A stretch of 64,000 nucleotides of DNA from Marinilabiliaceae bacterium JC040 (GTDB lineage: Bacteria; Bacteroidota; Bacteroidia; Bacteroidales; Marinifilaceae), in the NCBI GenBank assembly GCA_022496785.1, contig SNAP01000002.1:1-64000 (forward strand), read 5' to 3'. Shown here in pieces: positions 1-64,000 of the stretch. The notes under the pieces are model-generated. The model had not been told where the DNA came from. It saw only the letters and a list, made by a program, of their open reading frames with translations, and did not search any database. Position 1 is the first letter of the stretch. Each line of letters starts with the position of its first letter. Both the position numbers and the translations under genes were made by a program.

Positions 1-136
1 AATTTTCTTGATATATTTCACCAAATCGTTTAAAATCTTTAATCTTTTCTCCAGTAACTTTAACGACATCATCACTACCATCATTTGTAGTTAATAATTC
101 ATTTCCATCTTCATCCTCATATCTAGTAATATTGAT
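1..136 (-). pseudogene. Rhs/polymorphic-toxin-like C-terminal fragment, cut by window edge
   Basis: The minus strand is open from about 136 to the window edge and reads as a plausible acidic protein segment containing YEDEDGNELL, TNDGSDDVV and KIKDFKRFGE. That wording resembles the region just before the variable C-terminal domain in Rhs-type and related polymorphic toxins of Bacteroidota; this is family recognition from memory, not a search. No ATG opens this frame. An in-frame TAA lies at 137-139, and just upstream of it the same frame reads QDYYREMF. It is therefore probably a 5'-truncated or nonsense-interrupted remnant that continues to the left. An intact gene with a start outside this reading is not excluded. 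Confidence 0.4.
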
Positions 137-165
137 TTAAAACATTTCTCTGTAATAATCTTGTA

Positions 166-654
166 TTATAAATTATCCTCAAAACATTTCAAATCATTCT
201 CCTTTACTTTTTGTATTAAATCTTCAAAATCTCTAGAGTTAGGTACAAAGTACATATCTGTCAAATCTGGAGTAATACTAATAATCATGTAAGGATTTAC
301 ACTTATGAAATCTAAAATATATTGTTTCTTAAGAGCTGATAAAATATAATTATATGAATTCTCCATTTCATATAAAACATCTCTATAATCATCATCTCTA
401 TCTGATTCATACAGGTAAATTTCAGGGAAACTAGATAATAGCTTAGCTCTATTTTCAAGATCTTTTATATCTTGGTTATCAAACATATCTAATTTCTCAT
501 CATATTCTTCATAACTTAACCAATGATCAAAAGTACCAACCGCTAATGTTCTGTATCCCAATTTTAGAGGAGATATTTCATACTCTAGTACTTCATAAAA
601 GTTCTTAAAAGGACTTAAAATTTCCTTAACCTTTTCTGCTTCTAATTTTTTCAT
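166..654 (-). CDS. Acidic cytoplasmic protein, candidate immunity protein
   Basis: This 162-residue protein has no signal peptide, lipobox or membrane segment and is rich in Asp, Glu and Tyr. I do not recognise the family. Its size, acidity and position directly upstream (in transcription order) of a toxin-like fragment fit a cytoplasmic immunity protein, but that is inferred from context only. The start is the ATG at 652-654, opening MKKLEAEKVKEIL. It is the last intact gene of a minus-strand series of small genes separated by decayed coding fragments. Confidence 0.6.
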   Translation of the reverse strand: MKKLEAEKVKEILSPFKNFYEVLEYEISPLKLGYRTLAVGTFDHWLSYEEYDEKLDMFDNQDIKDLENRAKLLSSFPEIYLYESDRDDDYRDVLYEMENSYNYILSALKKQYILDFISVNPYMIISITPDLTDMYFVPNSRDFEDLIQKVKENDLKCFEDNL

Positions 655-730
655 TTATTTATTTCCTTTACGGGGGATTATAGCCCCTGTGCTTGCATGT
701 ACTTCTAAAATATTTAGTTTTTAAATCAAA

Positions 731-1237
731 TTATTTATTCTCACTCTTCTTAACACTATTTATAAGATCAATATCTACTGTATCAGCTTCTACTTCAAAT
801 TTAGGTAATTCATAATATTTAAATTTGTTATTTTTATAACTTACAAAAGTTATAGTGTAATCACCACCAATTACTCTGTGATCCAAAGTATGACTTAACT
901 TCACTAAAGTATCCATTTTTCCACTTTTTAATGATTTGAAAAATAATTTGTGATACTTAACTTCTCCATAATCTATAGAAGTTTCTCCATATTTACTATA
1001 GAAACTATATTTATTATCATTAACATAAAAGCAACCATAATGTCCTAGATACTCTGAACTCGTATGTATTAAGTAAAATTCCTTTAAACTATCTAGATTT
1101 ATAGAATAATGATCTAAGACTTTTTCTAAATTATCCCATTTGTATTTATATTTCCTTAAATAATTATAACATTTTTGTCTAGGAGTAACGCAACTAACTG
1201 CTATTATTAGTATAAATATCACTAGTAAATTCTTCAT
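731..1237 (-). CDS. Small lipoprotein of unknown function
   Basis: The protein has 168 residues. The N-terminus MKNLLVIFILIIAVSC is a classic short lipoprotein signal with the acylated Cys at residue 16, so the mature part should sit in the periplasm or on the outer membrane. The rest is Tyr- and Lys-rich with alternating hydrophobic residues suggesting beta strands (for example YYELPKFEVEADTVD near the end). No family is recognised. It lies in a run of small exported minus-strand genes at 166-4794, and a periplasmic immunity role is possible but unproven. Confidence 0.6.
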   Translation of the reverse strand: MKNLLVIFILIIAVSCVTPRQKCYNYLRKYKYKWDNLEKVLDHYSINLDSLKEFYLIHTSSEYLGHYGCFYVNDNKYSFYSKYGETSIDYGEVKYHKLFFKSLKSGKMDTLVKLSHTLDHRVIGGDYTITFVSYKNNKFKYYELPKFEVEADTVDIDLINSVKKSENK

Positions 1238-1298
1238 TTCTTATGATTTTTTATTTGTTTTATCAATGTAATACTAAATTTCAATATAAAAAATCAAT

Positions 1299-2165
1299 CT
1301 AGTATTTCTCCATATACTCTTTCCAAGTATTTGGATATTCTTTCTTTATCTCTTTTTGAATATAAGATGGTATTGGCTCGGATGCATAATCTAAACCTTT
1401 GGTTTTTAAAAATGATACTATTTCCATCTTTTCTTTGTAGGCTCTAGAATTAAGAGGTTCTAATCTTTTTCTTAAACTTTCCAATATATACACATAACGA
1501 TTTTTATCTTCTAAATAAACTATGGGTTTAGTATAATCTGCACCATGATCAATTAAGTACAAAACTATTTTATAACTAGATTTAAAAGATGAGAGATATG
1601 CTTCGCTAAAGGCAGATTCTCTATAAGGATTCAAATAATTTACATCTACACCCTTCTCGACTAAATATTTTACTATATCGAAACGCTCATACATACAAGC
1701 TACCATTAAAGGTGTACGAACTATTGGTGAATCATATTGTTGGACATCATTTATTTTAGCTCCATGTTCTACTAAGTATTCTAAGAATTTTATTTTTCTG
1801 CTAAATTTACATGCAAATAAAATTGCTGAATTTCCTGAACGTTTATGATACAAATGAATATTAGCTCCTTTATTTATTAAATATTTAAAAGATTTGTAAT
1901 TCTGACTCAATACCGTCAACATTAATAAGGTTCCTCCATATTGAGGTTCACGATAATCTATTAAATAAGGTTCCTTAGATAGTATCTTATCCATTAAATC
2001 TATATTTGAATCTTCTACTGCTTTTGCAAACTCCCAAGCTGGTGTCTTTTGATATAATCTATAATCTCTTGCTAGTAATTTTGATTTATCAACTATCTTT
2101 TCTCTATTGATACAAGAAGTTAAACAAATTGAAAATATCATTAGTAGTATTCTTATTTTTTTCAT
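1299..2165 (-). CDS. Ankyrin-repeat lipoprotein
   Basis: The 288-residue protein starts MKKIRILLMIFSICLTSC, with a lipobox Cys at residue 18. From about residue 75 to 210 it carries at least four ankyrin repeats, recognisable by GGTLLMLTV, KYLINKGANIH, EYLVEHGAKIN, TPLMVACMYERFDIVKYLVEKGVDVN and LYLIDHGADY. Ankyrin repeats bind protein partners, so the mature protein probably binds something in the cell envelope. Exported ankyrin proteins occur as immunity or accessory partners of bacterial toxins, and its placement among toxin-like remnants fits that. The partner itself cannot be read from the sequence. Confidence 0.8.
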   Translation of the reverse strand: MKKIRILLMIFSICLTSCINREKIVDKSKLLARDYRLYQKTPAWEFAKAVEDSNIDLMDKILSKEPYLIDYREPQYGGTLLMLTVLSQNYKSFKYLINKGANIHLYHKRSGNSAILFACKFSRKIKFLEYLVEHGAKINDVQQYDSPIVRTPLMVACMYERFDIVKYLVEKGVDVNYLNPYRESAFSEAYLSSFKSSYKIVLYLIDHGADYTKPIVYLEDKNRYVYILESLRKRLEPLNSRAYKEKMEIVSFLKTKGLDYASEPIPSYIQKEIKKEYPNTWKEYMEKY

Positions 2166-2197
2166 TTCTTTTTTACTTTTTTCAGTCCTTCATATAT

Positions 2198-2332
2198 TTA
2201 GCAATATAAACCAGTATCTTCATTATTAAAATCTTTTGATTTCAAGCCAAATTTCCTTTTTGAAACTCTCCAATCTTCTATTAAATAGAAATTCTTCTTA
2301 AATGCTTTTATCGATATACCATGTAGTGTTGT
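2198..2332 (-). pseudogene. Small gene remnant, 3' end only
   Basis: After an in-frame TAA at 2333-2335 the minus strand is open for 44 codons and ends at TAA 2198-2200. It contains the protein-like stretch NFYLIEDWRVSKRKFGLKS but no ATG in this frame. It looks like the last 40 or so residues of a gene whose front has been lost. No family is recognised. Confidence 0.35.
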
Positions 2333-2348
2333 TTAAACTATGGTTATT

Positions 2349-2825
2349 TTAATCATACTCAAAGGGTTCATCTTGTTGATAAAACTCAAAGGTTGTCTTT
2401 GAGTTTTTATTAAAACCAATATATTTACCTTTGTTCTCATCAAGTGAATATCTATTTAAATTTCCATTCAAATAAATATCTAAAGTAAAAGGAATCGCTA
2501 TATCATTAATACGAATTTTATTATCCTCAATTTCCACAATGACGTAGTTTTCTTTAATATAGACTTTTAAACTTAGATCTGTCAGCCCTGTAGAAAAATC
2601 ACTATTTATGATCTTATTTTTTAAAACTAACTGTCCTCCAACTTTAATAGATACAGTATCCCTTTTAAAAAAATCCTGAAAATCAATTTCAAAAGTACTA
2701 TTAATATTTTGGCGTATATTTACACAACAAGCCATAACTAAAAACACAATAGATATTTGCATCACTTTAAAAGGCCATGATTTATTTGTTAACTTTTTTA
2801 TCTTCATAAGCTTTTTCAATTTCAA
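2349..2825 (-). CDS. Small exported or lipoprotein, unknown
   Basis: The protein has up to 158 residues. The hydrophobic segment QISIVFLVMACC lies at residues 23-34, which reads as a lipoprotein signal ending at the Cys pair. Three starts are possible: the ATG at 2823-2825, the ATG giving MKIKKLTNKS (2807), and the ATG at 2762 giving MQISIVFLV. The middle one gives the most normal positively charged n-region. The mature part is a beta-rich domain (VSIKVGGQLVLKNKI, YVIVEIEDNKIRI) ending FEFYQQDEPFEYD. No family is recognised; context is the same small-exported-gene series. Confidence 0.55.
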   Translation of the reverse strand: MKLKKLMKIKKLTNKSWPFKVMQISIVFLVMACCVNIRQNINSTFEIDFQDFFKRDTVSIKVGGQLVLKNKIINSDFSTGLTDLSLKVYIKENYVIVEIEDNKIRINDIAIPFTLDIYLNGNLNRYSLDENKGKYIGFNKNSKTTFEFYQQDEPFEYD

Positions 2826-2862
2826 GAATTTAAGTCGCTGTTATCTTCTTACCTACATTCTA

Positions 2863-3085
2863 TTACCTTGTTTGATGAATTAAATTACCTTTTTCTTTTC
2901 CTGTGGCTGAATGACCTAATGTTGCAGAATTGCCAAGCTCATTTGTCCCTGTTCTTTCTAACTGCCTTATTATCTATAATCAGTTGTATATTGACTAGTA
3001 AATGGTAAATTTCCTACTCCTGAAGATTTAGTCCCATAAGATAAATACATTTCAAAAACACTTGATTACCACTAAATCTAATACA
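2863..3085 (-). pseudogene. Frameshifted gene remnant
   Basis: Three overlapping frames on the minus strand carry protein-like text in succession: CIRFSGNQ (3062-3085), then MYLSYGTKSSGVGNLPFTSQ followed by YTTDYR (about 2973-3059), then LERTGTNELGNSATLGHS ending with HQTR before a TAA at 2863-2865. The pieces join if two or more small indels and the TAATAA after YTTDYR are ignored, so this looks like one decayed coding region. It fills most of the gap at 2826-3226. The rest of that gap (about 3086-3226) is AT-rich and holds nothing I can name. Confidence 0.4.
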
Positions 3086-3226
3086 TTCATTAATTATATA
3101 TAAAGATTAAATACTAATATGTCCAAAATAAAGATTAAAAATTAAAACACCCATTTTAAAATTAATATCTTCTTGATTATTTATCCTCCATATATTCTCT
3201 TCTAGTATTCTTTCACTTGCTGTAAA

Positions 3227-3667
3227 TCAATCTACATTAGATAACCACTCTTTTTTTTCACTACTTAGATATTGCAATTCAGTTAGTTTAATATTAATAG
3301 TAAGAAATTTAGATTTTTTCTTAATAGTATCCATAACTTCAACATTGTTGTATAACGTCTCATTTACAGAAATATTTAAAATACTGTCTTTTTCAAAAGA
3401 ATAGTATGGTGGATATTGCGATTCACCAAATTCAGGTTTGTCACCTAATTCGATTAATTTAATTTTTAATGAATATCTATTGAAATTGATATTGCAATCT
3501 TCACAAATATTCTTTCTATGAATTACACCAACAAAACCTAATTCTGTCATAAATCTTTTACGTGAGTTAAATGTTTTTATAGTCTCCTTTTTAATTGCTT
3601 GAGCATAATTACAAGCATTAAACCCGACAAAAAGTAGAGCTATTGTTATATGTACAAATGATTTCAT
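3227..3667 (-). CDS. Small lipoprotein, unknown, possibly 3'-truncated
   Basis: I take the ATG at 3665-3667 because it opens MKSFVHITIALLFVGFNAC, a clean lipoprotein signal with Cys at residue 19; the longer reading to 3724 would put 19 charged residues before it. The mature protein is about 127 residues with a CEDC motif and beta-like stretches (NRYSLKIKLIELG, FLTINIKLTELQYL). It ends KKEWLSNVD at a TGA. The same frame then stays open for about 40 more codons, including SERILEENIWRINNQ, so the gene may have been shortened by a nonsense mutation. Function is unknown. Confidence 0.55.
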   Translation of the reverse strand: MKSFVHITIALLFVGFNACNYAQAIKKETIKTFNSRKRFMTELGFVGVIHRKNICEDCNINFNRYSLKIKLIELGDKPEFGESQYPPYYSFEKDSILNISVNETLYNNVEVMDTIKKKSKFLTINIKLTELQYLSSEKKEWLSNVD

Positions 3668-3724
3668 AAAAATATTATTAATAGTTATTATTTGATGTTT
3701 TGTTATTCGACTTAAGTATTTCAA

Positions 3725-4041
3725 CTCTTTTCCTCTGCCTGTTTAACTTTTTTGTTGTTTTTTTCTGTGTTATTTTCTTATTCTTCTTAATTTTCTACCT
3801 CTTTCATTCGGAGATGGACTTAAAACAGATTTTAAATAAACTCAAGTTCCTTTTTCAACTGCACCCTTGCAATTGTTTGTAAAAGCATTATTTTGCTAGC
3901 ATCCTGTTTTGCCAATGCAATTGCTTCATCTAATTCTGCATACTTTTACCTTCAAGTAAATTTAATGAATTCTATTTTACCAATATACTTATTTTTATCA
4001 AACTATATATTTCCATTTGAATTATAAGAATTGTCATAACC
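3725..4041 (-). pseudogene. Nonsense-riddled gene remnant
   Basis: From 4041 down to 3832 one minus-strand frame reads GYDNSYNSNGNI, stop, FDKNKYIGKIEFIKFT, stop, stop, then KYAELDEAIALAKQDASKI and LLQTIARVQLKKELEFI before a TAA at 3832-3834. All three stop codons (TAG, TGA, TAA) interrupt it. Further on, in other frames, come SPSPNERGRKLRRIRK and a lysine-rich tail ending VKQAEEKS near 3725. The pattern is that of an old pseudogene, possibly two. No family is recognised. This accounts for the gene-free gap at 3725-4086. Confidence 0.45.
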
Positions 4042-4086
4042 TACTTTAGCTCATACAGATAATAAAAACTAACAGACTAAACCTTT

Positions 4087-4794
4087 CTAATACATTTTAA
4101 GTAAAGTGTTTCTAAAACTACAATTTGATATCTTAAAATTGTAAAATCTTTTTTCAAATAGATTATTAAAATTAATTGTAGATATTTTCATTTTTTTATC
4201 ATTCATAAAATAAAAAAATGTAGCTCTAGAATTATACCCCAATTTATTTTCTAATATTGGAATATTTGCCAATAATAAATCACTAGATTGATAGAAATTC
4301 TTTTCATCTACACTTATAATACTTGATATATTTTTATAAGGACAAACTCCGTACATATACGAAATTTTATATTTATTATTTTTTAGAAAGGTAATCACCC
4401 TTTTATCTCTTATTAATATATGGATAATAAATTTCTCCTTTGGTTCTAATATTTTTATTCTATTAGTGTAGATATCTCCTACATCATGGAATTCTGCTTG
4501 TGAATTTAGATAATTATCAAAATTATAGATTTCAGGAGTAATAAATAAGAAATTTACTAAATTAGATATATATGGGAAACCAAATATTTGCTGATTTTCA
4601 TTTGTAACAAAGATAATTCTCCAAGTATTTATCCATATAGAATATTTTTTTGAATTATCATTTTCATATATCAGCTTAACATCAATATATTCTTGACCTT
4701 GTGCATCTATAATTTCTATTTTATGAGAAACTTTAATCTGGGAATGCACTTCAAAACATATAAAAAAAATAAAAAAGAGAAAAATATACTTCAT
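4087..4794 (-). CDS. Secreted or periplasmic protein, unknown
   Basis: The 235-residue protein opens with MKYIFLFFIFFICFEVHSQ, a Sec signal peptide with a probable cleavage after HS. The mature part contains alternating hydrophobic residues (KVSHKIEIIDAQGQEYIDV, KFIIHILIRDKRVITFL), suggesting a beta-sandwich. It ends with two Cys near the C-terminus. No family is recognised. It is the first intact gene, in transcription order, of the left-edge small-gene series. Confidence 0.6.
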   Translation of the reverse strand: MKYIFLFFIFFICFEVHSQIKVSHKIEIIDAQGQEYIDVKLIYENDNSKKYSIWINTWRIIFVTNENQQIFGFPYISNLVNFLFITPEIYNFDNYLNSQAEFHDVGDIYTNRIKILEPKEKFIIHILIRDKRVITFLKNNKYKISYMYGVCPYKNISSIISVDEKNFYQSSDLLLANIPILENKLGYNSRATFFYFMNDKKMKISTINFNNLFEKRFYNFKISNCSFRNTLLKMY

Positions 4795-4839
4795 TACAGA
4801 TTATTAAATTTAAATATATACATAAAGATTTATTTTACA

Positions 4840-5025
4840 TCAATAATGTAAAACATCAACTTGTACTTTTTCTTTTGATATAAAAGCAAATACTATTCTA
4901 TCATTTTCTACAAATATATTATAAGCATTATAGTCAATATTTTCAAAACTATATGGAATTTCATAATTACAGTCTTTTTAATATTCCAAACATATCATAT
5001 AATACAATATATCATTGACAAATCT
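4840..5025 (-). pseudogene. Gene remnant with one internal stop
   Basis: One minus-strand frame reads RFVNDILYYMICLEY, a TAA at 4978-4980, then KDCNYEIPYSFENIDYNAYN and NDRIVFAFISKEKVQVDVLHY, ending in TGA at 4840-4842. There is no plausible start. It looks like the 3' end of a small gene, decayed in place. It occupies part of the 4795-5375 gap; the remainder is the Pho operon upstream region described separately. Confidence 0.4.
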
Positions 5026-5180
5026 ATTATTTTAAGTCTAGTTCAACAAATATTATTTAATATTTTTTAACATCTATCAAACAACAAAATTTCCACCCCC
5101 TACCCACCAACAAAAAATTGTCATAAATTTAATTCAGCCATTAAGTGAAAATTATTGTTAAACATATACTGAATTGATAC

Positions 5181-5252
5181 TATACATATACCGTAATTTC
5201 CTCGTTACAAGTGGGACTTAATACGGACTTGATACGGAGAGGGTACCTCGAA
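5181..5252. repeat. GC-richer intergenic element with an 11-bp tandem motif
   Basis: Within very AT-rich flanks, this segment contains the unit acttaatacgg (5216-5226) followed directly by acttgatacgg (5227-5237), differing at one base. It is preceded by cctcgttacaagtggg and followed by gagagggtacctcg. It has no long open frame. The composition and tandem unit suggest either an operator array or a copy of a dispersed intergenic repeat. Only one copy is visible in this window. Confidence 0.4.
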
Positions 5253-5280
5253 AACACCTATATCTTCAGAAAAATGTAAT

Positions 5281-5308
5281 TGTAACAATTTCTTAACAAC
5301 AGCTAAAT
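5281..5308 (+). promoter_or_regulatory. Possible Pho-box-like direct repeats upstream of the phosphate operon
   Basis: The pentamer taaca occurs at 5283-5287 and again at 5294-5298, an 11-bp period, with a weaker ctaaata at the next turn. PhoB/PhoP-type regulators bind direct repeats on one face of DNA at 11-bp spacing, and this is about 75 bp before the first Pho gene. The operon also encodes its own PhoB-like regulator. The match is short and in AT-rich DNA, so it is a suggestion only. Confidence 0.25.
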
Positions 5309-5375
5309 ACTTCCGTAATATGTTTAGTCTATCATTGCAGTGTAAAATTTAATTAATCATTATAAAAAACGAAAA

Positions 5376-6350
5376 ATGAAAAAAATTATTCTAACAGTGC
5401 TTTCAGTAGCAACATTATCATTAAGCTTATTAGCACAAGAAGCACCTAAAGGAAAAGTTACTGGTAAAATATTTAGTAACTACCACTTTCAGCTTAATCA
5501 GTCTAATGCTAATCAAGGTTTTGAATTGCAAAGAGCCTATTTAGGATATAGCTACAAAATCTCTGATCTTTTCTCTACAAAAGTTGTATTAGATATGGGG
5601 AATCCTAGTAATGGTTCAAAACTAGAAAGAACTGCTTATGTGAAAAATGCTCTTGTTAACTTTAAGAAAGATAATCTTTCTATCAATTTCGGTCTTATCG
5701 GAACTACTGGTTTTAAAGTTCAAGAAAAATTCTGGGGTAATAGATACTTATTTAAGTCTTTCCAAGATCAAAACAAATTTAACACTAGTGCAGATATGGG
5801 TATTTCTGCCTCTTATAAACTAGCTAAAGGTCTATCAGTAGATGCAAATATTACCAATGGTGAAGGTTATAAGAAACTTCAACAAGACAATAGCTATAGA
5901 TACGGTGTTGGTCTTACTTACAAAATGAGTGATTTTACTTTCAGAGCTTATGCTGATATGTATCAAAAAGATGATAATATCGGTCCTGATTTAGAAAATC
6001 AAAACACTGTAGCTCTATTCGCTGGTTATAAACATGATATATTCTCTATAGGAGCTGAATACAATATGCTTAGCAACTATAAATTCGCTGATAAGAAAAA
6101 TATGAATGGTTTTTCTATTTACTCTACAGTGAATATCAGTAAAAAACTTAATGTTTTCGGTCGTTTCGACGGTCTTTCTTCTAAAGATGATTGGAATACT
6201 AAAATGGATGGAAACACTATTATTGCTGGTCTTGAATTTAACCCAGTGAAATATGTTACAATCTCTCCTAACATTCAATTATTCAACCCTAAAGCTGACG
6301 GTGCCGACAATATTTCAATGGCTTACCTAAGTGTTCAAATTAAATTCTAA
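5376..6350 (+). CDS. Outer-membrane porin, probably phosphate-selective (OprO/OprP-like)
   Basis: The 324-residue protein has a Sec signal peptide (MKKIILTVLSVATLSLSLLAQ), then repeated amphipathic beta strands throughout, and ends with an aromatic residue (LSVQIKF), the usual C-terminal signature of outer-membrane beta-barrels. Motifs such as FELQRAYLGYSYKISD and YRYGVGLTYKMSD match the O/P porin style in which strands alternate with short turns. It is the first gene of a run continuing into pstS 33 bp later, so it most likely lets phosphate cross the outer membrane to the PstS-binding step. Substrate choice is inferred from the operon, not from residues I can point to. Confidence 0.8.
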   Translation: MKKIILTVLSVATLSLSLLAQEAPKGKVTGKIFSNYHFQLNQSNANQGFELQRAYLGYSYKISDLFSTKVVLDMGNPSNGSKLERTAYVKNALVNFKKDNLSINFGLIGTTGFKVQEKFWGNRYLFKSFQDQNKFNTSADMGISASYKLAKGLSVDANITNGEGYKKLQQDNSYRYGVGLTYKMSDFTFRAYADMYQKDDNIGPDLENQNTVALFAGYKHDIFSIGAEYNMLSNYKFADKKNMNGFSIYSTVNISKKLNVFGRFDGLSSKDDWNTKMDGNTIIAGLEFNPVKYVTISPNIQLFNPKADGADNISMAYLSVQIKF

Positions 6351-6383
6351 TCTATTAATTATCTATTTTAATAATATAAAAAA

Positions 6384-7457
6384 ATGAGAAAATTATTTAT
6401 AATATCTGCAATCACTATCTTAGCTTTTGCTATAGTATCTTGTGGAAATACTAATCCTAAAAGTAAAAAAGCTAGTAAAGAGACTGTTAGTCTTACTGGA
6501 GCTGGAGCTACTTTCCCTCTTCCTTTCTATAATCTTGCTTTCAAAACATATACAAAAGCTGGTAATGAATTAGTTACTTATGGTGGAATCGGTTCTGGTG
6601 GAGGTATCAGAAGTTTAACTAATAGAATTGTTGATTTCGGTGCAACAGATGCTTATCTTTCTGATAAGAAAATGGCAAAAATGCCTATGCCTATAGTACA
6701 CATCCCTACTTGTATGGGAGCTGTTGTTGTAGCTTTCAATGTTAATGGTGTTAAAGATCTTAAATTAAGCCAAGAAGTTCTTGCTGATATTTTTTTAGGA
6801 AAGATAAAAAAATGGAATGATTCAAGAATCAAGAAAATTAATCCAAATGCTAGTTTACCTAATATGGACATAACTGTTGTATATCGTTCAGATGGTTCTG
6901 GTACTACTTACGTTTTCTCTAACTATCTTTCTAAAATAAGTTCTGAATGGTCTAATAAAATTGGTTTTGCAAAATCGTTACAATGGCCTACAGGTATAGC
7001 TGCTAAAGGAAATCCTGGTGTTGCTGGTACTATTGCTCAAACTAAAGGATCTATTGGTTATATTGGTTCTGAATATGCTTTCTCTTTAAATATTCCTGTT
7101 GCAGCTCTTCAAAATAAATCTGGAAGATATATTAAAGCAAGTCTTGAGAGTATTTCTAAAGCTGCTTCTGCTAAGATTCCTGAAGATACAAGAGTTATGC
7201 TTACAGATTCTGAAGCTGTAGATGCTTATCCTATTGCATGTTTCACTTGGATTATTCTTTACAAAGAGCAATCATATAAAAGCCGTTCTCTAGCTAGAGC
7301 TAAAACTCTTGTGAAAATGCTTAACTGGATGCTTGATGATAAAGCTCAATCAATGACTAGTAAAGTTCATTATGCTCCTCTTCCAAATACAGCAAGAGAA
7401 TATGCTAAGAACATCTTAAAACAAGTTACTTACGACGGAAAGTCTGTTATTAAATAA
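6384..7457 (+). CDS. pstS: Phosphate ABC transporter substrate-binding lipoprotein PstS
   Basis: The 357-residue protein has a lipoprotein signal ending AIVSC (Cys 20), so it is membrane-anchored rather than free. The PstS signature is clear: LTGAGATFPLPFYNLAF near residue 37, GIGSGGGIRSL around 71-81, and the phosphate-contact segment YRSDGSGTTYVFSNYL around 167-182. GNPGVAGTIAQTKGSIGYI lies in the second lobe. It captures periplasmic phosphate and delivers it to PstCA. It sits 33 bp after the porin and 16 bp before pstC. Confidence 0.97.
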   Translation: MRKLFIISAITILAFAIVSCGNTNPKSKKASKETVSLTGAGATFPLPFYNLAFKTYTKAGNELVTYGGIGSGGGIRSLTNRIVDFGATDAYLSDKKMAKMPMPIVHIPTCMGAVVVAFNVNGVKDLKLSQEVLADIFLGKIKKWNDSRIKKINPNASLPNMDITVVYRSDGSGTTYVFSNYLSKISSEWSNKIGFAKSLQWPTGIAAKGNPGVAGTIAQTKGSIGYIGSEYAFSLNIPVAALQNKSGRYIKASLESISKAASAKIPEDTRVMLTDSEAVDAYPIACFTWIILYKEQSYKSRSLARAKTLVKMLNWMLDDKAQSMTSKVHYAPLPNTAREYAKNILKQVTYDGKSVIK

Positions 7458-7473
7458 TTATTAATAAATTGGA

Positions 7474-8325
7474 ATGAAAGATAGATTATTCAAAATTAGT
7501 TTGATAGCGACATGCGCTCTAGTTCTACTAATAATGGGAGGTATTATTTATACGCTTGCTAAGGGAGCTCTTCCTACTTTCGAAGAATATGGTTTAGGTT
7601 TTATTACTTCTTCAGATTGGAATCCAAATCCTAATAATGAACATTACGGTGCTCTCCCTTTTATTGCAGGTACATTAATTACATCTACTCTAGCTTTACT
7701 ATTGTGCATTCCTCTATCTTTCCCAATTGCTATTTTCACTGGTTATTATTTTAAAGGTACTAAAGTGGCAAGCATCATCAGCGACATTGTTGATATGCTT
7801 GCTGGTGTACCTTCTATAGTTTATGGACTATGGGGATTCTATACTCTAAGACCTATTATTGTTGATTTAGGTTTAAGTCAACAAGGATTTGGTATTTTTA
7901 CTGCAAGCATCATTCTTACTATCATGATTATTCCTTATGCTACTTCTCTGAGTAGTGAATTTATTAAGATGGTACCTAATGATTTAAAGGAAGCTGCCTT
8001 TGCTATGGGTTCTACTAAATTAGAAGTCATTCAAAAAGTAATTTTTCCTTCTGCAAGTTCTGGAATTATTGCCTCTTACATCCTTGCTATGGGACGTGCC
8101 TTAGGTGAAACTATGGCTGTGACTATGTTAATTGGGAATGTAAATCTTATACCTACCTCGCTTTTCTCTTCTGGTAATACTATGGCCAGCGTTATTGCTA
8201 ACCAATTTGGTGAAGCTGACGGTATCAAGTTAAGTTCGTTAATTGCTATTGGACTATTACTGTTCTTTATTACTGTGGTGATTAATACTATTGGTAGATT
8301 AATTATGAAGAAATTAAAAGTATGA
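7474..8325 (+). CDS. pstC: Phosphate ABC transporter permease PstC
   Basis: The 283-residue inner-membrane protein has about six transmembrane helices. The cytoplasmic EAA loop that contacts the ATPase is seen at LKEAAFAMGSTKLEVIQKV followed by PSASSGI. MAGVPSIVYGLWGFYTLRP-type text (here DMLAGVPSIVYGLWGF) is typical of Pst permeases. The stop overlaps the pstA start by 4 bp (ATGA), so translation is coupled. With PstA it forms the channel for phosphate import. Confidence 0.96.
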   Translation: MKDRLFKISLIATCALVLLIMGGIIYTLAKGALPTFEEYGLGFITSSDWNPNPNNEHYGALPFIAGTLITSTLALLLCIPLSFPIAIFTGYYFKGTKVASIISDIVDMLAGVPSIVYGLWGFYTLRPIIVDLGLSQQGFGIFTASIILTIMIIPYATSLSSEFIKMVPNDLKEAAFAMGSTKLEVIQKVIFPSASSGIIASYILAMGRALGETMAVTMLIGNVNLIPTSLFSSGNTMASVIANQFGEADGIKLSSLIAIGLLLFFITVVINTIGRLIMKKLKV

Positions 8326-9191
8326 TGAATAAAATGAAATATAGAAGATATAAGGATAAAGCTTTCCTTTATCTTATGTTCTTAATCACTATTATTGCAA
8401 TAACTCCACTAGCTTCTATTATATTTGAATTAGTTGCAAAAGGTTTTAATCAATTAAATATATCATTTTTCACAGAAGTAGCTCCTACTACTTTAGATTC
8501 TATGCTTGCTAAAAGTACTGGTAATCCTGTTAAAGGTGGTATTGCTAATGGTATTGTTGGAACTCTACAAATTGTTGGTATTGCTAGCTTAATGGCTATT
8601 CCTTTAGGGGTGTTTGTTGGTATTTATTTAGCAGAAAATTCTAATAAAAAGTTTTCTACTTTAGTCAGTTTTTCTACCGACCTCTTAGCAGGTATTCCCT
8701 CTATTGTATATGGTATTATTGCTTATGCATGGATTGTTATTAAAATTACTGATGGATATTCTGGTTTTGCTGGAAGTGTTGCTTTATCTATTATGATGTT
8801 ACCTCTTGTTATTCGTTCAACAGAAGAGAGTATTAAAATGATTCCTGCTTCTTTGAAAGAAGCTTCTCTAGCTTTAGGGACTTCGTATAGAAAAACAATA
8901 TTAAGAGTTATTCTTCCTTCTGCTATGAGTGGATTATTCACAGGAATTTTACTTTCTATTTCAAGAGTTATTGGAGAAACAGCACCATTAATTTTAACGG
9001 CTTTAGGATCTCAAGTTATTAATCTTGATATAACAAAACCGACAAGTGCTATTCCTCTATTAATATGGGAGTTTTATAACGATCCTTATCTTATAAATAT
9101 GATTTGGAGTTCGTCACTGTTTTTAATGCTTCTAGTTCTAATTTTTAATATTTCTGCTAAACAAATTTCTAAAAGATGGGCAATACAATAA
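8322..9191 (+). CDS. pstA: Phosphate ABC transporter permease PstA
   Basis: The 289-residue permease pairs with PstC. It has about six membrane helices, a periplasmic insert after the first helix (around residues 45-75), the shared LLAGIPSIVYGIIAYAW segment, and an EAA loop at LKEASLALGTSYRKTIL followed by PSAMSGL. The start ATG overlaps the pstC stop, and the 3' end overlaps pstB by 16 bp, so the three genes are translationally linked. Confidence 0.96.
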   Translation: MMNKMKYRRYKDKAFLYLMFLITIIAITPLASIIFELVAKGFNQLNISFFTEVAPTTLDSMLAKSTGNPVKGGIANGIVGTLQIVGIASLMAIPLGVFVGIYLAENSNKKFSTLVSFSTDLLAGIPSIVYGIIAYAWIVIKITDGYSGFAGSVALSIMMLPLVIRSTEESIKMIPASLKEASLALGTSYRKTILRVILPSAMSGLFTGILLSISRVIGETAPLILTALGSQVINLDITKPTSAIPLLIWEFYNDPYLINMIWSSSLFLMLLVLIFNISAKQISKRWAIQ

Positions 9192-9955
9192 ATAATAACA
9201 ATATAGCGTTGCATATTGAAGATCTTAGCATCGCTTACACTAAAGATAAATATGCTGTTAAAGGTATTAATGCTGATATTTATAAGAATACTATTACTGC
9301 AATTATGGGACCTTCTGGTTGTGGTAAAAGTACTCTACTTAGAGCCATTAATAGAATGCATGAATTATATCCTGAGATAAAAGTAACAGGTAATATTTTA
9401 ATGAAAGATCAAAATATCTTTAAGATTAATGCAATGGAAGTTCGTCAAAAGATAGGTATGGTATTTCAACGACCAAACCCTTTCCCTTCTATGAGTATCT
9501 ACGAGAATGTTCTTGCTGGATATAGTCTTAATGGTATTAAATTGAAGAAAGAAGAAAAGGATAGAATTGTTCAAGAGGTTCTTGAAGATGTTGGATTGTG
9601 GGAAGAAGTGAAAGATACTCTTCATAAAAAAAGAACAGCTCTTTCTGGTGGTCAACAACAACGTTTATGTATTGCTCGCTCAATAGCTATGAAACCAGAT
9701 ATTCTTCTTTTAGATGAACCAACTTCTGCTCTCGATCCTATATCTACTTCTAAGATTGAAGAACTACTTATGAAGTTAAAGGATAAATTTACTATTGTTA
9801 TTGTTACCCACAATATGTCGCAAGCAGCAAGAATTTCGGAATATTCAATGTTTATGTATTTAGGAGATTTAATAGAATACGATCTTACTAAGAAGATGTT
9901 CACTAACCCTAATGATAAACGAACAGAACAATATCTTACAGGTAAATTTGGTTGA
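9176..9955 (+). CDS. pstB: Phosphate ABC transporter ATP-binding protein PstB
   Basis: The 259-residue ATPase has a Walker A motif GPSGCGKST (residues 45-53), Q-loop QRPNPFPSMSIYENV (98-112, the PNPFP wording is characteristic of PstB), ABC signature LSGGQQQR (156-163), Walker B ILLLDEP (176-182) and switch His in VTHNM. It powers phosphate import through PstCA and, in other bacteria, is part of the PhoU/PhoR signalling complex. It starts inside the end of pstA. Confidence 0.98.
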   Translation: MGNTINNNNIALHIEDLSIAYTKDKYAVKGINADIYKNTITAIMGPSGCGKSTLLRAINRMHELYPEIKVTGNILMKDQNIFKINAMEVRQKIGMVFQRPNPFPSMSIYENVLAGYSLNGIKLKKEEKDRIVQEVLEDVGLWEEVKDTLHKKRTALSGGQQQRLCIARSIAMKPDILLLDEPTSALDPISTSKIEELLMKLKDKFTIVIVTHNMSQAARISEYSMFMYLGDLIEYDLTKKMFTNPNDKRTEQYLTGKFG

Positions 9956-10008
9956 TTTATCTAAATAGAATAAAAATATTAAATCATAATTATATAAAAT
10001 CGATTTTT

Positions 10009-10683
10009 ATGAATGCAAAAAATAAAGAATTTGAGAATATTACCAATGATGTGAATATGGTTTCAGAAATTATCTTTCAACAAATGAACCTTATTGACGA
10101 TTATCTTTCAAATGTAAATAATTCTGATAGCGAGACTGTTAACGAATTATTAAGCAATGAAAGTAAAATTGATGATTACGAAAAACTAATATACGATAAG
10201 ATTGTTAATTGTATTGTTCTCTACAATCCTCTTGCTGGAGAATTAAGACAACTAATGGCTAGTTTAAGAATCACTACCAACCTAGAAAGAATAGGAGATT
10301 TGTGTATAAATATTATAGAAAGTTTAGAGTCTACTAACAAGAAGATTATAGGAGAAAAGATTAAAACATTGTTTGTTGATATGTTAAAATTTGCTACCTT
10401 AATGGTAAGAAATTCAATGTCCTCTTTTATATGTTGTGATATGGATTTGGCAGAAAAAGTTCTTAATGATGATGATGTAATTGATAACTTAAATGAGAAG
10501 ATTAATAATCTTCTTAGCGAGTTCAAGCATAATGAAGCTTATAGTAGCAAAGAAGAATTAACAAACTTGTTGAGTTTCAATTATATTAACATGAATATTG
10601 AACGTATTGCAGATAATGCTACCAATATTGCCGAAGCAAGTATATACATGATGCAAGGAGAAGACATCAGACATACAAACTAA
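10009..10683 (+). CDS. phoU: Phosphate signalling protein PhoU
   Basis: The protein has 224 residues from the ATG at 10009; an upstream in-frame reading begins at 9952 but adds 19 residues foreign to the family. It consists of two tandem three-helix PhoU halves. The family-typical acidic metal-binding segments appear as RITTNLERIGDLCINI in the first half and INMNIERIADNATNIAEA in the second. PhoU links transport state of PstSCAB to the PhoR kinase and represses the Pho response when phosphate is plentiful. It lies 53 bp after pstB. Confidence 0.93.
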   Translation: MNAKNKEFENITNDVNMVSEIIFQQMNLIDDYLSNVNNSDSETVNELLSNESKIDDYEKLIYDKIVNCIVLYNPLAGELRQLMASLRITTNLERIGDLCINIIESLESTNKKIIGEKIKTLFVDMLKFATLMVRNSMSSFICCDMDLAEKVLNDDDVIDNLNEKINNLLSEFKHNEAYSSKEELTNLLSFNYINMNIERIADNATNIAEASIYMMQGEDIRHTN

Positions 10684-10695
10684 TTAAACACTAGT

Positions 10696-11382
10696 ATGAG
10701 TAAATATAACGTTCTAATCGTTGATGATGAAGAAGATATTTGTGAGATTCTTAAATTTAATCTCCAATCAGAAAATATTACAGTAAAAACCCTTAATTCA
10801 GCAGAAGATGTTCTTAACGAATCTCTTGATGATTATCATCTTATACTGCTTGATGTGATGATGGGCGGTATGTCTGGCTTTCAATTAGCAGACAAAATAA
10901 GACATGAATTGAATAATGATATTCCTATTATCTTTTTAACTGCTAAAGACACTGAAAACGACTTACTTACTGGTTTTAATATTGGAGCTGACGATTATAT
11001 ATATAAACCTTTCTCTATTAAAGAAGTTGGAGCTAGAGTGAATGCTGTTTTAAAACGTAAATCTTTAGGCGGTGAAAGTAAATTAGATGTTTTAAAGGTG
11101 AAAGATCTAGAATTAGATGCTAATAAAAAGACTGTTCATATTGATGGTGAGCTAATAGGACTAACTAAAACAGAATATGAAATTCTTTCTCTATTAATTT
11201 CTCACGAAGAGAAAATCTATTCTAGAGATGATATTATTGCTCACGTATGGGACGATAACACTTATGTATCTTCAAGAACTGTTGATGTTCATATTACTCG
11301 ATTGAGAAAAAAAATTAATGAATATGGCAAGTATATTCGTAATAAATCAGGATACGGATATTGCTTTGCAATAAATAATTAA
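10696..11382 (+). CDS. phoB: PhoB-like response regulator (OmpR family)
   Basis: The 228-residue protein has a receiver domain with acidic pocket D10/D11, phosphoacceptor D53 in LILLDVMMGG, T82 and K104 (YKPF). A winged-helix DNA-binding domain follows from about residue 130, with LTKTEYEILSLLI and the recognition region SRTVDVHITRLRKKI. It begins 12 bp after phoU and is followed 4 bp later by the kinase. That placement makes it the phosphate-responsive activator of this operon; the name rests on context as well as on domain type. Confidence 0.9.
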   Translation: MSKYNVLIVDDEEDICEILKFNLQSENITVKTLNSAEDVLNESLDDYHLILLDVMMGGMSGFQLADKIRHELNNDIPIIFLTAKDTENDLLTGFNIGADDYIYKPFSIKEVGARVNAVLKRKSLGGESKLDVLKVKDLELDANKKTVHIDGELIGLTKTEYEILSLLISHEEKIYSRDDIIAHVWDDNTYVSSRTVDVHITRLRKKINEYGKYIRNKSGYGYCFAINN

Positions 11383-11386
11383 AACC

Positions 11387-13150
11387 ATGAAAAAATATTT
11401 TGCATACAAACAGAAGCTATTTGTATATTTCTTTATACTTTTTTCTATATTCACTATCAGTGTATTAGGCTTTCAATACGATAGAGAAAAGACTTTTAAA
11501 ATTGATAAACTAGAATCCGATTTAGATATTTATAATCATCTAATCAGTAGTGTTATCACTGAAGACTGTGGAGGCAAAATTGTAGATTCTAAGATTAACA
11601 ATCTTATAAATCATCTACCCGTAAAGAATCTTCGACTTACAGTTATTGATGTTAGAGGTAGAGTTTTGTACGATAATGAATATGGAAATTCTGAAAGTAT
11701 GGAAAATCACCTTAGACGACCTGAGGTAATGATTTCTTTACAAAAAGATTACGGAGCAGATATTAGATATTCTACTTCTATGAAAAAAGATTTCTACTAT
11801 TATTGTAAATACTATGGTGATTTTTATATTAGAGTTGCCCTACCTTACGATATGACAATTAAAAATCTTTTAAAAGCTAATAATTTATTCTTGTATTTCC
11901 TTTTATTGGTATTTATTGTAGCTACCCTTACTTTAGTATATATTTCAGACAAACTAGGAAAATCTCTTTCTCGATTAAAAGATTTTGCAATTAGAGTTGA
12001 CAATAAGACATACGATATAAAAGAGAATATTCAATTCCCAAATAATGAACTTGGGGTAATTAGTAATAGAATTATCAGTCTTTATAATTCCCTTCATATT
12101 ACAAGTCAGCAACTTGAAATGGAAAGAGATAAAATGAATCAACATTTTAAATACTCTTTAAATGGTCTTGCTATATTTGACGAGAATAAATCAAGTTTGT
12201 TTGCAAATTCTAGATTCATTCAATATATGAATGTTCTTATGGATACCGTTACTGTAGATGCTGAAAAAATATTCTCTCACGATATTTTTAAGGATCTTAA
12301 TACATTTATTGAAGAGAATACTCGAACATATAATATTCCTGTTGAAGTTCCACGTTTCCAATCTACATTGAGAAGTAACGGTAGAATATTCATGCTTAAT
12401 GCTATTATATTCGAAGATAAAAGTTTTGAGATTGCTTTAAGAGATATTTCTGAAATAGAAAAAAATAGAATTCTTAAACAAGAAATGAGTTCTAATATAG
12501 CTCATGAATTAAGAACTCCTGTCACTTCTATTAGAGGTTATCTTGAAACTATTATAGAAACAGAGAATTTACCAGAAGAAACTAAACAGTCGTTTATTGA
12601 TAAATCGTTTAAACAAATTATGCGATTAAGCGAATTAATTAATGATATTAGTCTTATCTCTAAAATGGAAGATTCAAGTACTAGCCTTGAGCTTATACAT
12701 GTTAATCTTAAGAATATTGTTGACAAAGCAATACAAGATGGCATAACTAGTGCTCCTACAGATGCAAGAATAGAATCGGAAGTTAATATACCAGAAGACC
12801 TTGAAATAGAAGGTAACCCTACCTTACTATATCTTTTGTTTAAAAATTTAATAGACAATAGTATTAAATATGTAGATGGTGATATAAATATTAACATTAA
12901 AAAATATCATGAGGACGATAACTTCCATTACTTTTCTTTTAAAGACAATGGAAACGGAGTTGATGAAGAACATCTTAATAGATTGTTCGAAAGATTCTAT
13001 AGAGTTGATACAGGAAGAACAAGAGAAAAAGGAGGAACAGGCCTAGGTTTATCTATTGTTAAAAATGCTGTCATTTTCCATGGAGGTGATATTAACGTAA
13101 AAAATGCCAACGAAGGTGGACTTGAATTTATCTTTACTATAAAGAAGTAA
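11387..13150 (+). CDS. phoR: PhoR-like sensor histidine kinase
   Basis: The 587-residue membrane kinase has a first helix at about residues 11-29, a periplasmic domain of about 135 residues, a second helix at about 166-186, a linker, a PAS-like domain (about 250-350) and a HisKA domain with phosphoacceptor His373 in SNIAHELRTPVTSIRGYLE. The ATPase domain carries the N box NLIDNSIKYV (487-496), DNGNGVDE (520-527), the F box LFERFYRVD and the G box KGGTGLGLSIVKN. It should phosphorylate the adjacent regulator at low phosphate, controlled through PhoU/PstB. The sizeable periplasmic domain is larger than that of E. coli PhoR. Confidence 0.92.
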   Translation: MKKYFAYKQKLFVYFFILFSIFTISVLGFQYDREKTFKIDKLESDLDIYNHLISSVITEDCGGKIVDSKINNLINHLPVKNLRLTVIDVRGRVLYDNEYGNSESMENHLRRPEVMISLQKDYGADIRYSTSMKKDFYYYCKYYGDFYIRVALPYDMTIKNLLKANNLFLYFLLLVFIVATLTLVYISDKLGKSLSRLKDFAIRVDNKTYDIKENIQFPNNELGVISNRIISLYNSLHITSQQLEMERDKMNQHFKYSLNGLAIFDENKSSLFANSRFIQYMNVLMDTVTVDAEKIFSHDIFKDLNTFIEENTRTYNIPVEVPRFQSTLRSNGRIFMLNAIIFEDKSFEIALRDISEIEKNRILKQEMSSNIAHELRTPVTSIRGYLETIIETENLPEETKQSFIDKSFKQIMRLSELINDISLISKMEDSSTSLELIHVNLKNIVDKAIQDGITSAPTDARIESEVNIPEDLEIEGNPTLLYLLFKNLIDNSIKYVDGDININIKKYHEDDNFHYFSFKDNGNGVDEEHLNRLFERFYRVDTGRTREKGGTGLGLSIVKNAVIFHGGDINVKNANEGGLEFIFTIKK

Positions 13151-13180
13151 ATTCATTAACTAATTGTTTTACATATACTT

Positions 13181-13216
13181 AAGGGGATTCTTTATTGAAT
13201 TCCCTTTTATTTTTTA
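13181..13216 (+). terminator. Intrinsic terminator of the Pho operon
   Basis: The arms aaggggattc (13181-13190) and gaattccctt (13197-13206) form a 10-bp stem with one G-U pair and a 6-base loop, followed by a T-rich tract to about 13216. It lies 30 bp after the kinase gene. Confidence 0.8.
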
Positions 13217-13403
13217 CATTATATTCAAACAAATATCCTATTTTATTAATAAATATGCACCTTTTAATATATTTTGCAATAAATATTCATAATATGTTAA
13301 AATTTATGTATATTTCATAATATTTGATTTATTCTTTAGTCTAATTAATATAAATTAACTAATTTTAGGCTTGTTAAACAACTTAAAAAGAATAATCAAC
13401 ATT

Positions 13404-16400
13404 ATGAAAAAACTGAAATTAAGCATGTTTATACTTCTATTGTTAATAGGAGTATTTTCATGTAAGGACGATGACGACAAAACAGTTCATGTCGCCAAGG
13501 TCGAATTAGACAAACAAGAATTATCTATTGAAGAAGGCTCTTCTATTTCATTAAAATCACACATTGTACCAGAATCTGCAACAAATAAGCATATAGATTG
13601 GCACACTACTAATGAAGAGATTGTTACAGTAAAAGATGGTTTAATACAGGCACATAAACCAGGAGATGCAACAATTAGTGCTGTAGCTGAAGATAGAGAT
13701 ATTACAGCTAAATGTTTGGTACATGTTACTAAGAAGGTAATTAAGGTTAGTTCTGTTTCTCTTGACAAGAAAGAAATAGAAATGGTTGAAGGTAGTAAAA
13801 CTAAACTTGTAGCCACAATACTTCCTAAAGATGCAAGTGATAAAACAATTGCTTGGACTAGTAGCGATGAGAAGATTGCTAGTGTTAAAGATGGAGAAAT
13901 TACAGCTATTAAAGTTGGAGAAGCTATTATTACTGTTACAACAAAGGATGGTAGTAAAGTTGCTGCATGTAAAATTGTTATAAAAGCAAAAACAATAGCA
14001 GTTACATCTATCTCTTTAAACAAAAAGGAATTAGAAATTATTGAAGGTGGTAAAGAAAGTCTTACAGCTAGTATACTTCCTGAAAATGCAAGTGATAAGA
14101 CTGTTATATGGGCTAGTAGTGATGAGAAAGTTGCTAACGTAAAAGATGGTGAAATTACTGGTATAAAAGTTGGAACTGCAAATATTAGTGCGACTACTAA
14201 AGATGGTAAGAAAGTTGCCACTTGTAAAGTAAGTGTCAAGACTAAGATTATAGCAGTTAGTTCTATCACTCTAAATAAAAAGGAATTAGAAATTATTGAA
14301 GGTGGTAAAGAAAGTCTTACAGCTAATATACTTCCTGAAAATGCAAGTGATAAGACTGTTATATGGGCTAGTAGTGATGAGAAAGTTGCTAGCGTAAAAG
14401 ATGGTGAAATTACTGGTATAAAAGTTGGGACTGCAAATATTAGTGCGACTACTAAAGATGGTAAGAAAGTTGCCACTTGTAAAGTAAGTGTTAAGACTAA
14501 GATTGTAATTATTAATGTAAAATCGATAAGTCTAAATAAAACTTCAGTTTCTTTAGAAGAAGGTAGTAAAACAATTTTAACAGCTACAGTACTTCCTGAA
14601 AATGCAAGTGATAAGACTGTTATTTGGACAAGTGCAGATGATAAAATTGCAAGTGTTAAAGATGGAGAAATAAGTGGTATTAAAGCTGGAGAAACAAATA
14701 TTACAGCTAGCACTAAAGATGGTAACAAAATTGCAACTTGTAAAGTTAGCGTAAGTGCTCCAATTGTGAATGTTTCTGGTGTCTATCTAAATAAATACAA
14801 TCTAGATTTAGAGATTAGTGGTACTTTTACTTTAGTACCTAAAGTTCTTCCTAGTAGTGCTACTAATAAAAAAGTAAAATGGACTTCTGACAATACTAAA
14901 GTAGCTAGTGTTGTAGATGGTAAAGTGACTGCTATTGCAGCAGGAAAAGCGACAATTACTGTTAGTTCTGAAGATGGAAATAAAACTTCAACTTGTAGTG
15001 TAAATGTAAAAGCAAAAGAAGTAAGTGTTAGTTCTGTTAGTCTGGATAAAACAAAATTAGAATTAATAGAAAATGAAAACACTCAACTAATTGCTACTAT
15101 TCTTCCAGAGGATGCAAGTAATAAGAAATTAAAATGGACTTCTAGTAATGAAAATATTGCTACAGTTGTTTCAGATGGAACAATTTATGCTAAAGGAATT
15201 GGAGAATGTATTATTACAGTAACAACTTTAGATGGAGCTAAAACTGCAACTTGTAATTTAGTTGTTAAAAAGAAAATTAAACATGTATATTCGGTAAGTA
15301 TTGACGAGATTACGTATAAAGTTCCACTAAATGAGACTAAACAAATTACATATAGCATAAATCCTTCTGATGCTGATAATAAGGAAGTAAAATGGACTTC
15401 TAGTAATCCAGAAATTGCAAGTATTGATGAAAAAGGTCTTGTAAAAGCAATTAAAGTTGGGAAAACTACTATTACCTTAACTAGTGTAGACGGAGAAAAG
15501 AAAAACACATGTACTGTTGAAGTTGTAGATGGTGTTACTCACGCAACAAGTATAGTTATTTATGAGGAAGATTTCACTTTATCTATTGGTGATTCAAAAA
15601 ACATTTATGCAAGTGTTAAACCTTTTGGCGTGACTAATAAATCTGTAAAATGGTCTTCTGATAAACCAGAAGTAGCAAGTGTTGAGGATGGAACAATAAA
15701 AGGTATTTCTGCAGGTGTTGCAACAATAACAGCTACAAGTGTTGATGGTGGATTCACTGATGATATTAAAGTTACTGTTGTTGATGGAGCTATTAGTGTA
15801 AGCTCTATTTCTTTAAGTAATACAAATATGAATTTACAAACTGGTGATACTAAAATATTAACAGCCTCTATCCTACCAGAAACAGCTTCTAATAAAAATC
15901 TTATATGGAAATCTAGTGATGAAAGTATTATTAGTTTCAAAAAAGCAATATATCCTGATATGTCGATTGAACTTACAGCTAAAGCAATTGGTAATGCTGA
16001 AATTACTGTAACAAGTGAAGATGGAAATTTCACTGCTACTTGTTCTATAAATGTAAAAGGAGAAACTGTTGTAACAGAAGGTAGTGTTAATATTAAAGGT
16101 AGAGATTATAAGACTGTAACAATAAATGGTAAAACATGGTTAGCAGAAAATTATGCATATCTGCCTAAAGTGAATAAAGAGAAAGATCTATCTAATGATG
16201 AAGCAAGAGTTTATGTTTTACAATATGATGGAGAAGATCTTGATGAAGCTAAAGCTAGTGAAAATTACAAAAAATATGGAGCTTTATATAATTATAAAGC
16301 AGCTATTGAATATTGTCCTGAGGGCTGGCATTTAGCAACAAATGAAGATTGGAAAGAATTAGAGAAAGAAGCAGGAATGAATGAAGAAGATTTGAATAGA

Positions 16401-16658
16401 ATTGGTAGAGACAGAGGTCAATGTGCTGATAAATTTAAATCTACAGATTTTCGAGGTAAAAATACTTTTAAATTAAATATCTTAGAATCAGGATCTATAA
16501 AATTTTCATCATTTAGTGACTTTGGTGGATATATCGGATGTTATAATACTATAGAAGATAAATATATGTATAGAGCATTTAGTAATTATAGTAATACGAT
16601 AGATGCTGCATATCTTTATAATAAATCAGCAGTTGCAATAAGATATGTAAAAGATTAA
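13404..16658 (+). CDS. Surface lipoprotein with ten BIG2 Ig-like domains and a C-terminal FISUMP domain
   Basis: The ATG at 13404 gives MKKLKLSMFILLLLIGVFSC, a lipoprotein signal; the longer reading to 13371 needs a TTG and adds 11 residues. About ten BIG2 repeats of roughly 83-85 residues follow, each with the pattern SVSLDK, LxATILPExAS, WxSSDEKIASV, DGxItaikxG and ITVTtxDG. The last ~190 residues form a FISUMP domain (TINGKTWLAENYAY, YCPEGWHLATNEDWKELE, AVAIRYVKD). The repeats form a stalk that holds the tip domain away from the cell; the ligand is unknown. Acidic residues after the lipid Cys (KDDDD) match the lipoprotein surface-export signal of Bacteroidota. Repeats 3 and 4 are nearly identical. 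Confidence 0.88.
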   Translation: MKKLKLSMFILLLLIGVFSCKDDDDKTVHVAKVELDKQELSIEEGSSISLKSHIVPESATNKHIDWHTTNEEIVTVKDGLIQAHKPGDATISAVAEDRDITAKCLVHVTKKVIKVSSVSLDKKEIEMVEGSKTKLVATILPKDASDKTIAWTSSDEKIASVKDGEITAIKVGEAIITVTTKDGSKVAACKIVIKAKTIAVTSISLNKKELEIIEGGKESLTASILPENASDKTVIWASSDEKVANVKDGEITGIKVGTANISATTKDGKKVATCKVSVKTKIIAVSSITLNKKELEIIEGGKESLTANILPENASDKTVIWASSDEKVASVKDGEITGIKVGTANISATTKDGKKVATCKVSVKTKIVIINVKSISLNKTSVSLEEGSKTILTATVLPENASDKTVIWTSADDKIASVKDGEISGIKAGETNITASTKDGNKIATCKVSVSAPIVNVSGVYLNKYNLDLEISGTFTLVPKVLPSSATNKKVKWTSDNTKVASVVDGKVTAIAAGKATITVSSEDGNKTSTCSVNVKAKEVSVSSVSLDKTKLELIENENTQLIATILPEDASNKKLKWTSSNENIATVVSDGTIYAKGIGECIITVTTLDGAKTATCNLVVKKKIKHVYSVSIDEITYKVPLNETKQITYSINPSDADNKEVKWTSSNPEIASIDEKGLVKAIKVGKTTITLTSVDGEKKNTCTVEVVDGVTHATSIVIYEEDFTLSIGDSKNIYASVKPFGVTNKSVKWSSDKPEVASVEDGTIKGISAGVATITATSVDGGFTDDIKVTVVDGAISVSSISLSNTNMNLQTGDTKILTASILPETASNKNLIWKSSDESIISFKKAIYPDMSIELTAKAIGNAEITVTSEDGNFTATCSINVKGETVVTEGSVNIKGRDYKTVTINGKTWLAENYAYLPKVNKEKDLSNDEARVYVLQYDGEDLDEAKASENYKKYGALYNYKAAIEYCPEGWHLATNEDWKELEKEAGMNEEDLNRIGRDRGQCADKFKSTDFRGKNTFKLNILESGSIKFSSFSDFGGYIGCYNTIEDKYMYRAFSNYSNTIDAAYLYNKSAVAIRYVKD
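14026..14504 (+). repeat. Recent 255-bp tandem duplication inside the BIG2 gene
   Basis: Segments 14026-14249 and 14281-14504 are almost identical over 224 bp at an offset of 255 bp (85 codons), with only about four or five base differences. They encode BIG2 repeats 3 and 4. Other repeats in the gene match only at protein level, so this pair arose recently or is kept alike by gene conversion. Confidence 0.85.
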
Positions 16659-16732
16659 ATTTATAAGATTATAGTATAATCTAGATAATAATAATCTACT
16701 ATATTACTTTATTTAAGTATAAAAAATAAGCT

Positions 16733-16770
16733 GAGGTAATTCTTAATTTAAAAGAATTACCTCTTTTTAG
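16733..16770 (+). terminator. Intrinsic terminator after the BIG2/FISUMP gene
   Basis: The perfect 12-bp arms gaggtaattctt (16733-16744) and aagaattacctc (16752-16763) surround a 7-base loop and are followed by ttttt. Confidence 0.85.
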
Positions 16771-16877
16771 TATATATTCTCCTGAGATATATTTGTTTAA
16801 CAGCTATTTATATAAATTTTAACATTTAAATAAGAAATCAATACCTTACTTTGGTCTCTAATTTAAATACATACAAT

Positions 16878-18221
16878 ATGAAATACAAAACATTAGTAGG
16901 ATTAACAATTATGATTATTGCTTATTCCTGTACTACAAAAGTAAATAACGAAATTGGTATAACTAAAATCAAAACACCAGATATCTCAAATTATACTTTA
17001 ACTAAATTCAACAGTTTATCTACAAATTTTGTTGAAACTAAGAGAATTAAAACTGAAAATTCAATACATATAGATACAAATACTCAAAAGAAATTTGTAC
17101 TAAATTATATAAATACTAAAAAACAGTTTTATCAATTTTTTTCATATGGTTCTACCAATATGGATATTATTATTTCAAATGATAGTATTAGTTTTTCTAA
17201 AAATGACAAGATAAACCCATTATTTCAAAAAATTAATAAACAAATAAATAAAATATCTTTTAAAGGTCTAAATCTCATTTCTATCAACAATAAATTAAAT
17301 TCTATAGCTACATCTTTAGTAAGCGAGCTTAAAAAACATAACCTTAATAATAAAGAATATAATCTATTAAAATCTATAATTGATGGGAAAATAGCAGAAC
17401 TTAGAATCTATCTAGCAGGTAAATATAATATTAGAACTTACAATGATAAATTATATGATTCAATAGATAATCTTGATATAAATAACTCTCAATTCTTAAG
17501 ATACTATAAAAACGTAAATATTGTTTTTGAATATATTCAAGTAAAATATTTTAGAAAATATAATAAAAAATTTACGATTTCAGCAAAGAATCTTAAATTT
17601 ATAAAAGATAACATTAAGAATATAGATGTAGCAAATGATTTCATTACAATAATTGCTTCTAATATAATTCCTGATATTTCAAACAAAGAAAAACAAGATT
17701 TATTAGAAAAAGTTAAATCATATGGGTTAGATAAACCTTCTTTTAACTATTTAAAAAACATAAAAGCTGAAGTTAGTTTAGGTAAAAAAATAGGTAGTGA
17801 TCCTAAATACCTTAATGATTTAGTTCCACTTAATAATAGGTTCTCTATAAAATCATTAAAAAATAAAACAGTTTATGTAGATAACTGGGCTACTTGGTGC
17901 GGCGCTTGTGTTAAAGGAATAAAAGAGTTCAAAAAGAAATATAATAAACTTAAACACAAAAAAGATATTGTCTTTTTATTTGTTTCCTTCGATAATAATA
18001 AAAAATCATGGAGAAATTTTATTAAGAATAATAATCTTAATAAACCAAATATTATTCATCTTTACAATTCAAAAAACATGAATACAAACTATGCCAAATA
18101 CTATGGGGTTAGAGGACTTCCTAAAGCATATATTATTGGAAAAGATTATAAAATAAAGAATTCTAATCCTCCAATATTTGAAGATAAAGATTTTTCTTCA
18201 TTTATATCAAGACAACAATAG
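16878..18221 (+). CDS. TlpA-like thioredoxin-fold lipoprotein
   Basis: The ATG at 16878 gives MKYKTLVGLTIMIIAYSC, a lipoprotein signal with Cys 18; a longer reading from a TTG at 16851 is unlikely. The first 300 residues are a Lys/Asn-rich, mostly helical domain without a recognised family. The last 145 residues form a thioredoxin domain with YVDNWATWCGACVKGIKEF, active site WCGAC, and the cis-Pro region GVRGLPKAYII. It should work as a periplasm-facing thiol-disulfide oxidoreductase, probably a reductase. It is a single gene between two terminators, unlike the related gene at 51993 which belongs to a SusCD operon. Confidence 0.82.
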   Translation: MKYKTLVGLTIMIIAYSCTTKVNNEIGITKIKTPDISNYTLTKFNSLSTNFVETKRIKTENSIHIDTNTQKKFVLNYINTKKQFYQFFSYGSTNMDIIISNDSISFSKNDKINPLFQKINKQINKISFKGLNLISINNKLNSIATSLVSELKKHNLNNKEYNLLKSIIDGKIAELRIYLAGKYNIRTYNDKLYDSIDNLDINNSQFLRYYKNVNIVFEYIQVKYFRKYNKKFTISAKNLKFIKDNIKNIDVANDFITIIASNIIPDISNKEKQDLLEKVKSYGLDKPSFNYLKNIKAEVSLGKKIGSDPKYLNDLVPLNNRFSIKSLKNKTVYVDNWATWCGACVKGIKEFKKKYNKLKHKKDIVFLFVSFDNNKKSWRNFIKNNNLNKPNIIHLYNSKNMNTNYAKYYGVRGLPKAYIIGKDYKIKNSNPPIFEDKDFSSFISRQQ

Positions 18222-18286
18222 TAGAATTTATATGCAAATCACAATACAGCTATTTAGACATAATAAACTATAGTTAATTAAACAAA

Positions 18287-18322
18287 ATAGATGTTGCTTA
18301 GATAAAGTTAAGCAACATCTAT
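18287..18322. terminator. Bidirectional terminator between convergent genes
   Basis: The arms atagatgttgctta (18287-18300) and the matching taagcaacatctat (to 18322) form a long perfect stem with a 7-base loop. A-rich sequence on the left and T-rich sequence on the right let it end transcripts from both sides. Confidence 0.8.
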
Positions 18323-18334
18323 TATTTGTTTGAA

Positions 18335-18880
18335 TTATATGAAACGACAAATTTCATTAATGTCTTTTCTTGTTGTTGGCTTTAAATGAATACCATCTTC
18401 AAAACCATAAACAATTAGTGCAGCAACAGTTTCGTCTTTAGGAATATTACATATCTCTGAGATTGCTTCATCATCAATTACACCAAATACACATGTTCCA
18501 ACTCCTTTTGCATAAGCAGATAAACAAAAAGTCTGACAAGCTATTCCAGCATCAAAAACTTCCCAAATATTATTTTTATTTGTAGCATATTCATCTTTAT
18601 CTAGTTTACCACTTTTCCCTTTTACAAAACTTAGTACTGCAACTCCTTTTGCATTTTCAAGAGTTTTTGTATTATATGCAAAACCTTTTACTCCATCAGT
18701 CGTTAATTTAGAAATAACATTTTCATCATCAACTAAAGTATATCGTGCTATCTGGAAATTACCCCATGATGGAGCCCATTTAGCTAGATCTATAATTTCC
18801 TTCATTAATTCACGAGGAACTTTTTCATTTTTATATTTTCTTACACTACGGCGATCTTTTATCATTTTTAACGCATCCAT
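18335..18880 (-). CDS. Nitroreductase-family flavoprotein
   Basis: The 181-residue protein belongs to the FMN-dependent nitroreductase family. The N-terminal FMN-binding signature is IKDRRSVRKYKNEKVP, followed by LAKWAPSWGNFQ, and later the dimer/flavin region FDAGIACQTFCLSAYAKGVGTC. Such enzymes reduce nitro compounds, quinones or flavins using NAD(P)H; the natural substrate here is unknown. It lies 20 bp after the royal-jelly-protein-like gene and is probably co-transcribed with it. The family is certain; the substrate is not. Confidence 0.9.
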   Translation of the reverse strand: MDALKMIKDRRSVRKYKNEKVPRELMKEIIDLAKWAPSWGNFQIARYTLVDDENVISKLTTDGVKGFAYNTKTLENAKGVAVLSFVKGKSGKLDKDEYATNKNNIWEVFDAGIACQTFCLSAYAKGVGTCVFGVIDDEAISEICNIPKDETVAALIVYGFEDGIHLKPTTRKDINEICRFI

Positions 18881-18900
18881 ATAAAATCTTTATTAAATTA

Positions 18901-19908
18901 TTACTTATTATTTATATTAATTTTTGTTCTTACAATTATATAAGGAGATTTACTATCATCTAATCCTTTATTTAAAGCAGGAAGTCTATTTAATTGATCA
19001 ACAGTACTATATAAATAACCATTTTTTATATATAAACCATCTGGCCAAGTTTGTCCTATAGGTAATGTTGCAATAGTTCTAAGACCTATTTTATTATTGG
19101 TCACGGAAAGTACATGATTTTCCACATTAGTTACATATACATTTCCAAAATTATCTGTAGCTATTCCATCGCAATATGATTTTATTGAATATTCTTTAAT
19201 ACCTTTACTTAAAGCTTCATCACTTATAAAATCTTTTGTAGCAACCCTATATAATTTTCTACCATGCAGAGCTCCAAAATATATCCATTTATTTTTTGGA
19301 TCAATTGCTATTGGATTAAGTGCAAATCCTCCTTTGAAATCTGGCATCATAGATTTATGTTTCTCCGCCATTCTAATAGCTTTATTATTGTTGATGTTTA
19401 AGACTATAAATGCAGGTGATGGATCGCTAACCAAATCTCCTTGAGTCATATCAGCAATAATTATACGATTATGTTTTTCATCGATAACAAAATCTTGTAA
19501 GAAACTAGCTGGTTTTAAAACATTTTTAGGTAGTTTAATAATCTTGACAAGTTTCTCGTCATTGATATTCCACACAACAAATTGCATTAATTTCATATCT
19601 AATATCCAAAGATTATCTCTACTATCTATTCTAATTCCAATACTTGCACTTATTATAGAGTTCTTCCCTTTTGAATATCTCTTATTCGGATATGGTTTTG
19701 AAGAACCATCTTTTCCTATTTCTAAAATCTTAATTTCTGAGCCAACTAATGGATTGATTGAAATAAACATTCTACCTGAATTACTAATAGCAATATTACC
19801 AGCACGAACAGTTTTTGATGAGAAAACAATCTCAGCTTCCTTTTGTCCTTCTGATTTAAATGTTATAAAAACTACTAAAATTAATGTAATTAATAATTTT
19901 ACCTTCAT
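18901..19908 (-). CDS. Secreted major-royal-jelly-protein/Yellow-like beta-propeller
   Basis: The 335-residue protein has a Sec signal peptide ([22 protein letters not shown]) and then repeated beta-propeller blades. Segments typical of the MRJP/Yellow family are visible: [91 protein letters not shown]. Bacterial members are periplasmic or secreted, and their function is mostly unknown, with ligand binding or lactonase-like activity suggested for the fold. It is first in a two-gene unit with the nitroreductase and divergent from an AraC regulator. Confidence 0.82.
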
Positions 19909-20103
19909 AATAATATATTTATAAGAGTTATAATTTATAAGATTAATAATAATACAAAACTATCTATATTTCAACAAATAAACATTGTATATATAATGGA
20001 TTTAATTGTACACTTGTTGGTTTATATATTAATTTTCAAGAAAATAATAGATACTTTCGCGAATTTAATTATAAATTCACTCTTAAAAACTAATATATAT
20101 ACC

Positions 20104-20964
20104 ATGAATAAAGTATCAATAGAAAATATTTTTGAGATTCATATTGAAGAAATGGATTTTTGGGAAAAAAGACCATATACTAATAATTTTTTCGAAATAG
20201 CCTACATAGATAAAGGATCAGGATTTCAATGTATTAATCAACATGAATTTAAATACCATGAAGGGGATGTTTTTTTTCTACCTCCTCTAGATTGTCATTC
20301 TTTCAAGATATTAAATCCAACTAGATTTTATTTCATTCGTTTCACAGATCACTATTTTTTACAAAATAAAGAGACTACAAATTATAGTTCTTGGTTTGAC
20401 AAAATAACATACATATTAGCAAATTACAATAAAATGCCAGGAGATATTATATCATCTAACAAGGATAGACAATTTATTATAAATAATATCAAATTTATTT
20501 ATCAAGAATATATATCTAATGATCACTACTCAAATTCAATAATTTCTGGAACAATTGTATCTATTTTAAATATTCTAGCAAGAAGTGTAGAAAATAAATA
20601 TGTTTCTAATGCAAATAAAATTCATAATAGATTTGGAAATCTTTTACGCTATATTAACACTCATCTAGTGAGTAAAGAAAAATTACAAATAGATAACCTT
20701 TCAAATCTTTTTGGTATATCACAAAATTACTTTTCAGAATATTTTAAAAAACATGCAGGAATAAGCTTAGCTGAATATATTCTAAAATCGAAATTAAAAA
20801 TAGTTGAATCAAAGATTCTGCATACTGATCTAAGTTTAAAAGAAATTGCATGGCAACTTAATTTTACAGATAATAGTCATCTTGCTAAATCTTTTAAAAA
20901 ATATTATGGTATTACCACTAAAGAATTCAAAAATAAAGGTCAAGTATCTTGTGATAAAAATTAA
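20104..20964 (+). CDS. AraC-family transcriptional regulator
   Basis: From the ATG at 20104 the protein has 286 residues; the open frame upstream to 19996 encodes hydrophobic text foreign to the family. The N-terminal half is a cupin sensor domain ([34 protein letters not shown]). The C-terminal ~100 residues hold two HTH motifs ([22 protein letters not shown] and [27 protein letters not shown]). It is divergently placed about 195 bp from the MRJP-like/nitroreductase pair and probably controls it in response to a small ligand. Confidence 0.88.
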
Positions 20965-20981
20965 TACTTAGTTTTAAACAA

Positions 20982-21017
20982 AATAAGCTGTCTCTTAATT
21001 TTTAGAGACAGCTTATT
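20982..21017. terminator. Bidirectional terminator
   Basis: The perfect 14-bp arms aataagctgtctct (20982-20995) and agagacagcttatt (21004-21017) enclose an 8-base loop. It sits between the convergent AraC and ribH genes and can serve both. Confidence 0.85.
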
Positions 21018-21042
21018 ATATATTAAAGAATAAAACTTCTTA

Positions 21043-21501
21043 TTATAATTGTTTCATCAAATTAGCCATTTCAATAGCAGTAACACCAGAATCGAAACCT
21101 TTATTACCAGCTTTTGTTCCAGCTCTTTCAATAGCTTGTTCAATTGTATCAGTAGTTAAAACACCAAAGATAGTTGGAACTTCAGTATCTAAACCTACTT
21201 GAGCACAACCTTTAGAAACTTCACTACATACAAAATCGTAATGAGATGTAGAACCTTTAATAACAGCCCCTAAAAGGATAACAGCATCATATTTTCCTGA
21301 TTTAGCCATCTTTTTAGCTATTAATGGCATTTCAAAAGCACCAGGAACCCATGTTACAGTTGCTTCGCAATCTTCACCATGACGTTCGATAGCATCAAGA
21401 GCACCACCTAATAATTTAGATGTAATAAATTCATTAAAACGAGCAGCAACTATTCCTATCTTAAGGCCTTTACCTATAACTTTACCTTCAATTACTTGCA
21501 T
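21043..21501 (-). CDS. ribH: 6,7-dimethyl-8-ribityllumazine synthase
   Basis: The 152-residue enzyme condenses 5-amino-6-ribitylamino-uracil with 3,4-dihydroxy-2-butanone 4-phosphate in the penultimate step of riboflavin synthesis. Typical segments are [55 protein letters not shown] (with the catalytic His) and [17 protein letters not shown]. It is the last gene of the rib operon, 12 bp after ribBA. Confidence 0.97.
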
Positions 21502-21513
21502 AATATTAAATTT

Positions 21514-22761
21514 TTATTTTTGATTTTCTTGTTCATCAACCATTTTTTCTACTTCTTCTTTTTCTCTCACATGTAGGATATGTCCCATTTTCTTGAATTT
21601 TGTGTACATATAGAATTCATTCTTTTCGTTACACGTCATTTCAATTTGTTCTCTACCTACAACTTTTATACCATAACCACTTAATCCTTTTACTTTCATT
21701 GGATTATTAGTCATTAAACGTAGATTTTTAATTCCTAAAGAAGCAAGAATCTCTGCACCTACTCCATAATCTCTTAAGTCGGCTTTGAAACCTAAAGCTA
21801 TATTTGCTTCTACAGTATCCATTCCACCATCTTGAAGATTATATGCTTTCAATTTATTAATAAGTCCTATTCCTCTACCTTCTTGACGCATATATAGAAC
21901 AACTCCTCTACCTTCTTTTTCAATTCTTCTTAAAGCTTCAGCTAATTGATCACCACAATCACATCTTAACGATCCAAAAGCATCACCTGTTAAACATTCA
22001 GAATGTACTCTACAAAGAACTGGTTCATCTGTATTTACATCTCCTTTAACAATAGCAACATGATGTTCCTGTGTTATCTTATTTATAAATCCATGAATTC
22101 TAAACGTTCCGTATTTTGTAGGCATTTCTGCTTCTGTAACTTTCTCTACCATCTTTTCTGTATGACGACGGTATTCTATTAAGTCAGCAATAGTTATAAT
22201 TTTAAGATCATGCTTTTTAACATACTCCATTAGTTGAGGAACTCTAGCCATTGTTCCATCCTCATTCATAATTTCACATATTGCTGCAGCAGGATATAAT
22301 CCAGCCATACGAGCTAAATCGACACTAGCTTCTGTATGTCCTGCACGAACTAATACACCATTTGGTCTTGCTAATAAAGGGAAAATATGTCCTGGACGAG
22401 TGAAATCAGCTGGCTTAGCATCTTTGTCTAATACTTTCTTAATTGTTGCAGCTCTTTCAAAAGCAGATATACCTGTAGTACATTCTGCAGCATCAATAGA
22501 TACAGTAAATGCAGTCTCTTTTCTATCAGTATTATTACGAACCATCATTTCTATTTCTAGTTCGTCTAATCGTTGTTTAATAATTGGCATACATATTAAA
22601 CCTCCTGCATGATGAGCCATAAAATTTATTGCTTCAGGTGTGATTTTATCTGCGGCAATAACTAAATCCCCCTCATTCTCTCTGTCTTCGTCATCGACAA
22701 TAACAATCATTTTACCAGCTTTGATATCTTCAATAGCTTCTTCAATTGTATTAAATTTCAT
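21514..22761 (-). CDS. ribBA: Bifunctional DHBP synthase / GTP cyclohydrolase II
   Basis: The protein has 415 residues from the ATG at 22761 (MKFNTIEEAIEDIKAGK); the frame extends to a TTG at 22818 but those residues are not family-like. The N-terminal ~205 residues form RibB, with VDDEDRENEGDLV and RPGHIFPL plus RAGHTEASVDLARM. The C-terminal half is RibA, with the zinc site CLTGDAFGSLRCDCGDQL and RQEGRGIGL. It supplies both branches of riboflavin synthesis: the four-carbon unit from ribulose 5-phosphate and the pyrimidine from GTP. Confidence 0.96.
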   Translation of the reverse strand: MKFNTIEEAIEDIKAGKMIVIVDDEDRENEGDLVIAADKITPEAINFMAHHAGGLICMPIIKQRLDELEIEMMVRNNTDRKETAFTVSIDAAECTTGISAFERAATIKKVLDKDAKPADFTRPGHIFPLLARPNGVLVRAGHTEASVDLARMAGLYPAAAICEIMNEDGTMARVPQLMEYVKKHDLKIITIADLIEYRRHTEKMVEKVTEAEMPTKYGTFRIHGFINKITQEHHVAIVKGDVNTDEPVLCRVHSECLTGDAFGSLRCDCGDQLAEALRRIEKEGRGVVLYMRQEGRGIGLINKLKAYNLQDGGMDTVEANIALGFKADLRDYGVGAEILASLGIKNLRLMTNNPMKVKGLSGYGIKVVGREQIEMTCNEKNEFYMYTKFKKMGHILHVREKEEVEKMVDEQENQK

Positions 22762-22818
22762 TTTATAATATCTATTAATAATTATTGTATATTTTACATC
22801 TATAATTGTGATAAACAA

Positions 22819-23478
22819 TTATAGAAATCCATTTTCTCTTAACATATCCATAGAAAGATCTGATTTCTTTGAATTAGAATCTTCTTCTTCCGTATGATTT
22901 ATAAATTTCTCTATATATTTAGCTGTTATATCGTTCTCTAAATTGACTTTTGTACCTATTTTTTTGCTACATAAAGTTGTTTCATCTTGTGTATGAGGTA
23001 TTATAGATACCTTGAATTTCTTATCATCAACATATGCAACTGTTAAACTAACACCGTCTATTCCTATTGATCCCTTATTAATTATATATTTCAAAAGAGA
23101 TTTAGAACATTCTATACTTATCCAGATGGCATTATCGTCTGTTTCTTTATTTACAATATTTCCCAGTCCATCAATATGACCACTAACCATATGACCTCCT
23201 AATCTATCTCCTAGTCTTAAGGCTCTTTCTAAATTAACTTTAGAACCTACACTTAAAAATCCTAAGTTAGATTTGTCCATTGTCTCTGGCATAACATCTG
23301 CAGAGAAGATACCTCCACCAAAACTTGTTACAGTTAAACATACTCCATTTACAGCAATACTATCTCCTATTTTTACGTCTGACAATACTATTGCAGCATT
23401 AATCTGAAGCGTGGATGAACGTTTACCCTTCTGAATAGATTTTATTGTTCCTATTTCTTCTACTATACCTGTAAACAT
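22819..23478 (-). CDS. ribE: Riboflavin synthase alpha chain
   Basis: The 219-residue enzyme has the two homologous barrels of the family: MFTGIVEEIGTI with VNGVCLTVTSFGGGIFSADVMPET in the first, and GHMVSGHIDGLG with GIDGVSLTVAYVDDKKFKVSIIPHT in the second. It dismutates two lumazine molecules to riboflavin. The C-terminus carries a charged extension of about 20 residues (EEEDSNSKKSDLSM). It begins 2 bp after ribD ends. Confidence 0.95.
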   Translation of the reverse strand: MFTGIVEEIGTIKSIQKGKRSSTLQINAAIVLSDVKIGDSIAVNGVCLTVTSFGGGIFSADVMPETMDKSNLGFLSVGSKVNLERALRLGDRLGGHMVSGHIDGLGNIVNKETDDNAIWISIECSKSLLKYIINKGSIGIDGVSLTVAYVDDKKFKVSIIPHTQDETTLCSKKIGTKVNLENDITAKYIEKFINHTEEEDSNSKKSDLSMDMLRENGFL

Positions 23479-23480
23479 GT

Positions 23481-24617
23481 TTATTTAATTATTAGACCAC
23501 GAATTAATATATCGTTTCCTATTGTTTCTACTTTAATTTCAGATAGATTTATTGCATCTTTCATCAAGTTTATACCTTTACCTGCAACTGATGTCATAGA
23601 TCCATTACCTCCAATGATTTTAGGTGCGACGAAAGACATCACTTCATCAACTACTCCCTCTTCGAGAGCAGAAAAGTTTAATGTTCCCCCTCCTTCTAAT
23701 AAAACGCCATCTATTCCTAAATATCCTAATCTTTGCATTAAATCGCCAAGAGAAACTTTACCATCAGAGTGTTTAGTAAGTATTACTTCTACCCCTTTTT
23801 GCTTTAATAGTTCAATATTTTCTTGATTGGCTTTATTTGTTGTTGCTATTATTGTTCTTGCTTCACTAGTATCTAATATTTTAGAATCTAATGGTATTCT
23901 ACAAGTAGAATCAACAACAATTCTAATTGGATTTCGTCTTCCCTCACAATCTATTCTGCAAGTTAATTCTGGATTATCATATATAACGGTATCAACACCA
24001 ACCATTATAGCTTGAAGTTCATTTCTCAATTCATGTACATACTTTCTAGCGGGTTCATCTGTTACCCATCTTGAATCTCCTGAGTATGTAGAAATTTTAC
24101 CATCTAATGTAGATGCTGTTTTCATTATCACCCAAGGAGTTTTATGCTGAACATAGTTTAAAAATATTCTATTTTGATATTTTAATTCATCTTCTAATAC
24201 CCCACAAACAACTTCTATTCCAGCATCTTTTAACATTGCTATTCCTCTTCCTCCTACTATAGGATTAGGATCCATTTGTCCAATAACAACTCTTGAGATT
24301 TTTCTTTCTATAATTGCAACAGCACATGGTGGAGTTTTACCATAGTGAGAACACGGCTCTAATGTAACATACATTGTCGCCCCTTTTACATCAATATTGT
24401 TTTCATCAGCATCTTTAAAAGCATTTACCTCTGCATGACTTTCGCCATAGTGTTTATGCCATCCCTGAGCTACAATTTGATCGTTCTTAACTATTATTGC
24501 TCCCACTAAAGGATTAGGATTTACTCCTCCTTTTCCTCTAGCAGCAAGATTCATTGCTTGACGCATAAATTCTACATCTTTTACTGTGTAATCCATTGTT
24601 TTATCTTGCTTTTTCAT
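23481..24617 (-). CDS. ribD: Bifunctional riboflavin deaminase/reductase RibD
   Basis: The 378-residue enzyme performs the second and third steps of the pyrimidine branch. The deaminase domain has the zinc motifs HAEVNAF and EPCSHYGKTPPC; the reductase domain starts around residue 150 with VIMKTASTLDGKIST and contains LLEGGGTLNFSAL. A second in-frame ATG at 24596 (MDYTVKDVEFM) is an equally good start and matches family length slightly better. It is the first gene behind the FMN riboswitch. Confidence 0.95.
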   Translation of the reverse strand: MKKQDKTMDYTVKDVEFMRQAMNLAARGKGGVNPNPLVGAIIVKNDQIVAQGWHKHYGESHAEVNAFKDADENNIDVKGATMYVTLEPCSHYGKTPPCAVAIIERKISRVVIGQMDPNPIVGGRGIAMLKDAGIEVVCGVLEDELKYQNRIFLNYVQHKTPWVIMKTASTLDGKISTYSGDSRWVTDEPARKYVHELRNELQAIMVGVDTVIYDNPELTCRIDCEGRRNPIRIVVDSTCRIPLDSKILDTSEARTIIATTNKANQENIELLKQKGVEVILTKHSDGKVSLGDLMQRLGYLGIDGVLLEGGGTLNFSALEEGVVDEVMSFVAPKIIGGNGSMTSVAGKGINLMKDAINLSEIKVETIGNDILIRGLIIK

Positions 24618-24624
24618 GTTTATT

Positions 24625-24670
24625 AAAAAAATAAAACAGCCCTGAATAGCATAAACTATTCAGGGCTGTT
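24625..24670 (-). terminator. Riboswitch-controlled terminator upstream of ribD
   Basis: Read on the minus strand, a perfect 15-bp stem (arms at 24656-24670 and 24635-24649) with a 6-base loop is followed by a U-rich tract (complement of the A run at 24625-24634). It lies between the FMN aptamer and ribD. Its first arm contains GCCCTGAA, complementary to UUCAGGGC in the aptamer (24823-24829 region), which gives an antiterminator alternative. Confidence 0.88.
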
Positions 24671-24715
24671 AGTTCTATAACATGTTTAATATTATTAATA
24701 TCAAATTGTTCATAT

Positions 24716-24833
24716 CAACTTCTATCATCCAGACTTTAACTGTCGGTAATGGAATTGCACCATATCAGTCTTCAATTAAGAAGAGTCGCGGACTTTTACC
24801 GCCGGTAGGGAATTACACCCTGCCCTGAAGTTG
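24716..24833 (-). ncRNA. FMN riboswitch (RFN element)
   Basis: On the minus strand the sequence shows the conserved RFN blocks in order: CUUCAGGGCAGGGUG, AAUUCCCUACCGGCGGUA, AGUCCGCGAC, then AUGGUGCAAUUCCAUUACCGACAGUUAAAGUCUGGAUG and the closing GAAGUU. It binds FMN and is followed by a terminator, so high FMN should stop transcription of ribD-ribE-ribBA-ribH. The terminator's first arm can pair with the 5' strand of the aptamer. Confidence 0.96.
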
Positions 24834-24850
24834 TTCTTATCTTATACTCG

Positions 24851-24880
24851 CAAATGTAGAAATTTTTTCTTAAAGACAAA
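24851..24880 (-). promoter_or_regulatory. Rib operon promoter, Bacteroidota type
   Basis: On the minus strand TTTG (24877-24880) and TACATTTG (24851-24858) are separated by 18 bp, matching the Bacteroidota -33 TTTG and -7 TAnnTTTG elements. Transcription would start a few bases before the FMN aptamer. Confidence 0.65.
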
Positions 24881-24931
24881 CTTTTTTTAATCTTTTTCTA
24901 TTTTTCCACAAGTAGTATAGATCTTTATTTT

Positions 24932-25942
24932 CTATTTAGGTCCAAATAAATCTTTAATTCCACCTAAAGAACCTAATACATTTGAAGCTTCATATGGAAG
25001 GTAAACAGTCTTATTATCTTTACCAGATACCATTTCTTTCAATGTATCAATATACTTATTAGCAATTAAATAGTTAATAGGATCGCCTTCTTCTTTCACT
25101 GCTTCATTGATTAATCTAATAGCTTCAGCCTCTGCTTCTGCCTTAGTAATTCTAGCCTTAGCCTCACCTTGAGCTCTTGCTATATCTGCATCTCTTTCAC
25201 CTTCTGCTGTTCTAATCTTACTTTCTTTAAGACCTTCTGCTTCAAGAATTTGTGATGCTTTATAACCTTCTGCTTCAAGTACTTTTGCTTTTTTCTGACC
25301 TTCTGCCTCAAGTACAGATGCACGTCTATCACGCTCAGCACGCATTTGTTTCTCCATTGCAGCTTTAATATCTTCTGGAGGATTAATATCTTGTAATTCA
25401 ACACGATTTACTTTAACACCCCACTTATTTGTAGCATCATCAAGAATAGTTCTCAATTTTGTGTTTATAGTATCACGAGAACTTAATGATTCATCTAATT
25501 CAAGTTCACCAATAACATTTCTTAATGTTGTTTGTGTTAATTTTTCAATTGCATCAGGTAGATTTTCAATCTCATACATCGACTTAATTGGATCCATAAT
25601 TTGGAAATACAATAATGCATTGATTTGTACATTAACATTATCCTTTGTAATTACATTTTGTTTTGGGAAATCATAAACTGTTTCTCTTAAGTCTATTCTT
25701 GATTTCTCTTTAAAGTTAATGTATTTTACTCCATCATATCCTTCTTGAATATAACGCCACATAATATTTCTTGGTCTATCGATGATTGGCCATATAATAT
25801 TGATACCAGAGTTTAACGTTTTATGATACTTTCCTAAACGCTCAACTATTATTACTTCAGATTGTCTTACAATCTTTACACCACTCATTACTATTGCAAT
25901 GAATAAAATGGCAACTATTCCTAATACGATAATTCCACCCAT
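24932..25942 (-). CDS. SPFH/band-7 membrane protein (slipin, QmcA-like)
   Basis: The 336-residue protein has one N-terminal membrane helix (residues 1-22), an SPFH domain (QSEVIIVERLGKYHKTLNSG, then VNVQINALLYFQIMDPIKSMYEIENL and RNVIGELELDESLSSRD) and an Ala/Glu-rich coiled-coil with repeated VLEAEGQKKAKVLEAEG-like units from about residue 205. Such proteins form membrane-bound oligomeric cages or microdomains. It follows an NfeD-like gene by 2 bp; slipin/NfeD pairing is a standard arrangement. The exact partner is unknown. Confidence 0.9.
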   Translation of the reverse strand: MGGIIVLGIVAILFIAIVMSGVKIVRQSEVIIVERLGKYHKTLNSGINIIWPIIDRPRNIMWRYIQEGYDGVKYINFKEKSRIDLRETVYDFPKQNVITKDNVNVQINALLYFQIMDPIKSMYEIENLPDAIEKLTQTTLRNVIGELELDESLSSRDTINTKLRTILDDATNKWGVKVNRVELQDINPPEDIKAAMEKQMRAERDRRASVLEAEGQKKAKVLEAEGYKASQILEAEGLKESKIRTAEGERDADIARAQGEAKARITKAEAEAEAIRLINEAVKEEGDPINYLIANKYIDTLKEMVSGKDNKTVYLPYEASNVLGSLGGIKDLFGPK

Positions 25943-25944
25943 GA

Positions 25945-26376
25945 TTATTTTTTATTTACGATTAATATAATACTTTCTGTCCTTTCTATTACAACATCTT
26001 CTCCAACCTCTATTACGGTTTCATCAGATGCCTTAGCTTGCCATTCAACGCCATCTAGTTTAACACTTCCTATAGATGTGTTTCCTTCTATGCGTTTAGT
26101 AACTTTAGCTGTTCTACCTGTAAAGGCATCACTATTTGTTTTCATTTCGTTCTTTCTATATAGGTACTTTTTTACAAAAGGACGTAATAGTAAGAAACTT
26201 ATCAATAGGGTTATTGAAAAGATAATTAGTAATGGAATTGGACCTAGACCAAATAATGCACATAAGCCTGTAAAACATAATGATATACCTATAGCTCCAA
26301 GTATAAAACCTGGTACTGCTATTTCAGCCACTAGTAATACAACTCCTGCGATTAATAATATTTCCCAATATTCCAT
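25945..26376 (-). CDS. NfeD-family membrane protein
   Basis: The ATG at 26376 gives a 143-residue protein, MEYWEILLIAGVVLLVAEI; the longer frame to 26442 adds 22 residues. Two or three membrane helices occupy residues 1-75, with the family's PGFILGAIGISLCFTGL. A small C-terminal OB-fold follows (GRTAKVTKRIEGNTSIGSV, GVEWQAKASDETVIEVGEDV). It partners the downstream slipin in a two-gene unit and probably helps organise membrane domains. Confidence 0.88.
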   Translation of the reverse strand: MEYWEILLIAGVVLLVAEIAVPGFILGAIGISLCFTGLCALFGLGPIPLLIIFSITLLISFLLLRPFVKKYLYRKNEMKTNSDAFTGRTAKVTKRIEGNTSIGSVKLDGVEWQAKASDETVIEVGEDVVIERTESIILIVNKK

Positions 26377-26526
26377 AATACATTTTATTAAGTTTGTTAT
26401 ACAATGATAATATTTTAAAAGGAAAAGACAAAGGAATATCAATATTTTATTAATACTAAATAGAGATTTTTTTCAGCTTTTAAATATGATGATTGCCTTT
26501 TGATTTAATATTTATGTTTTTCTAAC

Positions 26527-26534
26527 TATATTTG
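26527..26534 (+). promoter_or_regulatory. Likely -7 element for uvrA
   Basis: TATATTTG matches TAnnTTTG and lies 26 bp before the uvrA start. A TTTG at 26499-26502 is the nearest -33 candidate, but the spacing of 24 bp is longer than usual. Confidence 0.4.
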
Positions 26535-26560
26535 TAAATTAATTTCAAACAAATAAATGT

Positions 26561-29413
26561 ATGAAACCTGAGGAATTTCTAATAAATCAAAATAAAGCAA
26601 TCAATGTTTATGGAGCTAGAGTCCACAATTTAAAGAATATTGATATCTCTATTCCTCATAGAAAATTAAGCGTAATTACAGGTTTAAGTGGATCAGGAAA
26701 ATCTTCTTTAGCTTTTGACACTATTCATGCTGAAGGACAAAGAAGATATTTAGAAACATTCTCTACATATGCTCGACAATTCATAGGTAATATGGAGAGA
26801 CCTGATGTTGATAAAATAACAGGACTATCCCCTGTTATTTCAATAGAACAAAAAACTACAAATAAAAATCCTCGATCGACAGTAGGAACAGTAACAGAAA
26901 TATATGATTTCTTACGTCTTCTATATGCTAGAGCTTCAAATGCTTATTCTTATGAATCGGGAAAACAGATGATTCAATATACTGATGCTCAGATTATTGA
27001 TGTAATTTTTAACAAATATCTAGATAAGAATATTTTAGTCTTAGCTCCTCTTATCAAAGGACGAAAAGGTCATTATAAAGAATTATTCCAAAAGATAAGG
27101 AATAAAGGATTTCTTTATGTAAGGATTGATGGGAAGATTGAAGATTTACGTCCCAATATGATTGTTGATAGATATAAAAGTCATGATATAGAAATTGTAA
27201 TAGATAAATTAAAAGTTAAAGATTCTATATCAAAAAGACTTAAAGAATCAATTGAGACCGCTATGGATAGAGCAAATGGTCTTTGCATGATTATGGAAAA
27301 AGAAAGTGAAGATTTTCAATATTTTTCACGAGCTTTAATGTGTCCTGATACAGGTATTTCTTATCAAGAACCAGCACCACATTCTTTTTCTTTCAATTCT
27401 CCACATGGAGCATGTCCAAGATGTAAAGGTTTAGGGAGTATTAATAATATTGATATTGACAAAATTATTCCAAATGATTCTTTAAGTATTTATAAAGGAG
27501 GTATAGAACCTTTAGGATCATATTCAAAGAACATCATATTTGAACAAATAGATAGTATTTGTAGTAAATATAATTGCACTTTAAAAACACCTATAAAAGA
27601 CATTCCCCAAAAAGCTATTGATGATATCTTATATGGAACAACAGAACCTTTATTTATAAAAAATACGGTTTATGATACAGGAGTTCAATATTTCAATAAT
27701 TTTGAAGGTATTTTAAAATATATAAATCTTCAATACGAAGAAACAATTTCAATAAAAGAGAGAAGATGGGCTGAGCAATATATTTCAAGAACAACATGTC
27801 CTGAATGTAATGGATATAGACTAAAAAAAGAGTCTCTATGGTTTAAAATTGCTGGTAAAAATATTGGAGAAGTTGCTAGTATGAATTTACTAGAATTTCG
27901 TGAATGGATTGAAAATATTGAAGATACTTTTTCTGATAAACAAATATTAATAGCCTCGGAGGTTATTAAAGAAATTAAAACTAGATTAGGGTTTCTAACT
28001 AATATTGGACTTAATTATTTATCTTTAAATAGACCTTCTGCTAGTCTTTCAGGTGGAGAATCTCAACGAATTCGTTTAGCATCTCAAATAGGCTCCCAAC
28101 TTGTAAATGTTTTATATATTTTAGATGAACCATCTATAGGTTTACATCAAAGAGATAATGAAAAATTAATTGGTTCGTTAAAGCATTTAAGAGATAAGGG
28201 AAATACTGTTATTGTTGTTGAACACGATAAAGATATGATTGAAGCTGCCGACTATATTGTAGATATAGGACCTAAAGCTGGTAAGCATGGTGGTGAAGTT
28301 TCTGCATATGGTACTTATAAAGAATTTATAGAACAATCTTCATTAACTATCGATTATTTAAAAGGTAAGAAAGAAATAAGCGTACCAACAACAAGAAGAA
28401 AAGGTAATGGTAAAACAATAAGCTTGAAAGGTTGTTGTGGAAATAATTTAAAAAATATAGATGTAGAATTTCCTCTTGGAAAACTTGTATGTGTTACTGG
28501 AGTTAGTGGCTCAGGTAAGTCTACATTAATTAATGGAACATTATATCCTATTTTATCGGCATATTTTTATAATTCTCTTAAAGAACCATTAAAGTATAAG
28601 AGTATTGATGGTATAGAGAATATAGATAAAGTTGTTGAAATTAATCAATCTCCAATAGGAAGAACACCACGATCGAATCCAGCTACATATACTGGGCTCT
28701 TTGGAGAGATTAGACAATTATATAGTCTTTCACCAGAAGCAAAAATAAGAGGTTTTAAACCAGGACGTTTTTCTTTTAATGTTAAAGGAGGAAGATGTGA
28801 AACTTGTAAAGGAGCAGGTGTTCAGACAATAGAAATGAATTTTCTTCCAGACGTATACGTAAAATGTAAAGAATGTAATGGGAAAAGATATAATAAAGAA
28901 ACTCTTGAAATAAAATATAAAGGTCAGTCAATAAATGATGTTCTTGATATGACAATAAATCAAGCAGTTGAATTCTTCGATGCTATTCCTAAGATTTATA
29001 AGAAATTATTGATTCTTCAGAAAGTTGGACTTGGATATATAACATTGGGTCAGGCTTCAACAACTCTTTCTGGAGGAGAAGCTCAAAGAGTTAAATTAGC
29101 AACAGAATTAGCTAAAAAAGATACAGGATCGACTCTTTATATATTAGATGAACCTACTACTGGTCTGCATTTCGAAGACATACGAGTACTTATGAAGGTT
29201 ATAAATATGCTTGTTGACAAAGGTAATTCTGTTATTATAATAGAGCACAATCTTGATGTTATTAAAATGGCAGATCATATTATAGACATAGGACCTGAAG
29301 GAGGAAACGGAGGTGGAAGAATTGTTTGTGAAGGAAGTCCAGAAGAAATCGTAAATAATAAAGAATCTATAACAGCACCATTCCTAAAAAAGGAACTTAT
29401 AGGTGGTAATTAA
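26561..29413 (+). CDS. uvrA: Excinuclease ABC subunit A
   Basis: The 950-residue protein is the damage-recognition ATPase of nucleotide excision repair. It has two ABC modules: Walker A GLSGSGKSS (41-49) and GVSGSGKST in the second half, signatures LSGGESQRIRLASQIG and LSGGEAQRVKLATELA, and Walker B ILDEPSIGLHQRD and ILDEPTTGLHFED. Zinc-module cysteines are seen at CPRCKGLG, CPECNGY, and CETCKGAG with CKECNGKRY. Length is normal for the family. It stands alone, divergent from the NfeD/slipin pair. Confidence 0.97.
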   Translation: MKPEEFLINQNKAINVYGARVHNLKNIDISIPHRKLSVITGLSGSGKSSLAFDTIHAEGQRRYLETFSTYARQFIGNMERPDVDKITGLSPVISIEQKTTNKNPRSTVGTVTEIYDFLRLLYARASNAYSYESGKQMIQYTDAQIIDVIFNKYLDKNILVLAPLIKGRKGHYKELFQKIRNKGFLYVRIDGKIEDLRPNMIVDRYKSHDIEIVIDKLKVKDSISKRLKESIETAMDRANGLCMIMEKESEDFQYFSRALMCPDTGISYQEPAPHSFSFNSPHGACPRCKGLGSINNIDIDKIIPNDSLSIYKGGIEPLGSYSKNIIFEQIDSICSKYNCTLKTPIKDIPQKAIDDILYGTTEPLFIKNTVYDTGVQYFNNFEGILKYINLQYEETISIKERRWAEQYISRTTCPECNGYRLKKESLWFKIAGKNIGEVASMNLLEFREWIENIEDTFSDKQILIASEVIKEIKTRLGFLTNIGLNYLSLNRPSASLSGGESQRIRLASQIGSQLVNVLYILDEPSIGLHQRDNEKLIGSLKHLRDKGNTVIVVEHDKDMIEAADYIVDIGPKAGKHGGEVSAYGTYKEFIEQSSLTIDYLKGKKEISVPTTRRKGNGKTISLKGCCGNNLKNIDVEFPLGKLVCVTGVSGSGKSTLINGTLYPILSAYFYNSLKEPLKYKSIDGIENIDKVVEINQSPIGRTPRSNPATYTGLFGEIRQLYSLSPEAKIRGFKPGRFSFNVKGGRCETCKGAGVQTIEMNFLPDVYVKCKECNGKRYNKETLEIKYKGQSINDVLDMTINQAVEFFDAIPKIYKKLLILQKVGLGYITLGQASTTLSGGEAQRVKLATELAKKDTGSTLYILDEPTTGLHFEDIRVLMKVINMLVDKGNSVIIIEHNLDVIKMADHIIDIGPEGGNGGGRIVCEGSPEEIVNNKESITAPFLKKELIGGN

Positions 29414-29458
29414 TACAATATTTTTTTATCTTTATGTGTAACCTTAAAACAAATAGGA

Positions 29459-31126
29459 ATGACACATAGTTTAGAAATATATTGTGAAAACAACAATAAA
29501 TATTATCAATTTCCTTTAGGCACAAACCTAAAGGAAGTTTATGATATTATAAAACCCAAATTAAAGAATCACGTTCTAGCAGCGAGAGTAAATAATAAAC
29601 TACAGGATCTTAGCTATGAATTAATGCAACCCAAACGTGTTAAATTTATTGACATGACAGGTATTGATGGCTATAGTGTTTATACTCGTTCTTTATGTTT
29701 TATCTTGTGTAAAGCAATAGGGAAATTGTATCCTAACGAACGATTTAGAATAGTACAACATATATGTGATGGCCTATATTGTAAATTCAAAAACAAACAT
29801 ATAATTCTAAATGAGAATGATATCTCTAATATAGAAAAAGAGATGAAAAAATATGTTGATCAGGATTTGAGAATTTACAGAGATACTGTAGAAACAGCAA
29901 CAGCATTACAATTATTTGCTGCTAAAGGATTATGTGCAAAGAATGAACTATTAATATCAAGAAAACAGCCATATACTTCAGTTTATAGAATAGAAGATGA
30001 TGTTGATTATTTTTATGGAGTTCTTGCCTATTCAACTAAATCGTTAAATAATTTTCAATTATATAAATTTCATCAAGGAGTTCTTTTACGTTTACCTGAA
30101 AGAAAGACTCCTAATGTAATACCTCCTTATAGTCCTCAAGAAAAAAAATTCAGAATACACACAGAATATAGACGCTGGGGACGTATTCTTGGGATATCTA
30201 ATATCAGCGATTTAAATAAACATGTGGATAATAATACTATTGGAGATATAATTAAGATAAGTGAAGCTCAACAAGAGAAGAAAATAGCACAAATAGCTGA
30301 TAGAGTGTATAAACGTAGAAATAGAACAAAAGTTATTCTAATAGCAGGACCTTCGTCTTCTGGAAAAACCACTTTTAGTAAACGTTTAGCAATTCAATTA
30401 CAAGTTATAGGATTAAAACCTATAAATTTATCTTTAGATGATTATTTTGTTGATAGAGAATTAAGTCCACGAGATGAAAATGGAGAATTTGATTTTGAAT
30501 CTATAAAGGCTCTAAATATTAAACAATTCACAAAAGATATTAACGATTTGATAGAAGGAAAATCGATCCAAATAGGGAAATTTGATTTTGAAGAAGGTAA
30601 ACGTAAATATACTGGCGAAAGCTTAGAAATAGATAGAAAAAACATTATTATAATTGAAGGGATTCATGGTTTGAATCCTATGTTAACACACCACTTACCT
30701 AAAAAAGCTCTGTTTAAAATATTTATATCTGCCATGACTTCTATTTCAATAGATGATCATAACTTAATTTCTTCTACAGATAATAGATTAATTAGACGAA
30801 TGGTTAGAGATTATAAATATCGCCATTATTCTGCAGTGGAAACAATACAACGCTGGGGTAGTGTATTAGATGGTGAGATAAAACATATAATTCCATATCA
30901 AGAGGAAGCCGATATAATGTTTAATTCTGCTCTACCATATGAATTAGGTGTATTAAAAAATCAAGCTGAGAAAATTCTTAACGGAGTTTATAAAAATGAT
31001 AGAGAGTATTCAAAAGCAGAACGATTATTGAAATTCTTTTCATATTTTAGAAGTATTGAAGAAAAAGAAATTCCACCAACATCAATACTAAGAGAGTTTG
31101 TTGGTGGAAGTACTTTTGAATATTAA
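29459..31126 (+). CDS. Uridine-kinase-like P-loop kinase with N-terminal TGS/ThrRS-like region
   Basis: The 555-residue protein has a TGS-like N-terminus (about 1-65), a segment resembling the editing region of threonyl-tRNA synthetase (about 66-170, although the usual HxxxH is not seen), a linker, and a C-terminal uridine-kinase domain from about residue 285. The kinase P-loop is GPSSSGKTT (297-305), followed by LSLDDYFVDRE and IIIEGIHGLNP. The likely reaction is nucleoside (uridine/cytidine) phosphorylation. This long form is standard in Bacteroidota and Firmicutes. Substrate specificity cannot be read off. Confidence 0.85.
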   Translation: MTHSLEIYCENNNKYYQFPLGTNLKEVYDIIKPKLKNHVLAARVNNKLQDLSYELMQPKRVKFIDMTGIDGYSVYTRSLCFILCKAIGKLYPNERFRIVQHICDGLYCKFKNKHIILNENDISNIEKEMKKYVDQDLRIYRDTVETATALQLFAAKGLCAKNELLISRKQPYTSVYRIEDDVDYFYGVLAYSTKSLNNFQLYKFHQGVLLRLPERKTPNVIPPYSPQEKKFRIHTEYRRWGRILGISNISDLNKHVDNNTIGDIIKISEAQQEKKIAQIADRVYKRRNRTKVILIAGPSSSGKTTFSKRLAIQLQVIGLKPINLSLDDYFVDRELSPRDENGEFDFESIKALNIKQFTKDINDLIEGKSIQIGKFDFEEGKRKYTGESLEIDRKNIIIIEGIHGLNPMLTHHLPKKALFKIFISAMTSISIDDHNLISSTDNRLIRRMVRDYKYRHYSAVETIQRWGSVLDGEIKHIIPYQEEADIMFNSALPYELGVLKNQAEKILNGVYKNDREYSKAERLLKFFSYFRSIEEKEIPPTSILREFVGGSTFEY

Positions 31127-31133
31127 TTATTTA

Positions 31134-31604
31134 TTAATAAAAAGCATCTTTACCAGGCCATTGAAATTTCTCAATGGCTTCTTTTTCTGGAAAAATCATA
31201 TATGTAGCTTCAGCCTCTGAAGCTATTTTTCCATCAGGATTCAATATTTCGGCATGCACTGTTACTAGATTTTTTCTTTTAGATACAATCTTAGATCTTG
31301 CTATAATAGGCCCATTGTCAATATTTACAGCTCTTCTATATTTTGTATTCAAGCCAACAGTTACTCCAGCTGTTTCTGCTTGTATATAAATACTCCAACA
31401 AGCTATTTCATCTAAAATTAATGCTTGAATTCCTCCATGTAGAATATTGTAATAACCAGCATAATCTTCTTTTGGTTGATATTCTGTTTTTATCCATTCA
31501 CCATCTTCAAAGAATCTTAATTTAAGTCCTATTTTATTATATGGAGAACAACCGAAACAATTGTAATTTTCGTTTTCTGCGTATGGATTTTTTAATTCTC
31601 TCAT
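31134..31604 (-). CDS. Hotdog-fold thioesterase (PaaI-like)
   Basis: The 156-residue protein has the PaaI/YigI-type hotdog signature YYNILHGGIQALILDEIACW around residues 50-69, followed by strand pairs such as TKYRRAVNIDNGPIIARSKIV and EAEATYMIF. An N-terminal CFGC motif is present at about residues 16-19. It probably hydrolyses an acyl-CoA thioester; the acyl group is unknown. It is convergent with, and only 7 bp from, the end of the kinase gene. Confidence 0.85.
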   Translation of the reverse strand: MRELKNPYAENENYNCFGCSPYNKIGLKLRFFEDGEWIKTEYQPKEDYAGYYNILHGGIQALILDEIACWSIYIQAETAGVTVGLNTKYRRAVNIDNGPIIARSKIVSKRKNLVTVHAEILNPDGKIASEAEATYMIFPEKEAIEKFQWPGKDAFY

Positions 31605-31613
31605 TTAAGTATT

Positions 31614-31653
31614 TTTTATAAAAAAAGCTTAGCATTATAGAATACTAAGCTTT
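31614..31653 (-). terminator. Terminator of the OmpA-family gene
   Basis: On the minus strand the arms at 31645-31653 and 31624-31632 form a 9-bp stem (AAAGCUUAG/CUAAGCUUU) with a 12-base loop. A U-rich run follows. It lies 18 bp after the OmpA-family stop codon and just upstream of the thioesterase gene. Confidence 0.75.
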
Positions 31654-31671
31654 ATATGATGTTTTATTCTA

Positions 31672-32946
31672 TTATTCAATAATAACAGCTCTATTTAATA
31701 GAGGTTTAGGGAATCTATTATCAGTATCTCCTACTGCTTTAAATACAAATCTATTTGCTGGAATTTTGTATTTTTTCACTAAGATATTCTTGATATATTC
31801 AACTCTTTTTTCTGATAGTTTTTTATTATAATCTTTTCTACCAGTAGCTTTATCTGCTGAACCTATAATAGTAAATACTTTATTTTTATCTAAAGCAATA
31901 GCGTGTCTAACATAGAAATCAAGATTAGTTAATTCTTTCATATCTAATGTAGCACGACTCATTGGGAAAAACAATACAACAGGAGTAGCTTCATGAATTT
32001 CAAGATATTCTTTCATCTGATTCTTCATGTTTGTATTATCTCTTGATAATTGTTTTTGAGCTTTTATAAGATCTGCATTTTGTCTTCTTAAAGCATCATT
32101 TCTTTGTTTAAGAACTTTTTTAGCTTTTTCAAGATCTGTTATCTTAGAATTATTAGCAGTATTATTAGATTTACGAGGTTTCTTATAAGATTTACCACCT
32201 TTATGAGAAGTAAAATCTGTTCTTCCTAAGAATCCAAGATTGTATGTTAAACCAACAGAAAAGGTTGACATTGATTCATATTTACTACCATCTCCTTGGC
32301 CATCGAAATTACAATCGACTACAAGATGATTGATTTCTAAAGAAGCAGATAAGTCTTTAAATATTTTAACAGATGATATTAATCCAAATATAGGACCATA
32401 TGATAATTGATATTCATTTGTTGAGATACTACCTCCTTCATACATACCTAAAACCATACCACATCCTAAAAATGCAGAACTATTCCAAATTCTAGATTTA
32501 TCATATCCAAAAAATAAATTAGTAAAATCAAAAAGATAATCTAAATGAAAATTTGTAATAGACCATTTTTCTTTATAGTAAGAATTATCGATATGCTCAC
32601 CATAAGCACCATAAGACATTGGAGGATTAGGACCAGATTGAAAAGTTATCCCTTTCTTATTATTCAAAGATATCTGAAATCTTACTCCATTTACAGGTGT
32701 AAACCACTTTCCTAATTCAAAATTAAGACTCATTCCCGCTCTATCGCCAAATGCAGCTTCTGAATCATCAGTTCCATGATAGATATTAAATCCACCTCTA
32801 GCACTAAAAAATAAGTTGTCTAAGAAACTATTATACTCATATGGTCCATGTTCTACAGAATTGGACTTACCACTCTTACTTTGTGCAGCAGAAATTGTGG
32901 CTATACACATTGCACAAAGAACCAACAATGTTCTAATTTTATTCAT
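31672..32946 (-). CDS. OmpA-family outer-membrane protein
   Basis: The 424-residue protein has a Sec signal (MNKIRTLLVLCAMCIATISAAQ), an N-terminal beta-barrel of about 220 residues ending GLTYNLGFLG, a short coiled-coil (KITDLEKAKKVLKQRNDALRR and onward, about 270-315), and a C-terminal OmpA domain. The latter has VVLFFPMSRATLD, IIGSADKATGRKDYNKKLSEKR and the family's final NRAVIIE. It should tie the outer membrane to peptidoglycan. The coiled-coil between barrel and OmpA domain is common in Bacteroidota versions. Confidence 0.92.
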   Translation of the reverse strand: MNKIRTLLVLCAMCIATISAAQSKSGKSNSVEHGPYEYNSFLDNLFFSARGGFNIYHGTDDSEAAFGDRAGMSLNFELGKWFTPVNGVRFQISLNNKKGITFQSGPNPPMSYGAYGEHIDNSYYKEKWSITNFHLDYLFDFTNLFFGYDKSRIWNSSAFLGCGMVLGMYEGGSISTNEYQLSYGPIFGLISSVKIFKDLSASLEINHLVVDCNFDGQGDGSKYESMSTFSVGLTYNLGFLGRTDFTSHKGGKSYKKPRKSNNTANNSKITDLEKAKKVLKQRNDALRRQNADLIKAQKQLSRDNTNMKNQMKEYLEIHEATPVVLFFPMSRATLDMKELTNLDFYVRHAIALDKNKVFTIIGSADKATGRKDYNKKLSEKRVEYIKNILVKKYKIPANRFVFKAVGDTDNRFPKPLLNRAVIIE

Positions 32947-32997
32947 ACATTAATAATGTTTAGTTTGTATAGATTTTTTTAAAATTTACAACAATTA

Positions 32998-33027
32998 CAA
33001 ATATAATATAAAATTATTGATATTCAA
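32998..33027 (-). promoter_or_regulatory. Promoter of the OmpA-family gene, Bacteroidota type
   Basis: On the minus strand TTG (33025-33027) and TATATTTG (32998-33005) are spaced by 19 bp, a good fit to the -33/-7 consensus. The leader before the ATG is about 50 bases. Confidence 0.6.
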
Positions 33028-33073
33028 CGCTTAACCTCAGTATTGGAAACATTTTATAGAGATAAAAAGGCAT

Positions 33074-33119
33074 AAAAAAATAGTATAACTATTACATATT
33101 CTGCAATAGTTATACTATT
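33074..33119 (-). terminator. Terminator after greA-HIT
   Basis: The perfect 15-bp arms aatagtataactatt (33079-33093) and aatagttatactatt (33105-33119) flank an 11-base loop. On the minus strand a U run follows (complement of 33074-33080). It lies 28 bp past the HIT gene. Confidence 0.85.
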
Positions 33120-33146
33120 AGAAATTAAGCGTATAAACTCAATATT

Positions 33147-33539
33147 TTATAAATTACTAATAATAGTATTAGCAATTTCTTTCATTTCTTCTGCTTCCAA
33201 TTTTAATTTTGGATTAGAAAAATTCATATCTTTTTCTTCATTAATTGGTATAAGATGTATATGAGCATGAGGTACCTCTAAACCAATAACCGTTACACCA
33301 ACTTTTCTGCAAGAAAAAGATTTTTCAATAGATTTTGCAACTTTTTTTGCAAAGACAACCATTTCAGATAATCTATCATCAGAGACATCAAATATATTAT
33401 CAATTTCCTGCTTAGGTACTATTAAAGTATGTCCTTTTTGTACAGGAAATGCATCTAAGAAGGCGATAAAATTATCATCTTCTAAAATTTTGTGAGCAGG
33501 AATGTCTCCATTAATAATTTTAGTAAAAATACTAGCCAT
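33147..33539 (-). CDS. HIT-family nucleotide hydrolase
   Basis: The 130-residue protein belongs to the HINT/HIT branch. It opens SIFTKIINGDIPAHKILED, has AFPVQKGHTLIVPKQE in the middle, and the histidine triad HAHIHLIP near residue 91. Members cleave nucleoside phosphoramidates or dinucleotides. It begins 15 bp after greA and shares its transcript and terminator. The substrate is unknown. Confidence 0.92.
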   Translation of the reverse strand: MASIFTKIINGDIPAHKILEDDNFIAFLDAFPVQKGHTLIVPKQEIDNIFDVSDDRLSEMVVFAKKVAKSIEKSFSCRKVGVTVIGLEVPHAHIHLIPINEEKDMNFSNPKLKLEAEEMKEIANTIISNL

Positions 33540-33554
33540 GATTTATTTCTTTAA

Positions 33555-34028
33555 TTATATTGCAATATCTATAATCTCAAAACTCACAACACCAGCAGGT
33601 ATAGTAGCTTCAACAATATCACCAACAACTTTACCCATTAATGCTTTTGCAATTGGAGTATTAATTGATAATTTACCTTCTTTTAAATTAGCTTCACTAT
33701 CTGAAACCATTGTATATGTCATTGTTGCTCCAGTTTTGACATTTTTAATTGTCACTTTATTCAAAATTTGAACTTTTGAAGTGTCAATTTGAGATTCATC
33801 AATTACTCTACATGATGCTATAGTCCCTTGAAGTTGAGCGATTCTAGCCTCTAGAAGTCCTTGAGCATCTTTAGCCGCATCGTACTCAGCATTTTCAGAG
33901 ATATCTCCTTTGTCTATTGCTTCTCCAATAGCTTTAGAAATTCTAGGTCTTTCAACGCTTTGAAGATGTTCTAATTCATCTTTAAGCTTATCAAGTCCCT
34001 CCTGTGTTACATACGAAACTTTATTCAT
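33555..34028 (-). CDS. greA: Transcription elongation factor GreA
   Basis: The 157-residue protein has the N-terminal antiparallel coiled-coil (VTQEGLDKLKDELEHLQSVERPRI) with the acidic tip EAIDKGDISENAEYDAAKD, which stimulates RNA cleavage by backtracked polymerase. The C-terminal domain has the FKBP-like fold (SINTPIAKALMGKVVGDIVE). Length and motifs are standard. It is followed by the HIT gene in the same unit. Confidence 0.96.
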   Translation of the reverse strand: MNKVSYVTQEGLDKLKDELEHLQSVERPRISKAIGEAIDKGDISENAEYDAAKDAQGLLEARIAQLQGTIASCRVIDESQIDTSKVQILNKVTIKNVKTGATMTYTMVSDSEANLKEGKLSINTPIAKALMGKVVGDIVEATIPAGVVSFEIIDIAI

Positions 34029-34119
34029 AATATTTAATTTTAATTATTTTCTAATATTTAAGTATTGATTAAAAAAAAAGGAAAGAATCCTATTTTGTTT
34101 AGAATCCCATCCGCTTACA

Positions 34120-34127
34120 CAAAGGTA
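34120..34127 (-). promoter_or_regulatory. Likely -7 element for greA-HIT
   Basis: TACCTTTG on the minus strand matches TAnnTTTG and lies 92 bp before greA. I see no clear -33 element. The leader is unusually long for this window. Confidence 0.4.
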
Positions 34128-34187
34128 TAATTTTTTACCACTTATGCAAAGTTAACAATAGTTATTTCTTAGATACATTATTATCTG

Positions 34188-34195
34188 TATATTTG
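34188..34195 (+). promoter_or_regulatory. Likely -7 element for the Rieske-like lipoprotein gene
   Basis: TATATTTG fits the -7 consensus, 37 bp before the start codon. No convincing -33 element is visible. Confidence 0.4.
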
Positions 34196-34232
34196 CTATA
34201 GTGTTGCACTGCAAATATAAGATTTTCAACTA

Positions 34233-34691
34233 ATGAGTATAAAACAAATATACATTTTTTTAGCGATTATATGCTTTTCTTTCAGTTCCTGTTCAAAAGA
34301 GGAAGAAAAGACTAATTCATCCCTTCCCTATTATAGGTTTTCGTACTTTATTAATCGTAACAATCCATCATATTCAAACTTGCACCTTAGCTCATGCCCT
34401 GTATATATATTAGAAGATAAATACAATAGAAAAATGGGATATAGAGAACACGGTCTTTTCATAGTTTTAAATGGAACATCTTATATTGCATTTGATGCCA
34501 CTTGCCCTAATCACAAAGGAGACTTTTCTAAAACTATAGAATATAAAAAAGGTTCACTATTTTTTATATGCCCTGATTGTGGGAATAAGTATAATATTCT
34601 ATCTGGAGAATGCATAAAAAAAGGATTTCTTCCCCTACAATTCTATAATACTCAAATTCTTACTAATGGATATTTAAACATATACAATTAA
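34233..34691 (+). CDS. Rieske-like lipoprotein with non-canonical metal ligands
   Basis: The 152-residue protein has a lipoprotein signal ending FSSC (Cys 20). The mature part resembles the Rieske fold seen in small Bacteroidota lipoproteins: HGLFIVLNGTSYIAFDATCPNH then SLFFICPDCGNKYNILSGE. A canonical Rieske site has CxH then CxxH; here it is C91-P-N-H94 and C113-P-D-C116, so a 2Fe-2S cluster of the usual type may be absent or rearranged. It stands alone. The function is unknown. Confidence 0.6.
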   Translation: MSIKQIYIFLAIICFSFSSCSKEEEKTNSSLPYYRFSYFINRNNPSYSNLHLSSCPVYILEDKYNRKMGYREHGLFIVLNGTSYIAFDATCPNHKGDFSKTIEYKKGSLFFICPDCGNKYNILSGECIKKGFLPLQFYNTQILTNGYLNIYN

Positions 34692-34795
34692 CAATTTATT
34701 TGCACTTAGGATAAGGATATTATACTTCTATAAAAAAGTTTGTTTTTTTTCATTTTTATATACGATTTAATGGTGGAATTTTTATTTGTAATTAC

Positions 34796-34803
34796 TACCT
34801 TTG
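34796..34803 (+). promoter_or_regulatory. Likely -7 element for purH-mreB
   Basis: TACCTTTG followed by C is a perfect TAnnTTTGY match, 68 bp before the purH ATG. The -33 region is not recognisable. Confidence 0.5.
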
Positions 34804-34871
34804 CGTGAGTAGAGTTCAACTTTACAAAATATCAAACATTATAATTAATCAAACAAACAACAAATTTAAAG

Positions 34872-36404
34872 ATGAAAAAAGCTTTAATTAGTGTCTTCGA
34901 CAAAGAAGGTATTATAGAATTCGCAGAACAACTTACAAAATTAGGTTGGGGAATTATATCTACTGGAGGGACATACCACAAACTTAAAGATTCAGGAATA
35001 GCTGTTACAGAAATTTCTGAGTATACAAATTTTCCTGAATGTTTTGACGGAAGAGTTAAAACACTCCATCCAAAAGTTGAAGGAGGAATCCTAGCAATCA
35101 GAGATAATGAGAAGCACCAAGATCAAATGAAAGAACTTGATGTTGAACCAATTGATCTAGTTGTTTGTAATTTATATCCTTTCAAACAAACAATTCTTAC
35201 TGAAGGTGTAAGTCACGAGGAAATCGTTGAAAACATTGACATAGGTGGACCTACAATGCTTAGAGCTGCAGCAAAGAATTATAAATTCGTGAATGTAATA
35301 ACAGATCCTAAAGATTATGATTTAGTTATTAACGAGTTAAAAGAATCGAATGATACATCAGAAGCTACTAAGGAATATTTAGCAGCAAAAGTATTTATTC
35401 ATACAGCTCATTATGATGCTTTAATAGCTGACTATTTTTCTAATAAAGTTGGTATAAGTTCTCCTGACACATTAACAATGACTTTTGAGAAAAAGCAAGT
35501 GTTAAGATATGGAGAAAATCCTCACCAAAAAGCTAATTTTTATGCACGTATTCAAGATACAGAAGGTAGTTTGATTAATGCAGTTCAGCTTCATGGTAAA
35601 GAATTATCATACAATAATATTGGAGATACTGATGGTGCTTTAGAAGCTATTAAAGAATTTACAGAACCTACTATTGTTGCATCAAAACATGCTAACCCTT
35701 GTGGTATTGCTAGTGCAGATGACTTATGTACTGCATTTAAAAAAGCATATAAAGCAGATCCTGTTTCTATTTATGGTGGTATTGTAGCTGCAAATAGAAC
35801 AATAGAAGCTGATACAGCAACAGAAATGAGTAAAATCTTTTTGGAAGTAATTGTAGCTCCAGATTTTACAGAAGAAGCTCTAGAAATTCTTTCTAAGAAA
35901 AAGAATGTTAGACTTCTAAAACTAGAAAACATATCTTTTAACCAATATAAATCACCAAAATGCAAATCTGTACTTGGAGGATTATTAGTTCAAGATATTG
36001 ATAATAAACTATTTGATAGCGAACTTAAATGTGTAACAGAAAGAAAAGCGTCTGATAAGGAGATGGAAGATTTAATCTTCGCATGGAAGACTGTTAAACA
36101 CGCTAAATCGAATGGTATTGCTATTGCAAAAGACAAGACAACCACAGGTATTGGTCCTGGTCAGGTAAGCCGTATTTGGGCTTTAGAAAATGCAATTAAA
36201 CAAGGAGGAGATATGATTGAAGGAAGTGTTTTAGCTTCTGATGCTTTCTTCCCATTTGCTGATTGTGTTGAAGCTGCTCATAAAGCTGGTATTACTGCCA
36301 TCATCCATCCTGGAGGTTCTATTAGAGATCAAGAATCTATAGATGCTGCCAATAAACACGGTATGGCTATGGTTCTTACAGGAATGAGACATTTTAAACA
36401 TTAA
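34872..36404 (+). CDS. purH: Bifunctional AICAR transformylase / IMP cyclohydrolase
   Basis: The 510-residue protein catalyses the last two steps of de novo IMP synthesis. The N-terminal IMP cyclohydrolase (MGS-like) part has [36 protein letters not shown] and VCNLYPF. The C-terminal AICAR transformylase has [21 protein letters not shown] (catalytic Lys-His) and [11 protein letters not shown]. Length is normal. It is followed 20 bp later by mreB, so the two probably share a transcript. Confidence 0.97.
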
Positions 36405-36424
36405 TCTACAACAAGAGAGTAAAC

Positions 36425-37447
36425 ATGGGACTATTTTCTTTTATGACTCAAGAAATTGCCATTGATCTTGGAACAGCAAATACTATTATTATTCATAATG
36501 ATAAAATTGTTGTAAACGAGCCATCGATAGTTGCAATTGATAAAAAAACTGACAAGGTTATTGCTATTGGAGAGAAAGCTAAACAAATGCAAGGGAAAAC
36601 ACACGAAAACATAAAAACCATTCGTCCTTTGCAAGATGGAGTTATTGCTGATTTTAATGCTGCGGAACAAATGATTCGTGGTATGATTAAAATGATTGAT
36701 AATAAACCTAGACTCTTCTCCCCTTCATTGAAAATGGTTGTATGTATTCCTTCCGGAAGTACTGAAGTTGAAATGCGTGCTGTGCGTGACTCTTCTGAAC
36801 ATGCTAACGGTAGAGATGTATATCTTATTTATGAACCAATGGCTGCTGCTTTAGGTATTGGTATTGATGTTGAAGCTCCAGAAGGAAATATGATTGTTGA
36901 TATAGGTGGTGGTACTACTGAAATTGCAGTTATTTCTTTAGGAGGAATTGTTGCTAACAAATCGATAAGAATTGCAGGTGATGAATTAACATCGGATATA
37001 CAAGAATATATGCGCCATCAACATAATGTTAAGATCGGTGAAAAGACTGCTGAAGAGATAAAAATCAAAGTAGGATCGGCATTATCAGAATTAGATGAAC
37101 CTCCTGTTGATTTCAGAGTTCAAGGACCTAATCAGATGACAGCATTACCTATAGAAGTTCCTGTTTCTTATCAAGAAATTGCCCATTGTTTAGAGAAATC
37201 TATTTCAAAAATAGAAGTTGCAGTATTAAGTGCTCTTGAAGACACTCCACCAGAATTATATGCAGATATTGTAAATAGAGGAATCTATTTAGCTGGAGGT
37301 GGTGCTTTACTGAGAGGACTTGATAAAAGATTAAGTGACAAGATAAATATACCTTTCCATATCGCAGAAGACCCATTAAGAGCCGTTGCAAGAGGAACTG
37401 GTATTGCTCTTAAAAATGTAGATAAATTTTCATTCTTACAAAAATAG
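36425..37447 (+). CDS. mreB: Rod shape-determining actin homologue MreB
   Basis: The 340-residue protein is a bacterial actin that guides side-wall peptidoglycan synthesis on the inner face of the membrane. ATP-site motifs include IAIDLGTANTIIIH, RPLQDGVIADF, IYEPMAAALGIGIDV and MIVDIGGGTTEIAVISLGG. LAGGGALLRGLDKRL lies near the end. Length is normal. It heads the elongasome genes, but a terminator-like hairpin lies between it and mreC. Confidence 0.97.
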   Translation: MGLFSFMTQEIAIDLGTANTIIIHNDKIVVNEPSIVAIDKKTDKVIAIGEKAKQMQGKTHENIKTIRPLQDGVIADFNAAEQMIRGMIKMIDNKPRLFSPSLKMVVCIPSGSTEVEMRAVRDSSEHANGRDVYLIYEPMAAALGIGIDVEAPEGNMIVDIGGGTTEIAVISLGGIVANKSIRIAGDELTSDIQEYMRHQHNVKIGEKTAEEIKIKVGSALSELDEPPVDFRVQGPNQMTALPIEVPVSYQEIAHCLEKSISKIEVAVLSALEDTPPELYADIVNRGIYLAGGGALLRGLDKRLSDKINIPFHIAEDPLRAVARGTGIALKNVDKFSFLQK

Positions 37448-37467
37448 AATAATCATTTAAATATCAT

Positions 37468-37514
37468 AAGTCTATTATTGTAGTATCCAATTATTTCAAT
37501 AATAGACTTTTTTT
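37468..37514 (+). terminator. Intrinsic terminator or attenuator between mreB and mreC
   Basis: The arms aagtctattatt (37468-37479) and aataatagactt (37498-37509) form a perfect 12-bp stem with an 18-base loop, followed directly by a T run to 37514. Only 14 bp separate it from the mreC ATG. I see no clear promoter between the hairpin and mreC, so it may act as a partial terminator. Confidence 0.7.
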
Positions 37515-37527
37515 AGCCCTATAATAT

Positions 37528-38340
37528 ATGAACGATCTAATTAAGATTTTATTCCGCCTACAGCGTTTCATTATTTTTATCATTCTAGAATTAATATGCT
37601 TATATCTTTTAATTCAGAATAATAATATTCATCGTTCAAGTTTTCTTTCTTCATCTAATTATGTATCAGGTGTATTATATGATTTTAAAACTAATGTATC
37701 TAATTTCTTAGATTTAAAATCAACTAATAAACTATTACTTGAAGAAAATACACGTTTAAAAAATAAACTTCTTCTTTTTAAAACGAATATAGTAGATACT
37801 AGTCTTTCTCACCGTAGTTTTAAATATAGATCGGCTAATGTGATAAATATTTCTGTTAATAGAACAAAGAATTATATCACTATTGATAAAGGTTCAAAAG
37901 ATGGTATCAAACCAGAAATGGCTGTTCTTTCACATGATGGTATTGTAGGTTTAGTGATTAACGTTAGATCTCACTTTTCGACTGTTCTTCCTATAATAAA
38001 TCCAACTTTCAGTATTTCAGCTAAGATTAAAAGGAATAATTTCTTTGGTTCATTATCATGGAATAATAAATCGTATAGAGAGGCTGTTCTAAAAGAGATC
38101 CCCTTCCACGCTAAAGTTAATATTGGAGATACTATTGTAACAAGTGGATATTCGTCTATTTTCCCTAAAGAAATTAAAATAGGAACTATATCAAATTTTC
38201 AACATCAAGATGGAGACAATTTTCTAGACATAAACGTAAAATTGATAGTTGATTTTAAACAATTAAAGACTGTATATATTGTAGAGAATCTTAATAAAGA
38301 AGAAATTAAAACTCTAGAAAACGAAACAACAAATGATTAG
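37528..38340 (+). CDS. mreC: Rod shape-determining protein MreC
   Basis: The 270-residue protein has an N-terminal membrane helix (about 12-29), a coiled-coil (FLDLKSTNKLLLEENTRLKNK, about 65-90) and a periplasmic beta domain with NYITIDKGSKDGIKPEMAV, GIVGLVINVRSHFSTVLPI and GDTIVTSGYSSIFPKEIKIG. It scaffolds PBP2 and other elongasome parts. The 3' end overlaps mreD by 8 bp. Confidence 0.95.
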   Translation: MNDLIKILFRLQRFIIFIILELICLYLLIQNNNIHRSSFLSSSNYVSGVLYDFKTNVSNFLDLKSTNKLLLEENTRLKNKLLLFKTNIVDTSLSHRSFKYRSANVINISVNRTKNYITIDKGSKDGIKPEMAVLSHDGIVGLVINVRSHFSTVLPIINPTFSISAKIKRNNFFGSLSWNNKSYREAVLKEIPFHAKVNIGDTIVTSGYSSIFPKEIKIGTISNFQHQDGDNFLDINVKLIVDFKQLKTVYIVENLNKEEIKTLENETTND

Positions 38341-38842
38341 TATTCACAGATATTTAATACATACAATTATAATCATACTTTTACAAGTACTGATAATTAA
38401 TAATATTCAAGTAAACCCGTTGATTAATCCGTATATTTATATACTGATTATTCTTGTTTTACCGTTTAAAATAAATAAAACAAGTTTAATATTTATTGGT
38501 TTTTTATTTGGTTTAATTGTTGATATCTTTAGTGATACTTATGGTTTACATGCAGCAGCTACAACTCTTTTAGCTTATGTAAGACCAAATCTTATTAATC
38601 TTGCCTATACTAAAGATAGTTTTGAGGATGGATCATACCCTTCTATCAGGTTAATGGGATTTCTAATGTTTATTCTCTATATCTTTTTAGGAACTTTTGT
38701 TCATCATTTCTCTTTTTTCTTATTAGAAGTGTTTTCATTTAATTCATTTCATATTACAATTACTAAGATTTTACTTAATTCTGTTCTATCTAGTATTTGT
38801 ATTATTCTATACTATCTTATTGGATTTAAACATAAAAGATAA
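38333..38842 (+). CDS. mreD: Rod shape-determining protein MreD
   Basis: The 169-residue protein is almost wholly membrane-embedded, with about five helices (for example LIHTIIIILLQVLIINNIQ and LIFIGFLFGLIVDIFSDTYG). The GLIVDIFS-type segment is typical of MreD. It overlaps mreC and precedes the PBP2 gene by 17 bp. Assignment rests on membrane pattern, length and gene order. Confidence 0.9.
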   Translation: MISIHRYLIHTIIIILLQVLIINNIQVNPLINPYIYILIILVLPFKINKTSLIFIGFLFGLIVDIFSDTYGLHAAATTLLAYVRPNLINLAYTKDSFEDGSYPSIRLMGFLMFILYIFLGTFVHHFSFFLLEVFSFNSFHITITKILLNSVLSSICIILYYLIGFKHKR

Positions 38843-38859
38843 TCTTCAATCTATAAACA

Positions 38860-40686
38860 ATGAAACAGTTTGAACAAAGAAAATTTACTATTGGTATTTT
38901 AATAATTCTTGTTGGTATTTTACTTTTAAGTAGATTATTTTATATACAAGTGATTGAAGATAAATATAAAGTATCTGCAGAAAATAATTCTCAACGAATT
39001 ATTACAAATTATCCTGCTAGAGGTTTAATATATGATAGAAATGGAAAATTACTTGTATCGAATCAAGCTACTTACGATTTAATGGTTATTCCTCGAAGAG
39101 TAAAAAACATTGATATTAAGGATTTTTGCAAAATTTTGGATATAGATACTCTCACTTTTAATAAGAAATTAAAAAAATGTAAGAGATATTCTCAATACAG
39201 ACCATCTATCTTTATGCCACAAATCAACTACGAAACATATGCCATTTTGCAAGAAAAAATGCATAAATTTCAAGGTTTCTTTGTTCAAACACGTACCTTA
39301 AGAAAGTATCAATATAATAGTGCAGCTCATGTTTTAGGTTATATAGCAGAGGTAAATAATAGAGAAATAAAAAAGAATTCCTATTATACAATGGGTGATT
39401 ATATTGGGAAAAGTGGAGTGGAATACACCTATGAGAAGTACTTAAGAGGAGTAAAAGGTAGAACGATTAACCTAGTGGATGTTCATAATCGTATTAAAGG
39501 GAAATATAAGAATGGAGCTTATGATATACATCCTGTAATAGGAAGTAATATTAAATTGACTATAGATATTGATCTTCAAATGTATGCAGAAAAGTTAATG
39601 CAAAACAAGAGAGGAAGTGTTGTAGCTATAGAACCTAGTACTGGTGAGATTTTAGCTAAAGTTTCTGCCCCTAGTTACGATCCTAATCTATTTGTTGGAA
39701 ATTTAAGAAATAAGTATTACAGGATTTATAGAAAAGATAAAAATAAGCCTCTTTTTGACAGAGCCATGATGGCAACATATCCTCCAGGATCGATATTTAA
39801 ATTACCACAAGCTCTTATTGCATTAGAAGAAGGTGTTATAAATGAAAATACTGAATTTCCATGTCATGGAGGTTATCAAGTTGGTAATTTTAGACTTAAA
39901 TGTCATGTTCACTCTTCTCCTTTAGATTTAAAACATTCAATACAACAATCATGTAATGCCTATTATTGCTATACATTTAGAAGAATTCTTGAACAAGAAA
40001 AATATAAAAGACCTAGAGAAGCTTATAAAGTTTGGAGACAATATATTAAGTCGTTTGGTTTTGATTCGAAATTAGGAGTAGATATTCCTTACGAGAGATC
40101 TGGATTTATTCCTAATGTTAAATATTGGGATAAAAAATATAGAACTCAAAGATGGAAAGCTTTAAATATTATTTCTCTTTCTATTGGACAAGGTGACATA
40201 TTAATTACTCCTCTACAAATGGCAAATATGGGAGCAAGTATTGCTAATAGAGGATATTATAAAACTCCACATATTGTAAAAGAAATTTCAAATAATACAA
40301 TAGATTCTTCATATGTTAATCTTCACAAGGTTAATATTTCAAAAGAATATTTTAAACCTGTAATTGAAGGAATGGAAATGGCTGTTAACAAGCCTAAAGG
40401 TACTGGAAGATTAGCATATACTAAAGATATTGATATATGTGGAAAAACAGGCACAGTTCAAAATCCTCATGGTGCAGATCACTCGGTATTCTTAGCTTTT
40501 GCTCCTAAAGATAACCCTAAGATTGCATTAATTATTTATGTAGAGAATGGAGTATGGGGATCGAGATATGCTGCTCCTATTGCTGGTTTATTAATTGAGA
40601 AATATTTAAAAGGTAATATTTCAAAAAGCAAGAAAGGATTAGAGAAAAGAATGGTTGAGGCTGATTTAATTACTGAAAAAGAATAA
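38860..40686 (+). CDS. mrdA: Penicillin-binding protein 2 (elongation transpeptidase)
   Basis: The 608-residue protein has an N-terminal membrane helix (about 10-28), a pedestal region (RGLIYDRNGKLLVSNQATYDL, about 54-74) and a transpeptidase domain. Catalytic motifs are SxxK at S311-I-F-K314, SxN at S364-C-N366 and KTG at 529-531. It cross-links lateral-wall peptidoglycan with RodA as its glycosyltransferase partner, encoded 5 bp downstream. The catalytic set is intact. Confidence 0.96.
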   Translation: MKQFEQRKFTIGILIILVGILLLSRLFYIQVIEDKYKVSAENNSQRIITNYPARGLIYDRNGKLLVSNQATYDLMVIPRRVKNIDIKDFCKILDIDTLTFNKKLKKCKRYSQYRPSIFMPQINYETYAILQEKMHKFQGFFVQTRTLRKYQYNSAAHVLGYIAEVNNREIKKNSYYTMGDYIGKSGVEYTYEKYLRGVKGRTINLVDVHNRIKGKYKNGAYDIHPVIGSNIKLTIDIDLQMYAEKLMQNKRGSVVAIEPSTGEILAKVSAPSYDPNLFVGNLRNKYYRIYRKDKNKPLFDRAMMATYPPGSIFKLPQALIALEEGVINENTEFPCHGGYQVGNFRLKCHVHSSPLDLKHSIQQSCNAYYCYTFRRILEQEKYKRPREAYKVWRQYIKSFGFDSKLGVDIPYERSGFIPNVKYWDKKYRTQRWKALNIISLSIGQGDILITPLQMANMGASIANRGYYKTPHIVKEISNNTIDSSYVNLHKVNISKEYFKPVIEGMEMAVNKPKGTGRLAYTKDIDICGKTGTVQNPHGADHSVFLAFAPKDNPKIALIIYVENGVWGSRYAAPIAGLLIEKYLKGNISKSKKGLEKRMVEADLITEKE

Positions 40687-40691
40687 AATAG

Positions 40692-42119
40692 ATGCAAAGA
40701 AAGGCAATAAATATATTTAAAAATTTAGATTATATAAGTATCTTATTATATTTAGCACTCGTATTTATGGGTTGGCTAAATATTTACGCAGCCGTATATA
40801 ATGATGAATACAATAGCATAATTGATATCTCTCAAAAATATGGAAAACAATTGATGTGGATATTTATTACGTTTGGATTTATTGCAGCTATATTACTTAT
40901 AGACAGCAAAGTCTATTCATTAGGATCTTATTTTATTTATGGGCTCATGATGCTAGTTCTAGTTTCCGTCCTCTTTCTTGGTAAAGAGGTTAATGGAGCA
41001 AGATCGTGGTTTCAGTTAGGTTTTATAAAATTCCAACCTGCTGAGTTTGCTAAATTTGCCACCTGTTTAGCTATGGCTAAATTTATGAGTAGATTTAATT
41101 TTAAAATGATGACTTTTAAGAACTTAATTCTTTTAGGTATTATTTGTTTTACTCCAGCAGCATTAATTATATTACAAAATGACACAGGATCGGCCCTAGT
41201 GTATACTAGTTTTGTGTTAGTATTTTACCGTCAAGGACTACCTGGAATTATTTTGGGTTTAATGTTTATAGCAGTAGCTATTTTTATTCTGACTCTAATA
41301 ACATCTTCTTTAATAACTCTTAGTATTATTTTATTAGGAGGGGTTTTAGGATACTATATCGTAAATAAGAATAAGAAAGAGTGTTTTTTTTCTATCATTT
41401 TTATTTCTATTATATTCAGCCTTACAAAATTATGTTTTTACCTTTTTGATATAGATAAATCTGATTATAAGATATTGCTTTATTCAGCTTTATTTTTTCT
41501 TCCTTTTGCCCTAATATATTCTTTTAAAAAGAGAATTAAATATGCATTAATATCTATAGTAATTATTTCTGGTGCTATTGGTTTTAATTCATCGGTACAT
41601 TATATATTCGAAAATGTACTAGAAAAACATCAATCTCAAAGAATTAAAATAATGCTTGGTATTGAATCTGATCCATATGGAAAAGGTTATAATGTGAATC
41701 AATCAAAAATAGCAATAGGATCTGGTGGCTTAACAGGAAAGGGATTTTTAAAAGGTACTCAAACTAAATATGATTTTGTTCCTGAACAAAGTACTGATTT
41801 CATTTTTTGTACAATAGGAGAAGAATGGGGTTTTGGAGGATCATTTGTTGTTATTTCAATATTCTTGACTTTAATTCTAAGATTAATTTTCTTAGCAGAA
41901 AGGCAACGCTCCCGTTTTAGTCGTATATATGGTTATGGTGTAGCAAGTATATTTATCTTTCATTTAGCCATTAATATAGGTATGACTATTGGATTAGCAC
42001 CTGTTATAGGAATTCCTCTACCTTTCTTTAGTTATGGAGGTTCTTCCCTACTAAGCTTTTCTATATTACTCTTTATTTTTATAAAATTAGACTCTAATAG
42101 ATTAGAATTATTTGGTTAA
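40692..42119 (+). CDS. rodA: Peptidoglycan glycosyltransferase RodA (SEDS family)
   Basis: The 475-residue polytopic protein polymerises glycan strands with PBP2. SEDS motifs are GARSWFQLGFIKFQPAEFAKF (read with its neighbours) and the C-terminal VPEQSTDFIFCTIGEEWGF and GIPLPFFSYGGSSLLS. It is longer than proteobacterial RodA (about 370 residues) because of extra hydrophobic segments between about 195 and 300. It is the last gene of the mreC-mreD-mrdA-rodA run. Confidence 0.95.
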   Translation: MQRKAINIFKNLDYISILLYLALVFMGWLNIYAAVYNDEYNSIIDISQKYGKQLMWIFITFGFIAAILLIDSKVYSLGSYFIYGLMMLVLVSVLFLGKEVNGARSWFQLGFIKFQPAEFAKFATCLAMAKFMSRFNFKMMTFKNLILLGIICFTPAALIILQNDTGSALVYTSFVLVFYRQGLPGIILGLMFIAVAIFILTLITSSLITLSIILLGGVLGYYIVNKNKKECFFSIIFISIIFSLTKLCFYLFDIDKSDYKILLYSALFFLPFALIYSFKKRIKYALISIVIISGAIGFNSSVHYIFENVLEKHQSQRIKIMLGIESDPYGKGYNVNQSKIAIGSGGLTGKGFLKGTQTKYDFVPEQSTDFIFCTIGEEWGFGGSFVVISIFLTLILRLIFLAERQRSRFSRIYGYGVASIFIFHLAINIGMTIGLAPVIGIPLPFFSYGGSSLLSFSILLFIFIKLDSNRLELFG

Positions 42120-42169
42120 TATCTATATCCAAGAAAATAAATATCAACAAGTCTTAAATCTCACAATTT

Positions 42170-42216
42170 CAATAAATAAAACACCCCAAATGCTATAATA
42201 AAAACATTTGGGGTGT
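42170..42216 (-). terminator. Terminator of guaA
   Basis: The perfect 12-bp arms acaccccaaatg (42181-42192) and catttggggtgt (42205-42216) enclose a 12-base loop. On the minus strand a U-rich tract follows (complement of about 42170-42180). On the plus strand there is no U run, so it serves mainly guaA. Confidence 0.8.
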
Positions 42217-42258
42217 GTGTTAAAAGTTTGTAATAACTTTCATATCATATAGGGATTA

Positions 42259-43788
42259 TTATTCCCACTCGATAGTTGCAGGTGGTTTAGAACTTACATC
42301 GTAAACAACTCTATTAATACCTTTAACATTATTAATTATCTTATTAGAGACTTTAGCAAGGAATTCATATGGAAGATGAGACCAGTCTGCAGTCATTCCG
42401 TCAGTAGAAGAAACAGCTCTTAAAGCAACACAATTTTCATATGTTCTTTCATCACCCATAACACCAACAGATTGAACAGGAAGCAAGATTGTACCAGCTT
42501 GCCATACTTCATCGTACAAATTATCTTCTATTAAAGAAGAAATATAAATATCATCAGCTTCTTGAAGGATTCTAACCTTATCAGGAGTAATATCACCTAA
42601 AATTCTAATAGCTAAACCAGGACCTGGAAAAGGATGTCTCTTTATAAATTTAGGATCCAATCCCATACTTAAACCGACACGTCTAACTTCGTCTTTAAAT
42701 AATAATCTTAGTGGTTCTACAACTTGAAGTTTCATATAATCAGGTAATCCACCTACATTATGATGAGATTTAATAGTTTGAGAAGGACCATTAACAGAAG
42801 AAGATTCAATAACATCAGGATATATTGTACCTTGAGCTAACCAACTAGCTCCATCTATTTTTTTAGATTCTTCATCAAAAACATCAACAAATGTATTTCC
42901 AATAATCTTACGTTTAGTTTCAGGATCTTTCTCTCCTGCTAATCTATCTAAAAATAAAGGACCAGCATTTACACCTATTACATTAAGTCCTAATTCTTTA
43001 TAATTTTCAAGTACGCTAGTGAACTCATTCTTTCTTAAAAGTCCATTATCAACGAAGATACAATAAAGATTCTTACCAATAGCCTTGTGAAGCAACATTG
43101 CTGCAACAGTAGAATCAACACCACCAGATAAACCTAATATAACCTTATCGTCACCTATTTTTGCTTGTAATTCAGAAACTGTAGTTTCTACAAAAGAAGC
43201 TGGAGTCCAATCTTGTTTACATCCACAGATTCCAACTACATAGTTTTTAAGTAATTCTAAACCTTCAGTTGAATGGTAAACTTCTGGATGGAACTGGATA
43301 GCGTAAGTTTCTTCTCCTTCAATGTGATATGCCGCATTTTCAACATCATTAGTACTGGCTATAATTTTATAGCTTTCAGGAAGATGCTCAATAGTATCAC
43401 CATGAGACATCCACACCTGAGAATGTGAACTAATATTACTGAAAAGAGGACATGAATTATCTACAAAAGCTAAATTAGCTCTTCCATATTCTCTTTTATT
43501 AGCAGCCTTAACCTCTCCTCCGAAGAAATGAGCAAGATATTGAGCTCCGTAGCAAACACCTAAAAGAGGAAGTTTACCTTTGATTTCTGAAAGATCTATT
43601 CTTGGAGCTTTTTCATCTCTAACAGAGAATGGGCTACCAGAAAGAATAACACCTTTAACAGACTCATCAATATCAGGATACTTGTTAAAAGGGTGGATTT
43701 CACAATAAACATTTAACTCTCTAACACGACGAGCGATTAGTTGAGTATATTGCGATCCAAAGTCTAAAATTAAAATCTTTTCCTGCAT
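42259..43788 (-). CDS. guaA: GMP synthase (glutamine-hydrolysing)
   Basis: The 509-residue enzyme converts XMP to GMP. The glutaminase domain has Cys79 in [13 protein letters not shown] and the His167/Glu169 pair in QFHPE. The ATP pyrophosphatase domain has SGGVDST (221-227), and the C-terminal dimerisation region includes [15 protein letters not shown] and ends [11 protein letters not shown]. Length and motifs are normal. It is a single gene with its own promoter and terminator. Confidence 0.98.
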
Positions 43789-43819
43789 ACTTATATTTTA
43801 ATTACTATATATTAGCCCG

Positions 43820-43849
43820 TAAAGATATGAATTAATTAACAAAGCGCAA
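43820..43849 (-). promoter_or_regulatory. guaA promoter, Bacteroidota type
   Basis: On the minus strand TTG (43847-43849) and TATCTTTA (43820-43827) are spaced 19 bp. The -7 element differs from TAnnTTTG at its last base. It lies 31 bp before guaA. Confidence 0.5.
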
Positions 43850-43891
43850 TTGAAAAAAAACGAAAGTACAATATAAATGGATTTTTTTTAA

Positions 43892-43899
43892 TACTTTTG
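43892..43899 (+). promoter_or_regulatory. Likely -7 element for typA
   Basis: TACTTTTG followed by T matches TAnnTTTGY, 34 bp before the typA ATG. A -33 element is not evident. Confidence 0.45.
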
Positions 43900-43933
43900 T
43901 GCCCAAATTAAATAGATAAACACAATAAATTTG

Positions 43934-45733
43934 ATGAAAGAGTTAAGAAATATTGCGATAATCGCTCACGTTGACCATGGTAAGACAACTTTGGTAGATA
44001 AGATGATAATGCATTGTAACGTATTCAGAAAGAATGAAAATCCTGGTGATTTAATCATGGATAACAACGACTTAGAGCGTGAACGTGGTATTACAATTCT
44101 ATCTAAGAACGTAGCTGTTGAATATAAAGGAGTTAAAATTAATATAATTGACACTCCAGGTCACAGTGATTTCGGTGGAGAGGTAGAAAGAGTATTAAAT
44201 ATGTGTGATGGTGTACTATTGTTGGTAGATGCATTTGAAGGAACAATGCCTCAGACACGATTTGTACTTCAAAAAGCATTAGGAATGGGTCTAAAACCTG
44301 TTGTTGTTGTGAATAAGGTTGACAAAGAAAACTGTACACCAGATTTAGTACAAGAACAAGTTTTCGATTTAATGTGTAATCTTGATGCAACAGAAGAGCA
44401 ATTAGATTTCCCAACAATCTATGGATCAGCTAAAAACAACTGGATGTCTACAGATTGGGAAAAACCAACAACAGATATATCTGCAGCACTAGATGCTATA
44501 ATTGATTTTATACCTGCTCCAAATGTAATAGAAGGAACTCCACAATTAAGAATTACTTCTTTAGATTATTCTTCATATGTAGGAAGAATTTGTATTGGAA
44601 AAGTACACAGAGGTACTCTTACTGAAAACATGAATATTTCTTTATCAAAAAGAGATGGTAGTATTGTAAAATCTAAAATTAAAGAACTTTACGTATACGA
44701 AGGACTAAAAAGAGTTAGAGTAGAATCTGTAAAATCAGGAGATATTTGTGCTATTGTAGGTGTTGATGGTTTTGAAATTGGTGATACTATTTGTGATTTT
44801 GAAAACCCAGAACCACTTTCTGTTATAAAAATAGATGAACCAACAATGAGTATGTTATTTACAATTAACGACTCTCCTTTCTTTGGTAAAGAGGGTAAAT
44901 TTGTAACATCTCGTCACATTAAAGAAAGATTAGATCTTGAATTAGAAAAAAATCTTGCTTTAAGAGTAAAACAAGGCGATTCTACAGAGAAATTCATGGT
45001 TTATGGTAGAGGTGTACTTCACTTGTCAGTTCTTATTGAAACAATGAGAAGAGAAGGATACGAATTGCAAGTTGGTCAACCTCAAGTTTTATATAAAACG
45101 ATAGATGGTGTAAGATGTGAACCTGTTGAAACATTATATATTGACCTTCCTGATGAGTGTGCTGGTAAAGCAATAGAATACGTTACAAAACGTAAAGGAG
45201 AAATGGAAAGCATGGAACAAAAGGGAGATAGAACTAATCTTGTTTTCTCTATTCCATCAAGAGGTATTATTGGATTAAGAAATAACCTTTTAACTGCAAC
45301 TGCAGGAGAGGCTGTAATTTCTCATATCTTTAAAGGATACGAACCATACAAAGGTGAAATTGAAGGCAGAATTAACGGTTCTCTAATTGCGATGGAGAAT
45401 GGTACTTCTTTCGCATATTCAATTGACAAACTTCAAGATAGAGGTAAATTCTTTATCACTCCAGGAGAGGAAGTATACCAAGGTCAAGTTATTGGAGAAA
45501 ATTCAAGACAAGGTGATATTGTAATAAATGTTACTAAAGCTAAGAAACAATCAAACGTTCGTTCTTCTGGTAACGACGAGAAGGTAAGAATTGTTCCTCC
45601 AATAGTATTCTCACTAGAAGAAGCTTTAGAATATATTCAACAAGATGAATATGTAGAAGTTACTCCAGAATCAATGAGAATTAGAAAAATTCTATTGAAC
45701 GAAACAGATAGAAAAAGATCAAATATGAAATAA
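43934..45733 (+). CDS. typA: Ribosome-associated GTPase TypA/BipA
   Basis: The ATG at 43934 gives 599 residues, MKELRNIAIIAHVDHGKTT; a TTG just before it is ignored. G-domain motifs are AHVDHGKTT (G1), RGITI (G2), DTPGHSDF (G3) and NKVDK (G4). EF-G-like domains III and V follow, and the C-terminal domain is typical (SIPSRGIIGLRNNLLTATAG, FAYSIDKLQDRGKFFI). It acts in ribosome assembly and stress-related translation. Length is normal. Confidence 0.96.
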   Translation: MKELRNIAIIAHVDHGKTTLVDKMIMHCNVFRKNENPGDLIMDNNDLERERGITILSKNVAVEYKGVKINIIDTPGHSDFGGEVERVLNMCDGVLLLVDAFEGTMPQTRFVLQKALGMGLKPVVVVNKVDKENCTPDLVQEQVFDLMCNLDATEEQLDFPTIYGSAKNNWMSTDWEKPTTDISAALDAIIDFIPAPNVIEGTPQLRITSLDYSSYVGRICIGKVHRGTLTENMNISLSKRDGSIVKSKIKELYVYEGLKRVRVESVKSGDICAIVGVDGFEIGDTICDFENPEPLSVIKIDEPTMSMLFTINDSPFFGKEGKFVTSRHIKERLDLELEKNLALRVKQGDSTEKFMVYGRGVLHLSVLIETMRREGYELQVGQPQVLYKTIDGVRCEPVETLYIDLPDECAGKAIEYVTKRKGEMESMEQKGDRTNLVFSIPSRGIIGLRNNLLTATAGEAVISHIFKGYEPYKGEIEGRINGSLIAMENGTSFAYSIDKLQDRGKFFITPGEEVYQGQVIGENSRQGDIVINVTKAKKQSNVRSSGNDEKVRIVPPIVFSLEEALEYIQQDEYVEVTPESMRIRKILLNETDRKRSNMK

Positions 45734-45756
45734 TCGTAATTGATATATATTATTAA

Positions 45757-45796
45757 AATAAGTGATTCTATAAATATAGAATCACTTATTTTTTTT
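45757..45796 (+). terminator. Terminator after typA
   Basis: The perfect 14-bp arms aataagtgattcta (45757-45770) and tagaatcacttatt (45777-45790) have a 6-base loop and a following run of eight T. Confidence 0.9.
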
Positions 45797-45873
45797 GATA
45801 TTATACGTATACACTATTTATAAAAGAATGTAATTAGTATAATTTAATAAATGAAATAAATTACAAATTGAGC

Positions 45874-46500
45874 TTAATCAAGATGATAAATCTCCATTAT
45901 ATTTTCTAAATCTTTTTTAAAATTAATATTTAGATCTAATAACTTACCAGATTCAATATCAAAAACCCATCCATGTATTCTGAGCCCATCTTCTCTTACA
46001 GCTTTTTGCACTTCTGCTGTCTTAAGTACATTTAAACACTGTTCTTGTACGTTTAATTCAACTAATCGTTTATGTTTTAAGTTTTGATCATGAATTAAAT
46101 TCAATTCCTTCTTATGCAATCTATAGACGTCTCTAATATTTCTAAGCCATGGATTTAGAATTCCCATATCTTCTGATTTCATAGCAGCCTTAACTCCCCC
46201 ACAATCGTAATGGCCACATACAACAATATGCTTTACTTTTAGATATATCACAGCATAATCAATAACAGACATTACACTTAAATCTATATTAGAAACCATA
46301 TTTGCAATATTTCTATGAACGAAGACATCTCCAGGAGATAACCCCATAAGTTCTTCAGCAGATACTCTACTATCGGAACAACCAATATATAATATATCTG
46401 GGTTTTGATCTTTTGAGAGATTCTCAAAAAATCTAGCATTTTCATTTAGTTTCCTATCAATCCAATTTTGATTATTTTTAAAGATTTCTTGTATTTTCAT
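45874..46500 (-). CDS. Beta-class carbonic anhydrase
   Basis: The 208-residue enzyme hydrates CO2 to bicarbonate. Zinc ligands of the beta class are all present: Cys41 in IGCSDSRV (with D43 and R45), His97 and Cys100 in VVCGHYDCGG. HRNIANMV follows the first ligand as usual. Length is normal for the family. It stands alone on the minus strand. Confidence 0.95.
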   Translation of the reverse strand: MKIQEIFKNNQNWIDRKLNENARFFENLSKDQNPDILYIGCSDSRVSAEELMGLSPGDVFVHRNIANMVSNIDLSVMSVIDYAVIYLKVKHIVVCGHYDCGGVKAAMKSEDMGILNPWLRNIRDVYRLHKKELNLIHDQNLKHKRLVELNVQEQCLNVLKTAEVQKAVREDGLRIHGWVFDIESGKLLDLNINFKKDLENIMEIYHLD

Positions 46501-46650
46501 ATTATATTATGCTTGATTAAAAAAAAAGATATTCTTACCATGTCTAATAATGAAATAAAGATAGAAAATTAAACTAGTTATGAAAGTAGGTTTATAATAG
46601 GGATTAATATATACAAGTAGATTTAGATTATACTTTATTATTAGATAGTA

Positions 46651-46686
46651 TATCAAAAAAAAGTCTCACAATAAATTGTGAGACTT
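46651..46686 (-). terminator. Terminator of the tRNA-Arg cluster
   Basis: On the minus strand the arms at 46676-46686 and 46661-46671 form an 11-bp stem (AAGUCUCACAA) with a 4-base loop, followed by a U run (complement of 46655-46662). It lies just past the last tRNA in transcription order. Confidence 0.8.
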
Positions 46687-46693
46687 CTAAAGT

Positions 46694-46771
46694 TGGTGAT
46701 CTAGCCAGGGCTCGAACCTGGGACCTACGGCTTAGAAGGCCGTTGCTCTAATCCAACTGAGCTACTAGACC
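46694..46771 (-). tRNA. tRNA-Arg (anticodon TCT), copy with encoded CCA
   Basis: The minus strand folds as a full cloverleaf: acceptor GGUCUAG/CUAGAUC (one G-U pair), anticodon stem ACGGC/GCCGU with loop CUUCUAA (anticodon UCU), T arm CCAGG-UUCGAGC-CCUGG and discriminator A at 46697. The three bases after it (complement of 46694-46696) are CCA, encoded in the gene. It is the last of three copies in transcription order. Confidence 0.95.
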
Positions 46772-46827
46772 GAACCTTATTTAAAATAATTGTGAATCTA
46801 GAAATTTCTATGAAACTTCTAAAATTG

Positions 46828-46902
46828 TGATCTAGCCAGGGCTCGAACCTGGGACCTACGGCTTAGAAGGCCGTTGCTCTAATCCAACTGAGCTACTAGA
46901 CC
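46828..46902 (-). tRNA. tRNA-Arg (anticodon TCT), second copy
   Basis: The 75-base body is identical to the neighbouring copies as far as I can read. The three bases after the discriminator read CAA, so CCA must be added by enzyme. Confidence 0.95.
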
Positions 46903-46963
46903 AATCCTAGTTTTCACACACAACCTTTCAGTTGCACATTATTTTAACATTAAAAAGAAGTAG

Positions 46964-47038
46964 TGATCTAGCCAGGGCTCGAACCTGGGACCTACGGCTT
47001 AGAAGGCCGTTGCTCTAATCCAACTGAGCTACTAGACC
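46964..47038 (-). tRNA. tRNA-Arg (anticodon TCT), third copy
   Basis: The 75-base body matches the other two copies. The bases after the discriminator read CTA, so CCA is not encoded. It is the first of the three to be transcribed. Confidence 0.95.
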
Positions 47039-47158
47039 ATATCTCTCTAATGCGATGCAAAGATGGTGCATTTTCCTTTATATTGCAAGTCTTTTAGCGT
47101 TTTTTTTCAATCTTTTTTTCATGATTTTCCTATACTATTAATATCTAGATATTTAATA

Positions 47159-48055
47159 TCATCTTTTTTTAGAGAAAAATTTTCTAGTCAATGTCTTTTC
47201 CTTCCCAATCATACATACAGAAGCTAAAACAAGAATAGATCCTATCATCATTTTTATTGAAAAATCTTCATTAAATAAACATAAGCCCATAAGAACACCT
47301 GTTAAAGGTTCAAAAGTTGATAATATAGAGGCATTACTAGGACCGATTTCTTTCATTCCTTCAAAAAATAGTAATACTGCCACAAAAGTTGCTAATAATC
47401 CTAAATTACAAATGTAAAAGATAGCACTTGAGGAAATGCTAAAATTTAATTGATTTGTAGATCCACCAATAAGTAAGAAAAGAAGTGTAGTAATTAAGAA
47501 CACATAAAAGAGTAAAGAATAGGGATTAATTTTTTTAAGATTATCATTTGCTATTGTAATTATATATATAGCATAAAATAGACCTGATATTAAAGCCCAA
47601 AAAATACCTGTATAATTAATATCAACACTAGATGTTATACTTAAAAGACCTATTCCCAATACAGAAAGTAATAAAGCTAGAAATTTAACTTGTGTCATCT
47701 TTTCTTTATAAACAATACAAGCTAGTATACATGTTATAACTGGATATACAAAATGAAGAGAACTTGCAAGCCCTGTAGATATATATTCATAGGAAATAAA
47801 CAAACTATAGGTTGTAAAGACTGTTCCAACCACAGAGGCAAGACCAATTGATAAAAATTGCTTAGCTGTAATTTTTAAATTAATTCTCTTAATAAAGACA
47901 TATAAGCCTATTAAACTAAAAGCAAAGAGATATCTATAAAATAGAAGAGATATCACATTTACGCCCTCTGAATACGAATATTTTGCAAAAGTTGGCATCA
48001 AACCAAATAGAATTGCAGATACTATAACAGTAATAAATCCTTTAAATTGTTTCAT
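47159..48055 (-). CDS. EamA/DMT-family transporter
   Basis: The 298-residue protein has about ten membrane helices in two EamA halves. The first half includes ILFGLMPTFAKYSYSEGVNV and SIGLASVVGTVFTTYSL; the second starts about residue 150 with YTGIFWALISGLFYAIYII and has LSTFEPLTGVLMGLCLFNE. The family exports amino acids, purines or other metabolites; the substrate here is not predictable. It stands alone on the minus strand, downstream of the tRNA promoter region. Confidence 0.88.
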   Translation of the reverse strand: MKQFKGFITVIVSAILFGLMPTFAKYSYSEGVNVISLLFYRYLFAFSLIGLYVFIKRINLKITAKQFLSIGLASVVGTVFTTYSLFISYEYISTGLASSLHFVYPVITCILACIVYKEKMTQVKFLALLLSVLGIGLLSITSSVDINYTGIFWALISGLFYAIYIITIANDNLKKINPYSLLFYVFLITTLLFLLIGGSTNQLNFSISSSAIFYICNLGLLATFVAVLLFFEGMKEIGPSNASILSTFEPLTGVLMGLCLFNEDFSIKMMIGSILVLASVCMIGKEKTLTRKFFSKKR

Positions 48056-48156
48056 TTTTATAAAATTTGCTGCAATTTTAAATATTAATTACTAATTTTC
48101 TAAAGAAAAAACCACAATTAATGTTAAATAAAATTTATTTAAAATAAACGAATAAA

Positions 48157-48642
48157 ATGAATAAAGAAATTATCTATTTTGGAGGAGGTTGTTTCTGGGG
48201 TGTTGAATACTATTTTCAAAAAGAATTAGGTGTAATTGAAACTAGTGTTGGTTTTATTGGAGGAAAATCTATTAATCCTTCATATAAAGATGTATGCAAT
48301 GGAAATACAGGGCATGCTGAAGTCGTAAAAGTTGTATACGACACATCAAAAACAAAATCTGAAACACTAATTAAATTGTTTTTTGAAATACATGATTGTA
48401 CACAAATTGATCGTCAAGGTCCAGATATTGGAGAGCAATATCGATCAGAAATCTTCTATACTACTGATGAACAACAAAAAGAAGCTACTAAAATAATAGA
48501 TCTTCTAATAAATAAAGGATTTGAAGTTGCTACTATACTAACAAAAGCAGACGTCTATTATAAAGCTGAAGATTATCATCAAGAATATTTTTCTAAACAA
48601 GGAGCTACTCCTACATGTCATTTCAGAACCAAAATATTCTAG
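48157..48642 (+). CDS. msrA: Peptide methionine-S-sulfoxide reductase A
   Basis: The 161-residue enzyme repairs oxidised Met residues. The catalytic motif GGGCFWGVE holds Cys12; GFIGGKSINPSYKDVCNGNTGHAEVV and DIGEQYRSEIFY are conserved family blocks. A Cys near the C-terminus (TPTCHFR) could act in recycling. It stands alone; MsrB is not adjacent. Confidence 0.96.
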   Translation: MNKEIIYFGGGCFWGVEYYFQKELGVIETSVGFIGGKSINPSYKDVCNGNTGHAEVVKVVYDTSKTKSETLIKLFFEIHDCTQIDRQGPDIGEQYRSEIFYTTDEQQKEATKIIDLLINKGFEVATILTKADVYYKAEDYHQEYFSKQGATPTCHFRTKIF

Positions 48643-48660
48643 TCTTACTTTATACTTTAT

Positions 48661-48695
48661 AAAAAAAGAACAGTATTTACATTAAATACTGTTCT
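48661..48695. terminator. Bidirectional terminator between msrA and the DEAD-like gene
   Basis: The arms agaacagtattta (48667-48679) and taaatactgttct (48683-48695) make a 13-bp stem with a tiny loop. An A run lies to the left and T-rich bases to the right. Confidence 0.8.
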
Positions 48696-48712
48696 TTCTA
48701 TTAAAGAATTAA

Positions 48713-49306
48713 TTAATAAATTAGCATATGCTGGTCAATAATCCTTTCTACCCTACTATTAATTTTTGTTCCAACAAGGATCTTTTGACATTTAGGAAGA
48801 GATTCACATATTCTTTCAACTTCAGACTGATTAGCATCAGTAATTACTTTATCTGAATTATCAATTATAAATATTTTAACACCAGTAATATTTATACCAG
48901 AAATAGCATATAATTTGTTTATTTGTTTCACAGTTCCTATAAGAATATCTGTCCCGAAATATATTTCATCTCTTTGGTCCTCTATTAAACGAGTTTCATA
49001 AGCAGTATGCACTCTCAGCGATGTATATTTTCCGTAAATAGAAAAACATTCTTCTAATTTTTCCCCTTCTTCTTTATCTGGTACAATAATCATTGCTCTA
49101 GGAACATCTTCAAATTCCTCTTTCAATTTATTTATTACTGATATTGCAATAGCTGTAGATTTTCCTTGTTCTTCTTTATCAATATAGACTACATCTCTCC
49201 CACTTTTTATAGCTGAAATATTATCTTTTTGCTTACTAATAGGTTCTTCTAGATGACTTTCTGTAATAGCTCTTTCAAGAGGCTGGTATAATCGTTTTAA
49301 AAACAT
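48713..49306 (-). CDS. Degenerate DEAD-box-like protein, first RecA domain only
   Basis: The 197-residue protein lines up with domain 1 of DEAD-box helicases but has no domain 2. The Q motif is present (EPISKQKDNISAIKSGRDVV, Gln26). The Walker A equivalent is EEQGKST (45-51), lacking the first Gly of GxGKT. Motif Ib is GTDILIGTVKQINKL. Motif II reads IIDNSDKV instead of DEAD, and motif III reads VGT. It should still bind RNA or nucleotide weakly, but helicase activity is unlikely. The gene start is normal and the sequence shows no frameshift, so it looks like a maintained short protein. Confidence 0.72.
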   Translation of the reverse strand: MFLKRLYQPLERAITESHLEEPISKQKDNISAIKSGRDVVYIDKEEQGKSTAIAISVINKLKEEFEDVPRAMIIVPDKEEGEKLEECFSIYGKYTSLRVHTAYETRLIEDQRDEIYFGTDILIGTVKQINKLYAISGINITGVKIFIIDNSDKVITDANQSEVERICESLPKCQKILVGTKINSRVERIIDQHMLIY

Positions 49307-49441
49307 ATATAATACTCGTTATTTAATTATTAATGCAAAAATAGAACTAATGATAAAGTTAAACAATTATTTCAAGCTTTCTTATAGAAGAATATTAGAC
49401 TAAAATATTTTGACATTCTTATAAATACATAATTAGATTAT

Positions 49442-49449
49442 TATCTTTG
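49442..49449 (+). promoter_or_regulatory. Likely -7 element for the MFS gene
   Basis: TATCTTTG followed by C matches TAnnTTTGY and ends only 5 bp before the ATG at 49455. If this is the promoter, the message would have almost no leader. Confidence 0.4.
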
Positions 49450-49454
49450 CTTGC

Positions 49455-50633
49455 ATGAAAAGTAATATTAAATACCTGTATCTTATTAAATTTTCAAAAT
49501 GGTTTACCTTAGTAATGCCTATTTTAATTCCATTCTATCAAAAAAGTGGATTAAGTATTACAGATATTATGCTTCTTAAAAGTATATATTCCATAGCAAT
49601 AGTAATTATGGAAATTCCATCAGGTTACTTAGCTGATATTTGGGGACGTCGAAAGACATTATTAATAGGTGGTATTTTAGCCTTTATAGGATTTGCAATA
49701 TACAGTATTACTAATCATTTTCTAACTTTCTTAATGGCTGAAATTACTTTAGGATTAGGACATTCATTAATATCTGGTGCTGATTCGGCTTTATTATATG
49801 ATAGTCTTAAGTCGATTAAGCAAGAAGATACCTACTTAAAACATGAAGGAAAATTAACTTCTTTAGGTAATTTTTCTGAAGCTATTGCAGGTATATTAAG
49901 TGGTATTATTGCAGCATATAGTTATAAATTACCATTTATAATTCAATCTGGCATTGCTTTTATAGGTATTCCATCTGCAATAATGCTACAAGAGCCTAAA
50001 AAATGTATTCATGTCGCTAAAACTAGTTATAAAAATATCTTTAATGTATTACAAAAACATATACAAAAGAATAAAATTTTAAGATTATATATACTACTTT
50101 CTTCTATTACAGGATGTGCAACTTTAAGTATGGCATGGTTTGTTCAAATTTATTTAAAAGAGATTAATTTAGATGTAGAATATTTTGGAATTATATGGAC
50201 AGTTTTAAATTTATCAGTAGGTATAAGTTCAATGAAAGCATACAAGATATATGAAAGTCTTGGTGAAAAAACAACTACAATTATAGGTATCAGTATAATA
50301 GGTATCTCTTATATAATATGTGGAATACATATATCTATTATAAATTTAATTACTCTTGTTGTATTTTACCTTGTAAGAGGTGTAGTAACACCAATATTTA
50401 AAGATTTTATAAATAAACACACTAAATCTGAAATTAGAGCGACAATACTATCAATTAGGAATTTTATTATTAGAATAATCTTTGCAATAATGGCTCCTAT
50501 ATTTGGTTATATAACTGATAATATAAACCTTAATACATCATTAATCATTACAGGAAGTGTTTTCTTTATTTTAAATCTTTATGTTGTACTTAAACTATAC
50601 AAAAGAAAAGAGGTGCATCAAATACACCCCTAA
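49455..50633 (+). CDS. MFS transporter
   Basis: The 392-residue protein has about 12 membrane helices. The MFS signature loop is GYLADIWGRRKTLLIGGIL between helices 2 and 3, and EIPSGYLADIWGRR is preceded by LLKSIYSIAIVIM. Family members with this pattern are mostly drug or metabolite exporters. The substrate is unknown. It stands alone, divergent from the DEAD-like gene. Confidence 0.88.
   Translation: MKSNIKYLYLIKFSKWFTLVMPILIPFYQKSGLSITDIMLLKSIYSIAIVIMEIPSGYLADIWGRRKTLLIGGILAFIGFAIYSITNHFLTFLMAEITLGLGHSLISGADSALLYDSLKSIKQEDTYLKHEGKLTSLGNFSEAIAGILSGIIAAYSYKLPFIIQSGIAFIGIPSAIMLQEPKKCIHVAKTSYKNIFNVLQKHIQKNKILRLYILLSSITGCATLSMAWFVQIYLKEINLDVEYFGIIWTVLNLSVGISSMKAYKIYESLGEKTTTIIGISIIGISYIICGIHISIINLITLVVFYLVRGVVTPIFKDFINKHTKSEIRATILSIRNFIIRIIFAIMAPIFGYITDNINLNTSLIITGSVFFILNLYVVLKLYKRKEVHQIHP
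50611..50632 (-). terminator. Weak terminator of the 50657 lipoprotein gene
   Basis: On the minus strand AGGGGUG and CACCUC form a short stem (one mismatch) around a loop of about nine bases, followed by UUUUCUUUU. It overlaps the 3' end of the MFS gene. Confidence 0.35.
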
Positions 50634-50656
50634 TCAAGTCCACAATATTTATTCAA

Positions 50657-51631
50657 TTAATTGATATTCACAACATCTTCACCCTTATAATCCTTACTTT
50701 CAAATTTAAAAGTAAATCCGCTATTATAATCTTTTATAAGATTCACTTTAAACTGTTTTAGATACATTCTTTTAAAACTATAAACTTCATTACAAACTTC
50801 AATATCCTCTCTATTTTCGCGTTTCCATATTATTTTTACCCTATAATCATTAGCATATTCTTTATCTTTTGTAATTTCATGAAGTCCATCCATAGAAAGG
50901 AATTTAGTAGTTTCTTTATTTTTAGGAGTAAGTACAAATTTATACGAATAATCTTTCATGCCAATCTTTTCATTAATAATCTCAACCTCAACTTCTCCCT
51001 CATCAAGGTTTAATATTTCAGCAGAAAGACCAAATCCCCATAGATATATATCAATAGGTACTGTTGTATTTTCATCCACAATGGTAACATTTGCAAGTCC
51101 ATAATATCTTTTCATTTCAAAAAAACAATTATCACTATCTTCCATTCTCATAACATCTGCATCAATATATGGAAAACTTTCTTCTGTTGAATATTGGACA
51201 ACATTTAGAGGAATAGAAACAGTATAATCTGACATACAATAAGGACCAAAAGTTTCAAATCTATCATACCTTAGGTTAATAGTATTATCATTACAAATTC
51301 TATGATTTTTTGCAAAATCTTCTATAAACGAAATGTATACTGTAATATTATCATCTTTCCTTGCTTTAAATCTTAGATTCTCTAAATCATCAGATATACA
51401 ATATGCATAGTTCTCTTTATCTTTTAGGATTTTTACTATATAATATTGTTTAATGATTTTATCAGATTTGGTTAGTATTTTAGTTGAACTAGAATGAATT
51501 ATTGGTTTTAGTCCAACCATAAACAAATCATCATTTGCATTTTCTGCATTTAATACATCTTTATCACCTGAACAACTACAAATAAAAATTGTAGATATAA
51601 CTACAAATAGCATCTTCTTTAAACGTTTCAT
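50657..51631 (-). CDS. Lipoprotein of unknown function
   Basis: The 324-residue protein has a lipoprotein signal MKRLKKMLFVVISTIFICSC (Cys 20). The mature part is rich in beta-strand-like segments (YDRFETFGPYCMSDYTVSIP, YGLANVTIVDENTTVPIDIY, KYSYKFVLT-type text) and looks like a multi-strand envelope protein. I do not recognise the family. It stands alone between the MFS gene and a probable recombinase remnant. Confidence 0.6.
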   Translation of the reverse strand: MKRLKKMLFVVISTIFICSCSGDKDVLNAENANDDLFMVGLKPIIHSSSTKILTKSDKIIKQYYIVKILKDKENYAYCISDDLENLRFKARKDDNITVYISFIEDFAKNHRICNDNTINLRYDRFETFGPYCMSDYTVSIPLNVVQYSTEESFPYIDADVMRMEDSDNCFFEMKRYYGLANVTIVDENTTVPIDIYLWGFGLSAEILNLDEGEVEVEIINEKIGMKDYSYKFVLTPKNKETTKFLSMDGLHEITKDKEYANDYRVKIIWKRENREDIEVCNEVYSFKRMYLKQFKVNLIKDYNSGFTFKFESKDYKGEDVVNIN

Positions 51632-51760
51632 ATTTATCTTTTATTAAATTTAGAAATATTTTCTTATTTAAATTATGTTACTCATACAAATTTCTGACAA
51701 TTTTACCTAAATGTAAAGGTTTATATAGCAATATTTTCTATTATCAATAAACTCTATAGC

Positions 51761-51906
51761 TTAGTTATTGAATATAACATTAGTATATAATGAAAGTGTT
51801 TTTATCTTTGATTTATCTAGATACTTATTATAATGTAACATCATAGTAGAATGATTACCCTATAACCAATGAATTGTATTAAAATTTAATGAAGGGTATA
51901 AATAAA
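51761..51906 (-). pseudogene. Possible tyrosine-recombinase C-terminal remnant
   Basis: One minus-strand frame reads PSLNFNTIHWL, a TAG, then GNHSTMMLHYNKYLDKSKI and a stop at 51761-51763. This resembles the end of tyrosine recombinases, where NTIQxLLGH is followed by S-xx-MT-xxY (the catalytic Tyr). The piece is short and has a stop where the conserved Leu-Gly-His would sit. The rest of the 51632-51992 gap holds only a terminator and AT-rich sequence. Confidence 0.35.
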
Positions 51907-51911
51907 TTAAA

Positions 51912-51941
51912 AGGTCTACATATATAAATATATGTAGACCT
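51912..51941 (-). terminator. Terminator of the SusCD-TlpA operon
   Basis: The perfect 13-bp arms aggtctacatata (51912-51924) and tatatgtagacct (51929-51941) have a 4-base loop. On the minus strand UUUAAUUUAUUU follows, which is moderately U-rich. It lies about 50 bp past the last gene. Confidence 0.7.
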
Positions 51942-51992
51942 ATAGAATAGAAATAAATCAAAATACACCTATTTCTACCAAAGAATGAAATA

Positions 51993-53141
51993 CTACTTAG
52001 TTATAACTTCCTCTAGTTTATCGTAAAATCCAGAATTTTCACCAACACTTCTCATTAAGATCTTTCCATTTGGATCTATTAATATTTTAGTTGGATAACC
52101 CTGTATATTAAATTTAGCAACTAAATCATTTTTATTCTTTATAGATCGGAAATGAGGCCAATTTAATTTTTTATTAATAATTAAATTCTTCCATCCTTTA
52201 ATATTAGAATCATTTGCAATTCCGACTATCTGAAATACATCTTTATGCTTATCTCTAAAAGCTTTCATATCTGCCATTCCACTTACACAAGGACCACACC
52301 ATGTACCCCAGAAATCTAAAAGGACATATTTACCCCTTAATGATTTTAGATTAAAAGTAGAACCATCATTTGTATCTGAAGAAATAATATTTGGAACTAT
52401 TTTGCCAATTTGAGTTGCATAATATCCAGAAATTCGTGATTCTAAATTCTTATAATAAGATAAATTCTTATATTTCTTACTAATTGTTTTAAAAAGAGAT
52501 GCTACTTTCTCAATAGAAATTTGTCTTCTTATAACCATATCATCCATTAACCAAAGCCCAGCTACAGAATTTGCATTTTTACTTAAGAATTTCATTTTCA
52601 TTTCACTAATTTTAGAATATAGTGAATTCATTTTTTTCTTCCACATCTTAACATTAGAATCTGCTTTATTTTCTAATGTCTTGACATATAAATTAACAGC
52701 TTCATTTTCAATTGGGAAAATACTAGAAGTTAAATTCGCCAATATAAGATTTTCTTTATCTCCTGTTGGATATGCATTAATATAATCATTAGCATTACCT
52801 TTTACTGATATCTTTGCATTTGGACTAACTACAACCCACAGGGAATTAACTTTAGTTGGAATAAAACCACCTGATTTTAAACTTTTATTTAATTTATTAT
52901 TATTGAAAAAAATTCTTAGAACTTGAGTTTCTTTCAGTTCTCCTTTATAATTCAACTTTTCATTATTTATATCAAAACTTACTCTTTTACGTCCATATTT
53001 TGCAGAATCATCTGGAATACTATATGTCCCAGTTTTACTTGATATTCCTTTAATCTTCCCTTTAATAGAGAATTTAACTTGAGCACTTAGATTAGTTATA
53101 CTATATAAACTAATTATTATAATTATAAAAATATTTCTCAT
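51993..53141 (-). CDS. TlpA-like thioredoxin-fold protein of a SusCD operon
   Basis: The 382-residue exported protein has a signal peptide (MRNIFIIIIISLYSITNLSAQ), an N-terminal DUF4369-like beta region (about 25-125), a helical middle and a C-terminal thioredoxin domain with LLDFWGTWCGPCVSGM and the cis-Pro part IQGYPTKILIDPNGKI. WCGPC is a complete redox site. It begins 1 bp after the SusD-like gene, so all three genes are one operon; it may reduce disulfides in a peptide ligand or in its partner proteins. Confidence 0.88.
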   Translation of the reverse strand: MRNIFIIIIISLYSITNLSAQVKFSIKGKIKGISSKTGTYSIPDDSAKYGRKRVSFDINNEKLNYKGELKETQVLRIFFNNNKLNKSLKSGGFIPTKVNSLWVVVSPNAKISVKGNANDYINAYPTGDKENLILANLTSSIFPIENEAVNLYVKTLENKADSNVKMWKKKMNSLYSKISEMKMKFLSKNANSVAGLWLMDDMVIRRQISIEKVASLFKTISKKYKNLSYYKNLESRISGYYATQIGKIVPNIISSDTNDGSTFNLKSLRGKYVLLDFWGTWCGPCVSGMADMKAFRDKHKDVFQIVGIANDSNIKGWKNLIINKKLNWPHFRSIKNKNDLVAKFNIQGYPTKILIDPNGKILMRSVGENSGFYDKLEEVITK

Positions 53142-53142
53142 A

Positions 53143-54633
53143 TTAGTATTTGTTTTGCTTTAATTGATCATTACTTAAGAATATATCCTTATCTGTTAAA
53201 GGTGCAGCATAACGCTTCTCAGGTAAAGTATATTCTTTAAGAGCTCCATTATTTAATATTGTAGTAGAATTATAACTATAAAATTTTCTTTTAAGAACTA
53301 CATCATCAATACTTGTTTTATTGTAATTAAATCTACGAATATCAAACCATCTTATAGAAAAAGGCATCTCTCTTCTTCTTTCAGCTAAAACTTTTAAAAT
53401 AGCCTCATCTTTTGTTGTTGCAGATAAATTAACATGAGAACCAGGAAGCATTCTTTTTGCTCTTAATATATTTACAGCATTCATAGCTTCTTGAATTTTT
53501 CCTGTACGAGCAAGGCACTCAGCTTTTATAAGTATTAGATTTGCTGTTGTCATACCAGAAGGAATTCTATCTTTATAAAAGAACACATAACCTGGATAAG
53601 AATAATTTTGTATCGATCTATCATAGGAATAATCTTCGACTATATGATATTTATATCTTAAATCATTAGTATGATCATAAAGATCTAGAAGTTCTTTACT
53701 AGGTACATACCACCATGATCCATGATCCATTACTCGCAAATATATAAATTCTTTCCAAGCCATAATATCTATCATATCCATTTGTTCATCATGTGTATAA
53801 GGCATTTTTAAACTTACTTTATTACCATTTATTGTATAATCAAGATCTTTTCCATAGTGCATCTCTGTATTATAATCAACTAAATCTGACTTAACAGCTA
53901 AAACTTCATTTGCATATTTTAAGGCATTATTATAATCTCCTTTAAATAAAAGGTATCGTGCCATAAAAGCTTTAATAGCGTAAGCATTCCCTCTCCACAT
54001 TCTATCTACAGTATTGTCTTTACTTTTTAGAGCTTCTTGCAAATCTTCTTCTATGAAATCGTATGTAGCTTTTAAACTCATTCTTACCATTGGCTCTTCA
54101 TAACTTGTAGAAGTTTTCCTAGGTAAACCGAATTCTCCATAAAATTTACTTGCATAAGGCAAACAATATGTATTAACAAGATTCCAATTCTCATATGCTC
54201 TAATAAAATGAGCTTCTGCTTTTAATCTTGCTTTATCTTCAGCAGATCCTTTTACCTTATCTACATATTCTAATATCGTATTTGCTGTAAATATCTTTGA
54301 ATAAGCTCCACTAAAAAAATAATCACTATTTTCTAGTACCAAATTATTTACATCCCACAAATACCACATTAATCCTTTTTGATAAAAAGTTGAAGGTCTT
54401 GCATTATAAAGATCCATAGGTATACCGTAGTCATCCGATCCATAAATTGCAGCATTATTAGGCTCTTTATAAAAACTTCTATAAGATGCTAGTAATCCAT
54501 CTAAATGCTCAATTGTACTAATTTGAACACTACTAGTTTTAGAGGGCATATCGTCTAAATATTCATCACAAGATGTTAACAATAAAGACATAAAGAAAAT
54601 CCCAATATATATTTTTTTAAAAATACTTTTCAT
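53143..54633 (-). CDS. SusD/RagB-family nutrient-binding lipoprotein
   Basis: The 496-residue protein has a lipoprotein signal ending LLLTSC (Cys 22), followed by DEYLDDMPS as usual for SusD proteins. TPR-like segments (RLKAEAHFIRAYENWNLVNTYC and YAIKAFMARYLLFKGDYNNA) and the C-terminal AERRREMPFSIRWFDIRRFN block identify the family. It lies on the cell surface as the lid of the SusC channel. The substrate is not shown by the sequence, and no glycosidase is adjacent, which fits a peptide or other non-glycan ligand (RagB-like). Confidence 0.93.
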   Translation of the reverse strand: MKSIFKKIYIGIFFMSLLLTSCDEYLDDMPSKTSSVQISTIEHLDGLLASYRSFYKEPNNAAIYGSDDYGIPMDLYNARPSTFYQKGLMWYLWDVNNLVLENSDYFFSGAYSKIFTANTILEYVDKVKGSAEDKARLKAEAHFIRAYENWNLVNTYCLPYASKFYGEFGLPRKTSTSYEEPMVRMSLKATYDFIEEDLQEALKSKDNTVDRMWRGNAYAIKAFMARYLLFKGDYNNALKYANEVLAVKSDLVDYNTEMHYGKDLDYTINGNKVSLKMPYTHDEQMDMIDIMAWKEFIYLRVMDHGSWWYVPSKELLDLYDHTNDLRYKYHIVEDYSYDRSIQNYSYPGYVFFYKDRIPSGMTTANLILIKAECLARTGKIQEAMNAVNILRAKRMLPGSHVNLSATTKDEAILKVLAERRREMPFSIRWFDIRRFNYNKTSIDDVVLKRKFYSYNSTTILNNGALKEYTLPEKRYAAPLTDKDIFLSNDQLKQNKY

Positions 54634-54644
54634 AACTATTTATT

Positions 54645-57600
54645 TTAAAAATCTAATTTTATTCCAAAAGTGTAAGCTCTTGTCGGTTTACCAAAATTAC
54701 CCATAGCAAATTCTGGGTCTATTCCTTCTTTATTAAAAGCTAAAACTCCTAAATTATTTACTTGGAAAGAAAGACGAATATTTGAAATTCCTAGAGCTTT
54801 TACATTTGCCCCATGAATATTATATGAAAGAGCAATTTCTTGAAATCTTAAATGAGATGCATCTTCCCATAAATATGATAAATTATTATAATATCTATCC
54901 CATAGGTAAAATTTTGGTTCGTTATCAGAAAGAGGTAGAGGTGGAATTACAGAACCATCACTGTTTATTGCATCTTTAACAGAATTATTAACTCTTAGCT
55001 TAGACCACCAGATAGTAGGATAATTAAAAGATTGTTTTCTAAACACATGTCCAAATTTCCCAGTAACTATAAAAGATAAATTTAAATCTTTATATGAGAA
55101 ATTGTTTGTAAAAGCCATAGTGTGAGGAGCAACTCTTACTCCCATTTCCTTACAATATGTTCTTCCATCTACTGTACTAGGAAGTAATTTCCCAAAAGGT
55201 TGGAATGTTCCATTAGGTCCTTTTATTGTAGGTTGATTATCATGAACTCCAGCATATTCATATGCCCAAATTGTACTTGCATCTTTACCTTCCATATAGT
55301 AACCATTTACTAAAGCTCCTCCAGAATAATTAGTTACAAATAGTTTTAATACTTCATTTTTATTGTAAGAATATGCAAGATTGGTTTCCCAACCAATTGT
55401 ATTCAGAATTTTAGTTCTATAACCAACTTCTATTTCAATACCTTGATTTAAAATTTCAGCATTATTAAATTTTTGACTAGTTGTTCCATTAACTGAAGGC
55501 ATAGAAATATTAGCAATTAAATCCTCACCGTGTTTTCTATAGATTTCAATCTTTCCAAAAAGTTTTGATTTAAATAAAGAATAATTTACACCTAAATTAA
55601 TAGTTCCTGTTTTCTCCCATCTTAAAGTTGGATTTCCATATGAATTTATACGTGCCGAATTTTCTTCTGAATATATATCTGGAGATGAACTTAACGAAAT
55701 TAAAGGTCTAAAACCTGTAGATTTGTCAATATTTCCACTATATCCATATGAAGAGTATACTTTTAGGAAATTCACAAAATCTATTCCTTTCATAAACTTC
55801 TCATTTGTAAGATTCCAACTAGCTCCTACAGACCAAAATGGTGCATATCTAAAAGAAGGATCATCTGTAATTAAGTTAGATGCATCAGTTCTAATAGATG
55901 CAGAAAGAGAATACTTATCATTATAAGTATAAGCTCCTACTCCATACATTGATATAAATTTATCTACTCGATATGAATATGAATCCAATACACCAATACT
56001 AGTACTATTACCTCTCCAATCTCTTAATCTCAAATTTCCAGCTCCTCCAATACCATTTGGATAATATCCTTTTGAAAGAGTTTCATCATTATAACCATAG
56101 ATTCTAGGGTTACTTTTTCCTTTATATAAGAATTGAGAGATATCAAAACCAGCAGTAGCATTTAAACGATGCTTTTTTCCTATTAGTCTATTAAATCTGA
56201 CTGTATTTCTAAATGTATAATTGATATTTTCATTTGATGATTCTGATAATATATCTCCCTTAGCAACATGAGTTGTTAATACATTACCTGTTGTTCTATC
56301 CCAATCTGTATATCCATTTACAGAATTTCTAACTTCATAGCTATCTTCATGATATAGATTTCTGTTTTTTGTTGAAAATATCTCATACTGAATATTGGTA
56401 TTATAAGTTAAACCTTTAAGGATTTTAAATGTTAAACCTGCATTTATACGAGCATTTAATCTTGTCGAAGTAATATCTCGATTTCTCATTTCCCTTAGAG
56501 GATTATAAGACCAATCTCTATATGGGAATTGCTCCAAAGGTACTTGATTGAAAACAGGTAAAAAGTAATCTTTTACAATAGACGTATAAGATCCATCTGC
56601 ATTAACTAAATTCTCGTAAGGAGATAAATTTGTAATATCACCAGAACTTACACCATTATTTGTACTTTTATTATACTGGAGCATTGAGGATATTCTTAGA
56701 TCCAACCATGGAGCTAATTCATACCTTATTTTTGAATCTATTTGATATTTCTTAGAATCTGTTCCAATATAATGACTATCATTCTTATCAAAGAAAAGAT
56801 TTACAACAGCCCCCATTTTATCAGTAGCTCCAGATAAAGATAAATTATACTGCTGATATATCGGATTTTGTAATAGATACTTATATACATCATCTTTATA
56901 GTCAATAATAGATAATTGGTTTCTTATCGCATCCTTTTGACTTTCACTAATCATCCCTTTATCATACTTCCAAAGAGCTATTAAGCCTTTTGTATATTTC
57001 TTTGTTGCATCACCAAAACCTCCTGCAGGTAAGACTCCTCCCCACTTTCCATAAGCCATTTGTTCATATTGCAATTGTTCTGCAGAAGAAGCTATTGGAT
57101 TAGAATAATCTAAATCAATTCTTTCTTTTACTCTTGTAAACATATTAAGAGAGACTTTTATAGGAGACGCTTTCATTGGTTCATGAGTTGTTACAACTAT
57201 AACTCCATTAGCAGCCCTTGCTCCCCAAATTGAAGCTGCTGCTGCATCCTTCAATATAGTAACACTTTTAACGGTATTCGGATTTAATGAGTTAAAATCC
57301 CCCTCAATAGGAAAACCATCTACAACTACCAATGGTTGTGCGTTAGCATTTAAACTCGTTTTCCCTCTAATAGTGAATTCTGCTTTACCATCATCATTAA
57401 CAGTAGCTTGTATACCAGAAATAGAAGTTACTAATTTAGAACTCAAATCTATAGCAGGCTTTTCAAGATCTCTTGTCTTTACTAAATTATATGAACCAGT
57501 AGCTCTTTCTTTAGCAATTGTTTGAAACCCGGTAACAACTACTTCATCTAATTGTTCTCTATTTTCTTCTAAAACAATCTTAAGATTGTAACGCCTACCT

Positions 57601-57938
57601 ACTTTAATTGATTTATCCTTAAACCCAATTAAAGAAAATATTAAGATATCAGATTGCTTAACATTAATGGCAAATTTCCCATCAATATTTGTATAAGTAC
57701 CTCTAGTAGTACCCTTTATCGATACACTAACCCCTGGGAGAGGATTTTTATTACCATCAGAAACAGAACCTCTTACAGTAAAAATTCTATTATTAATACT
57801 TTGATTCTCAAAAGAAGAATCATTTTTCAATTCAGTAGCCCCAGCTCTATTTATGGAAATTATTCCACTAAATAAAAGACATAAGGATACAAGTAAGGTC
57901 GAGAATTTTATCTTGACCAGATTGTTAAGTTTGTTCAT
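54645..57938 (-). CDS. SusC/RagA-family TonB-dependent outer-membrane transporter
   Basis: The 1097-residue protein has a signal peptide, an N-terminal carboxypeptidase-regulatory-like domain (RGSVSDGNKNPLPGVSVSIK and GKFAINVKQSDILIFS, about 50-130), a TonB-box-like DEVVVTGFQ, a plug domain (ATVNDDGKAEFTIRGKTSLN, VVVDGFPIEGD, LKDAAAASIWGARAANGVIVV) and a 22-strand barrel ending AYTFGIKLDF. It imports a ligand captured with the SusD-like lipoprotein, driven by TonB. It begins the three-gene operon, 11 bp before the SusD-like gene. Confidence 0.95.
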   Translation of the reverse strand: MNKLNNLVKIKFSTLLVSLCLLFSGIISINRAGATELKNDSSFENQSINNRIFTVRGSVSDGNKNPLPGVSVSIKGTTRGTYTNIDGKFAINVKQSDILIFSLIGFKDKSIKVGRRYNLKIVLEENREQLDEVVVTGFQTIAKERATGSYNLVKTRDLEKPAIDLSSKLVTSISGIQATVNDDGKAEFTIRGKTSLNANAQPLVVVDGFPIEGDFNSLNPNTVKSVTILKDAAAASIWGARAANGVIVVTTHEPMKASPIKVSLNMFTRVKERIDLDYSNPIASSAEQLQYEQMAYGKWGGVLPAGGFGDATKKYTKGLIALWKYDKGMISESQKDAIRNQLSIIDYKDDVYKYLLQNPIYQQYNLSLSGATDKMGAVVNLFFDKNDSHYIGTDSKKYQIDSKIRYELAPWLDLRISSMLQYNKSTNNGVSSGDITNLSPYENLVNADGSYTSIVKDYFLPVFNQVPLEQFPYRDWSYNPLREMRNRDITSTRLNARINAGLTFKILKGLTYNTNIQYEIFSTKNRNLYHEDSYEVRNSVNGYTDWDRTTGNVLTTHVAKGDILSESSNENINYTFRNTVRFNRLIGKKHRLNATAGFDISQFLYKGKSNPRIYGYNDETLSKGYYPNGIGGAGNLRLRDWRGNSTSIGVLDSYSYRVDKFISMYGVGAYTYNDKYSLSASIRTDASNLITDDPSFRYAPFWSVGASWNLTNEKFMKGIDFVNFLKVYSSYGYSGNIDKSTGFRPLISLSSSPDIYSEENSARINSYGNPTLRWEKTGTINLGVNYSLFKSKLFGKIEIYRKHGEDLIANISMPSVNGTTSQKFNNAEILNQGIEIEVGYRTKILNTIGWETNLAYSYNKNEVLKLFVTNYSGGALVNGYYMEGKDASTIWAYEYAGVHDNQPTIKGPNGTFQPFGKLLPSTVDGRTYCKEMGVRVAPHTMAFTNNFSYKDLNLSFIVTGKFGHVFRKQSFNYPTIWWSKLRVNNSVKDAINSDGSVIPPLPLSDNEPKFYLWDRYYNNLSYLWEDASHLRFQEIALSYNIHGANVKALGISNIRLSFQVNNLGVLAFNKEGIDPEFAMGNFGKPTRAYTFGIKLDF

Positions 57939-58153
57939 TGTTAATGTAAATTGAAGTTAACATTATTTTATTATCAACAGCAATAATAAACACTATTTTA
58001 CATTTTAACAATCTTTTTTGTGTTAAAAAAAACAAAATACCAACATTTAGGGATTAATTGTTAAATTTATAACTCCATTTAGTTTTAATATATCTAAATT
58101 CGATTATCTTCTCTTTATACTCTTAATTTATTTCTCTTATACCGTTTTTTTAT

Positions 58154-58161
58154 TACTTTTG
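58154..58161 (+). promoter_or_regulatory. Likely -7 element of the thiamine operon
   Basis: TACTTTTG followed by C matches TAnnTTTGY, about 50 bp before the TPP aptamer. The -33 region has TTTC (58131-58134) at suitable distance. The remaining sequence of the 57939-58350 gap, apart from the riboswitch, is AT-rich and shows nothing else. Confidence 0.5.
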
Positions 58162-58209
58162 CGTTGAAGATTTGTAGGAAATACAAAATTTCGTTATTAA
58201 TTGTAACAA

Positions 58210-58288
58210 TCAATTAGGGGTGCCTTAATATTACAGGCTGAGATTATACCCATAACCTGATCCAGATAATGCTGGCGTAGGCTATACT
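58210..58288 (+). ncRNA. TPP riboswitch (THI element)
   Basis: The conserved blocks appear in order: aggggtgcc, aggctgagattataccc, acctgatccagataatgctggcgtagg. It binds thiamine pyrophosphate. No strong terminator with a T run follows before thiS at 58351, so control may act on translation or through a weaker structure (TGATTT/AAATCA can pair just before the thiS start). Confidence 0.96.
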
Positions 58289-58350
58289 GTATTAAAATAT
58301 AATATATTTTCCCTAACTGATTTGAATGTTTAATTTTTTAAATCATTTCA

Positions 58351-58551
58351 ATGAAAGTAATAATCAATCAAAAAGAAAAAGACATCTGCGAATCAATGAA
58401 TATTGATGAACTTATAAAAGAAGAAAGAATATCTAATTCTGGACTAGCAATAGCTGTAAATCAAAATATTATACCTAAAAATAAATGGGCATTACATTTA
58501 TTAAAAGAGAATGATAATATAATGATAATTAGAGCTAGTCACGGCGGATGA
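58351..58551 (+). CDS. thiS: Thiamine sulfur-carrier protein ThiS
   Basis: The 66-residue ubiquitin-like protein ends with the required Gly-Gly (IRASHGG). It carries sulfur, as a C-terminal thiocarboxylate, to thiazole synthase. ThiF, which adenylates it, is encoded at the far end of this operon. It is the first gene behind the TPP riboswitch. Confidence 0.95.
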   Translation: MKVIINQKEKDICESMNIDELIKEERISNSGLAIAVNQNIIPKNKWALHLLKENDNIMIIRASHGG

Positions 58552-58643
58552 GAATCTAAAAACTAATCAATATAATTATAAATAATATTAAATACATCTA
58601 TCAAACACGATAGATAATGGACATGTTTTGTCTAATTTTTTAA

Positions 58644-60424
<1,781 letters not shown>

Positions 60425-60425
<1 letters not shown>

Positions 60426-61015
60426 TGAAAATAATTGTTATATCATATCCTAATAGATATCCTAATGAAGCTTCAATAATAAATGATTTATTTAAGAATG
60501 GTTTAGACATACTACATCTACGTAAACCGTTATACTCTAAAGAAGCGATGTGTTATCTATTGGATATGATAAACATAGAATACCATAATAGAATTGTAAT
60601 ACATTCCCACTACGATTTATACCTAAACAATATCTATGATTTAAATGGAATACATCTCACAAAAGACAGTAAAAATTATATAAATAAATATATAAATACA
60701 ACTTCTAAAGTCTCTGTCTCTACGCATTCATTTGATGAAGTCCTTCTATTTAAAGATAAAACAAGATACATGTTCATAAGTCCAGTATTTGATAGTATTT
60801 CAAAGGAAAATTACAAATCAAATATTAGTATCGAAAAACTTAAAAACAATTCATATATCAATAAATTGGTTGCACTTGGGGGAATACAAAACATTAATAT
60901 AGAAAGTATAAAAAAACTTAATCTATATGGAATAGCTCTTTTAGGACATATATGGAAAAAGAATCATGAAATAGAGAATTTCAAAATAATAAAAGAAATA
61001 GTAAACTGTTTATGA
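60425..61015 (+). CDS. TenI/ThiE-like protein
   Basis: The 196-residue TIM-barrel protein resembles ThiE/TenI but is shorter and lacks the usual ThiE pyrophosphate loop. Visible family segments are DILHLRKPLYSKE, VIHSHYDLYL, VSVSTHSFDEV, FISPVFDSISKENY and ALGGIQNINI. Proteins of this type next to ThiE in Bacteroidota are probably thiazole tautomerases (TenI role), with the His of STHSFDE as a candidate catalytic residue. The start overlaps the thiC stop by 1 bp; the 3' end overlaps thiE by 4 bp. Confidence 0.78.
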
Positions 61016-61644
61016 AGATAATAGAAAAGATACAATTCATAACTCATTCTGCAAGTGAACAAGATATTTACAAGCAGACAAATGCTATGATAGAAAATGG
61101 TATTAAATGGATTCAATTTAGGATGAAAGATACCAGCTTTGAGAAGAAACTTCCTATAGCAAGAAATCTTAAAGAAATATGCTCGAAAAATAATGTAAAA
61201 TTAATAATTAATGATGACGTTGAAATAGCAAGAATTATTAAAGCTGATGGCATTCACCTAGGATTAGAAGATTGTAATCCAATAGATGCAAGAAGAATTC
61301 TTGGAGAAGATACTATTATTGGAGGAACGTGTAATACATACGAACAAATTATAAGAAGAAATGAACAAGGAGTCGATTATATTGGTTTAGGCCCTTACAA
61401 ATTCACATCTACAAAGAAGAATCTTAGCCCTATTATTAGTTTGAGTGGGTATAAAAATATACTTAAACAAATGAAAGAAAACAATATAAATATACCAATA
61501 ATTGGCATAGGTGGAATAGAAATAAACGATATATCACAAATAATTAACACAGGAGTATATGGAATAGCTCTTTCATCATTATTAATTAGAAGTAATAATT
61601 TACATAAAGATATAGAACAAATAAACAACGCTATAAATCATTAA
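61012..61644 (+). CDS. thiE: Thiamine-phosphate synthase ThiE
   Basis: The 210-residue TIM-barrel enzyme joins HMP pyrophosphate to the thiazole phosphate. It has [10 protein letters not shown], the metal/phosphate segment [48 protein letters not shown] and IPIIGIGGI with GIALSS. It follows the TenI-like gene with ATGA overlap and precedes thiG by 2 bp. It is the more complete of the two ThiE-like proteins. Confidence 0.93.
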
Positions 61645-61646
61645 AA

Positions 61647-62414
61647 ATGGAAAAATTAATTATCGCAGGTCATGAATTTAATTCAAGACTTTTCACTGGA
61701 ACTGGGAAATTTAGTTCAAACGAAGAAATGGGGAAAGCTGTATTAGCTTCAGAATGTGAACTAGTAACAACTGCATTAAAACGTATTGAAATAGATAATC
61801 CAAATGATGATATGCTAGCACATTTAAAAGCACCTCACCTACAATTATTACCCAATACATCGGGAGTACGAAATGCCAAAGAAGCAGTATTTTTAGCACA
61901 AATGGCAAGAGAAGCCCTAAATACAAATTGGATCAAACTAGAAATTCATCCTGATCCTAAATATCTTCTTCCTGATCCAATAGAGACACTAAAAGCAACA
62001 GAAGAATTGGCAAAATTAGGATTTATTGTACTACCATATATTCAAGCGGATCCTGTTTTATGTAAACATCTAGAAAATGCAGGAGCTTCTACTGTTATGC
62101 CTCTTGGAGCCCCTATAGGAACAAATAAAGGATTAAAAACAAAAGAACTTCTTAGAATAATAATAGAACAATCTAATTTACCTGTTGTTGTTGATGCAGG
62201 AATTGGTACTCCTTCTCAAGCAGCAGAAGCAATGGAAATGGGTGCAGATGCAGTACTTGTAAACACAGCAATAGCAGTTGCTGATAATCCAATTCAAATG
62301 GCAGAAGCATTTAAATTAGCCGTAAGAGCAGGAAGAATGGCCTATGAAGCAAAATTAGGTGGCATAAACGATTCTGCTAATGCAACAAGTCCACTAACTT
62401 CTTTTTTAGATTAG
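61647..62414 (+). CDS. thiG: Thiazole synthase ThiG
   Basis: The 255-residue TIM-barrel enzyme builds the thiazole ring from DXP, dehydroglycine and ThiS thiocarboxylate. Family blocks are [50 protein letters not shown] (containing the Schiff-base Lys), [12 protein letters not shown] and [21 protein letters not shown]. Length is normal. It is 4 bp before thiH. Confidence 0.96.
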
Positions 62415-62418
62415 AATC

Positions 62419-63534
62419 ATGAAAACATTTTATAACGAAATTCAGAAATATTCTTGGGATGAAATAGGAAATGATATTTCTAATAAAACATCAAAAGATG
62501 TAGAAAATGCTCTTTCAAAAGAACATATTAATATTGAAGATTTTAAAGCTTTAATATCTCCTGCTGGTAAAGGATATTTAGAACAGATGGCTCAAAGGAG
62601 TAAAATTCTTACAGAACAACGTTTTGGTAAAACAATGCAACTATTTTTACCACTATATCTTTCTAACTACTGTTCAAATGTTTGTATTTATTGTGGATTT
62701 AATTGTAAAAATAATATTCAACGAAAAAAATTAAGCATTAAAGAAGTAAAAGAAGAATGCGAGGCTATCAAAAAACTAGGATATAAACATATCCTTTTAG
62801 TTGCTGGCGAAGCTAAAGTACACGCTGGAGTAGAATATTATGAAGAAGTAATAAATTATCTACAAGATAAATTTTCTCAAATAGCCCTTGAAGTTCAACC
62901 TTTAGACGCAGAAGAATACGCACGTCTTCAAAAAGTAGGATTAAATTATGTTTGCGTTTATCAAGAGACATATAATGAAAAAACATATCCAAAATATCAC
63001 TTGAAAGGACGAAAATCTGATTATAGATATAGACTTGAAACTGGTGACAGAATCGGTCAAGCAAACATACATAAAATGGGATTAGGTTGTTTATTAGGTC
63101 TAGAAGATTGGAGAACAGACTCTGTATATACAGCTCTTCATTTAAAATATTTAGAGAGAACCTATTGGAAAACAAAATTTACGATAGCCCTACCACGTTT
63201 ACGACCTTCAGAAAGTGGTTTTCAACCAAATAGTATTATAAATGATAAGGAACTTCTTCAATTAATATGTGCATATCGAATATTAGATCCAGAAGTAGAT
63301 ATTTCTATATCCACAAGAGAAAGTCAAGAATATAGAGATAATATATTAAAATTAGGACCTACATCATATAGTGCAGGATCATGTACTGAGCCAGGAGGAT
63401 ATGCTCACCCAAATCATGAATTAGAACAATTTGCAATAAATGATAGTAGAAGTCCTGAAGAAGTTGTAGAAATGATTAAAAACCAAGGCTACGAAGTAGT
63501 ATGGAAAGATTGGGATTCTGCAATGCAAGAATAA
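62419..63534 (+). CDS. thiH: 2-iminoacetate synthase ThiH
   Basis: The 371-residue radical-SAM enzyme cleaves tyrosine to give dehydroglycine for ThiG, which identifies this as the anaerobe-type thiazole route. The cluster motif is CSNVCIYCGF (CxxxCxxC), preceded by LFLPLYLSNY. Other family segments are LLVAGEAKVHAGVEYY and CVYQETYNEKTYPKYHLKGRKSDY. Length is normal. Confidence 0.96.
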   Translation: MKTFYNEIQKYSWDEIGNDISNKTSKDVENALSKEHINIEDFKALISPAGKGYLEQMAQRSKILTEQRFGKTMQLFLPLYLSNYCSNVCIYCGFNCKNNIQRKKLSIKEVKEECEAIKKLGYKHILLVAGEAKVHAGVEYYEEVINYLQDKFSQIALEVQPLDAEEYARLQKVGLNYVCVYQETYNEKTYPKYHLKGRKSDYRYRLETGDRIGQANIHKMGLGCLLGLEDWRTDSVYTALHLKYLERTYWKTKFTIALPRLRPSESGFQPNSIINDKELLQLICAYRILDPEVDISISTRESQEYRDNILKLGPTSYSAGSCTEPGGYAHPNHELEQFAINDSRSPEEVVEMIKNQGYEVVWKDWDSAMQE

Positions 63535-63562
63535 TCATTAATAATAAATCTTCACATATATT

Positions 63563-63599
63563 AAATACTACACGTAAATTAGATACGTGTAGTATTTTT
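63563..63599 (+). terminator. Terminator-like hairpin between thiH and thiF
   Basis: The arms aaatactacacgta (63563-63576) and tacgtgtagtattt (63584-63597) form a perfect 14-bp stem with a 7-base loop, followed by a short T run (ttttta). It falls inside a gene set that works together, so it may be a partial terminator or mark the end of the main thi transcript. Confidence 0.7.
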
Positions 63600-63613
63600 A
63601 AATCAAGAAAGGC

Positions 63614-64000
63614 ATGAATAAAGATTATAAAGAAAGGTATAATAGACAAATAATTCTAGATGACATTACTGAAACAGGCCAAATAGCACTATCAAAAGCA
63701 AAGATCTTAATAGTTGGTATGGGAGGATTAGGCTGTCCTATATCATTATATTTATCAGCAGCAGGAATAGGAGAAATTACTTTCATAGATGACGATGTAG
63801 TTTCTCTATCCAATCTTCAAAGACAAATTCTATTTAATACAAATGAAATAGGAAAACCAAAAGTAGAAATTGCATTAAACAAACTTAAAACTCTTAATCC
63901 TAATGTAAAGTTTACAGCAATTAAAGGAAGATTAAATAAATCAAATGCTGAAGGTATTATTGAAAAATATGATTACATACTAGATGCTTGTGATAATTTT
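63614..64000 (+). CDS. thiF: ThiS adenylyltransferase ThiF, cut by window edge
   Basis: The visible 129 residues start with MNKDYKERYNRQIILDDI and contain the nucleotide-binding ILIVGMGGLGCPISLYL and FIDDDVVSLSNLQRQILF, as in the ThiF/MoeB/E1 family, then LDACDNF at the edge. It activates the ThiS C-terminus for sulfur transfer. Gene context favours ThiF over MoeB. The rest, including the CxxC zinc sites, lies outside the window. Confidence 0.9.
   Translation, partial: MNKDYKERYNRQIILDDITETGQIALSKAKILIVGMGGLGCPISLYLSAAGIGEITFIDDDVVSLSNLQRQILFNTNEIGKPKVEIALNKLKTLNPNVKFTAIKGRLNKSNAEGIIEKYDYILDACDNF

Follow-up and report, generated by a model that had tools for sequence, protein, structure and literature searches.

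Does a gene that encodes only half of a DEAD-box helicase, with its catalytic motifs altered, represent the debris of a recent truncation, or a protein kept for some other work? The question is raised by an open reading frame (ORF) in the 64,000-nucleotide stretch of the Marinilabiliaceae bacterium JC040 genome analyzed here (the window). An earlier note on this DNA had proposed the second answer, with a regulatory or RNA-binding role. The gene and its two altered motifs are as follows:

48713–49306, minus strand: single-RecA1 pseudo-DEAD ORF of 197 amino acids (ORF call, Pfam, and AlphaFold2 model).
49157–49180, minus strand: altered Walker A (motif I), residues 43–50, DKEEQGKS, in which Glu46 replaces the first Gly and GKS is retained.
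48851–48862, minus strand: altered motif II, residues 149–152, DNSD, with Asn in place of the catalytic Glu.

The ORF runs over 197 codons from an ATG start to a TAA stop, and its composition is ordinary for the window: GC is 0.291 and GC3 is 0.141, against medians of 0.293 and 0.154 for the 53 non-overlapping ORFs of at least 150 residues (itself included), and its codon-usage score ranks 23rd of the 53. Pfam places a DEAD domain (PF00270) on residues 26–177 with 59.7 bits (cut-off 26) and gives no Helicase_C match at E 0.001, nor, when Met1 is removed, at E 1; for 30 short members of the family described below, the Pfam matches reported at E 0.001 likewise do not include Helicase_C. A tblastn search of positions 46001–51800 with five domain-2 queries found no remnant of a second domain, the best hit (E 0.059) lying inside the gene itself. 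The sequence DKEEQGKS does not match the Walker A pattern of DEAD-box helicases (AxTGxGKT), and the SAT of motif III is missing, with GTK at residues 179–181, while the Gln of the Q motif is present as Gln26. The clean ends, the normal composition, the match to the first RecA domain only and both motif changes had been reported in the earlier note, and all of them hold.

An AlphaFold2 model built from 19 sequences (mean pLDDT 81.0, pTM 0.84; pLDDT across the five models 61.9 to 81.0) superposes on DEAD-box domain 1 structures with Z of 22.2–23.9 and an rmsd of 2.2–3.0 over 181–197 residues (50 matches listed), and the fold as modeled is that of DEAD-box domain 1. The nearest NCBIfam models are RhlE1 (NF053711), CshA (NF053631), and RhlE. 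With RhlE/CshA-type helicases the window protein shares the domain 1 fold and sequence, the Q-motif Gln, GK[ST], and the first Asp of motif II, but it lacks domain 2, the first Walker Gly, the catalytic Glu, SAT, and GG, its TPGR motif is degraded, and its RhlE1 score of 71.9 falls far below the cut-off of 750. Because four features fail (the second domain, Walker A, the DEAD Glu, and SAT), it should not be filed as a DEAD-box helicase. DEAD-box hydrolysis and unwinding need a cleft formed by two RecA domains, which one RecA domain cannot form, and thus the window protein should not be a helicase. A defense or phage origin was also considered and rejected, since PADLOC and PHROGs returned no matches for the protein.

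Whether the half-length form is recent can be judged from its relatives. A contig search with the single protein recovered no relative, and an alignment-based search recovered 22 named loci. Among the matches listed, 24 of the 56 Marinifilaceae genomes, a set that includes Ancylomarina, Marinifilum, and Labilibaculum, carry a short form, the genome under study included, with frames of 201–268 residues and E of 4.3e-40 or better; the other 23 are 38–44% identical to the window protein. In the other 32 genomes the matches listed are all of E 1.2e-18 or weaker, in frames of at least 296 residues, and because no short form was found in these, it is, on the evidence of the searches, dispensable in many Marinifilaceae. 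At the level of the order, a profile of 20 short sequences matched nine of 247 genomes at E 1e-40, all in frames of 201–243 residues, and at that of the class 34 of 395 (20 short, 14 long); there a broader profile found a short frame in at least 21 of the 395, the genome under study again included. In a phylum sample of 198 genomes searched at E 1e-36, the matches listed comprised 13 short frames, every one from the same class, and 23 matches outside it, all in frames of at least 378 residues. Short homologs with altered motifs, for which the earlier note had proposed to look across Bacteroidota, therefore exist, those listed all in one class. The closest to the window protein by identity is that of a Bacteroidales MAG (L066, 46%), which has the first Walker Gly. 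Several relatives (L041, L042, L043, L010, L017, and L066) end in an acidic, Glu/Asp-rich C-terminal tail that the window protein lacks.

Phylogenetic analysis gives the same picture. In a tree of 66 rows (53 short, nine two-domain, and four canonical, three of the last from the genome under study; the 216-residue short frame of genome G458 was left off), all 53 short rows lie on one side of one branch with support of 98/91, and the two-domain degenerate rows sit on a separate branch (99/89). Removing the motif I and motif II columns returned the same groups, with 97/91 for the short and 98/90 for the two-domain rows. The short clade is thus sister to a two-domain, likewise degenerate family. 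The window row belongs to no starred set on either tree, and its exact placement is unsure. The members of the sister family (L050, L053, L054, and L056–L061) are DEAD-like proteins of full length whose second domain is degenerate and which lack the DEAD Glu; apparently they are pseudohelicases too. In four scanned two-domain proteins, Helicase_C scored E 1.2e-4 to 2.5e-9, against 1e-31 to 1e-33 in two canonical helicases, the match in L054 being without a domain-2 stretch of its own. In the class profile search of 395 genomes, the short and two-domain forms never occurred in one genome, which by our reckoning is what chance would give. Replacement of one form by the other at the same locus was considered for family f152 and rejected: four short and two two-domain loci compared over about 6 kb had no common neighbor cluster of at least three members.

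The motifs, read along this tree, indicate an order of loss. The Glu of motif II is present in 0 of 53 short rows, 0 of nine two-domain rows, and all four canonical rows, a distribution that takes one change. The first Walker Gly is retained in 18 of 53 short and seven of nine two-domain rows, requires at least 10 changes, and is missing in all of the aligned Marinifilaceae rows (20 of the 24 were aligned). Elsewhere the short rows are more uniform, with the Q-motif Gln in 51 of 53, the Walker Lys in 46 (lost in seven), and the first Asp of motif II in 45, the other eight having Glu. The motif and tree distributions together therefore indicate a single, ancient loss of the second half and repeated changes of the Walker Gly. 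One Marinifilaceae MAG protein (locus L078, 2816–5609; protein L023) has lost even the Walker Lys (SQKKGSS) and sits on a long branch. On these grounds we hold with high confidence that the short proteins form a conserved single-domain pseudo-DEAD family.

The earlier note allowed that relatives with a full-length helicase at the same locus would mark a fresh truncation. All 24 orthologs among the matches listed are short; the comparison is by orthology only, because the gene order around the window gene is not conserved in relatives. With neither a full-length ortholog nor a domain-2 remnant found, the window ORF is not a fresh truncation. Nineteen relatives of 38–44% identity align with the window protein over 197 columns with zero internal gaps, an agreement that chance does not explain.

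That the gene is maintained was the central claim of the earlier note, and for the family it stands, with short orthologs in 24 of 56 genomes among the matches listed, a single clade, and purifying selection. Fourteen pairs were computed: seven at dS below 1, four at dS 1.0–2.5, one saturated, and two with the window gene. The seven close pairs, all from Marinifilaceae lacking the first Walker Gly, gave dN/dS of 0.035–0.089, and the four at dS 1.0–2.5 gave 0.020–0.047. This ratio had been proposed in the earlier note as a check, and by it the short form in these close pairs is under strong purifying selection. The values for the window gene itself, 0.28 and 0.52, come at a saturated dS of 1.7–1.8 and are not trusted; one of its comparisons, with L066, was ungapped and ignores a 2-residue insertion, and the window's genus is represented by one genome in the set, leaving no close relative for a direct estimate.

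For the window gene itself maintenance is likely, but its copy has a longer path than its relatives. Measured to outgroup genomes, its path comes to 1.41 times the median of the family, compared with 1.23 and 1.08 for two control genes that we take to be TypA and an RhlE-like helicase, and therefore constraint on the window gene may be somewhat relaxed. Such a path would also fit lineage-specific decay, in which the family is functional elsewhere and the copy in this small genome is a relic whose frame is still unbroken. The Asn that forms the second residue of motif II, found in the window row alone among the 53 short rows, a C-terminus that is the shortest of 30 aligned rows, and a genome of 2.56 Mb that is the sole representative of its genus in the set all lean the same way. 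The frame, however, is intact and free of internal gaps against the 19 Marinifilaceae relatives, codon usage is typical, the gene has a promoter-like match and a terminator-like hairpin (described below), and another Marinifilaceae genome (G025) has a similar path (2.22 vs. 2.44). In a simulation of unconstrained substitution, which started from the present sequence and included no insertions or deletions, 192 of 2000 frames were still open once the protein had diverged by 13%, six at a divergence of 34%, and none at 42%, and thus only a recent start of decay fits. We consider decay unlikely.

The surroundings of the gene bear on whether it is expressed on its own. Two features flank it:

49336–49366, minus strand: promoter-like match, TTG-N20-TATTTTTG, 30–60 bases 5' of the ATG (a pattern match only).
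48663–48699, no strand assigned: hairpin of 17 pairs, its T run on the minus strand, in the gap where the gene and a 161-residue ORF converge.

We take TTG-N20-TATTTTTG to be the Bacteroidota promoter consensus, and the convergent 161-residue neighbor is presumably MsrA. The pattern TAnnTTTG occurs within 100 bp upstream of 12 of the 53 window ORFs, where about 0.08 would be expected per such stretch from its density in the window. The hairpin has a predicted energy of -19.5 kcal/mol (z -6.28), none of 200 shuffles being equally stable, and is likely a terminator. A consensus scan of 48600–49500 reported no terminator-like site (0.2 in shuffles) and did not pick up this hairpin, and its five sigma-70-like sites compare with 7.1 in shuffles. 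The upstream gene is divergent and 148 bases away, and because of this arrangement, together with the promoter-like match and the terminator-like hairpin, the ORF is probably a separate transcription unit. Further along the same strand, at 46694–47038, lie three tandem tRNA-Arg(TCT) genes, identical across 76 bases, of which ARAGORN carries only the 46694–46771 copy through to the CCA end.

In relatives, no conserved partner gene was found across families among 46 short loci, although neighbors recur at the level of Marinifilum/Labilibaculum, of Ancylomarina, and of family f173. Locus gaps are rough, as frames were taken from the first start codon; on that footing, the upstream gene lies on the same strand in 36 of the 46 loci and at most 60 bases away in 20, the genes being various, and co-transcription is therefore possible in relatives. 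A response-regulator-like gene stands directly upstream on the same strand at four f173 loci (L095, L096, L098, and L102) and two f160 loci (L091 and L092). Similarity between the two kinds of regulator is confined to a receiver-like stretch of some 120 residues, at 29–36% identity, and for this reason they were not counted as one conserved neighbor.

Two of the 46 loci have a helicase gene directly upstream on the same strand, by our reading RecQ-like in L078 (7 bases away) and DEAD-box in L101 (46 bases), and these bring up the idea of a dosage competitor or accessory that, by imitating the first domain of a helicase (RhlE-like or other), would compete for the partners of that helicase or join them. 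The nearest NCBIfam models named above would suit such mimicry, as would the best full-length match in the genome under study, a 438-residue DEAD-box protein of 25% identity (one of four matches there besides the gene itself, in frames of 424–601 residues and at 24–25% identity). The helicases at L078 and L101 are, however, of different families, 44 of 46 loci have no upstream helicase, none of the neighbors of the window gene reads as a helicase, and SAT and other domain-coupling positions are lost. A competitor or accessory role is, in our view, very unlikely. The helicase set of the genome under study (G000) seems reduced, the short protein as query giving five matches there compared with 8–10 in 20 of the 23 other Marinifilaceae genomes with the short form (among the matches listed).

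If the protein is not a helicase, the residues that it keeps may point to what it does. In a matched comparison, 19 short rows were set beside 18 RhlE-like rows that, with one genome excepted, come from the same genomes. Gln26, Gly48, and Asp149 of the nucleotide pocket are conserved in both groups. Only the RhlE-like rows conserve PTRE, the Gly of the GG region, SAT, the Pro and Arg of TPGR, the DEAD Glu, and the first Walker Gly; T125 of TPGR is retained in the short rows. Eight positions (K4, K5, K34, K62, Q59, F88, G137, and R165) show conservation chiefly among the short rows, and the window protein deviates at two of them (R5 and N59).

The RNA-binding role raised in the earlier note is weakened by this pattern. 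The RNA contacts of DEAD-box proteins include residues of motifs Ia, GG, and Ib. A lone domain with affinity for RNA or the ribosome but no ATP hydrolysis would be in keeping with the modeled domain 1 fold and with the family-specific basic residues K4, K5, K34, K62, and R165. Yet the motif Ia, GG, and Ib residues conserved in the 18 RhlE-like rows are mostly lost in the 19 short rows, in which the nucleotide-pocket residues are retained, and the calculated pI is 5.4 for the window protein and 5.0–6.3 for eight of nine others when their tails are left out of the calculation (9.25 for the ninth). RNA binding thus appears to be the less likely half of that functional proposal, and as an explanation of the gene we rate it as rather improbable.

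The reading that we favor, with slightly better than even confidence, is that the window gene encodes a maintained single-domain pseudohelicase, which may hold an adenine nucleotide without hydrolyzing it and act through protein contacts. The catalytic Glu of motif II would have disappeared in a DEAD-box ancestor common to the short and the two-domain sister family, and the short family would then have lost the whole second RecA domain, once. The remaining core (the Q-motif Gln, G-K-S/T, and the first Asp of motif II) would hold ATP or ADP uncut, making the protein a nucleotide-responsive or purely structural partner of a protein or ribonucleoprotein. We are less sure of the mechanism than of the family, and put a nucleotide-holding, non-hydrolyzing domain that works through its protein surface at somewhat under an even chance. 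In the short rows Met1 stands where 18 of 18 RhlE-like rows have an N-terminal Phe, presumably the adenine-stacking one; this argues against canonical stacking of adenine in the short family. Since the Walker Lys is lost in seven of 53 rows and the first Asp is Glu in eight, nucleotide binding may not be universal. More tentatively still, these could be a family of one-domain bacterial pseudohelicases that use half a DEAD-box core to sense adenine nucleotide and that regulate a partner; along such a series the catalytic Glu would have gone first and domain 2 later, in a single event, and the first Walker Gly would have been lost several times over.

Among known proteins, the window protein most resembles a pseudohelicase, a term used for Utp25 (PMC9539457), and the feature that defines one, a helicase fold without intact catalytic motifs, is present in its predicted model. 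Utp25/Def is a yeast SSU-processome pseudohelicase with two RecA-like domains and a role in ribosome assembly, and mutation of its motifs Ia and VI is reported to have shown both to be dispensable (PMC9539457). The two have in common a DEAD-box fold without catalytic motifs and, as is shown for relatives of the window protein and likely for the window copy, a maintained gene, but Utp25/Def is eukaryotic and two-domain, the window protein bacterial and one-domain, and the likeness is one of description. In PMC4490356, "pseudo-helicase" has another sense, that of ATP-driven switches such as EcoP15I. Closer by descent are the two-domain degenerate proteins of the same class, a sister clade that has also lost the motif II Glu (nine of nine) but differs in having a second, degenerate RecA domain and, in seven of nine, the first Walker Gly. 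Among the matches listed from the openly licensed literature, yeast Utp25 was the only DEAD-box pseudohelicase, and no published study of a single-domain pseudo-DEAD family was found. To our knowledge, few bacterial pseudohelicases are known.

Dead enzymes act as regulators in other protein classes. Here, living intermediates (two-domain degenerate proteins, short proteins with an intact Walker A, and short proteins without one) would allow a direct test of how a motor becomes a non-enzymatic part, and if the sensor reading is true, they would form a natural series from enzyme to sensor. For the annotation of this bacterial group, the finding means that proteins of about 200 residues with a DEAD match need not be helicases.
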